IMG/VR virus record: IMGVR_UViG_3300021961_007097
Location: 1-30,101 of that record
Direction: 5' to 3' (one strand)
Length of the DNA stretch: 30,101 bases
Source: a virus
The notes beneath the pieces are model-generated. The model was not told the origin of the DNA and did no database searches. It saw only the letters and a list, made by a program, of their open reading frames with translations. Positions 1-30,101 of this stretch are shown one piece after another (within the stretch, counting starts at the first letter, position 1; each line of letters opens with the position of its first letter). The position numbers and the translations under genes are program-made.

Positions 1-1066
1 CATCATTCTCGACTCGTTCGTTCATCAACTGCCGACCATCTGCTGGTTTATTGCTGACCACCAATCCCTTGCGGTGAAGGTAAGTAATAATAGTTCCTTC
101 CAAGAACTTCGAACTATAACAATAATCTTCGTATTGTACATGACCAACATGACAGATACCACGAACCAATTCAATCAACTTCATCTTCTTGTCGATTTCT
201 ACGATGATACGAACATCTCGCACGTTGTATTCAATAAACTTATCTAAGTCAGTTCTGAAAAGTTCATCCAATGATCCGTCGTATTCAATCTTACCCATAT
301 CAACCTCAATACGACCAATTGTATCAAGACGATAATTCTGCTGTTGTCCGTAGGTAAACTTCTTGTAAAGGTCAAGATAATCAAGGGATGACACACCCGC
401 AATCATCCACTTCTTACGGAACTTGGAATACTTCAATTTTCCGATTGGAGACAACTTCTTTGCAATTCCACTTCCACACTGTTGCTTCAATCTATTGTAA
501 AGGTAGGGTACATCGAAATAATCGCTATTCCATCCCGTGATGATGGTGGGACCGATAGCTTCATAGACATCAATAAACTTGTAAAGGAGGTCTACTTCAT
601 CTTTAAAGAAGAAAGTATTAGTATCATTCTTTACAAAATCTTCCCGCGTTCCTGATTTATCGAGCACAAGGACATTGTATTCTTTCGTGATATTATCATA
701 CAGAGTGATAGCGGTGACTTCGTTGTTTGGATTCTCAATATTCGGAATACCATTTTCCATCGACACTTCAATGTCAAAGAAAATTATCTTATGTCCAACC
801 GATGGATTGTCCTCTTCTAGATATAAATCGGTTAATACACGGGTTTCACGAGGGATATCACTCTCAAATAGTGTAGGATCATCCCACTTATACATCTTTG
901 TTCGGCTAACACGAACACCAGTCATACTTAACTTTGATCCGTTGCGATCAGCTTTGTATGCGTAATCGAACTGTGAAAACGGCAAAGTGGTATAGCCCTC
1001 TTGGTCATCCCAAAGATGCACTATACCACGCCCTTCACCATCTTCAATAAAAATATTTTGATACAT
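1..1066 (-). CDS. 43: DNA polymerase, family B, gp43-like (N-terminal part, runs off window)
   Basis: Replicative DNA polymerase of the T4 gp43 type; only about the first 355 codons are inside the window and the 3' end is cut by the edge. The part seen holds the N-terminal domain and the 3'-5' proofreading exonuclease. Exo I is FFDIE with D and E at about residues 98 and 100. Exo II is GWNSDYFDVPYL at about residues 170-185, and Exo III is EYNVRDVRI near 275, so all the acidic metal ligands are present. The polymerase palm motifs would lie outside the window. The ATG at 1066 is preceded by GGAGAA, a good ribosome binding site. It is the last gene of the visible minus-strand run, 38 bases after the DUF2061 gene. 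The identification is firm from the exonuclease motifs. Confidence 0.95.
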   Translation of the reverse strand, partial: MYQNIFIEDGEGRGIVHLWDDQEGYTTLPFSQFDYAYKADRNGSKLSMTGVRVSRTKMYKWDDPTLFESDIPRETRVLTDLYLEEDNPSVGHKIIFFDIEVSMENGIPNIENPNNEVTAITLYDNITKEYNVLVLDKSGTREDFVKNDTNTFFFKDEVDLLYKFIDVYEAIGPTIITGWNSDYFDVPYLYNRLKQQCGSGIAKKLSPIGKLKYSKFRKKWMIAGVSSLDYLDLYKKFTYGQQQNYRLDTIGRIEVDMGKIEYDGSLDELFRTDLDKFIEYNVRDVRIIVEIDKKMKLIELVRGICHVGHVQYEDYCYSSKFLEGTIITYLHRKGLVVSNKPADGRQLMNERVEND

Positions 1067-1104
1067 TAAAGAGTTCTCCAATAATAGTCTCTTCCAATAT
1101 ACCT

Positions 1105-1320
1105 TTAATCAGCGTCGTTGTCAACTCCAAATTTAATAAACTTGTACCAAACTCGTTCGTGGAAATAATATAATATCATCTTAGTCATAACTTCTATACC
1201 ACCAATAGATAACCCAAGTTTCCAATTACCTGTTAGTAAACCAGCAACTACCATTGTATCAATACTACCAACTATACGCCAACTGATGGCTTTTGCTACA
1301 TGTCTTTTTGGATGGATCAT
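1105..1320 (-). CDS. DUF2061 small membrane protein
   Basis: A 71-residue protein matching the DUF2061 family pattern: K-x-x-S-W-R-x-x-G near the N-terminus, a D-T pair, a G-G-x-E-V-x-T-K stretch, and Y-Y-x-H-E-R-x-W near the C-terminus. Two short hydrophobic segments (about residues 17-32 and 36-50) suggest a two-pass inner-membrane protein. I chose the ATG at 1320 because it overlaps the TAA of the upstream sulfotransferase-like gene by one base (TAATG) and has AAGGA about ten bases before it. A longer frame upstream begins only with TTG. The family's function is unknown. Its position at the end of a sulfate-activation cassette is the only hint of a role, for example in transport or membrane delivery of a sulfated product (inference). 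Confidence 0.85.
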   Translation of the reverse strand: MIHPKRHVAKAISWRIVGSIDTMVVAGLLTGNWKLGLSIGGIEVMTKMILYYFHERVWYKFIKFGVDNDAD

Positions 1321-2090
1321 TATAGTATATCCTTGTATATAGAACAATATTTGTTCCAATGTTTGTTAAACTCATCAAGATTTTCGATTTTTGCATCGAA
1401 ATTTGTGTCTTTTGTTTTTTGTATTAATCTTGAATAATTCACTAATTCTGGTAGATCTAATTCACTTAACAATTTCGCAGGATTATCCATATAATCCTCA
1501 ATGTATAGTGTATAATCTGTTATTTGTTTTGCTCTGTGTAATTTACACAACCAATCAAACCAGATAATAAACATATCTTCCGTAACATATATGTTGCGCA
1601 TACGCTTTCTGTTTTGATATATTTTGTCTGGATTTCCATGAAATGTTTGTGATTGAGTTGCGACAATAAAACTTAGAAATTGTTGTCTTATATCCCGTCT
1701 TGCCAATGTTATCGTTGTATATTTAGGATCATTTACAAATCTATTAAGTGTATTATAATTTTTACCAACTTTAATACTTACTATAGGTGTTGGTGACATT
1801 TTGGATACATGATAATATAAAGTATCTGAATACCAATAATTTTCAGGTAACAAAGACTGTTCCAGATTATCTCTAGTTCTTATGCTTTGTTTTGCTGTAA
1901 CATACATTTTATCTGAATACTGTTGTTCTTCAAACATTTCAGAAACACTTTTAAATATGTGTGCATTATTCGTACCAAGTAAAACATCTGCGCACTCTTT
2001 ATATTCCGGATATTTTATACTTACACTTTCTAATATCCACGAATAGATAGCTATGCTACTTGCCCTCGGTAAACTAAACAAACAATACAC
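1320..2090 (-). CDS. sulfotransferase-like protein
   Basis: A 256-residue protein with features of PAPS-dependent sulfotransferases. At residues 6-12 it has SLPRASS, which resembles the 5'-phosphosulfate-binding loop. At about residues 131-141 it has RRDIRQQFLSF, which resembles the 3'-phosphate-binding R-x-D/P-x-x-x-x-S-x motif. Such enzymes move sulfate from PAPS to a hydroxyl or amine of a sugar, lipid or peptide. The acceptor cannot be told from the sequence. The start is a GTG at 2090 that overlaps the TAG of the upstream nucleotidyltransferase gene by one base (TAGTG). This keeps the loop motif at the very N-terminus, as usual in the family. Being next to an APS kinase strongly supports the assignment; the fold call itself rests on motifs only. 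Confidence 0.7.
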   Translation of the reverse strand: MYCLFSLPRASSIAIYSWILESVSIKYPEYKECADVLLGTNNAHIFKSVSEMFEEQQYSDKMYVTAKQSIRTRDNLEQSLLPENYWYSDTLYYHVSKMSPTPIVSIKVGKNYNTLNRFVNDPKYTTITLARRDIRQQFLSFIVATQSQTFHGNPDKIYQNRKRMRNIYVTEDMFIIWFDWLCKLHRAKQITDYTLYIEDYMDNPAKLLSELDLPELVNYSRLIQKTKDTNFDAKIENLDEFNKHWNKYCSIYKDIL

Positions 2091-2446
2091 TAGATTCCCA
2101 ATTCTTTACGAATTTGCGTTGCACTAATTGCTTCGATTTCATCGTCTAGCTTTATTTGCTCAACTTTATATCCCACATCACGACCATAATAAACACCCGT
2201 GATATTTGGTAAAATTACAATTTGATACTTACCTTCGAAATCCTTAGATAAGTCGTCATTAATTCTAAGTGCTACTGTTTCCACATCTAATGGATCTTTT
2301 TCACTGGTTCCTTGTGTGTCACGGATACAGATACATACTTGTCCTTCTTTTGCCAATATCTTTTCAAATAAAGTACGATGCCCCTTGTGCCACGGTTGAA
2401 ACCGCCCAATCATCAATCCTGTGGGTGCTTTTGAATTAATTCGCAT
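2090..2446 (-). CDS. HxGH-type nucleotidyltransferase (cytidylyltransferase-like fold)
   Basis: A 118-residue protein of the HxGH nucleotidyltransferase superfamily, which transfers a nucleotidyl group to a phosphate-bearing substrate. The sequence shows GRFQPWHKGH near residues 14-23 (the HxGH catalytic motif) and ISATQIRKEL at the C-terminus (the ISxTxIR motif), so the minimal domain is complete. The ATG at 2446 is preferred: GGAGG lies ten bases upstream, and it leaves room for the first beta strand before GRFQP. A second ATG at 2413 makes a one-base TGATG overlap with the APS kinase gene but would trim that strand. ATP sulfurylase belongs to the same superfamily, so a sulfate-activating role is conceivable here. 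The protein is far shorter than known ATP sulfurylases, and the substrate is unknown. Confidence 0.8.
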   Translation of the reverse strand: MRINSKAPTGLMIGRFQPWHKGHRTLFEKILAKEGQVCICIRDTQGTSEKDPLDVETVALRINDDLSKDFEGKYQIVILPNITGVYYGRDVGYKVEQIKLDDEIEAISATQIRKELGI

Positions 2447-2850
2447 AACCGTGCTGCCTCCTCTTGTACTGGATTAAATTCTGTAATTCGTAAATTATAT
2501 TCATTATCTGTGGGAACTCGCCATGCTTTGTTAGTATCCTCAAAGCGTCCCTCTTCTATAGTATCCATCCAGACTGCGAACTGTGGTTCATATATTGCAC
2601 GAAGTTCACTCGTTGGTGCAACGAAATCTGCAACCACATACTGTACATTTTTGTTTTGTAGTAAATCATCCGACATTGTTCGCATTCGTAATGCTTGTCG
2701 TGCTCGTCCCGCAGGACTAAAATCCCAATCATCGAACGCCTTTCGTACCGTATCAGCGTTTAAGTGCGCAGCATTGGGAAGTGACTTCATCAATTCTTCT
2801 GCCAAAGTAGTTTTACCTGATCCAGGTAAACCAAACAATAATATTCTCAT
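2413..2850 (-). CDS. cysC: adenylylsulfate (APS) kinase-like protein, CysC-type
   Basis: A 145-residue P-loop kinase resembling APS kinase, which phosphorylates adenylylsulfate to PAPS, the universal sulfate donor. The Walker A motif GLPGSGKTT is at residues 7-15. It is followed by HLNADTVR, matching the family's L-D/N-x-D-x-V-R element, and by an R-x-R-x-x-x-R-x-R stretch in the position of the family's FSxxxR-R region. The length is somewhat below the usual 170-200 residues. The start ATG at 2850 overlaps the stop of the endonuclease gene as ATGA, and the 3' end overlaps the nucleotidyltransferase by 34 bases, so the cassette is translationally coupled. Other P-loop nucleotide kinases are possible, but the sulfotransferase-like neighbour favours APS kinase. 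Confidence 0.75.
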   Translation of the reverse strand: MRILLFGLPGSGKTTLAEELMKSLPNAAHLNADTVRKAFDDWDFSPAGRARQALRMRTMSDDLLQNKNVQYVVADFVAPTSELRAIYEPQFAVWMDTIEEGRFEDTNKAWRVPTDNEYNLRITEFNPVQEEAARLCELIQKHPQD

Positions 2851-3230
2851 AACCTTTCATCCAATTTAATATATCGTTTAATTTTTGATTTTATAATTTT
2901 TGGGTTTTTTCGTATATCACTTTCCCATAAACATAAAAATTTATAACCCATTTCTTCAAACTTCTTTTTTCTTTCCATATCCCGTTGCCAGATTTCTTCT
3001 GCGGTTTTGCGTTTACCTTTATTAAAATACGAAGAAGTATATTGTTGTGGATTACAATGCCAAAAATCACCATAACACTCAACAATATACTTATCATCTA
3101 CTAAGAAATCTACTGTATATTTGTCTACTGATACTTGTTCCTTAAATGGAAGATTTAACCTAGACAATATAGATGATACGGTTTGTTCTATTTTATTTGT
3201 TGCTGGTTTTTGATTTTTATTAGAACTCAT
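2847..3230 (-). CDS. Vsr/DUF559-type endonuclease (possible free-standing homing endonuclease)
   Basis: A 127-residue protein with the very-short-patch-repair endonuclease fold signature. VDFLVDDKYIVECYGDFWHC (from about residue 41) carries the catalytic Asp and the FWH histidine. W-x-R-D-x-x-R follows, then a long helix and GYKFLCLWESDI, as in Vsr and the EDxHD homing endonucleases. It probably nicks or cuts DNA at a specific site. No intron or split gene is visible around it, so it may be a free-standing mobile endonuclease sitting between iscA and the APS kinase gene. The ATG at 3230 was chosen; a longer frame to 3239 would need a TTG start. No strong ribosome binding site is seen. Its stop overlaps the APS kinase start by four bases. 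Confidence 0.8.
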   Translation of the reverse strand: MSSNKNQKPATNKIEQTVSSILSRLNLPFKEQVSVDKYTVDFLVDDKYIVECYGDFWHCNPQQYTSSYFNKGKRKTAEEIWQRDMERKKKFEEMGYKFLCLWESDIRKNPKIIKSKIKRYIKLDERL

Positions 3231-3242
3231 GTATATCAAAAA

Positions 3243-3593
3243 TCACGCTGTAAAACTACTTCCACATCCACACTTTGCTGTTGCATTGGGATTCTTAAAT
3301 GTAAATCCAGAACTTTGCATTGTTCTTTCAAAATGTATTAGTGTACCTTTTAAATACATAGATGAAAACGGGTCTATAACTAGCTTAACACCATTAGACT
3401 GTTCCAATACTATATCATCTTCCTCTGCATGATCCGTTATACTAAAATCATATTTAAATCCAGAACATCCACCAGGAGATACAGCCAATCTAAAATGTTC
3501 CATCTTATCTTCATCTGCATAATGTCGCATTTCACTCAATGCAGATTTTGTAATTGTAATTTCTAAATCAATTTCCTGTTGAACCGAATCCAT
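3243..3593 (-). CDS. iscA: IscA/ErpA/HesB-type Fe-S cluster carrier
   Basis: A 116-residue A-type carrier protein that holds and delivers iron-sulfur clusters to apo-enzymes. The three conserved cysteines are visible: one in PGGCSGF and two in the C-terminal CGCGSSF motif, with the usual spacing. The start is placed at ATG 3593 because AAGGGGG lies just ahead of it. In-frame ATGs further upstream (up to 3629) lie deeper inside the dUTPase gene and lack as good a site. The chosen start overlaps the dUTPase 3' end by 26 bases. In this phage the likely clients include the radical SAM enzyme encoded at 26806-28107, though this is inference. The family assignment is secure. Confidence 0.92.
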   Translation of the reverse strand: MDSVQQEIDLEITITKSALSEMRHYADEDKMEHFRLAVSPGGCSGFKYDFSITDHAEEDDIVLEQSNGVKLVIDPFSSMYLKGTLIHFERTMQSSGFTFKNPNATAKCGCGSSFTA

Positions 3594-3987
3594 TGTTCCC
3601 CCTTCCATCGTTTGATATAGTTTCATCAACTTCTTCCACTGTAAAATTTACGGTAGGGATAAGAATCATTTGAGCAATCTTATCACCTATATAAATAGTT
3701 TGGAAGCTTTCTGTGGAATTATATAAAGCTACTTTTATTTCACCAGTATATCCATTGTCAATAACTCCTGCCACTGTAAATAATTGTCGTTTTGTGGCAA
3801 TGGAGGAACGATCACGAATAAGTCCACCGTATCCTTCTGGGAATTGTACAGAAATTCCAGTTGAAATAAGTTTGGTTTCACCGGAGTGTAAAGTAATTTG
3901 ATCAGACGAATACAAATCATACCCCAAATCACCAGCATGTGCTTTGGATGGGAGTATTGCATGTTCAACTAATCGTTTAACTTTCAT
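3568..3987 (-). CDS. dut: dUTP diphosphatase (dUTPase)
   Basis: A trimeric-type dUTPase of 139 residues, which hydrolyses dUTP to dUMP and PPi. This keeps uracil out of DNA and feeds thymidylate synthesis. All five family motifs are present in order: GDLGYDLYS, RDRSS (the first position differs from the common G/P), GVIDNGYTGEIKVALYN with the substrate-discriminating Tyr, GDKIAQM, and the flexible C-terminal R-G-x-x-G-F-G-S-T-G arm. The length is typical. The start ATG at 3987 overlaps the thioredoxin stop as ATGA, and the 3' end overlaps iscA. It sits in a nucleotide-supply operon with thioredoxin and ribonucleotide reductase. Confidence 0.95.
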   Translation of the reverse strand: MKVKRLVEHAILPSKAHAGDLGYDLYSSDQITLHSGETKLISTGISVQFPEGYGGLIRDRSSIATKRQLFTVAGVIDNGYTGEIKVALYNSTESFQTIYIGDKIAQMILIPTVNFTVEEVDETISNDGRGNNGFGSTGN

Positions 3988-4253
3988 ACTTCTGTAACCT
4001 CAGATATAGCACTTAAATATGAATTCTTTGAATTCGCACCAACCAAACTAATCATCTTGTCATTATCACTATTGTGAATCAGCACAGTTGGTACTGATCG
4101 TACACCATTTTCCGATGCAACTTCTGGTTGTTCATCTACATCAATAGTTTCAAATGTAATATCGGGCATATCAATTTCCATTTGTTTAAACATGGGTGAT
4201 AACATCCGACATGGTGCACACCACGGTGCGGTAAATCTAGTAACAGTAATCAT
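3984..4253 (-). CDS. thioredoxin-like protein
   Basis: A minimal 89-residue thioredoxin-fold protein with the redox-active motif W-C-A-P-C at residues 11-15 and a cis-proline loop S-V-P-T further on. It is shorter than the usual 105-residue thioredoxin, as is common for phage versions. The gene overlaps both neighbours by four bases: its ATGA joins the stop of the ribonucleotide reductase gene, and its own stop joins the dUTPase start. Translation is therefore coupled to the reductase, and the obvious role is to re-reduce the C-terminal cysteine pair of that enzyme during dNTP synthesis. The family is certain; the specific partner is inferred from context. Confidence 0.93.
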   Translation of the reverse strand: MITVTRFTAPWCAPCRMLSPMFKQMEIDMPDITFETIDVDEQPEVASENGVRSVPTVLIHNSDNDKMISLVGANSKNSYLSAISEVTEV

Positions 4254-6100
4254 ATAATCTCACATGCTCCTGCTGCACACGCAGCCTCACCTTGTAAATT
4301 GGTATCATCAACTAATTCAACTACATCGTCTAGATTAATACTATGTAAATTACTAATTAACTCATTATATTTTTCTTCTGTAATATCTTCGAACGGTGCC
4401 TGAATATACGATCCCCCATCATATGGGAGTACACTCAATGCGGTAAAGTTATCACGATTGTCCCACATCCAATTTCCTACTTCTTCCCATTCACCATCCT
4501 TAATAGACACGGTGACAGACACATTGTTCTTATTTGCTCCCTTACGGTGTCCTGTCTTTACCCATTCCTTCCATACCTTACTAGTACGATTAAGGAGATC
4601 AAGTGCAGATTCTTGACGAGTAATTGCTCCAGCCGGTGCTTTTTGTGGAACAGAGATAACCGCCTGTAGATGTGGCTTGAAGTATTCATCTTCCAATAGT
4701 TCTGGGTGATTAATATTCAAATATGTGTAAATACTTTCATTCTTACCCACACGAACACGACGAATGTAATAATCGTTGTGCCACGCGTGAATACCACTGG
4801 ATGTACCCAATACTAACGACGAAGTACCCTCAGGTTTTACCGTGGTTGTTCTCGCTGCTGGGTTCGTACCAATTAAAGTAGCCACTCGTTGGTTTTCTTC
4901 CTTCACGATGTTGGACGCTTCTTTCAAGTTCAAATTCAGTACTGGACCTGATGCGATACCAGTCATACTGACTCCAATCAACGCTTCCTTTTCGGTTGTC
5001 TTTTTCCATATATCTCTTAAGTAATGAAAGTTTGTGTATGATGCTTGTAGTGATCCAATGAATGCTGCTGCTTTTGCCCGTGCATTCAAATCATCTTGAT
5101 CTACTACATCACCTGCGTTGATAGTAGTCAGGTTACAGAACTGAAAGGGACGGAGAGAAATTTCTGCGCACGGGTTCATACCCCAATCCTTATCGTTTGT
5201 AAAGAAAAATCCAGGTTCACCAGAACCAGACATTTCAATCTTCTTCCACAAATCAAAGAATGTTTCTGCTTCAACCTTTGAACGAACAATCACCGCACTA
5301 TTGTTTGCACGACCACGTTGCGCGTTTTGCTCCCACCAGTTTCCAAACTTACATGTGAGCATATCATCGTCATCAATGTCGAACAAACTAATCATAGCGG
5401 AACGACGAATTCCACCAGCAAGTACAGCGTCAGCAATGTAGCATAGAATATCGTGGACTTCAATCGTGGTGAGTTTTTCACCATTCTGCTTGCGATCAAG
5501 AATTTTCTGAACATTATGTAAACAATCCTTGAGTGGTTCTGGTCCAGGTGCTTTACCACCACTCGTAAGTAACATTGCACCCTTTGGTCGTACATCACTA
5601 AAATCATACACTGGCAACGCTTTACCTTTCATATAGGCAGTTACTAATACCTTCACGGCATCTGCCCATCCCTCAATACTATCACCAACAAGATAACGAC
5701 GAGACTTCGTTGGCTTATTAATCTCAGGTAAGTTTTCTACATGATGCCTTTGAACGGAGTATCCAACACCTGTGCCTGACAAGAGCAGGAACATGACTTC
5801 TGAGAACGCGTCAATGTGGTCAATAGGTAGAAAACAGCAATTATACAAACGAGCATTGTTAATGGCAATAGGTTTCCCAGCAAACTGGAGACTACGCATG
5901 GAAGGAAGTATTTTCTTATCGTAAACAAATTGATACGCATTTTCTATTTCATATTTTAATTGTGGAAATTTTTCCAGATGCATTTCTTTATTTCTATCAA
6001 CTAATTCTTTCCAATTTTCTCTTCTTTGTAACTTTTCATTATATTTAGCATACTTCATAAAAACTGTAATATCACTCAAAATATTTGCTTCCAACTGCAT
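4250..6100 (-). CDS. nrdJ: class II (adenosylcobalamin-dependent) ribonucleotide reductase
   Basis: A 616-residue single-chain ribonucleotide reductase that makes deoxyribonucleotides with a B12-derived radical. The radical-site motif NPCAEISL holds the N-x-C-x-E triad. Other signatures are LLSGTGVGYSVQ, GGIRRSAM and NCCFLP, the last around the first redox cysteine. The C-terminus ends ACAAGACEII, giving a cysteine pair for reduction by thioredoxin. No NrdB-type subunit or class III activase is encoded nearby, and the size fits the monomeric class II enzymes known from marine phages. The ATG at 6100 has GGAG seven bases upstream. It is the first gene after a 76-base gap and leads the nucleotide-metabolism operon. 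A cobalamin source in the host is implied. Confidence 0.92.
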   Translation of the reverse strand: MQLEANILSDITVFMKYAKYNEKLQRRENWKELVDRNKEMHLEKFPQLKYEIENAYQFVYDKKILPSMRSLQFAGKPIAINNARLYNCCFLPIDHIDAFSEVMFLLLSGTGVGYSVQRHHVENLPEINKPTKSRRYLVGDSIEGWADAVKVLVTAYMKGKALPVYDFSDVRPKGAMLLTSGGKAPGPEPLKDCLHNVQKILDRKQNGEKLTTIEVHDILCYIADAVLAGGIRRSAMISLFDIDDDDMLTCKFGNWWEQNAQRGRANNSAVIVRSKVEAETFFDLWKKIEMSGSGEPGFFFTNDKDWGMNPCAEISLRPFQFCNLTTINAGDVVDQDDLNARAKAAAFIGSLQASYTNFHYLRDIWKKTTEKEALIGVSMTGIASGPVLNLNLKEASNIVKEENQRVATLIGTNPAARTTTVKPEGTSSLVLGTSSGIHAWHNDYYIRRVRVGKNESIYTYLNINHPELLEDEYFKPHLQAVISVPQKAPAGAITRQESALDLLNRTSKVWKEWVKTGHRKGANKNNVSVTVSIKDGEWEEVGNWMWDNRDNFTALSVLPYDGGSYIQAPFEDITEEKYNELISNLHSINLDDVVELVDDTNLQGEAACAAGACEII

Positions 6101-6176
6101 GGTGTAACTCCAACTGTGTTAATGGTTATATGGAAAAATAAATAGTATGTTTCTGTCTGAAAAAATTATCTGTTAC
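6101..6176 (-). other. short intergenic region upstream of the RNR operon
   Basis: A 76-base gap between the helicase stop and the reductase start, one of the larger non-coding spaces in the window. On the minus strand it is T-rich, with CTATTTATT about 40 bases before the reductase ATG and the ribosome binding site GGAG close to the start. It may hold a promoter for the nucleotide operon, but I see neither a convincing -35/-10 pair nor an exact T4 late TATAAATA box, so no promoter is claimed. Confidence 0.3.
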
Positions 6177-7580
6177 TTACTCATCAAGAGATTCTAGCCC
6201 ACTCATCTCTGCTAACTTTTTTGCCAATGATTTTCGTTCATCACCAGCTTGAGTATCCATTTGTTTTTTAAGTAATATACCCTTTGATGATTTTTCATCG
6301 TAAATCTGTATCTGACCGATACTTGTATCCATAAGAACAGGAAAGGTTTGTCCGTCTGCACCAAAACGATTTTTGATGATATGGGCACGACCTGTCTTAT
6401 TGACTTTATCTTCTAGTTTACGACTCAACGAAATTACTAAGTCAGCGGTCATAATCTTACTATATGATTCTGCAATTTTATCTGCTTGGATAATATCTTC
6501 TTGAATAGAGCTACGCTGTGTTTGACTTGCAGTCCAAATAGGAATATCCAATTCACCAGCAATACCACGGAGTTCTTCGTAAATAGCACCCAACTCTTGG
6601 TATCGTGCATCCATTCGTTCAGAAGATCGTAGTAGATCTGCGTAGTCTACTAATATAATATCTGGTTTGTGTCCCAAAGCGATCAATTGTTGGGTATGTG
6701 CTAATAGAGAATGTGATGTAGCACTTTTTGCTGGGTAGTAACGAATAATCAATTTACCAGGTATTTTTTGTACTAATTCTTTGACTGTATCAATATTATC
6801 TGGAATCTTCCCAGGTTCAATACCAGTAAAAATTGTATCGTATCTGATACCTACATAATTTTCGTTTAATTCCAATGTGTAGTGTACTACCTTTTTACCT
6901 TTTCGTAAAGCATTTGCGCCGATAGTAGACAATGCCCAACTCTTACCGATACCTGACGGTGCGGCGATAACACCCAATTCACCACCAGCCAATCCACCAC
7001 CAGTAATGGCGTCAATAACATCCCATCCAGTTGGTACCGTGTCACGAGATACATGCATCAATCGTTGATCAACATCTTCAACCCAATCATGACCAATGTG
7101 TTTTGGTTGTCCACTACGGAGTGCATGATCTACCAATGTTTTGATAGAATCATATTTTCCTTCTTGTAGTAAATCTACAGATTTAATAATAGCAGATTTC
7201 AATGATTGATTTCGTGCAAAATCCAAGAATCGATCACGAACATAATCAAGATCGGTATCTTTAACTTTCACAACTACTTTTCTGAGCATTTCAACTACTC
7301 CCGCACGAAGTGTATCGTCGGTTTCGCTGGTCATTTCGATCTTGAAATATTCTAGTGTAGGTAGGGTGCGGTATTCGTTATAATAATATAGTGCTTTCTT
7401 CGCTACCCAACGTCCTGCATCACTATCAAAAAAGTACGGATTGATAACATCAAATGATTGCTCAAGAAATTCTTGAGTAGAAATAAGTGATGCTAGAACT
7501 TTTGTTTGAAACTCAATTCCATATTTGGAAAGATTATCAACATTACTGTCGTAATTCGGATTCTGCGTTATTGGAACCAT
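6177..7580 (-). CDS. 41: replicative DNA helicase, gp41/DnaB-like
   Basis: A 467-residue DnaB-family hexameric helicase that unwinds the lagging strand at the fork and recruits primase. An N-terminal helical domain (about 1-165) is followed by a RecA-type core. The core starts with TGWDVIDAITGGGL, has Walker A APSGIGKSW at 207-215, and has a Walker B-like stretch IILVDYADLL near 310, with WTASQTQRS (H3-like) and KNRFGADG (arginine finger region) later. No separate gp61-type primase is in the window. The start at 7580 lies inside the 3' end of the upstream nuclease gene (38-base overlap) with AGG about eight bases before it. Both the DnaB/gp41 family and the replication-gene context support the call. 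Confidence 0.93.
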   Translation of the reverse strand: MVPITQNPNYDSNVDNLSKYGIEFQTKVLASLISTQEFLEQSFDVINPYFFDSDAGRWVAKKALYYYNEYRTLPTLEYFKIEMTSETDDTLRAGVVEMLRKVVVKVKDTDLDYVRDRFLDFARNQSLKSAIIKSVDLLQEGKYDSIKTLVDHALRSGQPKHIGHDWVEDVDQRLMHVSRDTVPTGWDVIDAITGGGLAGGELGVIAAPSGIGKSWALSTIGANALRKGKKVVHYTLELNENYVGIRYDTIFTGIEPGKIPDNIDTVKELVQKIPGKLIIRYYPAKSATSHSLLAHTQQLIALGHKPDIILVDYADLLRSSERMDARYQELGAIYEELRGIAGELDIPIWTASQTQRSSIQEDIIQADKIAESYSKIMTADLVISLSRKLEDKVNKTGRAHIIKNRFGADGQTFPVLMDTSIGQIQIYDEKSSKGILLKKQMDTQAGDERKSLAKKLAEMSGLESLDE

Positions 7581-8619
7581 TAGTGAACCTAGTTAGTGGA
7601 ACAAACGATGTGGTGAGCCACATATCGTAGTTTGGAAAGTTACTCATAAGTTTACAACGAATCATGAGTTTTGTCAAGTCCATTTTGCGTAAATCGGATT
7701 TAACAATATCTAATTTATGAACAATTTTCATTTTAGCATCAGTAGAAATATTAACATCTCGTAAATTCATTAATTGTAAATTACGATCAATAATATCTTT
7801 ATTAGCTAAAATGTTTTCAACTAACTTTGGTTTCTTTTTAACATCATTAAATTTTTGTTCAACGAAATCAACATCAATATTCACCGATGCTTCTGCAAAC
7901 TCTGGAATTTGCTTGAGTAAAGTTTTTTCTCCCGCACCCTTGATTCCTCCAATATTATCACTTTTATCACCCATCAAAGAACGATAAAAAACAAAATTAT
8001 CGGGATGTACTCCATAATCTTCGAGAACGGTGTTGATGTCAAATGTTTTTTTCTTTACTGGATTATATACTTTCGTATTTTCTGTCACCATCTGTAGAAA
8101 ATCTTTATCAGTAGAATAAATTAACGATGTACCACCTTGTGCTGCGATTAATTCCGAAGCGTACGCGATTACATCATCTGCTTCGATGTTATCGAGTGTA
8201 AAAATTGTAAGTGGTAAACATTCCAGTATTTCAATTAACGAAACCAATTGATACTTCATATTTTCAACTTCTTGTTGTTCGGTTGTCATATCATATTGAC
8301 GATTCAACCGAGTCGGTGGTTTTCTATTCGACTTATATTCTGGATATATTTTTCTTCGTCGTTGAGAACCCCCTTTACCATCAAATACAATAACAACTCG
8401 TGTTGGTTTAAAATCACGAATTGCTGCGCCAATACTTCGTAAAAACCCCGTCATTCCACCAATATGATTTCCATCATCATCTAATGTAGGAATTGCGGCA
8501 TAACTACGAAGAAAGGTATTTAAAGCGTCCACCAAGAGGACACGACCATTATAGGTCATGCCCTCTTGATTGGATTGCTCAAATTTCATATTTTGAAATA
8601 TCTTTTGCAAGTCAGACAT
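7543..8619 (-). CDS. rnh: 5'-3' exonuclease / RNase H (T4 Rnh-like, FEN family)
   Basis: A 358-residue member of the FEN/5' nuclease family, like T4 RNase H, which removes RNA primers and 5' flaps from Okazaki fragments. LLVDALNTFLRSY gives the first metal-binding Asp. VVIVFDGKGGSQRR holds the second, IEADDVIAY and STDKDFLQMV the acidic cluster, and MGDKSDNIGGIKGAGEKT the helix-hairpin-helix DNA-binding element. The length is slightly above T4 Rnh (305). The start follows the stop of the small upstream gene as TAATATATG. The 3' end overlaps the helicase start, which links primer removal and unwinding in one transcript. Confident family call. Confidence 0.93.
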   Translation of the reverse strand: MSDLQKIFQNMKFEQSNQEGMTYNGRVLLVDALNTFLRSYAAIPTLDDDGNHIGGMTGFLRSIGAAIRDFKPTRVVIVFDGKGGSQRRRKIYPEYKSNRKPPTRLNRQYDMTTEQQEVENMKYQLVSLIEILECLPLTIFTLDNIEADDVIAYASELIAAQGGTSLIYSTDKDFLQMVTENTKVYNPVKKKTFDINTVLEDYGVHPDNFVFYRSLMGDKSDNIGGIKGAGEKTLLKQIPEFAEASVNIDVDFVEQKFNDVKKKPKLVENILANKDIIDRNLQLMNLRDVNISTDAKMKIVHKLDIVKSDLRKMDLTKLMIRCKLMSNFPNYDMWLTTSFVPLTRFTNGSNNAESELRQ

Positions 8620-8622
8620 ATA

Positions 8623-8871
8623 TTACTGTACTAATCCCATTTTCTTTGCATATTCCAAAATTTCAGCATCAGACATATTATCTAAATCAATAGAAGTTAA
8701 ACTTTCTGCTAAATCAGGTGTTATTTCTAAATTATCCAAAAATGTAGGGTTGACAGTAGGATTAATTTCTTGCGTAGTCATCATTCCTCTACGAAGATGT
8801 AATTCAAATTTTTCAACATCACCATTTGCACTTTTAAATGCTTCGATAGCTGTTAAAATAAAACTTTCCAT
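8623..8871 (-). CDS. small conserved-looking protein of unknown function
   Basis: An 82-residue acidic protein I do not recognise. The N-terminal half looks helical (ESFILTAIEAFKSANGDVEKF). A Pro/Asn-rich linker (about 36-45) and an acidic C-terminal helix follow, ending near AEILEYAKKMGL. No cysteines, signal peptide or membrane segment are seen. It is squeezed between uvsX and the 5' nuclease with three-base gaps on both sides, and both junctions read TAATATATG, so it is clearly co-translated with replication and recombination genes. A role as an accessory or adaptor in that machinery is plausible but only from context. Confidence 0.75.
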   Translation of the reverse strand: MESFILTAIEAFKSANGDVEKFELHLRRGMMTTQEINPTVNPTFLDNLEITPDLAESLTSIDLDNMSDAEILEYAKKMGLVQ

Positions 8872-8874
8872 ATA

Positions 8875-10035
8875 TTAATCCAGTAAAAGTTCTTTTGTAT
8901 CTTCACCAGTGTCTAGTGACACTGCGTCAGGATTATATTCTGACTTGTACTTCATAATTAATGCATCGCAAATCTTCTGATAGATAGATTCCTTTCTATC
9001 GGTATCTTCTTCCAGTAGTTTTGGGAAATCCTTTGATTGGAATTTCAATTCTTCACCGGTAGTATCATCTACCAGTGTATACCATGCACCAGATTGCTTA
9101 ACCAATCCATTGTCCTTCAAGACATCCAACCAACTACCGTAATCATCAATACCACGATCAAAGTAGATATCAAACTCTGCGGTACGATGTGGCGGACCAA
9201 GACGATTCTTGACAACAACGGCTTTTACATTAACACCAACGACATTCTTGTTACCATCTTGAATCTTACCGATGAGTGACAAACGAATACGAGTTGATGC
9301 GTGGAATGCGATCGCCTTACCACCAGAGGTAGTCCAAGGGTCAGAGAACGCAGGAGCGTTCATCTTTTGACGAAGTTGGTTGGTGAATACCAATGCGATG
9401 CGTTCCCGACCAAGAAGGCCAGTAATCTTACGCATTGCCTTACTGATAATGATTGCCTTATCCGTAGCGTATCCATCCTTACCGAAGTCGGCTTCCATTT
9501 CCTTCTTCGTAGAAGCTGCGGCAACTGAGTCAACGATGATGGTGACCAACTTGTCTTTATCTTTTCCAGTACGAACCTTTTCAATAATATTCGTAATAGC
9601 GTCGAAAATATCTTCCACGGTAGACAAATGAACATATACTAACTTGTTCATGTTGATACCTACCGCCTTAAAGAATTCTGGATTGACCGCGGTTTCGGTG
9701 TCAATTAGTACTGCCACACCACCACGCTTCTGTGTGTTGGCAATAAGCTGTGCACCAACCAACGACTTACCAGACCCTTCAAGTCCAGTAAGTTCCGTGA
9801 TACGACCGACTGCAATACCACCATACGGACGATTACTAATCGCAATGTCCAACATGGTAGCGCCGGTAGAAATAAAGTCTGTAAAGTCTGTTGGCGTATC
9901 TTCCTTACCATCAAGGAAATACGCTACTTGATCCGCATCTTTATTAAGTTTATTGAGTGAGTCCGCAATTATCTGTGCCAATTCATCCCTATCTGCGGAT
10001 GGCATTGGTTTCTTTGTTTTCTTTTCTGTGGACAT
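8875..10035 (-). CDS. uvsX: UvsX/RecA-like recombinase
   Basis: A 386-residue strand-exchange recombinase of the T4 UvsX/RecA family. It forms filaments on ssDNA for recombination-dependent replication and repair. Walker A is GLEGSGKS at 84-91. A Walker B-like VTIIVDSVAA follows, then the loop region FTNQLRQKMNAPAFSDPWTTSGGKA, which carries the conserved NQLR and SGG elements of the L1/L2 loops. The C-terminus is acidic (ends GEDTKELLLD), a common site for modulating filament growth and gp32 or UvsY interaction. It sits just after gp32, five bases downstream of its stop codon. No uvsY gene is visible here. The family is certain. Confidence 0.95.
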   Translation of the reverse strand: MSTEKKTKKPMPSADRDELAQIIADSLNKLNKDADQVAYFLDGKEDTPTDFTDFISTGATMLDIAISNRPYGGIAVGRITELTGLEGSGKSLVGAQLIANTQKRGGVAVLIDTETAVNPEFFKAVGINMNKLVYVHLSTVEDIFDAITNIIEKVRTGKDKDKLVTIIVDSVAAASTKKEMEADFGKDGYATDKAIIISKAMRKITGLLGRERIALVFTNQLRQKMNAPAFSDPWTTSGGKAIAFHASTRIRLSLIGKIQDGNKNVVGVNVKAVVVKNRLGPPHRTAEFDIYFDRGIDDYGSWLDVLKDNGLVKQSGAWYTLVDDTTGEELKFQSKDFPKLLEEDTDRKESIYQKICDALIMKYKSEYNPDAVSLDTGEDTKELLLD

Positions 10036-10040
10036 ATGAA

Positions 10041-10850
10041 TTAATTATCGAATAACTTATCGAATTCATCCAATGCGTTCTTCACCACAGCAGACTCAGA
10101 GATTTCCGTTGACAGATCAAGGGTCTGTGTGGTCACGCTCTTAACTTCGGAATTACCCTTTGCAACAGGTTCCGTGGCGTCAGGATCAAGATATCGTTCA
10201 AGAACTGCACGAAGTTCTTCATACGAAGGTTCCTTGTACAATGCGAAGATATCCGGCTGTTCTTCCAATAGCTTCTTTGCAAGATCAATATCTTGTACGA
10301 TTGGTGTCTGGTTGGGTTTGACCTTTACAGAGGTCTTAGCAAAATTTGTATCTGACTTTTCCTGTGGGATGTACTCGACCACAACATCACGACCAATCTT
10401 TGGATCTGTGATATCACCGTAGTCAGGATCAGCGATATATGAAAGAAGATCCTGGTATACTGTTTTGCCGAATGAGAAGAAACGAACACCCTTGCTTTCT
10501 TCACCACGAACAATAATAGGAATATAAGTACGAAGCTTGGGTCGGAATGCCGATGCCTGCTTCCAAGCAGACTTTTCTGCTTCTCGTCCTTCACGACGAG
10601 CATCCTCTACCAACTTATCAGCAAATTCTGCGATGGGGTCACGACGACCGAATGAGAGAGGGGAAATATAAGTCTTGTTACCAAGATAATGGAAATACAG
10701 TTCGATAAATGGATTATCCCGATTTCCCTTCCACGGAACAATACGAATGGTCGTTTTTCCTTCCGTGGGCTTCCAGAGTGCGTCATTGCGGTCACCCTGT
10801 TTTGTAAATGTGTTTAACTTTGCTTTTAGTGCATTAAAATCCAATGGCAT
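10041..10850 (-). CDS. 32: single-stranded DNA-binding protein gp32
   Basis: A 269-residue T4 gp32-type ssDNA-binding protein that coats lagging-strand and recombination intermediates. The OB-fold core is recognised by the stretch ALWKPTEGKTTIRIVPWKG and by FIELYFHYLGNKTYISP. The N-terminus is a Lys-rich helix (LKAKLNTF), the region that gives cooperativity in T4. The C-terminus is an acidic tail ending NALDEFDKLFDN, the protein-interaction arm. No cysteine is present at all, so the His/Cys3 zinc site of T4 gp32 is missing. AAGGAG (10858-10863) is seven bases before the ATG. The leader is structured and may mediate autogenous control; it is described separately. Confidence 0.93.
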   Translation of the reverse strand: MPLDFNALKAKLNTFTKQGDRNDALWKPTEGKTTIRIVPWKGNRDNPFIELYFHYLGNKTYISPLSFGRRDPIAEFADKLVEDARREGREAEKSAWKQASAFRPKLRTYIPIIVRGEESKGVRFFSFGKTVYQDLLSYIADPDYGDITDPKIGRDVVVEYIPQEKSDTNFAKTSVKVKPNQTPIVQDIDLAKKLLEEQPDIFALYKEPSYEELRAVLERYLDPDATEPVAKGNSEVKSVTTQTLDLSTEISESAVVKNALDEFDKLFDN

Positions 10851-10934
10851 AATTTGTCTCCTTAGAGTTTAGAATTTAGAGAGTTTAGAAACTCCACATT
10901 TAAGGTAGTGGAGACACCTATATTTGTCAAGTGT
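10851..10934 (-). promoter_or_regulatory. gp32 mRNA leader: hairpin, loop-to-SD pairing and repeated CTAAACTCT
   Basis: The 84-base gap ahead of gene 32 holds dense structure on the transcribed strand. A hairpin CTCCAC/GTGGAG pairs 10908-10913 with 10892-10897 around a 10-base loop. The loop contains CCTTA (10901-10905), which is complementary to TAAGG in the ribosome binding site (10860-10864), so a pseudoknot could mask it. Just downstream, 10881-10894 is a perfect inverted repeat (gagttt-ag-aaactc) that competes with the first stem, and TCTAAACTCT occurs twice. In T4, gp32 represses its own translation by binding a pseudoknot 40-67 bases upstream of the start. Here the hairpin lies 42-63 bases upstream. 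Function is inferred. Confidence 0.6.
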
Positions 10935-11348
10935 TTAAAAATTTATTATATGAGAAATTTTAGTATTTACTTTTTTTAATCGACCATACGCAGTAACTAA
11001 TATCATATTTTGTAATTCTGTCCAATCAATTTTATACGCTTTATCTAAAATACCATTATTTTTTTCTTCGATCAGTTTATTAATCGCATTAATTGTATAA
11101 ATGGTATTAGTTTGTTTCTTTCTATGTACTGATATCGTATATGGTACTTCTGTGTCACTACCATTAAATTCCACATCTATATTGTATGTAAGAATTATTT
11201 GTTGCTCATCATCAACATTGTTTAATACATATATTGAATTAAATGGTAATTTATATACATTCTTAATTTTTTCTATTGTACTTTCTACTGTATCTTTCGC
11301 ACAAAAAGTACAAAGTAATTGTGTTTGTTGACTCATAATAAAACTCAT
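10935..11348 (-). CDS. hypothetical protein with N-terminal CxxC
   Basis: A 137-residue protein I cannot assign. Near the N-terminus it has CTFCAKDTVES, a single CxxC pair that could bind metal or be redox-active. The rest is mixed beta/alpha, with a strand-rich middle (IILTYNIDVEFN) and a helical stretch INAINKLIEEKN followed by IDWTELQNMILVTAYGRLKK. It is placed between the family A polymerase-like gene and gp32, with gaps of 52 and 84 bases. The ATG at 11348 is used; a second ATG at 11336 is four codons in, and neither has a strong ribosome binding site. The codon and base composition is like its neighbours. Confidence 0.7.
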   Translation of the reverse strand: MSFIMSQQTQLLCTFCAKDTVESTIEKIKNVYKLPFNSIYVLNNVDDEQQIILTYNIDVEFNGSDTEVPYTISVHRKKQTNTIYTINAINKLIEEKNNGILDKAYKIDWTELQNMILVTAYGRLKKVNTKISHIINF

Positions 11349-11400
11349 TAAGGTATCTACATTCCCTAATAAATATATTATTGTCAGTTTAAAGAATAAC

Positions 11401-12714
11401 TTATACTAAAATTAGATCATTATAATTTTTACCCTTGTACATTCGTGTAGGATAAGTATCTGTTTCCAACAAGTGTCTGATTTTGGGGATTACAGCAGTC
11501 TCAGAACGGTGTAGGTCAATCAATAAAGCGTCATAGGTATACAAGATGGGTTTTGTTAATAACCCCCGTAAAAACTCACATACAGAGGAAATACGACCCA
11601 TTGCTTCCGCAGTTTCTGTCCACTGTACCATGTAATTAAACACCTTATTTGGTGAGGGATTATCTACTATAATCTTTTTATTATACGGGCCAACAACAAA
11701 TCCCAATTCGTTATAAACTTCCCAAAGTTGATTAGTGTACCGTTTTATATCATGAAATAATTTCACATCACCAACATCCTCATGCATTCCGTACATCAGT
11801 GCAAAAGTTTTCTGTTTTGACTTTTCGTACTGTTCTGGTGTGATATTGGTGGTTTTGTAATACTGTTCTGCCAAATGTGTATGAACTGATGTATTTGGTA
11901 GTACATGGTTTAATTGATTGGCCACCAACCGAACATGGAATGCTTCATAATCGAACTGAATTAAGATTCCATCGTCACCATACCGACTTGTAAATGCGGT
12001 ACGAGTACCATCATTTTTATTGAGTGCGGCAAAGTTAATACCACCATATTTGTTACTGGGTCTTCCTGTTGAAGTATATGGATTGTATTCACTATGTATC
12101 ATATAATTTTTTATATACTTCTTACTTTGTTCACCGAAATGATTTACTATTAACGATGCATCTACATGGATACCAGACTGTTCAATTGTAGTTAATGTGG
12201 GAATAATTGTATTATTAACAAAATTATATGCGGGTGAAAGTTCTGTTTTGTACTTGTCTCGTACATACCCCAACAATTTATGAGCATATTCCATCCAAAC
12301 TACCAATGGTACGCTGAGATGAAGATTTTTAAATTGAAATTGCTGTAGAGTTCTTTGAATTGTGGGAGTGTAATAATCCCGTACTTCAGGAACGGTGTTT
12401 GCTGATAGATGTAGTATCGTTGCTACATCGTCTACTTTGGATTGATCCAGTTTTGGATAGGCGTGTAATAATTCACGCTTGTATAAGGTCACCAGTTTCT
12501 TTGCACCGGTAATATCAATATTTAGTGGGATTCCATCGGGATGATTTATTGGTACACACGCATATTCGTTATCATCAAATAAAATATGTAATGATGACAA
12601 TTCATTTATTGCGGGATGTGTATGTTGATCCATGAATATCGGTATTACATACGCCACTTCATGTTCCAATTTTCTTTGTAGTTTTTCTATTTCCGTAACC
12701 GATTGAACAATCAT
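11401..12714 (-). CDS. divergent family A (Pol I-like) DNA polymerase domain protein
   Basis: A 437-residue protein carrying a recognisable Pol I palm and fingers. TSTGRPS at 214-220 matches the T-x-T-G-R-x-S motif. FDYEAFHVR (254-262) matches motif A, with catalytic Asp 255. KSKQKTFALMYGM (298-310) matches motif B, keeping the equivalents of Lys758, Phe762 and Tyr766 of E. coli Pol I. N-x-x-x-Q-x-T-x-x-A (360-369) matches the N-x-x-x-Q-G-T-A-A-D region, and TYDAL (393-397) matches motif C with the second Asp kept but VHDE changed to TYDA. Residues 1-160 look like a 3'-5' exonuclease domain that has lost its D-x-E. It starts one base after the upstream TAG. Activity is not proven; a family B polymerase is also encoded. 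Confidence 0.78.
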   Translation of the reverse strand: MIVQSVTEIEKLQRKLEHEVAYVIPIFMDQHTHPAINELSSLHILFDDNEYACVPINHPDGIPLNIDITGAKKLVTLYKRELLHAYPKLDQSKVDDVATILHLSANTVPEVRDYYTPTIQRTLQQFQFKNLHLSVPLVVWMEYAHKLLGYVRDKYKTELSPAYNFVNNTIIPTLTTIEQSGIHVDASLIVNHFGEQSKKYIKNYMIHSEYNPYTSTGRPSNKYGGINFAALNKNDGTRTAFTSRYGDDGILIQFDYEAFHVRLVANQLNHVLPNTSVHTHLAEQYYKTTNITPEQYEKSKQKTFALMYGMHEDVGDVKLFHDIKRYTNQLWEVYNELGFVVGPYNKKIIVDNPSPNKVFNYMVQWTETAEAMGRISSVCEFLRGLLTKPILYTYDALLIDLHRSETAVIPKIRHLLETDTYPTRMYKGKNYNDLILV

Positions 12715-13131
12715 CTATTCTCCCGACCAATACTCCATGTGATTTTGTAGGTGTTGTATAATACCAGGTATTTTTTCATTTGCTATAGCAAGTAAAGCTT
12801 GATTTTGACTGATAACACCCTTTACTAACATACTCGTTCCATCACTTAAAGTCAAGGCTATATCCTGTAATCTTCCTCGAATAATCCAATCTATTTTAGT
12901 TTTTTGAAATAAACTATTTTGTTCTATTGCGAAATAATCTCCTTCACTAAGCTCATAGATAGTACCATAACGATCAGATTTATATCTTGCAAAGTATCTA
13001 GTTTTAATTCCTTCTTCTATATCATTATTTGTTACTATTGGTTTTGTAACTTTTAATGTTTGCAACATTTGTTGCTTTGCATATCGATTACCAATAGAAT
13101 TAAATACACCAAGTGAAATATCTTCTGCCAT
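12715..13131 (-). CDS. hypothetical protein, possibly virion or replication associated
   Basis: A 138-residue protein without a family I recognise. The N-terminal segment MAEDISLGVFNSIGNRYAKQ is probably helical. The middle is beta-rich (TIYELSEGDYFAIEQN, WIIRGRLQDIALTLSDGTSMLVKGV), and a helix with an aromatic tail ends the chain. There are no cysteines or membrane segments. The gene lies directly between the GH19/hub gene (10-base gap) and the polymerase-like gene (its TAG touches that ATG), so it may belong to either the tail module or the polymerase. The beta-rich core would suit a small structural protein, but this is a guess. Confidence 0.7.
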   Translation of the reverse strand: MAEDISLGVFNSIGNRYAKQQMLQTLKVTKPIVTNNDIEEGIKTRYFARYKSDRYGTIYELSEGDYFAIEQNSLFQKTKIDWIIRGRLQDIALTLSDGTSMLVKGVISQNQALLAIANEKIPGIIQHLQNHMEYWSGE

Positions 13132-13141
13132 ATGTTATTAC

Positions 13142-14545
13142 CTAAAAGTTGGTAGTAATACCTGTTAAAGTTTTTGTTAATTTCGACACAGTATCACTAT
13201 CTATTAAATATTTTCCACCACCAGAATTTCTTGGTAATACATTAAATCGTGAATGTATAGAAGTAGTCCATCCTTTACTAATGTCTATATTCTCCGTTAA
13301 TCCAAATAATTGGAATGCACCGTAGTCTTTATATGAATCAGATATTCTATCTACCCAGAAAATTTGTCCAATACGAAGCCCAGCAATACCAGGAATAGTT
13401 AAGTCTGCCGTAACTGATAATTTACCTGGTGTTCTCCATGCATGTGAGTAATTTGGATTCATCCCACCTTTGGTTGAATTTTGTGACATTTTATTTCGCA
13501 TATCGTCTGGATACATTTCAAATAATGACGATGCGATCAGCATAAGTTTTGCATCAGGAGAGAACGATCCTAATTTGTTATCCAAAATAGATTTTGTTTC
13601 TTGCGTTTGTTTTTCTTGTTTTTTAACCAAACTATCAATTAAAAATAAATCACCTTCCATATCAGGTCTATCTAAAGCAACCAAATAATCTATCGAACCA
13701 CTTTTACTATAGTCTATTCTTTTTAAATTTCCCAAATATGTACGATAATATTCACTGGCATTTGTTTGTGTATATAATACTTCTCGTTGGACTTCTATTG
13801 GTGCATTTTTAAATGGATTCTTGTAATTTTTTTCTAAATATGCCGTATAATTTTCTAGTGGTTGTTGTGGTATTGGATTTTGTACAGTTGGTGGTACAGG
13901 AGCGGGTGTATTTTTTGGTGGGGGAGTTGGTGATGAACCTTGTGCAACATTAGAACTTACTCCTAATGTGTCTGCATAATATTTAAATTTTTGTTGTCTA
14001 TCCGCCAATCCAATATCACCACCATTAACTGCTTTTGTTACTGCGGTAGTATCTGCAAAATTATTTACTCGTGGTCGTACTCTATCCTTCCAAAATACTT
14101 GTATAGCTACATCCGCAGCATACCGTGGATCCAATACCAAATCGGGATTATTTATCAGATCAATACCTAACTTTTTACCAACTGCTGCATAGTTAGCTTT
14201 TCCTGTGAGTTGTATGTACCCACGTCCTCTATATTTAAATCCATCACCAGGACTAGTATTACCCAAATCTTTTCTATTACCATATATAATTTCTGCCAAC
14301 GCTGCTCTATCTTTTCCACAACAAACTGCTTCTGCTGCAGCTCGTGACGAGAATTTTCTAGAAAAATTTTTCAAAAGAAAATCAGCACTATAATTTAACT
14401 TTTCATCTACCAATCTAAGACCAGATTCATGTTTAACTTGTGCTAATAATTGTGCAATTTCTAATGGATTGGTTATTCCCAGTGCTTCTGCACGATCTAC
14501 GAAAATTTTTTCTGAACTAGTTAATTTTGAAGTATTCATTGCCAT
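13142..14545 (-). CDS. baseplate hub-associated GH19 lysozyme/chitinase-fold protein
   Basis: A 467-residue two-part protein. Residues 1-200 form a glycoside hydrolase family 19 domain: KHESGL with the catalytic Glu at about 40, YRGRGYIQLTG (105-115) and a later VNGGDIG substrate-binding element. This family cleaves peptidoglycan or chitin. A Pro-rich linker (about 205-235, many PPP/PAP runs) leads to a C-terminal domain. Its end (ADLTIPGIAGLRIGQIFWVD, then FQLFGLTENIDISKGWTT) looks like the closing beta domain of hub proteins. It plays the role T4 gp5 plays: a cell-wall-cutting enzyme in the tail tip. The ATG at 14545 follows the upstream stop by one base. The hub assignment is inference; GH19 is solid. 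Confidence 0.85.
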   Translation of the reverse strand: MAMNTSKLTSSEKIFVDRAEALGITNPLEIAQLLAQVKHESGLRLVDEKLNYSADFLLKNFSRKFSSRAAAEAVCCGKDRAALAEIIYGNRKDLGNTSPGDGFKYRGRGYIQLTGKANYAAVGKKLGIDLINNPDLVLDPRYAADVAIQVFWKDRVRPRVNNFADTTAVTKAVNGGDIGLADRQQKFKYYADTLGVSSNVAQGSSPTPPPKNTPAPVPPTVQNPIPQQPLENYTAYLEKNYKNPFKNAPIEVQREVLYTQTNASEYYRTYLGNLKRIDYSKSGSIDYLVALDRPDMEGDLFLIDSLVKKQEKQTQETKSILDNKLGSFSPDAKLMLIASSLFEMYPDDMRNKMSQNSTKGGMNPNYSHAWRTPGKLSVTADLTIPGIAGLRIGQIFWVDRISDSYKDYGAFQLFGLTENIDISKGWTTSIHSRFNVLPRNSGGGKYLIDSDTVSKLTKTLTGITTNF

Positions 14546-14546
14546 A

Positions 14547-17135
14547 TTATCGTATTGCTCCCGGCGTACCACCGATTGCTACTGCATTCGCTGCTGGACC
14601 GATACCAGTGAAGGTAACTTGTGGGTTTACTACTGTATTTGGTGTTGTTGCCATTTTATTATCAAAAAGTGCTAGTAGTTCGTTTCTGCTGTTTTTTATA
14701 TTATCAAAAATTTGTTTCTGTTGTCTAACTATCTCTACTTTTGCCTTGGCTCGGAATTCTGCAGCGTTAGGACCGTCAACTTCAAATGCTGCTAGTTCTT
14801 TAGACTTTGCCCGATTAATAATTGCTTTTGATCGAAGTGATAGTGCATTTTTTATTGCGTCAATTTGGCCATTCGTTAAATCATCACTCGATATTCTAGA
14901 TGAAAAGCCTTGCGCTTCAATTTTTGTTAAAGGTCGTTGAATTATAAAAATTTCACCCAATACTTGTCGTGTGTTTGTAGGAAGTGTATTAAATCCACCA
15001 GCTTGTAATTGTTGTTGTATAGATGCACGAACACCATTATTTTCGTATAGTATACCCTTTAACGCAACTTCCACAAACTTATTAAGTGTATTAGTGTCCT
15101 GATTTGGTGGTGATTTTTTCTCTTCTTCTTTTTGTGTTGGTTTGTCTTTTCGTAGTAAATCAAATAACCGTGGTCCCATCAATGGGTTTCTTGCATATTG
15201 TAAATCTTTTCTATCTGGTGACCCAGAGGAGTTATTTAGTGCAGAGATTCCTAATTGTGATACTAATAGTTTTGGATAATCTGCGTTGATTCGTATATCC
15301 AATATTTCCGAACCTATAATTTGCTCATCAGCAGAAGGTTTATTTGGTAATTTCTTATTAAAGGTATAAATTGCTTGTGCTTCCTTTTTTGGTAATATTT
15401 TTAAGTTGTTGTCTACGATTCTAAAATTAGATAACTCTTCATCGTAAATTAAACTCAAATCCCAATATCCTTCGGTTGCTGCGTTAATCTTATTTAGTAA
15501 AGTTTCTATACCTTCGTGAATGGTTCGTGCTTCAAGAAACACTGCTTGAATTAATTTACTGTTAATCCATATACCAGATTTTGCCGTTGCAATACCAGAT
15601 GGATTTCCATCGGATTCTGGATTACCTTCTTCATTTACTTGCGTTAATTGGTTTGCTATTAATTTTGTTGTGGCTTTGGCAACTCGTAAAGATCCACTTG
15701 TGCTTAATTTCAAATTTTCACGGAATGATGATAACTTTGATGTACCGATATCTCTAAATGCTTTTCTATTAACTATTAAAACTGTAGAAGGATCTGTAGA
15801 TCGTAGTACTTCATTATATCCCACTTTTATAGGGTTTTTGTTTATATCTTCCAAATCTTCTAATAATTCTAAACTAAATTTTGAATCATTTTTGGTATCT
15901 ACCGAATTTACTACATTTAATGCACCATTTACAATAGATGCAACACCATTAACCGGGTCATTTAAAAAATAATTAATAAATCTATTCAGCGTAATATAGA
16001 ATGTTTGTTCTTGCCCCAAATCATTTGTTGGAGTACCACTTCCCGCTGCGGCGCTTGCACCATCTTTTTCCGCGGCATCATCTGGTTCATCAAATTTAAC
16101 TATTTCATCATCTGAGTCCGCACGAGAATCTAGTAAATATGTAAACTTTGATCGTGGTGCAAAATAATCACGAACAGAAGTTAAAAGAGTTTGATCCTTG
16201 TTAGCATTTTCGTCTTGTTGAAAATCTGGATTATTTGTTGCGTATGCGGAAATATACATGATGTTATCTGCCACACCATATGCGATTACTGTAACTTTGT
16301 ATTTGTTGTTTTCTATTACTGTTTTAACATTCGCTACTCGTGCGATAGAAAAATCATAATGATAGTTATTGGGTTTACAAAATGAATCAATAAACAAACT
16401 TCGTGCACCTTGCGACATACCACGACGACGAAGACCACCCGTAAACATTCCTGACCAGAAATTTAAAATAATTTCCGTATCTCTGACATTTTTATAATTT
16501 AATATATAATCTTTATTTAACCCTTTTTGTCCTTTGGGTGATGAGATAATATTTCCCCATTCTAATACACAACTCATACCAGGTGAAAATGCTAAAAATT
16601 CTAACATTTGTAATTGTTGCTGTGTGTAACATACCGCGTTTATGGTAAATTTTAATACATTACCATTTCGTAATCGTTCAACAGTTGCACTTTCGATCCC
16701 AGGTGGTGGATATCCATTTGGTGATTGAAATTTTTCAGACAGTCCGTTTGTATTTTTTTCGTAGGTTTTTACTAAAATTTGTTTTCCTTCGGTATAGGTT
16801 GTTCCTACTACCAATCCTTTATCTGCACGAGTTCCGTAGATATCGGAATCATTGTACGATTCATTATCCCACCCATGTAATCCTAGTGTAAAAAACTTAC
16901 AACCGGCATATCGATTTAAATCAAACGGGGAAATATAATCAAACGCTTCTCTAGCTCCGGCAGTATTTGCCAATTCGGTGTACCATTCTTTAGTAGGAAA
17001 TTCTACAGTAGTAGTGTATCGTAGAAATGGTGTTCGAATTTCTACCAATTCTGTTGATTTTCTTCTATTGTTTAATTCACTTTGTACATTTGCGTCAAAG
17101 ACATTAAATGTCTCATACGGAGAACGAGTTGCCAT
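14547..17135 (-). CDS. large baseplate hub-like virion structural protein
   Basis: An 862-residue protein in the tail module, placed between the gp53-like and the GH19/hub genes. It is mixed alpha/beta with no signal or membrane segments. Patches such as TVERLRNGNVLKFTINAVCYTQQQLQMLEFL followed by LAFSPGMSCVLEWG resemble large hub proteins of T4-like and jumbo myophages. A Ser/Gly/Ala-rich low-complexity stretch (DGASAAAGSGTPTNDLG) lies at about 355-370. The last 50 residues, with GPAANAVAIGGTPG, look disordered. Its position in the gene order fits a gp27-like hub or a fusion containing one, but I cannot match domains exactly. The start follows the upstream stop as TAATTTATG. Confidence 0.75.
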   Translation of the reverse strand: MATRSPYETFNVFDANVQSELNNRRKSTELVEIRTPFLRYTTTVEFPTKEWYTELANTAGAREAFDYISPFDLNRYAGCKFFTLGLHGWDNESYNDSDIYGTRADKGLVVGTTYTEGKQILVKTYEKNTNGLSEKFQSPNGYPPPGIESATVERLRNGNVLKFTINAVCYTQQQLQMLEFLAFSPGMSCVLEWGNIISSPKGQKGLNKDYILNYKNVRDTEIILNFWSGMFTGGLRRRGMSQGARSLFIDSFCKPNNYHYDFSIARVANVKTVIENNKYKVTVIAYGVADNIMYISAYATNNPDFQQDENANKDQTLLTSVRDYFAPRSKFTYLLDSRADSDDEIVKFDEPDDAAEKDGASAAAGSGTPTNDLGQEQTFYITLNRFINYFLNDPVNGVASIVNGALNVVNSVDTKNDSKFSLELLEDLEDINKNPIKVGYNEVLRSTDPSTVLIVNRKAFRDIGTSKLSSFRENLKLSTSGSLRVAKATTKLIANQLTQVNEEGNPESDGNPSGIATAKSGIWINSKLIQAVFLEARTIHEGIETLLNKINAATEGYWDLSLIYDEELSNFRIVDNNLKILPKKEAQAIYTFNKKLPNKPSADEQIIGSEILDIRINADYPKLLVSQLGISALNNSSGSPDRKDLQYARNPLMGPRLFDLLRKDKPTQKEEEKKSPPNQDTNTLNKFVEVALKGILYENNGVRASIQQQLQAGGFNTLPTNTRQVLGEIFIIQRPLTKIEAQGFSSRISSDDLTNGQIDAIKNALSLRSKAIINRAKSKELAAFEVDGPNAAEFRAKAKVEIVRQQKQIFDNIKNSRNELLALFDNKMATTPNTVVNPQVTFTGIGPAANAVAIGGTPGAIR

Positions 17136-17138
17136 AAA

Positions 17139-17408
17139 TTATAATCCTGCCGATGGTATTTTTATACGAGTTCCTGGTTTAATAAATATTGACCCGTCTA
17201 CCATATTATTTGCTTTTGCGATGATCCACCACTTTGAAGAATCTTTATAATATTGTTGTGCAAGATTATCGAATCTTTGAATACCTCGTGTAACAATTGA
17301 AAATTCAAAAGTATCCAAAGAAATAAAATTCGGTAACACCGTAGTATAATATGGTTTACCCGTATCTGTTTTTTCTATTTTCAACTGAGTTGTATATTTT
17401 TCTGTCAT
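17139..17408 (-). CDS. 53: LysM-like baseplate wedge protein, gp53-like
   Basis: An 89-residue protein whose C-terminal half is a LysM-like domain: RGIQRFDNLAQQYYKDSSKWWIIAKANNM, then IFIKPGTRIKIP. The same layout (D-x-L-A-x-x-x-Y-x-D-x-x-x-W-W-x-I-A-x-x-N, then P-G-x-x-I-x-I-P) is seen in T4 gp53 and in tail protein X of P2-like phages, which sit in the baseplate and connect wedge to hub. The N-terminal 30 residues are beta-rich. The ATG follows the upstream stop as TAATATATG, with AGAGGA within the last codons of the upstream gene. The neighbours are all tail genes, so the assignment is good, though the precise T4 equivalence is inferred. Confidence 0.82.
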   Translation of the reverse strand: MTEKYTTQLKIEKTDTGKPYYTTVLPNFISLDTFEFSIVTRGIQRFDNLAQQYYKDSSKWWIIAKANNMVDGSIFIKPGTRIKIPSAGL

Positions 17409-17411
17409 ATA

Positions 17412-19499
17412 TTATCCTCTTCCCACGGATCCATTTCGAGCAAAGTTTACTAATCCTTGAAAACCAGCTCGCTGTATATCTTCTCGTGCTGCGCGTTCTC
17501 CTAAACGAGTAGCTATGTTCTGTATGTCTCTACTTAACAGTTCTGGTCGTAGTGGGTCTGATGCCGGGTTTAAATTAACTTGTGGTATATCAATATTTGG
17601 TATTTTGAATCCACTCAATGCTCCACCAATATTTTTTGTTATTTGATCTTTAATAACTGTATTTGCAAATGGATCTGCATCCAACAATGCGTTTGATGTT
17701 TGATCTTGGGTGATGAAATTCTTTTCAATTATACTAAAATTCATATCAAGTTTCACAACTTGCGTTACTTCTGAATCTATATCCCACGGAACATCATCCA
17801 AATCCATATTAATATCCGTAAAATATCCTGGTTGGTTTTCTATGATATTTCCCAGTGTTAATTTTGCGATAGGTGGTACCATATGTCCTGCCGCAGTGTT
17901 TATTGGATATACCAACTTGTTCAACATGTTAGCACGCAACCACACAGTGGCTAATTCATCTTTAGTAAATGCAACTAAGTACACCTTAAATTTCATTGAA
18001 CGCGTCATACCTTTATATACAATGAATCGTTCTGGTCGGCCGACATACCGTTGTTCTTCGTAATCACCTTTTGCATCGTGTCGTAAATCTTCTACGAATG
18101 CACGGAAACTAACTCCTTGATCAAACACACCAGGTACTACAATTCTAAATTGTATAAAATCTTCTCGTGAATATAATCCATCCAATTGTGTCATTGATCC
18201 AATCGGTTTACTACTTGGTGTTAAATTCATTGGATCTTTTATATACTTGGCGCTGGCTATTCCATTAAACGATCCTACTTCTGTTTGTACATCGTCTGTA
18301 TATGATTCCGAACTTCGATAATCTTCTTCTATGTCTGGGTATGGTTTTGTAAAGAAATTATTATTTAATTTTCCTCTTTGCTTTACTACATTCAAAGACT
18401 TCTGTGCTCGTTCAATGTAATTCTTTTTATTAATGTGGAAATTTTGTACTGTACCATCTTTGTTTTTAACCAGTGGCCATAAGTCTGCTTGTATCAATGC
18501 ATCATATGGAGTTTGATCTGTTTTTAAGGTAGCATTTCCAATATTAATACCACGACCTATTGCTTGTGCTGTTTGCCCTAATGTATTTAAAGTTCTTCCA
18601 AGTTGTCCTAGATTTATTCTTCTACCAAACACATTAACATTAGTTCTATTCAATATAGATTGCAATAATCTATTTGCAGCGGTACCCACAACTTGTCCCA
18701 ATAAAGTTCGTCGATTACTACCTTGCCGTTGTCCACCAACAAATCGAATTCGTAACTGCTCTTGTTTTTGTAGAACAGTTTCTTGTTGAAGTCTTCCCGC
18801 CATATCTGATATGGTAATCATCTGTGGAATGGTTTTCGATGTACTCTGTGAGTCTAATGATAACGCTCTATCCACTCGTTCTAATGGTGTATTTAAATTA
18901 ACCAATGCATATTTTGATGCAGCCAATACTACCGATACTGGATTATATCTTCTGGATTGTTTAAATGTATTCCCTGCTTGCAATACTTGTTGTCGTGCTA
19001 AGAAAGATAATCCCTCGGAGGTTTTCAAGTAGTTTATAAGTCGTTTTTCATCACGAGGACCTGACACAATTGGTAATGACTGTGAATCTTGTAACATTAA
19101 ACTTTGATCTGCAACATCTTTACTATACGGTTTAATTTCAATCAAAGTTCCATTTTCTGGTAGTATTTGTGTACCGTTTGTAATATATGGATTATTTGTA
19201 CTGAATCGATCATATAATGTACTGTTTGTTGTACGATTTAATTTTCGAATAGTTGAAGTTATTAATAATTTATTTGCATCAAATGTTAATGTTGATTGTG
19301 TTTTTGAAGTAAATAAATCATATATGGGTGCTATACGACGAATTTCAATACTCGCCACACTAACATCAATTGGTCCACCTGGTATGGCTAATTTTCGTGC
19401 GTACGAAAATGGTGATTCTTGTTCATTTAATGTCGAATCGTCATATACATTTCGTAATCCGTTTGCATCCTTTGCAATATTACTAAATATTTTTGCCAT
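17412..19499 (-). CDS. tail tube/baseplate structural protein (gp48/gp54-like region)
   Basis: A 695-residue virion protein next to the tape measure gene. The C-terminal third carries a stretch (about 500-590) with RSMKFKVYLVAFTKDEL, then YPINTAAGHMVPPIAKLTLG and QPGYFTDINMDLDDVPWDID. This type of sequence is typical of T4 gp48/gp54-like tail-tube initiator proteins at the top of the baseplate. The middle (about 190-330) is rich in Gln, Arg and small residues and may be extended. The order tape measure, then gp48/54-type gene, matches T4 (29-48-54). The start follows the upstream stop as TAATATATG. The exact homologue is uncertain because the protein is about twice the size of T4 gp48. Confidence 0.72.
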   Translation of the reverse strand: MAKIFSNIAKDANGLRNVYDDSTLNEQESPFSYARKLAIPGGPIDVSVASIEIRRIAPIYDLFTSKTQSTLTFDANKLLITSTIRKLNRTTNSTLYDRFSTNNPYITNGTQILPENGTLIEIKPYSKDVADQSLMLQDSQSLPIVSGPRDEKRLINYLKTSEGLSFLARQQVLQAGNTFKQSRRYNPVSVVLAASKYALVNLNTPLERVDRALSLDSQSTSKTIPQMITISDMAGRLQQETVLQKQEQLRIRFVGGQRQGSNRRTLLGQVVGTAANRLLQSILNRTNVNVFGRRINLGQLGRTLNTLGQTAQAIGRGINIGNATLKTDQTPYDALIQADLWPLVKNKDGTVQNFHINKKNYIERAQKSLNVVKQRGKLNNNFFTKPYPDIEEDYRSSESYTDDVQTEVGSFNGIASAKYIKDPMNLTPSSKPIGSMTQLDGLYSREDFIQFRIVVPGVFDQGVSFRAFVEDLRHDAKGDYEEQRYVGRPERFIVYKGMTRSMKFKVYLVAFTKDELATVWLRANMLNKLVYPINTAAGHMVPPIAKLTLGNIIENQPGYFTDINMDLDDVPWDIDSEVTQVVKLDMNFSIIEKNFITQDQTSNALLDADPFANTVIKDQITKNIGGALSGFKIPNIDIPQVNLNPASDPLRPELLSRDIQNIATRLGERAAREDIQRAGFQGLVNFARNGSVGRG

Positions 19500-19502
19500 A
19501 TA

Positions 19503-21875
19503 TTATCGTGTCCGTAATGGTGTGCGTGCTTCATTTGCTGTCACATGTCCTACTTCATATCCATTCATTTCAATCTTCATACTGCGTATTGCAGTTATTA
19601 CTTGATCTAATTTTGCTTCCAATTTAGCAGTATCCACTTTGGATTCTATAGGTGCAGATGCAGCTATAGTTGTGGGCTTTACAGCGGCTGCTACAGATGT
19701 AACTTTAGTATTTGGTATAGGTGTGGTTGTTTCTGATGCAGTTTTTTCTGGTGATTTAAAAGTTGGTAATAATCCAATTTTTTGTAATCCACCAAGAACT
19801 GCTAGTCCTGGTGCCGCGGCTATAGCTGCAATTCCTAATGCAGTTAACCCCACTGCCATACTGGTTAGTGCAGGCCCCATCAATGCTAATATTCCAACTT
19901 GTCCGGCGTTTAATTGAGACAATGTAGTTATAAACTGACCAAATGTTGATAACCCAGGCGCCATGATTCGTAATGCAATTCCAAATGGAATTATTGATGC
20001 TCCAAGCGCAGCAATAGCCAATGCCCCAACTCCAACTTGTGGTGCGATAAAGGATAGTCCAAATGCTGCTACAGTAAGTACTCCCAACGCTACCGCTGCC
20101 TTACCCATATCAGACCAATTTACCATACTAAACTGTTGTAATCCTTTACCCAAAACATATACCGACGCCGCCACAACTAACATTGCTGCGGCACCTTGTA
20201 TTACTTTAGATTGACTAAACGATGCTGCACCACCAGCAACACCAGATAAACCACCACCTCCAACTAGACCAGTTGGTGGAACTGTTGGCGCTGGTGCGCC
20301 ACCCAGGCCAGGTAATAATCCTGTAATTCCTTTGCCACCTGTTATAATATTTTTCGCAAATCCAAGAGCTTTTAATCCTACGACTGCACCAGCCAACCCA
20401 CCCATAGCCGTTAAGATACCTTGTAATAATTCAACGGATCGTTCTAGATATCCCAATTGTTGTTCTTCAACGGTTTTTTCTTTTGGAGCTTGAGCGACAC
20501 CAGCAAGTTTTAATATAGTAGATTCATCAAATCCTGTGGTTTGTGTTAAGGCTAATCGTAGTTGTCTATTCGTTTGTAATTCTTCCCCCGTAATACCCGA
20601 AACACTTAATTGTTGTTGGAGAAGATTTTGTAAATCTTCTGTAGTACCTGTTGCTGCTACTTGTGCCAGTTGGTTGAAGTCCATCTCGACACCCAATGCA
20701 CTCAATTCAGCAAAGTTTTCCAATGATCCTTCAAAATCGCCAACAATACTATTCGCAAATTTTTCTATATCACGGAGATTAACACCAATTTTCCTAGATT
20801 CTGCCGCTGCACGGAATAATGACTCTGCGTATTTACCACCAGCGACTGCTAATAAATCTGCATTTTGTGCAGCAAATTGTATTGCATCAGCACCTGCCAA
20901 TCCTTGTTTTTGGAATTCTGCGATAGCTTTCTGGCGGACAACATCTTCAGCTGCACCTGTTCCCAAAAATGCTCGCTTTGCTTTTACATAATCTTCAGAC
21001 GATACACCGAGTCGTTTTGCCTCCCCAGCTATTTTTTCGGCTTCTGCCGGATCTAATATTGTTCCAAACTCTTTTTTGAAGTTTGCTGTTGCATTGATAA
21101 TTTCTTGGGTATCAAGAACAGGTCCATCTGTTAATCCTACCAATGATTTTGCTCTAGAAATCAATGCATTCCCGTATATACGAGATGCACTTCCTATTTG
21201 CACACCAACATCACTTTGTACTTTATAGATAGCTTCTCGTAAATCTCCGAATGCTTTTCCAAGTCGCATTGCTAATTCACCAAGAACTAACATTTTTCCA
21301 GCTGGAGTATTATTATTGAATAAATCTATTACATTTTTACTTCGTTTTAATGACGAAGATACCCTATTGAATTCTACCGCTGCGTTTTGTTGTTCTTGAT
21401 ATATTTCTGCTATTGCGGTTTGTAATTTAGAAGTTTCATTTACCTGGACCTGTATTGCCTCCTTCTGATCTTCTATAACTTGAGTTAGTCCTCTAGTTTG
21501 ACTAGCTTGGTCTTTTGCTGTTTTTGCTACATCTTTTAATTTAGTTGTTCCATCTTCGTTTGTATATGTATACTTTTTTGCGCCAGCAGCAACCGCCGCT
21601 AGCTGACTAGTTAAATTGGATTCTTTTGCTTGTAGTTCTCGTTGTTGACTTAACAATGCTCCTTGGTTAGTAGATAATTGAGCATTTAATGTAGATAACT
21701 TGCTACCAACATCGGATCCTTTATTTAACACAGCAACATGAGCTTGTACGGCTGATTGTAGATTTTTCAAATCGCTGTTTAAATTACCAGTATTTTGTGC
21801 CGCAGCAGTTAAATTTTTTATTGCTGCGTTTAAACTTGCCATTGAAGATTCTAATTCTTTATCGTAATCAGCCAT
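19503..21875 (-). CDS. 29: tail tape measure protein (gp29-like)
   Basis: A 790-residue protein with the build of a tape measure protein, which sets tail length and passes into the host envelope on infection. Residues 1-190 are coiled-coil-like, rich in Ala, Gln, Leu and Asn. The middle is helical. Residues about 480-720 form a long stretch of hydrophobic, Gly/Ala-rich segments (AAAMLVVAASVYVLGKG, VALGVLTVAAFGLSFIAP, ALTALGIAAIAAAPGLAVLG). A short C-terminal helix ends in polar residues. At roughly 0.15 nm per residue the tail would be about 115-120 nm. It lies just after the gp26-type chaperone and its frameshift extension, as tape measure genes do in many tailed phages. Confidence 0.88.
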   Translation of the reverse strand: MADYDKELESSMASLNAAIKNLTAAAQNTGNLNSDLKNLQSAVQAHVAVLNKGSDVGSKLSTLNAQLSTNQGALLSQQRELQAKESNLTSQLAAVAAGAKKYTYTNEDGTTKLKDVAKTAKDQASQTRGLTQVIEDQKEAIQVQVNETSKLQTAIAEIYQEQQNAAVEFNRVSSSLKRSKNVIDLFNNNTPAGKMLVLGELAMRLGKAFGDLREAIYKVQSDVGVQIGSASRIYGNALISRAKSLVGLTDGPVLDTQEIINATANFKKEFGTILDPAEAEKIAGEAKRLGVSSEDYVKAKRAFLGTGAAEDVVRQKAIAEFQKQGLAGADAIQFAAQNADLLAVAGGKYAESLFRAAAESRKIGVNLRDIEKFANSIVGDFEGSLENFAELSALGVEMDFNQLAQVAATGTTEDLQNLLQQQLSVSGITGEELQTNRQLRLALTQTTGFDESTILKLAGVAQAPKEKTVEEQQLGYLERSVELLQGILTAMGGLAGAVVGLKALGFAKNIITGGKGITGLLPGLGGAPAPTVPPTGLVGGGGLSGVAGGAASFSQSKVIQGAAAMLVVAASVYVLGKGLQQFSMVNWSDMGKAAVALGVLTVAAFGLSFIAPQVGVGALAIAALGASIIPFGIALRIMAPGLSTFGQFITTLSQLNAGQVGILALMGPALTSMAVGLTALGIAAIAAAPGLAVLGGLQKIGLLPTFKSPEKTASETTTPIPNTKVTSVAAAVKPTTIAASAPIESKVDTAKLEAKLDQVITAIRSMKIEMNGYEVGHVTANEARTPLRTR

Positions 21876-21883
21876 GTACTATC

Positions 21884-22027
21884 TCATTTAGACTTTTTCA
21901 ACTTCTCGTACTCTTTGTTTTCTTTTTCTACTGCATCATTCATTTGTTGTAAATAGAAGCCGCGCAAGAACACGGGCATATTATATAGTGTTTCAAATGT
22001 AAATCCACCTTTTCCATAATATACCAT
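21884..22027 (-). CDS. C-terminal extension of gp26 reached by +1 frameshift (gpT/gp51-like segment)
   Basis: A short frame that would encode 47 residues if started at the ATG at 22027: it begins MVYYGKGGFTFETLYNMPVF, then LRGFY and a charged Lys/Glu helix. The frame stays open upstream of that ATG, through GLTQEYRLNIHKIIFS, right back to the T-run in the end of gene 26. This indicates it is expressed as a continuation of gp26 rather than alone. The full fusion would be about 305 residues. The aromatic and MP-x-x-LR-x-FY pattern resembles the second half of tail assembly chaperones encoded just before tape measure genes. It ends eight bases before the tape measure ATG. Confidence 0.75.
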   Translation of the reverse strand: MVYYGKGGFTFETLYNMPVFLRGFYLQQMNDAVEKENKEYEKLKKSK

Positions 22028-22055
22028 GGAAAAAATGATTTTATGGATGTTTAAC

Positions 22056-22802
22056 CTATATTCTTGCGTCAGGCCAAAAAAAGTTAGCGCCGAGAGTCAA
22101 TGGAAGTGTATCACTATGTGAACACTTAGAACACACAAATGTAGTTTCAAATACTACATCCGGTGTAATTGTTTTATAAAATTCTCGTAATGCTCGACTA
22201 TCTTTGACCAACATGTTTTCTACTGTTTCACGAATAACCTTTGAATCAGATGAACCGTCCACTTCTGCGATAATATATCGTAATCTGGTAGTTGCTTCTG
22301 GTTCTACTTGTAATCCAACTTTCTTTATAGCGGTCAATTCCTTTTCAATATCTTTTTCTACCTTTCGTGTTAATAATTTAATTTTAATTGTTTTTCCACT
22401 AACAGGTAATTTAAATAATAAATCAGAATCTTGTGGAGTATCTTTAGTTTCCAATTGAGTTAAATCTACTGCGTGTGATTCATCTGACGAACACTTTGGA
22501 CAAGTCACTGATATATTATAATCTTTACCATATCCTAAAATTCTCGTGGCGACCATTACTGCGTTTAAATCACCAATTAACAAATCTTCGTGAGTCACAC
22601 CTTTTGTAACAATTAAACTATCCATTAATTTATCTAATACAACACCTTTTTGAATCAAGTTTTGTGAAGTCAAAATATCTTCTTCTTTGGCGGTCATATA
22701 TTTCAATTCAATCTGACCACTTGCTAATGGATGACCTGTTGGGTAGAACTTCCCTTTACTCGGTAAATCTACGATTTCCGTAGGGAATGTAACATTTGAC
22801 AT
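22056..22802 (-). CDS. 26: baseplate hub assembly protein gp26-like
   Basis: A 248-residue protein of the T4-like gp26 baseplate family. The N-terminus has FPTEIVDLPSKGKFYPTGHP and LKYMTAKEEDILTSQNLIQKG, which are characteristic of this group. Two CxxC pairs, CPKCSSDE (about 100-107) and CSKCSHSD (near 225), could form a zinc site. These proteins act as chaperones in assembly of the hub and tape measure. AAAGGAG is eight bases before the ATG at 22802. The zero-frame product ends NFFWPDARI at 22056. A +1 shift at the T-run would replace WPDARI with a 63-residue extension. It is followed, through that extension, by the tape measure gene. Confidence 0.85.
   Translation of the reverse strand: MSNVTFPTEIVDLPSKGKFYPTGHPLASGQIELKYMTAKEEDILTSQNLIQKGVVLDKLMDSLIVTKGVTHEDLLIGDLNAVMVATRILGYGKDYNISVTCPKCSSDESHAVDLTQLETKDTPQDSDLLFKLPVSGKTIKIKLLTRKVEKDIEKELTAIKKVGLQVEPEATTRLRYIIAEVDGSSDSKVIRETVENMLVKDSRALREFYKTITPDVVFETTFVCSKCSHSDTLPLTLGANFFWPDARI
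22074..22085 (-). promoter_or_regulatory. candidate +1 (or -2) ribosomal frameshift site
   Basis: On the minus strand the end of gene 26 reads AAC TTT TTT TGG, a run of seven T. Skipping one T moves the ribosome into the frame that stays open for 63 more codons to 21884. In the zero frame translation ends six codons later at TAG. A -1 slip would give a stop after two codons, so only +1 or -2 makes the long product. The other reading is a homopolymer error (true T6), which would fuse the two parts outright. Confidence 0.6.
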
Positions 22803-22841
22803 AAAATAACTCCTTTAGTTGTAAATACTTGTATATAAATA

Positions 22842-24734
22842 TCAATCGTCTGTGTTTTCATCGGTAAAATACTCATTATATGAAGAGTTAATCCGACGAA
22901 TAAACTCTTTAAAAAATGATTTATTATTCTCAGGAGTGACCAGTTCCCCGTCTACAATAAGGTCTGCTACTTGTTGTTTATCTCGTAAAATGTCTCGCAT
23001 ATATTCATCGATAGTATCTGGACAAATCATGTAATATGCTTGCACTTGGTTGGTCTGTCCAATACGATGGGTTCTATCTTCCGCCTGCTCATGGTTTGCT
23101 GGTGTGAAGTCCATGTTAAGGAACACTACAGTATCTATGACTTTTTGCAGTCCATCAATGCCCATACCCGCCGCCATTAGGCTAAAACATCCTATTTTTG
23201 CTTGACCACTAACTAATCGATCAATACTATTTTGTCGTTCATCCCGTTTCATTTCTCCCGTCAATAATGCCGCTTTATCCCCGTAATGATCAGTCAGAAA
23301 TTTCAATGGTGTTAAATAATTACTAAATATTAAAATTGACCTATCGTTATCTAAAAACTCATCAATCATTTCCATAACTCGTGGTATTTTCTTGTCTATA
23401 AGAAAATTTTGTAATTTTGGCATATGACCAATCGACGGTTTTTCTATTTTCCACCGACCAAATACTTCCTTCAATAGTGTTTGGTATTCTTTATATTCAT
23501 CTTTAGTTAATTCTACATATAAATCATTTCGTTGTTTTTTCGGTAATTCGGTCAATACTTCACTTTTTTTTCTACGAATGACCACATCTTTTGTTCTGTC
23601 GTGGAGATCTTGAAGATTTTTCGGAGGTTCACCTTTCCATCCACCATATCGTTCTACAAAGTGATAAAAATTATTAAATCTGTCTTTGTCCAAGAAATTC
23701 AATAATGAAAATGCTTCTATGGGACGAGACATGACTGGTGTACCCGTTAAGAATATACTGTATTTTGTTTTTACTCCTGGATACTTACGACGCTCCTTCC
23801 ACGAACCCAAGATACTTTTTGCCCGTATTGTTTGACGGTTTTTAAGATAGGTCGCTTCGTCACACACAAGTAAATCGAATGCTTGGTCACGAAGCCAATG
23901 AGAATTTTTAGACACAGCATCGTAATGTGTAATATGAAACTGATTTCGGAGATGACCGTCGTAAGTTTTACTATCCCATATGGTACTCTCCTTTCCAGTA
24001 AATTTTTTGATTTCTCGTTGCCAATTAATTACTACAGATAATGGACATACAATTAAAGTTTTCAGATTGTGTAATTGTGCATACGAAATTGCCTGCACGG
24101 TTTTCCCCAATCCCGGCGCGTCTGCGATTAAACATCGACCTCCCGCTTTATCAATAAACTTTACACCAATCGTTTGATACCCATATAAGGATAATTTTAA
24201 TCCAGGTATTTTAAAATCTTTATCATCATCTTGACTTCGGATTTCATCTAATTGTTGTCGTCGTGATTTTAATCCATCCACAACATCTAGTACTTTTTTA
24301 TCACATTTAATATCAGTAAATAATTTAAATACTTTGGGGAGATGTACTACTGGAAATTCCCAATACTTTTCATCATTATTCCATTTACGACCATCAATTT
24401 CATATTTAAATTTTGCCAACATTGCTTTGTCGTAGGGCATAATGATTGCTGCGGTCTTTTTATCAACCAATATCACTTCTACTTTACTATTTGATATATT
24501 GGGTAAATCTTTATATGATATCGTAGGATTATTTGTTCGTGGTAAATCTAATTCACTAACATCTTCACCCATCAGTGTTTTTGCGGCAGCCACACGCCAG
24601 AGCTCTGGTAATCCTTCTTGTCCAGACATCCATTCTAAATACGAAGGAACACTCCTTGCAACATGTGCTAAGGAGTGTCCTTTAAATCTACCCCAAGTGA
24701 AAATTACATGTTCACTCGACTGGTGTATTGTCAT
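22842..24734 (-). CDS. SNF2-family helicase/translocase with HARP-like domain
   Basis: A superfamily 2 SNF2-type ATPase of about 630 residues. After a short N-terminal module (TWGRFKGHSLAHVARSVPSYLEWM, like the ExoX C-terminal/PARP-adjacent fold) comes a HARP-like segment (KWNNDEKYWEFPV) and then the motor. Motif I is DAPGLGKTVQA and motif II is CDEAT. Motif III is LTGTPV, motif V AAGMGIDG and motif VI EDRTHRIGQ. The layout recalls SMARCAL1/HARP annealing helicases, which remodel forks, and it could replace T4 UvsW, although UvsW is not SNF2-like in detail. The ATG at 24734 is used; an earlier ATG at 24755 is possible, and both overlap the small upstream gene. The family is certain. Confidence 0.9.
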   Translation of the reverse strand: MTIHQSSEHVIFTWGRFKGHSLAHVARSVPSYLEWMSGQEGLPELWRVAAAKTLMGEDVSELDLPRTNNPTISYKDLPNISNSKVEVILVDKKTAAIIMPYDKAMLAKFKYEIDGRKWNNDEKYWEFPVVHLPKVFKLFTDIKCDKKVLDVVDGLKSRRQQLDEIRSQDDDKDFKIPGLKLSLYGYQTIGVKFIDKAGGRCLIADAPGLGKTVQAISYAQLHNLKTLIVCPLSVVINWQREIKKFTGKESTIWDSKTYDGHLRNQFHITHYDAVSKNSHWLRDQAFDLLVCDEATYLKNRQTIRAKSILGSWKERRKYPGVKTKYSIFLTGTPVMSRPIEAFSLLNFLDKDRFNNFYHFVERYGGWKGEPPKNLQDLHDRTKDVVIRRKKSEVLTELPKKQRNDLYVELTKDEYKEYQTLLKEVFGRWKIEKPSIGHMPKLQNFLIDKKIPRVMEMIDEFLDNDRSILIFSNYLTPLKFLTDHYGDKAALLTGEMKRDERQNSIDRLVSGQAKIGCFSLMAAGMGIDGLQKVIDTVVFLNMDFTPANHEQAEDRTHRIGQTNQVQAYYMICPDTIDEYMRDILRDKQQVADLIVDGELVTPENNKSFFKEFIRRINSSYNEYFTDENTDD

Positions 24735-24924
24735 CTTGTTTATCCATTTGGACATAGTGTAGCGAATCAATATCTAATTTCCACCCATCTTCTGGTTGTA
24801 AGTTTAACATTCGCATAAATTCCAAATTTGCTTCTGTTAAATTATTTAGTGATTGATTAACCCGATCACGATGTTCTTGAATTAACATTTTAATTGCCAA
24901 AGGTACAGGTATTTTATTTTGCAT
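24712..24924 (-). CDS. small hypothetical protein
   Basis: A 70-residue protein I do not recognise. Residues 10-40 form an amphipathic helix rich in Asn, Leu and Glu (EHRDRVNQSLNNLTEANLEF). It is followed by a short motif NLQPEDGWKLD and an acidic tail ending DKQDDNTPVE. There are no cysteines or membrane segments. It lies one base from the DUF483-methyltransferase gene and overlaps the SNF2 helicase start, so it is part of the same transcript and is probably coupled to the helicase. Its reading frame is convincing because of the tight packing, but the function is unknown. Confidence 0.65.
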   Translation of the reverse strand: MQNKIPVPLAIKMLIQEHRDRVNQSLNNLTEANLEFMRMLNLQPEDGWKLDIDSLHYVQMDKQDDNTPVE

Positions 24925-24925
24925 A

Positions 24926-26398
24926 TTATACTTTTCTCTTGAATAGTTGTGCTACATCATCTTGTCTATGAATAACAGGTCCAGCGGGTTCCCACTCAAC
25001 ATCCAATCCCGTTAATTTCATCATATTGTCTATAGTTTTATACTTTACAGTCCAGTCACAAGTCAAATTAATCAAAATTAAATCGGTTTTTTCATATAAC
25101 TGTTGACGGAATGCTCTTGCTTTATCTGGTGATGTCTCCATCAAACGACCTGGCATAAGTAGTACTAGACTGTAATACTCTTCTTTCCAGTTTTGTAGAT
25201 CGAATATATCACCCATAGTGAATATACCCCAGTGTATATTTGTCGCTGCAGACATACATCGTTGACGATCCATTTCTACACCATGCGGAATTAAATCTTG
25301 TCTAGTTCCTACTACACGACCTAACAAGACTCCATTACCACATCCCAAATCCAGTACATTTCCAGAGGGAACATATTTCATATCACCGATAGCATCAATA
25401 ATTACTTCATGAAAATGATCCATTGCTTCCTTAAATCTAAATCCATTTTCTTCCCACAATGAAGTATCCTCCAATGATTTTTGGAAAGATTTTGTAGTAG
25501 TAATTGGTTTAATTTTAATTTTCTTTTCTGTGTATGGATACATAGTTCCCGACATTCCATCTTCAGGATATACGGCGTTATGTTTTTGAACAGTGTATTT
25601 CCAAGGCGTCATGTCTGTTCGTGAAGAAATCTTATTAATTGGTGTTTTAATTTCTGCAATACCGTGTAAAGCAGACCATTCCACGGGCCAAGATAATAAT
25701 TCATAAATCCAATCTACTTCTTCACCATACCCCAATTGACGACCCAATTCCGCCATTTTCATACCCATATCTTGTGTATGTGAGCAATTAAAAGAACATG
25801 GAAGATGTGATACTAATCGAACACCTTGCCATCTCCACAAAATATTACATTCTGGTGGGGTATCTTCTTTAATGTGTATGGTTCTAACATCATCCGTTAT
25901 TTGCATCTTATCTACTGACATTGGCCAAGTAGTGTCAACAAACTGTCGATTTATCCAGTTTTCTAAATAAAAATCAATACAACATTCTGGATATCCTAAT
26001 AACTCACCAACTCTTTTATTATTTAATGGTTTGGTGTTCCATAATGCATACCACTCTTTTGCTAATTCTTCGGTCTTTGTAAATACGACACGAAGCCGGT
26101 ATGGTTTACCTGGTTGGTATGGTTGTGATGTGGAAGAATATGTTGTGGTGACACCTTCTTTTGCTAAGGGTACGACCATAACACCATATTGTTTATATTC
26201 TTCAATCAGATTACTTAGTTCATTTGAATTAATAATATCCAATGTGCTTGGTCGTATATCATGAACAACCGACATTCGTTCGATGTGTTTCCATGCGGAA
26301 GATATCGAAGACAATATTTTTTCATACTTATGTTTATTTTCAATAGTGGTCCACTGTACTCGTGTCCAGTCTGGTAATACTGTATTTAGTCTTTGCAT
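24926..26398 (-). CDS. DUF483-like domain fused to a SAM-dependent methyltransferase
   Basis: A 490-residue two-domain protein. The N-terminal half resembles DUF483: LLGYPECC at 133-140 and LPCSFNCSHTQD at 199-210, giving four conserved cysteines that may bind a metal or Fe-S cluster. The C-terminal part (from about 325) is a class I Rossmann methyltransferase with VLDLGCGNGVLLG (348-360) for SAM binding and GVEMD at about 373-377, the acidic end of beta 2. It likely transfers a methyl group to an unknown target. It lies two genes downstream of the radical SAM gene, in the same run with an HADH-motif protein between, so it may act on the same substrate as the radical SAM enzyme (inference). 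Confidence 0.78.
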   Translation of the reverse strand: MQRLNTVLPDWTRVQWTTIENKHKYEKILSSISSAWKHIERMSVVHDIRPSTLDIINSNELSNLIEEYKQYGVMVVPLAKEGVTTTYSSTSQPYQPGKPYRLRVVFTKTEELAKEWYALWNTKPLNNKRVGELLGYPECCIDFYLENWINRQFVDTTWPMSVDKMQITDDVRTIHIKEDTPPECNILWRWQGVRLVSHLPCSFNCSHTQDMGMKMAELGRQLGYGEEVDWIYELLSWPVEWSALHGIAEIKTPINKISSRTDMTPWKYTVQKHNAVYPEDGMSGTMYPYTEKKIKIKPITTTKSFQKSLEDTSLWEENGFRFKEAMDHFHEVIIDAIGDMKYVPSGNVLDLGCGNGVLLGRVVGTRQDLIPHGVEMDRQRCMSAATNIHWGIFTMGDIFDLQNWKEEYYSLVLLMPGRLMETSPDKARAFRQQLYEKTDLILINLTCDWTVKYKTIDNMMKLTGLDVEWEPAGPVIHRQDDVAQLFKRKV

Positions 26399-26415
26399 AA
26401 CCTATTGGTTGAATA

Positions 26416-26784
26416 TCAAATATTGAGTTTACTCTTTTCTTCGGCAATAAGTTGTTGTAAAAATGATTTCCATTCCATATTTGCCGGAGTTTCTTGTTTT
26501 TCCGTATTATCAAGTGGACCAAATTGTGCTTCCCATGCACGACGATATTCACCAGTTTCATCTACATGGTCCGCGTGTTGGTTACCATTTTCATCAGTAA
26601 ACTTAAATTTTGGATGTTCCCCGTGTGATGGAATTTCTTGTACAGGTATTCCATCCAATACTCGAAATTCTTCTGGGAGTTCTATTAGTGCGCCAGATTC
26701 CCATAAATCTTTCACTACTTCAAATCGTTTTCCATACGCACCAGTAGTATCAATATGATCTGCGTGCAATCCATCCTTTTGCAT
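26416..26784 (-). CDS. small protein with two HADHxDxTGxY motifs
   Basis: A 122-residue hydrophilic protein without a known family. It carries two copies of HADHxDxTGxY: HADHIDTTGAY at 7-17 and HADHVDETGEY at 70-80. The same motif, HADHTDATGQY, ends the radical SAM protein encoded just upstream. The part between holds LPEEFRVLDGIPVQEIPSHG, and the C-terminus is a charged helix. The shared H-x-D-x-T core is also the repeat unit of the nearby fibre-like proteins. It could be a substrate, an adaptor carrying the same recognition motif, or a short virion component. The frame is confirmed by close packing: 17 bases before the methyltransferase gene and 21 bases after the radical SAM gene. Confidence 0.72.
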   Translation of the reverse strand: MQKDGLHADHIDTTGAYGKRFEVVKDLWESGALIELPEEFRVLDGIPVQEIPSHGEHPKFKFTDENGNQHADHVDETGEYRRAWEAQFGPLDNTEKQETPANMEWKSFLQQLIAEEKSKLNI

Positions 26785-26805
26785 AATACATTCCTCGTAA
26801 AATTA

Positions 26806-28107
26806 TTAAAGTTCTATACCAAATTTTTCAAAAAATTCTTTCTTGTACTGACCTGTTGCATCGGTATGATCGGCGTGGGGAGCTACGTGCCCAAGTTTCA
26901 TTCTATTTAACTGATTTGTTATATATCGTTCTATGTCAAATTTACCTTCTAAATGTCTGGTAATTTGTGTAATCCGTAATTCAACACCTTTACTAAATCC
27001 ATATAACATGATTTCTTCATATTTTTTTAAATCTGGATGTAGTGAAAATGGTTGTTGTCCTTTCTTCAACATTAATTTTTCATACATACTAAATAAGGTT
27101 TTCCAATTCAAACAAGTATCAGTTTTGTTACGCCAATCCATGTTAATTCCAGTGCCAGGACAATGCCCCTTACACATAAGGAAAAATCTGCATCCTTGAC
27201 AACCACCGTATTCTTCTGGGGTATGGTATAGTGCCAACTGTCGTTCATATCCATCATACTGTGCTTTAATCCAGTTAATACCATCTTTGTTTCCACGCCC
27301 ACAATTTGATTGGTTTCCCTGTGAGTCAATTCCTTGTACTGCGTGTGTAGTATACGGATCGCACGGACGAAAAGTACATGTTGCCGTGTCATCATTCATA
27401 TTCATCATAACATCGATGTCACGGAATAAATCAAAAGTAAATTTTCCTTTTAATTCCGTTAATTCAAATTCCCACATATCTAGTAGAAATTCTACATTTT
27501 GTTCAGGGGTAAGTGCTAATGTTTCTCCCACCTGACTATGATCAATTTCCAATGGATGTAGTCTTGCACCATCAACACCCCAAGATCGTAATTCACGAAT
27601 CCAATTCTTAAATCGTTCACGGTATTTTGGTAATCCATTCTTTTTATGGATCGTGATAATTAAACCCATTGAAATTTTTTCTTGATGCAATCTCTTTATA
27701 GCATCCATAGATTTTTTTGTTAATTCACGAGTTTTTTCCAATGATCCAGCCCATCTGGTATCATTCATTTCATCAGGTCCATCTACCGATACACCCACAT
27801 GTACTTTATATTTTTTAAACATTTCAATATGTCGATCTGTAATTAAAGTACCGTTGGTTTGAATACCGTTTCCACCGTACTGTTCAAATCCCCATTTAAA
27901 AATAGTTTCTAAATCATCAATATCAGTTAATAATGGTTCACCACCAAATATAATAAATTGCCCACCTTCTCGTTCTAATCCCTTTAACATTTTTTCAACA
28001 GAATATGTTTTATGACGGAAATTACCCGCGTCACGCATGGGATGTTCGTAACAATACGGACAACTTAAATTACATACTACACCAACTGGTTCCAATTCAA
28101 TTGTCAT
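26806..28107 (-). CDS. radical SAM/SPASM enzyme (peptide maturase-like)
   Basis: A 433-residue radical SAM protein. The cluster-binding motif is C-NLS-C-PY-C at 12, 16 and 19 (CX3CX2C). FGGEPLL and GVSVDGP are the usual SAM-binding and barrel strands. The C-terminal third has a SPASM/twitch cysteine set (CGRGN, CQGCRFFLMCKGHCPG, then DTC), as in anSME and peptide-modifying enzymes, for auxiliary Fe-S clusters. The last 25 residues carry HADHTDATGQY, a motif shared with the small downstream protein and close to the fibre repeats. A strong promoter and a leader of about 27 bases precede the ATG at 28107. Substrates are unknown; peptide modification is inferred from SPASM and context. Confidence 0.9.
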   Translation of the reverse strand: MTIELEPVGVVCNLSCPYCYEHPMRDAGNFRHKTYSVEKMLKGLEREGGQFIIFGGEPLLTDIDDLETIFKWGFEQYGGNGIQTNGTLITDRHIEMFKKYKVHVGVSVDGPDEMNDTRWAGSLEKTRELTKKSMDAIKRLHQEKISMGLIITIHKKNGLPKYRERFKNWIRELRSWGVDGARLHPLEIDHSQVGETLALTPEQNVEFLLDMWEFELTELKGKFTFDLFRDIDVMMNMNDDTATCTFRPCDPYTTHAVQGIDSQGNQSNCGRGNKDGINWIKAQYDGYERQLALYHTPEEYGGCQGCRFFLMCKGHCPGTGINMDWRNKTDTCLNWKTLFSMYEKLMLKKGQQPFSLHPDLKKYEEIMLYGFSKGVELRITQITRHLEGKFDIERYITNQLNRMKLGHVAPHADHTDATGQYKKEFFEKFGIEL

Positions 28108-28140
28108 GTAAATAAAACCTCGTTTAATAAATCAAAATAT

Positions 28141-28169
28141 AATATACTTATTTAACATTAGTTTGTCAA
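28141..28169 (-). promoter_or_regulatory. sigma70-type promoter for the radical SAM-methyltransferase genes
   Basis: On the minus strand, TTGACA (28164-28169) is followed after exactly 17 bases by TATATT (28141-28146), a perfect -35 and a five-of-six -10. The predicted transcription start is near 28134, about 27 bases before the radical SAM ATG. The -35 overlaps the TGA stop of the Cys-rich fibre gene. This gives the enzyme genes a start independent of the upstream fibre genes. Confidence 0.7.
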
Positions 28170-28711
28170 GCCCCAACCAATACAGGTTGATCACTATGTG
28201 GTGTAGTTGCATCACTATGACTTGCTGGTGTGGTACCATCGTTATGCGCAGTTGTTGCGTTTGTGTGACTTGCTACTGTAGTACCGTCACTGTGTGGTGT
28301 GGTTGCATTACTGTGACTTGGTGATGTACTTCCATCACTGTGCGGTGTGGTTCCATCGCTGTGACTTCCAGGAGTAGTTCCGTCACTATGTGCTGATGTG
28401 GCGTTTGCATGCGACGCTGGACTATATGAATTACTATGCCCAGTATAAACATTATCATGCGGTATATAATAATCCCCATGTATGGCGCTGCATGAACCCG
28501 CATAATAAGACAAACACCCATTATTCATAACATATTTAGAAACACCATTATTGTACATGCCGGTATATGTTACAGGATTAGTACACGATGAATCATAATA
28601 ATATTGACAACCACAGGGTTGAGAACAATTATACCACATACAGGTATCTTTCGGTGCGTTACAATCATCAGAAAACGACCAACAATTAACTCCATTTGCA
28701 CTTGAACACAT
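28166..28711 (-). CDS. Cys-rich N-terminus with His-Asp repeat fibre-like protein
   Basis: A 181-residue protein in two parts. Residues 1-75 hold ten cysteines (2, 10, 17, 24, 29, 33, 35, 43, 66, 74) with many Tyr and Asn, suggesting disulfides or metal sites. Residues 92-172 are H-x-[D/N] repeats in 16-residue units of the form H-x-N-A-T-T-x-H-S-D-G-T-T-x-A-S. The chain ends PHSDQPVLVGA, a cap shared with the gene at 29394. No signal peptide or membrane segment is seen. It is probably an external fibre or spike component. The ATG at 28711 has AGGAG about ten bases upstream. Function is not known. Confidence 0.75.
   Translation of the reverse strand: MCSSANGVNCWSFSDDCNAPKDTCMWYNCSQPCGCQYYYDSSCTNPVTYTGMYNNGVSKYVMNNGCLSYYAGSCSAIHGDYYIPHDNVYTGHSNSYSPASHANATSAHSDGTTPGSHSDGTTPHSDGSTSPSHSNATTPHSDGTTVASHTNATTAHNDGTTPASHSDATTPHSDQPVLVGA
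28169..28411 (-). repeat. five tandem 16-residue H-x-[D/N] repeats (Cys-rich fibre protein)
   Basis: Each unit is 48 bases and encodes two His-containing heptad-like elements, H-x-[N/D]-A-T-T-x and H-[S/N]-D-G-T-T-x-x-S. Histidines recur with spacings of mostly 7 and 9. The last unit runs into the PVLVGA cap. The units differ at several codons, so this is an old protein repeat rather than a fresh DNA duplication. It is not a CRISPR array, because it is in frame and coding throughout. Confidence 0.85.
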
Positions 28712-28716
28712 ATTAA

Positions 28717-28797
28717 TTATACTCCTATATTATTATCAGTTGAAAACATGATAAACGGTCTAATTGGAATGTGCTGATAGACGATCCCATACTTCAT
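28717..28797 (-). CDS. possible very small ORF (26 residues)
   Basis: A 26-codon frame starting at an ATG that overlaps the stop of the fibre gene at 28794 (ATGA). It begins MKYGIVYQHIPIRPFIMF and ends near GIGV-like residues before TAA. The AGGAG site of the next gene lies around its end. Coupling by overlap is the only support; it may be chance. If not translated, this 82-base gap is just the leader of the Cys-rich fibre gene. Confidence 0.25.
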   Translation of the reverse strand: MKYGIVYQHIPIRPFIMFSTDNNIGV

Positions 28798-29387
28798 GGA
28801 GTATAGTAATTGGTATGTGATTGCGGACTATCACCATGTCCCCCATAATTACTATGGTTGGGTGAGCTATATCCATTTCCATGACTTGCCGCTACATTAC
28901 TGTGACTTGCTGGTGTAGTTCCATCACTATGACTTGCCGCGATATTTATATGACTTGCTGGTGTGGTTCCATCACTATGACTCGCTGCGATATCCGTATG
29001 ACTTGCTGGCGTTGTTCCATCACTATGACTTGCTGCTATATCCGTGTGGCTAGGATTTGTTGTTGCGTCGGTGTGACTCGCTGCAACATCCGTGTGGCCA
29101 CGGCGCTTACTAGTATTAGTAGAAATCCAATGCCAAAAAGTACTCTCTACCCACACTGATCCTTGTTTTGCACCAGCTACAATTCCTAGATCCGTACTTA
29201 CAATGTATCGGTCCACTCCCGACTGATCTATGTAATGGAAATCATTTCCATCAATCCAAATAGAACCGGGTTTAGCTCCTACAGGACTACCAACAGAAGT
29301 ACCTGTGTAATAGTACTCTGTTCCTGTTCCATCTACAAAGTGAAAGTTGGATCCGCTTATCCAAATACTACCTATTGTTTTTGGCAT
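28794..29387 (-). CDS. fibre-like protein: GSIW beta repeats plus His-Asp repeats
   Basis: A 197-residue protein. The N-terminal part has three copies, 35 residues apart, of a G-S-[I/V]-W-x-x-x-x-x-[F]-H-[F/Y/W]-[V/I] unit (residues 6, 41 and 76), which look like beta hairpins. A basic KRRG links to residues 98-169: four and a half copies of a 16-residue repeat, H-T-D-I-A-A-S-H-S-D-G-T-T-P-A-S. The end (NHSNYGGHGDSPQSH) is His/Gly-rich and lacks the PVLVGA cap. It is probably a tail fibre, whisker or capsid-decorating fibre. It is the middle of three related genes and is adjacent (six bases) to the larger paralogue. Confidence 0.78.
   Translation of the reverse strand: MPKTIGSIWISGSNFHFVDGTGTEYYYTGTSVGSPVGAKPGSIWIDGNDFHYIDQSGVDRYIVSTDLGIVAGAKQGSVWVESTFWHWISTNTSKRRGHTDVAASHTDATTNPSHTDIAASHSDGTTPASHTDIAASHSDGTTPASHINIAASHSDGTTPASHSNVAASHGNGYSSPNHSNYGGHGDSPQSHTNYYTP
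28881..29096 (-). repeat. 4.5 tandem 16-residue repeats in the middle fibre protein
   Basis: Units of 48 bases encode HTDVAASHTDATTNPS, two copies of HTDIAASHSDGTTPAS and HINIAASHSDGTTPAS, then half a unit. Two neighbouring units have identical protein sequence, so recent unequal exchange is likely. Histidine spacing alternates 7 and 9, and almost every His is followed after one residue by Asp or Asn. Confidence 0.88.
29058..29258 (-). repeat. duplicated GSVW-KRRG-HTD block (copy 1; copy 2 at 29901-30101)
   Basis: Two blocks of equal length (201 bases, 67 codons) encode nearly the same protein: F-H-Y-I-D-Q, DRYIVSTDLG, GAK-x-GSVW, ESTFWHWIST, KRRGHTDVAASHTDATT. The second copy reaches the window edge. 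This marks the two fibre genes as paralogues made by a local duplication or recombination of the N-terminal module. Confidence 0.85.
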
Positions 29388-29393
29388 AATATA

Positions 29394-30101
29394 TTAGACC
29401 CCAACTAACACAGGTTGATCACTATGTGGTGTGGTTGCATCACTATGACTTGCGGTGGTAGTGCCGTCACTGTGTGGTGTGGTTGCATCCGTATGTGGTG
29501 TTGTTGCGTTTGTATGACTTGCTATGATATTACTGTGTGATGCCGCAATATTAGTGTGCGAACCAGGAGTGGTTGCATTAATATGCGGTTGTCCACCAGT
29601 ATAATCATCGTGGAACGGAGCATTACCGTGAGGATTACTTTCATCACCATGGAAAATTAGATCTTCATGAAATATTCCAGGAATGACATAATTTGCGTGT
29701 TCATTGTAATCAGAATGTGTAGTAAGATAGACATCATCGTGTCCTGAGACATTGTTGTGAGGTGCATTATAATTGGCGTGACTTCCATTTGTAGTAGCAT
29801 CACTATGCGATGTTGTGCCATCACTATGTGCCGTAGTTGCGTTCGTATGACTTGCTAATATATCATTGTGACTTGCTACGATATTTGTATGACTTGCGGG
29901 TGTTGTTGCGTCGGTATGGCTTGCAGCAACATCGGTGTGCCCACGGCGTTTATTTGTTCCCGTAGAAATCCAATGCCAGAAAGTGCTTTCTGCCCACACT
30001 GATCCTGGTTTTGCTCCCGTTACTGCACCCAAGTCAGTACTGACAATGTATCGGTCCACTCCTAATTGATCAATATAATGGAAATCGTTGGTATCGACCC
30101 A
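29394..30101 (-). CDS. fibre-like protein with H-x-[D/N] repeats (5' end outside window)
   Basis: The frame is open to the window edge, so the true start lies beyond 30101; the GTG at 30059 is internal. The visible part begins with the end of a GSIW-type beta repeat (W-V-D-T-N-D-F-H-Y-I-D-Q, then DRYIVSTDLG) and another repeat ending ESTFWHWIST. It continues through KRRG into about 180 residues in which some two dozen H-x-[D/N] motifs recur every 6-10 residues, with no other domain. The C-terminus PHSDQPVLVGV matches the Cys-rich fibre protein. The function is probably virion fibre or host contact. The next gene starts six bases after its stop. Confidence 0.75.
   Translation of the reverse strand, partial: WVDTNDFHYIDQLGVDRYIVSTDLGAVTGAKPGSVWAESTFWHWISTGTNKRRGHTDVAASHTDATTPASHTNIVASHNDILASHTNATTAHSDGTTSHSDATTNGSHANYNAPHNNVSGHDDVYLTTHSDYNEHANYVIPGIFHEDLIFHGDESNPHGNAPFHDDYTGGQPHINATTPGSHTNIAASHSNIIASHTNATTPHTDATTPHSDGTTTASHSDATTPHSDQPVLVGV
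29397..29939 (-). repeat. long irregular H-x-[D/N] repeat tract
   Basis: About 24 motifs such as HTD, HSD, HTN, HAN, HED, HGD and HDD, spaced mostly 7 or 9 residues apart and sometimes 6, 8 or 10. The ends of the tract use the regular A-T-T-P-H-S-D-G-T-T wording; the middle (HEDLIFHGDESNPHGNAPFH) has diverged but kept the His and acidic or amide positions. That conservation suggests these residues matter for function. Confidence 0.85.

Follow-up and report, generated by a model that had tools for sequence, protein, structure and literature searches.

A conserved and most likely programmed +1 frameshift in a viral tail assembly chaperone gene of the gp26/gp51 type

Tail assembly chaperone genes are reportedly decoded with a -1 frameshift, an observation attributed to Xu et al. 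2004, and -2 frameshifting is said to occur in phage Mu. The -1 chaperone frameshift of most long-tailed phages, including that of lambda gpG/gpGT, has been reviewed (PMC5009743). A +1 chaperone frameshift has been proposed for the HF1-group haloviruses and HSTV-2 (PMC7230728, PMC5009743), with TTT_CGC as the proposed site in the HF1 group (PMC7230728), and +1 shifting is known in bacteria at UUU_U and CUU_U, as in release factor 2 (PMC5009743). For T4-like phages, gp26 and gp51 have been described as tail assembly chaperones by Vladimirov, Gautam and Davidson (2022), as relayed by PMC10885494 and PMC12846349; citing that work, the former mentions a short gene together with a fused long gene in some T4-like phages, and the latter mentions polyT -1 signals. 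As conveyed by these citing papers, short and long T4-like chaperones are thus already published, so that gp26 and gp51 as chaperones are not new. Our literature search, with most subscription papers outside its range, found no paper on a +1 branch in the gp26 family.

We analysed a 30,101-nt stretch of DNA from a bacterial virus (positions 1 to 30,101 of IMG/VR record IMGVR_UViG_3300021961_007097), hereafter the window. The gene at 22056..22802 (-) is preceded by a Shine-Dalgarno sequence AAAGGAG (-8.2 kcal/mol) and encodes, in frame 0, a 248-aa short form (TAC-N) ending in ANFFWPDARI. In a profile search the frame-0 product matches PF12322 (T4_baseplate, gp26/gp51) with an E-value of 2.8e-14 and 53.8 bits, well above the curated cut-off of 24.5, and it also matches the baseplate hub family phrog_150 (E 7e-18). 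By these profiles it is a T4 gp26-type protein, and its kinship is with T4 gp26 and gp51 as a pair, a refinement of the first-pass annotation, which had not named this relationship. A near-identity search among phages gave no match to the window locus.

Near its end, frame 0 reads GCT AAC TTT TTT TGG CCT GAC GCA AGA ATA TAG, with the stop at 22056-22058. The first-pass annotation had the gene ending at AAC TTT TTT TGG; these codons are present, but frame 0 runs six codons beyond TTT TTT before it stops, and what had been taken as a run of six T is a run of seven (22076..22082 (-), AAC TTT TTT T|GG). Codon conservation, synonymous constraint and avoidance of one preceding base mark this run as the putative shift site. 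When one base is skipped after TTT TTT, the reading continues as GLTQEYRLNIHKIIFSMVYYGKGGFTFETLYNMPVFLRGFYLQQMNDAVEKENKEYEKLKKSK, a 63-aa extension at 21887-22075 with a TGA stop at 21884-21886 (21884..22075 (-) in frame +1, stop included). Both frames are open over 41 nt (22056..22096 (-)). The segment proposed earlier, 21884-22073, is indeed coding, but its shifted frame starts at 22075; read from 22073, it gives the frame-0 tail and then stops. The predicted fusion is a 305-aa long form (TAC-NC, gp26 plus a gp51-type tail) spanning 21884..22802 (-).

The extension stops eight bases ahead of the ATG of a 790-aa ORF (19503..21875 (-)), as had been claimed, and this ORF is a probable tape measure gene by its position and length, with only a weak match to phrog_5218. 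In immuto, SP-15 and LIS04, the gene in the slot after the chaperone carries a tape measure annotation. The gene order of relatives is sheath, tube, gp26-type gene and long ORF, which places the gene between tube and tape measure; in the window, a helicase rather than a tube gene precedes it, and the long ORF follows. Elsewhere in the window, a chitinase class I (GH19) domain is present in a 476-aa protein of the tail region (13142-14572 (-)), possibly a tail-associated lysozyme. A further cluster at 24926-30101 (-) looks like a peptide-modification cassette. It comprises a DUF483 plus methyltransferase protein (24926-26398), a 122-aa ORF with HADHxDxTGxY repeats (26416-26784), a motif that recurs at the C-terminus of the radical SAM protein, the radical SAM gene itself (26806-28107; PF04055, E 2.5e-16), and three adjoining ORFs made up of short His/Asp/Ser repeats (28166-28711, 28794-29387 and 29394-30101).

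The short form was found in 80 viral contigs, 79 of which extend to the shift site, and in all 79 the extension overlaps the end of frame 0 at the same place, so that the extension in the shifted frame is real. A tblastn search with the extension also found it at the same place in Microcystis phage Mel-JY01 (E 8e-11) and Flavobacterium phage immuto (2e-5). Together with the window, these form a set of 82 sites. The comparison with homologues that the first-pass annotation had called for shows that every one of the 82 keeps an overlapping extension in another frame, 79 in +1 and 3 in -1. Extension frames were assigned by similarity; frame choice by ORF length alone misplaced four loci (L019, L025, L026 and L067), all of which read as +1 once similarity was combined with a reading of truncated ends. 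The extension is conserved, as the first-pass annotation had required: past the overlap its median pN/pS is 0.31, and it carries a YxMPxxLR motif in which Tyr is kept in at least 90% and Pro and Arg are invariant. These values indicate that purifying selection acts on the extension at the level of sequence. The earlier alternative that a homopolymer sequencing or assembly error had split one gene into halves takes its appeal from the single long T run, and can be practically discounted, as the offset is kept at 79 +1 loci, two isolate genomes among them, and in variants without seven T.

The second frame-0 codon of the site is TTT in 76/82 and CTT in 3/82, while TTC is found only in the three -1 loci. 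[C/T]TT followed by T therefore describes 79/79 of the +1 loci. In the three -1 loci, L008 (2534-2549), L010 (3473-3488) and L011, the heptamer A AAT TTC lies at the same two residues. Two of these are distinct; they form one clade (100/100) within the +1 tree, with a placement support of 93/87 that is moderate and not decisive. On the basis of this tree, shifting appears to have reversed, from +1 to -1, inside one clade. More widely, a +1 extension was found in nine genomes that are not among the contigs (Mel-JY01, immuto, LR756508, RM378, GXN1, GiJojo, LuckySocke, SP-15 and LIS04), at sites of TTT then T or C, or TTT TTT A. The extension of XacN1, RAS14, PA5oct, Atu_ph07 and LR756511 is in -1, at T TTT TTY. 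Protein scans of viral contigs with SP-15, RM378 and XacN1 recovered at most their own records.

Selection can be read from the site itself. Along gp26, synonymous codons are identical about 1.0 times as often as expected; from codon 240, the Asn that precedes the two Phe, to the stop, the ratio rises to 1.4-2.6. The Pro codon is CCT in 82/82 compared with 34% elsewhere in these genes; its T is needed for the +1 frame to read Leu there. The T run is at least seven long in 71/79 +1 loci, and the base before it is C, G or A and never T (0/79, vs 43.4 expected; p 5e-28, with loci treated as independent). The absence of T ahead of the run means that the -1 heptamer T TTT TTT is avoided, and since this base would lie outside the dual-coded stretch were the shift to come later, its avoidance points to selection on the shift itself.

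We next consider the extension as a protein. T4 gp26 and gp51 both belong to PF12322 (E 8.8e-64 and 3.9e-52); T4 gp26 terminates just after its FF (EFFELL), and gp51 runs about 50 residues further. Aligned by hhalign, 64 clade extensions and 50 gp51-type tails gave a probability of 94.9 and a score of 40.0, with a top score of 16.5 among 60 column-shuffled control profiles. The long form thus carries a gp51-type C-terminal tail, and this profile comparison makes the extension a homologue of the tail at the C-terminus of T4 gp51. Searched on its own, the extension gives a weak match to phrog_634, 'baseplate hub assembly catalyst' (E 0.013). When the clade profile was aligned pairwise by hhalign to single T4 sequences, the result was uninformative (probabilities 16 and 6); the evidence for a relation to T4 comes from PF12322, phrog_150 and the tail profiles. 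With this homology, the two frames, their conservation and dual coding are demonstrated at the sequence level. Structure prediction was performed on the short form and the tail separately, giving a short-form model with a pLDDT of 93.7 and a three-helix tail with a pLDDT of 93.6. Realignment to 299 PDB chains ranked YqbN first (Z 5.7), followed by the HK97 tail assembly chaperone (Z 5.2), with the third at 2.6; the YqbN/HK97 match covers residues 3-95 (93 of 248), and its Z below 8 falls short of proving a shared fold. We take YqbN to be a relative of XkdN-like chaperones. A sequence search of solved structures found nothing, Foldseek against the PDB gave no match at E ≤0.001, and the tail model had no significant viral structural match.

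The best explanation of the locus is, very probably, a tail assembly chaperone of the gp26/gp51 family, in the style of lambda G/GT, expressed through a programmed +1 shift at [U/C]UU_U, much as the first-pass annotation had proposed. The sequence arrangement of a G/GT-type gene is present: an overlapping second ORF in another frame, conserved, with a competent slip site. We infer the ribosome as the agent, the exact P-site codon, the ratio of short to long form and the role of the products. In the proposed mechanism, most ribosomes would stay in frame 0, and the 248-aa short form would be their product. Some would slip one base forward while tRNA-Phe sits on TTT in the P site and the A site holds TGG; the tRNA would re-pair with the next TTT, and reading would resume at GGC CTG ACG, adding the 63-residue helical tail homologous to the gp51 C-terminus. 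The predicted junction peptide is, for example, ...GANFFGLTQEYR. At the CTT loci tRNA-Leu would make the same forward slip. Either Phe codon could occupy the P site in most loci, and only the second in L002, L012, L027 and L044; [C/T]TT T is most simply read as a one-base forward slip in the P site. If the parallel with lambda gpG/gpGT holds, the tape measure protein would be coated by many copies of the short form and a few of the long one. The long form would draw in tail tube subunits through its tail, and both forms would be gone by the time the tail is complete.

Polymerase slippage and a -2 shift both fit worse than the +1 shift. In the former, the phage or host RNA polymerase would make mRNA with six or eight T-run residues, and the fusion would be read unshifted. 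The same fusion product would result, and runs of at least seven T at most +1 loci would suit it. Yet the extension is retained at six loci with T runs of four or fewer, at TTC TTTT (L002, L012, L027) and TTT CTTT (L031, L078, L083), distant relatives have TTT C, and slippage does not need a non-T base before the run, where T is never found. We regard it as highly improbable. For -2 ribosomal frameshifting into the same frame the chance is very slim: re-pairing from TTT to TTT two bases back would be possible at the T7 sites, but at TTC TTT T or GCT TTT T (four loci) the tRNA would meet TCT or CTT, where a +1 slip meets TTT.

It is scarcely credible that translation of the extension starts on its own, as a small gene of the kind annotated as gp51 in cyanophages. 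Some relatives have in-frame start codons close to the extension start, and gp51 is annotated from an ATG in cyanophage records. Against this, the search for a separately started second gene that the first-pass annotation had suggested found no ATG, GTG or TTG through residue 12 of the extension frame in 36/82, and an ATG by residue 3 in merely 13/82. Dual coding starts at the FF codons, and the sole early ATG in the window lacks Shine-Dalgarno pairing (+1.6 kcal/mol vs -8.2 for gene 26). In the cyanophage set, 35/80 have no ATG in the first nine extension codons. The claim of a frameshift therefore survives this search. Shine-Dalgarno-like pairing was seen at 20 of the 46 loci that have a candidate start. 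A Shine-Dalgarno-like sequence (GGGGAGGAA type) is also enriched 28-40 nt upstream of the +1-clade site (e.g. L082:3455-3470); it is probably too distant to influence the shift and may reflect protein sequence or internal initiation. Taken with the pairing at 20/46 loci, this enrichment suggests that internal initiation could yield a free extension in some relatives.

Returning to the +1 shift, a GC-rich structured stretch just upstream of the site (22083..22130 (-)) was identified from clade-wide GC3 and MFE and is a possible stimulator. GC3 over the 48 nt that precede the site is 0.45 in the +1 clade, vs 0.20. Upstream folding compared with recoded versions gave a mean z of -1.67 under gene codon usage and -0.64 under local usage, with controls at -0.1 to -0.2. 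The signal is weak in the window itself and modest clade-wide under local codon usage, and on the downstream side of the +1-clade site there is a weak stem (mean z -0.87). The upstream structure, a correlation within the clade, may act as a stimulator from behind the ribosome.

A related arrangement is seen in other viruses. In P-SSM2, S-PM2, HTVC008M and KVP40 there is one PF12322 gene only, and its extension, in the -1 frame at T TTT TTC or T TTT TTT, is annotated as a separate gp51. As in the window, these cyanophages, the pelagiphage and KVP40 thus have one PF12322 gene and a gp51-like ORF overlapping its end; unlike in the window (+1), the gp51-like ORF is in the -1 frame. T TTT TTC is invariant in 80/80 S-PM2-type contigs. 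Downstream of their sites lies a strong stem (mean z -2.41), which is what -1 shifting would lead one to expect, and upstream there is no signal. The canonical -1 heptamer XXXYYYZ is found in the cyanophage set and in L008, L010 and L011; in the window the extension is in +1 and C precedes TTT TTT. In L113, L114, L119, L120 and L121-L200, which are such genomes, the 'gp51' frame extends without a stop back over T TTT TTC (or T TTT TTT). Judging from their frames and sites, the 'gp51' of cyanophage-type viruses, the pelagiphage and KVP40 is probably a -1 extension of gp26.

Apparently new are, within the gp26 family, a large +1 branch, the reversal between +1 and -1 nested in it, and the -1 site shared by all 80 cyanophage-type relatives that were examined. 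Tentatively, we propose a view of the family in which the two-Phe junction may be the shift site in nearly every gp26 lineage, with its direction free to flip. A large aquatic branch would be fixed in +1 at [C/U]UU_U with upstream structure and heptamer avoidance; the cyanophage type, KVP40 and several jumbo phages would use -1, the cyanophage type with structure ahead; and the T4 genes would be a frozen duplicate of a frameshifting ancestor. Annotation would be corrected across the whole family: what is labelled 'hypothetical' or 'gp51 baseplate hub assembly catalyst' after gp26 is a small ORF that most likely encodes the tail of a fused chaperone.

Overall, comparison of the sequences indicates that the locus most likely holds a real, conserved programmed +1 frameshift in a tail assembly chaperone gene of the gp26/gp51 type. 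It resembles the arrangement proposed for the haloviruses in having +1 at a TTT codon near the end of a short chaperone gene; those viruses differ in being archaeal and in their proposed site, TTT_CGC, and the likeness is one of site. As at the CUU_U of prfB, the window site, with TTT T, would re-pair the P site one base forward on [C/U]UU_U. Unlike prfB, which has a stop codon in the A site, the A-site codon is TGG in the window, and TGG, TAC or TTC across the loci, and a fixed adjacent Shine-Dalgarno sequence is not clear in the window. Like lambda gpG/gpGT, one gene would give a short and a long form through a shift near its 3' end, beside the tape measure gene; unlike lambda, the shift is +1 rather than -1, and the product is a gp26-type protein with CxxC pairs rather than a gpG sequence. 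The closest likeness in the proteins themselves is to T4, where gp26 ends in ...EFFELL as the window short form ends in ...NFFWPDARI, and the gp51 tail corresponds to the extension. T4 uses two separate genes on opposite strands with no frameshift, whereas the window would make both forms from one gene.

Follow-up and report, generated by a model that had tools for sequence, protein, structure and literature searches.

Genes at the end of the window

The stretch of viral DNA analysed here, hereafter the window, comprises 30,101 nucleotides (IMG/VR record IMGVR_UViG_3300021961_007097, positions 1 to 30,101). An earlier note on this DNA had placed a SPASM radical SAM (rSAM) enzyme, a DUF483-methyltransferase fusion and a small HADH-motif protein beside three H-x-[D/N] repeat proteins. 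The window ORFs bear this out: all six cluster genes lie on the minus strand in a tight row and, taken from the first repeat ORF onwards, are 6, 82, 58, 21 and 17 nt apart (Table 1). The motifs singled out in that note are likewise present, HADHTDATGQY on the tail of the 433-aa rSAM (C-terminal end ...HADHTDATGQYKKEFFEKFGIEL) and HADHIDTTGAY and HADHVDETGEY together in the 122-aa small protein. The three repeat ORFs hold 50 H-x-[D/N] units and 55 His between them; Pfam gave no match over its cut-off for any of the three, and NCBIfam none at E ≤ 1. A precursor-like repeat protein lies beside the enzyme.

Table 1. Features of the gene row, in coordinates of the window.
Feature	Position	Strand	Description
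Repeat protein 1	29394..30101	-	235 aa, truncated at the N-terminus by the edge of the window; 24 H-x-[D/N] units after a GSxW-type N-terminal domain, C-terminal end HSDQPVLVGV; proposed substrate
Repeat protein 2	28794..29387	-	197 aa; 13 H-x-[D/N] units preceded by three GS-x-W segments; proposed substrate
Repeat protein 3	28166..28711	-	181 aa; 13 H-x-[D/N] units after an N-terminus rich in Cys, C-terminal end HSDQPVLVGA; proposed substrate
Radical SAM/SPASM enzyme	26806..28107	-	433 aa; C-terminal HADHTDATGQY tail; proposed fibre-repeat maturase
Small HADH protein	26416..26784	-	122 aa; two HADHxD motifs
DUF483-methyltransferase	24926..26398	-	490 aa; DUF483 at about residues 1-290, class I methyltransferase fused

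The radical SAM enzyme and its partners

The window rSAM belongs to the radical SAM superfamily, scoring 60.7 bits with PF04055 (Radical_SAM) against a cut-off of 29.5, and the Cys of its CX3CX2C motif (C12, C16 and C19) are invariant in 26 aligned rows. SPASM domains with two clusters follow the Cys pattern C-x9-15-G-x4-C ... C-x2-C-x5-C-x3-C ... C. The enzyme carries the full set, invariant in the 26 rows, as C249-x14-G264-x4-C269, C303-x2-C306-x5-C312-x3-C316 and C332, plus C244; these 3 + 8 Cys are invariant in alignments of 12, 22 and 26 rows alike.

Among NCBIfam families the best score was that of anSME (TIGR03942), which we rejected as the family of the enzyme because 87.6 bits lie far under the cut-off of 349.45. 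DynA (dynobactin maturation) came second with 81 bits, and the runners-up include AmcB (71 against 425) and YhhB (67.3 against 445), both cyclophane makers, which also missed their cut-offs. The same was true of GrrM/OscB (52.8 against 310), FxsB (45.9 against 370) and XyeB (41.2 against 450), as well as HxsB and HxsC (30.2 against 370 and 14.8 against 267.9), and these families were rejected for the enzyme as well. The HxsB/HxsC system, as its NCBIfam naming has it, resembles the present one in having rSAM enzymes with a His-x-Ser repeat protein, but the third residue here is D/N and the scores stay below the cut-offs. That the enzyme matches no named cyclophane family at its cut-off and scores highest with anSME counts against reading it as a cyclophane maker. 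In structural comparisons of its predicted model, the nearest folds were anSMEcpe and ChlB, both peptide-modifying enzymes (Z 27.9 and 27.2).

For comparison across the family, 86 rSAM sequences, excluding L058 (32% over 115 residues) and one enzyme of L023, its second rSAM, were joined at 85% identity into 58 clusters. Of 56 clusters, 29 have an rSAM tail with at least two H-x-[D/N]; among 855 other ORFs, taken stop to stop in any frame at 200 aa or more and hence including shadow frames, 9 end in this way. HxD tails are absent from the rSAMs of the bacterial chromosomal branch, which counts against the explanation that we favour below.

The partner protein falls within DUF483 (PF04467; 32.5 bits, cut-off 25). 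With a profile of our own, DUF483 was found in 57 of the 58 clusters, and four of its Cys are invariant in 19 rows. The domain is hardly named in the literature searched. Residues 1-290 found no chain at E ≤ 1 among PDB sequences, which is in itself no sign of a new fold, and in fold searches the match lists were filled by the methyltransferase half only. That half stays under the Pfam cut-offs, and its model matches class I methyltransferases. Because Cumys, L023, L051 and L065 have no such domain, the methyltransferase fused to DUF483 looks accessory. The small HADH protein adjoins the rSAM in all 13 loci L002-L014, with HADHxD invariant in 8 rows, and the gene that takes its position in L034 is not similar to it. 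The small protein was rejected as a family-wide part, being found only in the close clade of the window.

Pairing of enzyme and repeats across the family

We called a repeat dense if an ORF outside the rSAM gene held 8 or more aromatic-x-[D/N/K] within 60 residues and 60% or more of its H/F/W/Y there stood in the motif. Such an ORF lay near the rSAM in 43 of 58 clusters, compared with 1 of 54 loci that carry other rSAMs and served as controls, each searched over its whole locus; the genome matches had been split by us into family (L059-L084) and control (L085-L138) on E-value and coverage. The single positive control, L086, encodes a YSD repeat protein, and L105, of the same kind, fell just under the threshold. 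By our own sorting, the 15 family clusters without a dense repeat comprise 9 with weaker or more distant repeats, 2 that are too short as contigs to be judged (L038 and L067) and 4 without repeats. In the first group (L023, L031, L063, L065, L066, L071, L072, L082 and L260), L023 has 17 HxN among 19 His and fails the ratio on Tyr, L031 shows 7 motifs on a piece cut by the contig start, the repeats of L071 are HxK, L072 has 4 HxD at a C-terminus, and L260 has 13 of 13 His in the motif elsewhere on the same record (L157).

The four repeat-free clusters (L069, L074, L075 and L078) are all chromosomal, and they count against our best explanation.

Gene spacing was close. In 30 of the 39 clusters with a repeat gene upstream, the nearest one ends at most 76 nt from the rSAM start, and in 13 of the 39 the two genes overlap. 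We also searched in the opposite direction, from repeats to enzyme, over at least 120 stretches. Seven repeat proteins were judged genuine by eye (L157, L177, L183, L211, L231, L234 and L253; L177 and L056 are the same contig, and L231 has exact stretches in common with L041). Five of these have the rSAM on their record; the other two, on fragments of 4.6 and 17.6 kb, lie close to where the available DNA stops. The remaining stretches looked like low-complexity repeats, either short or in shadow frames, with the rSAM checked in local DNA, and the six of them seen as whole records (L176, L166, L246, L254, L153 and L205) held no rSAM. A second DNA pattern brought up one stretch only, without a repeat ORF.

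The pairing of rSAM and repeats is thus a family trait, recurring in many different phages, and the enzyme is also encoded by the cultured Thermus phages phiMa, Cumys and phiLo. At the level of sequence, the overlap of the genes, their co-occurrence across the family and the clean aromatic-x-[D/N] signature argue strongly for the repeat proteins as targets of the rSAM, as the earlier note had proposed. That note had also held that repeats widespread without the enzymes, and enzymes without repeats, would speak against it; in the part of this check that was run, the proposal survived.

A different function is in print for related genes. Kolesnik 2024 named the "rSAM module" of Thermus phages and suggested, for the Cumys/phiMa locus, that it modifies phage DNA (PMC11437467), pointing in section 3.4 to homologues among deazapurine DNA-modification genes in certain cyanobacteria such as Geitlerinema. 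The module has the same gene family and order as the window (repeat protein, rSAM, DUF483), to which the window adds the methyltransferase domain and the HADH protein. We consider DNA modification hardly credible: the third gene, whose product is of unknown function and whose repeats go unmentioned in the portion of that account consulted, is Cumys_13, with 54 of its 54 His in H-x-[D/N] and as many as 61 aromatic-x-[D/N] triads; baseplate and collar-fibre genes precede the module in Cumys; and the folds nearest to the modelled rSAM are those of peptide-modifying enzymes. We offer protein modification as an alternative to the printed proposal.

The repeat motif and its candidate chemistry

The pattern exceeds chance: among the 1226 His of a set of 43 distinct related repeat proteins, chosen on H-x-[D/N] content, 1199 have D/N at +2. 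A separate figure of 96%, obtained on cores chosen with the aromatic motif, arises partly by construction, and the test was repeated on cores selected by His alone. There, D/N followed at +2 for 42% of Phe, 39% of Tyr and 58% of Trp against a background of 23%, and for 0-9% of eleven other residues. Judged from these sequences, the conserved core is aromatic-x-[D/N]. In the H-x-[D/N]-x-T repeat described earlier, the T is frequent but no part of this core. Across the 50 units of the window, 42 distinct codon triples occur (20 + 10 + 12, counted per ORF), so the pattern looks maintained at the protein level rather than by recent DNA duplication. Arrays can be long, with 97 HxD/N in one ORF (L004:2680-5289).

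Tyr fits the motif loosely, with D/N at -1 in 40%, and for Trp the value at -1 is also high (72%). Numerous Tyr and Phe of the repeat proteins, including those in the N-terminal domains, lie outside the motif. All three observations count against the explanation that we favour below.

The motif also varies between arrays. The whole array is FxN in L028 and Fx[N/Q/S] in L034; arrays are rich in WxN/WxD in L053, L081 and L084, and are HxK in L070 and L071. Metals are commonly bound by His together with Asp or Asn, and some known phage fibres contain metal-bound His. The repeats might accordingly be unmodified metal-binding fibres, with the rSAM acting on another target. We regard this as highly improbable, since FxN, WxN/WxD and HxK arrays stand beside the same enzyme family, the motif prefers aromatic residues, and the gene overlap and co-occurrence would go unexplained. 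Metal binding as the sole cause of the motif is weakened by the same FxN, WxN and HxK arrays.

The enzymes known to form three-residue cyclophanes are SPASM rSAMs; they link Trp, Phe, Tyr or His at position i to the C-beta of residue i+2, which is Asn, Asp, Arg, Ser or Ala, according to the part of PMC11002830 covered here. The aromatic-x-[D/N] core matches this i to i+2 motif of triceptide maturases. As with XncB, OscB, MscB, YxdB, HaaB and YhhB in the same source, a SPASM rSAM stands beside a repeated aromatic-x-(N/D/other) substrate (such triads adjoin the enzyme in the 43 of 58 clusters and 1 of 54 controls given above), and all four aromatic residues are used. Unlike in those systems, the candidate substrates are large phage proteins that resemble fibres and carry as many as about a hundred triads, DUF483 is a constant partner, and no named subfamily cut-off is reached.

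The His pairs named in that part of PMC11002830 are His-Ala and His-Arg; His-Asp/Asn, not among them, would be a new pair, and this counts against the cyclophane reading.

We think it probable that the locus is a RiPP-style module in which the rSAM turns aromatic-x-[D/N] triads of fibre-like tail proteins into three-residue cyclophanes. The enzyme would target mostly His triads, and Phe, Tyr or Trp triads in some phages, linking the aromatic ring at position i with the beta-carbon at i+2 and leaving a chain of cyclophanes along the fibre. As constant partner, DUF483 could bind substrate or handle electrons or clusters through its four invariant Cys, with the fused methyltransferase of the window as an accessory; the HxD tail of the rSAM and the small HADH protein may serve as tags for docking, mimic the substrate or offer extra sites. 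A fibre ringed in this way would be stiffer and better protected against protease or heat. The sequences show the gene set, its co-occurrence across the family, a complete SPASM enzyme and a motif that prefers aromatic residues; we infer the modification itself, its chemistry and its location in the virion, what DUF483 and the tails do, and the benefit.

Another reaction on the same repeats, be it a His nitrogen-C-beta link, epimerisation, desaturation or Asp/Asn oxidation, perhaps followed by methylation, seems to us unlikely. DynA as second-best NCBIfam score and the methyltransferase domain fused to the rSAM partner in the window speak for it. A general His-nitrogen link is excluded by the replacement of His by Phe or Trp across whole arrays, epimerisation would need no aromatic residue, and the methyltransferase domain is missing from the four members named above. 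Thioether chemistry cannot be general either, because the repeat cores are almost Cys-free (19 Cys in 9,634 residues); this, with the score far below 349.45, sets the enzyme apart from anSME despite the likeness in fold. Proteusins, which are polytheonamide-type, combine a leader of the nitrile-hydratase or Nif11 type with a polytheonamide-type epimerase. The analogy with epimerisation and methylation of the polytheonamide type, drawn in the earlier note, found no support here: the closest known substrate motif is that for three-residue cyclophanes, and several members have no methyltransferase domain.

Whether many different tailed phages carry fibre polypeptides each with tens to about a hundred enzyme-made cyclophanes, the work of a RiPP maturase redirected to cross-linking structural protein of the virion, with a chromosomal sister branch that makes small peptide products or decorated protein tails, is in our view an even call. 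To our knowledge, radical chemistry of the cyclophane type is known only from small peptide products. In the literature searched, outside which most subscription journals lie, none of the matches listed reports cyclophanes or rSAM modification for the virion of a phage, and none brings triceptides together with bacteriophages. If the cyclophane reading is true, virion fibres would be hardened by radical chemistry far denser per chain than in small peptides, DUF483 would gain a context, and the enzymes would process very long repeat substrates; the cultured Thermus phages make it testable.

The conserved N-terminal GSxW domain of the repeat proteins might serve as a leader. Its comparison with PDB sequences gave a single match (E 0.53), and no stretch of it was sufficiently conserved for a profile search. 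Among ten neighbour proteins compared with Pfam, one passed its cut-off, as a collagen repeat.

Gene row and enzyme in the window

Because genes of the 30,101-base IMG/VR virus record match a UvsX-like recombinase, a DnaB-like helicase, a single-strand binding protein and a baseplate hub, we infer that it belongs to a T4-like tailed phage. On the minus strand, three H-x-[D/N] repeat ORFs are followed by the radical SAM (rSAM) gene, a small HADH protein and a DUF483-methyltransferase gene, separated by 6, 82, 58, 21 and 17 nt in that order; the coordinates and motifs reported for this row in the earlier note are correct. A 70-aa ORF with only weak PHROG matches lies 1 base past the DUF483 gene, and short ORFs occupy the matching position in L004, L006, L010, L012 and L034. 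Elsewhere, amid tail and replication genes, a 476-aa protein has endolysin and chitinase-type PHROG matches (phrog_181, 1.3e-55).

The rSAM carries a CX3CX2C motif and eight more cysteines arranged as in SPASM enzymes; alignments with 12, 22 and 26 rows show no variation at these positions. Its AlphaFold2 model (mean pLDDT 84.4) is matched best by anSMEcpe (Z 27.9, rmsd 2.9, 318 aligned), with the RiPP enzyme ChlB also near (Z 27.2, rmsd 2.9, 321 aligned). It is a SPASM enzyme, and since none of the best 25 of 59 NCBIfam matches reached its cut-off (the top four being anSME, DynA, AmcB and YhhB), its family has no name among these models.

Two viral scans yielded 54 distinct loci, the most distant of which (L058) was excluded from the family. 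Named phages with the enzyme are the Thermus phages phiLo (51% identity) and Cumys and phiMa (47%); the remaining 14 matching phage records fall below 28%. Among the matches listed in a genome scan, from which 80 of 416 relatives were kept, L059-L084 were taken as family; L085-L138, other rSAMs mostly with partial query coverage or <30% identity, served as control. A tree built on 56 clusters groups 18 chromosomal genes from bacteria in a single branch (support 99/97) and places the four remaining genome rows (L076, L079, L081 and L084) among viral branches.

At least two H-x-[D/N] motifs occur in the last 60 residues of the enzyme in 29 of 56 clusters versus 9 of 855 other ORFs; no gene among the 18 in the chromosomal branch has such a tail. 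The HADHTD tail of the window enzyme and the two invariant HADHxD motifs of the small protein can be grouped with these; the tails may serve docking, self-modification or substrate mimicry.

Composition of the repeats

Across 54 repeat cores (9,634 residues, one locus per cluster), D or N stands at +2 of 96% of 1,529 His. Enrichment at the position two before D/N is confined to H, F, Y and W (4.2-, 2.8-, 2.0- and 2.9-fold); the 16 remaining residues are depleted there. As these cores had been picked with the aromatic motif, the test was redone on 46 cores picked on His alone: D/N at +2 follows 42% of 120 F, 39% of 238 Y and 58% of 57 W (background 23%) and 0-9% of I, L, V, M, T, S, A, Q, K, R and E. 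This result is qualified by the fact that D/N at -1 is also high for W (72%) and Y (40%).

The array is switched to PFDNTPFDN in L028 and is Fx[N/Q/S] in L034; WxN/WxD abound in L053, L081 and L084, and L079 has an HENV array. Upstream of the enzyme in Aminicenantes and Fulvivirga genomes (L070, L071), HxK replaces HxD. The first position is thus nearly always aromatic, and the third can be acidic, amide or basic. Metal binding as the common reason for the motif is argued against by this pattern, since arrays with F or W at the first position or K at the third stand beside the same enzyme family. The pattern instead fits the triad of cyclophane-forming enzymes, which, in the available part of the review PMC11002830, join C-beta of residue i+2 to Trp, Phe, Tyr or His at i; Aro-Xaa-Asn and HNR motifs are given in the available part of PMC9062424.

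Co-occurrence of enzyme, repeats and DUF483

By a fixed criterion (an ORF other than rSAM with at least 8 aromatic-x-[D/N/K] per 60 residues and at least 60% of H/F/W/Y in motif), a dense repeat ORF is present in 43 of 58 clusters within the locus DNA examined, and in 1 of 54 control loci (L086, where the ORF encodes a YSD repeat protein and neighbors a different rSAM). Of the 15 other clusters, nine carry repeats that are weaker or farther away and two were not judgeable; in 4 of 58, no aromatic-x-[D/N/K] repeats were seen in the locus DNA examined. A repeat gene lies upstream of the rSAM in 39 clusters; in 30 of these the closest one stops no more than 76 nt from the rSAM start, and in 13 it overlaps the rSAM gene. 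DUF483 matches occur in 57 of 58 clusters, the exception being L057, whose contig stops within the rSAM gene; 10 of the 86 sequences, each taken from a bacterial genome, are fusions in which the best DUF483 match shares the reading frame of the rSAM.

Conversely, searching for five HxD/N units in tandem returned at least 120 stretches, seven of which were judged genuine. Among the matches listed, five of the seven have the rSAM on the same record; the other two lie in short fragments (L211, 17.6 kb; L234, 4.6 kb), close to where the sequence examined ends.

Several further ORFs are collected in the table. In Acidobacteriota genomes, small HxD-rich ORFs directly upstream of an rSAM-DUF483 fusion appear to be conventional RiPP precursors belonging to the same family. 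Two very large phiLo ORFs lie on the opposite strand, ~4.4 kb beyond rSAM. C-terminal YSDYSDYSD repeats in two controls with other rSAMs are perhaps a Tyr-x-Asp counterpart. A recurrent neighbor with a W-x-x-[IVM]-A-x-PQ-x-D motif close to its start may be a fourth module member; the three copies compared with Pfam (L016, L060, L071) gave no match above cut-off.

Coordinates of repeat ORFs and other genes
Feature	Position	Detail
phiLo repeat ORF	L025:13807-15231	75/78 His in H-x-[D/N]
phiLo repeat ORF, cut by locus end	L025:15253-17172	94/98 His in H-x-[D/N]
Small HxD-rich ORF	L061:8486-8749	
Small HxD-rich ORF	L061:8761-8970	
Small HxD-rich ORF	L060:3288-3575	
Small HxD-rich ORF	L060:3649-3873	
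HxK array	L070:2-1180	HVKVPHVKHVK
HxK array	L071:5832-8972	HIKAPHIKHIK
YSD repeat ORF	L086, from base 4741	
YSD repeat ORF	L105, from base 4519	
Motif neighbor	L016:6054-6986	
Motif neighbor	L060:5950-6813	
Motif neighbor	L071:10156-10953	
Motif neighbor	L234:2774-3850	
476-aa protein	window 13142-14572	
70-aa ORF	window 24712-24924	
232-aa protein	L006:2045-2743	

Relation to the published module and proposed role

The 'rSAM module' of Cumys and phiMa was named by Kolesnik et al. 2024 (PMC11437467). In its available part, that paper reports recurrence in prophages, notes DUF483 fusions with methyltransferase or rSAM, suggests DNA modification as the role, and describes a third protein of unknown function with no mention of repeats. 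Here we identify this third protein as the aromatic-x-[D/N] repeat protein, likely the rSAM substrate, and find the trio again in many phage lineages and in bacterial chromosomes. Because the methyltransferase domain, present in the window, is absent in Cumys, L023, L051 and L065, the core module is repeat protein, rSAM and DUF483.

Gene neighborhood places the repeat proteins at a likely tail-fibre-like position. In window relatives the repeat ORFs either come after collagen-like GPTG proteins or form a fusion with them; the Cumys module comes after genes for baseplate and collar fibres; and in L055 the array makes up the C-terminus of a protein of 741 aa. The rSAM/repeat module is proposed to work like triceptide systems, but the enzyme falls in none of the named subfamilies tested, and the substrate proposed here, in contrast to theirs, is a structural virion protein. 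We are highly confident that the repeats are acted on by the rSAM, and lean, with less assurance, toward three-residue cyclophane formation as its reaction. Fibre hardening is our guess for the role, following from that proposed chemistry. In the same fibre region of L006, a 232-aa protein has a DUF6171 match below cut-off (22.4 of 27 bits), and similar ORFs are present in L010 and L012.
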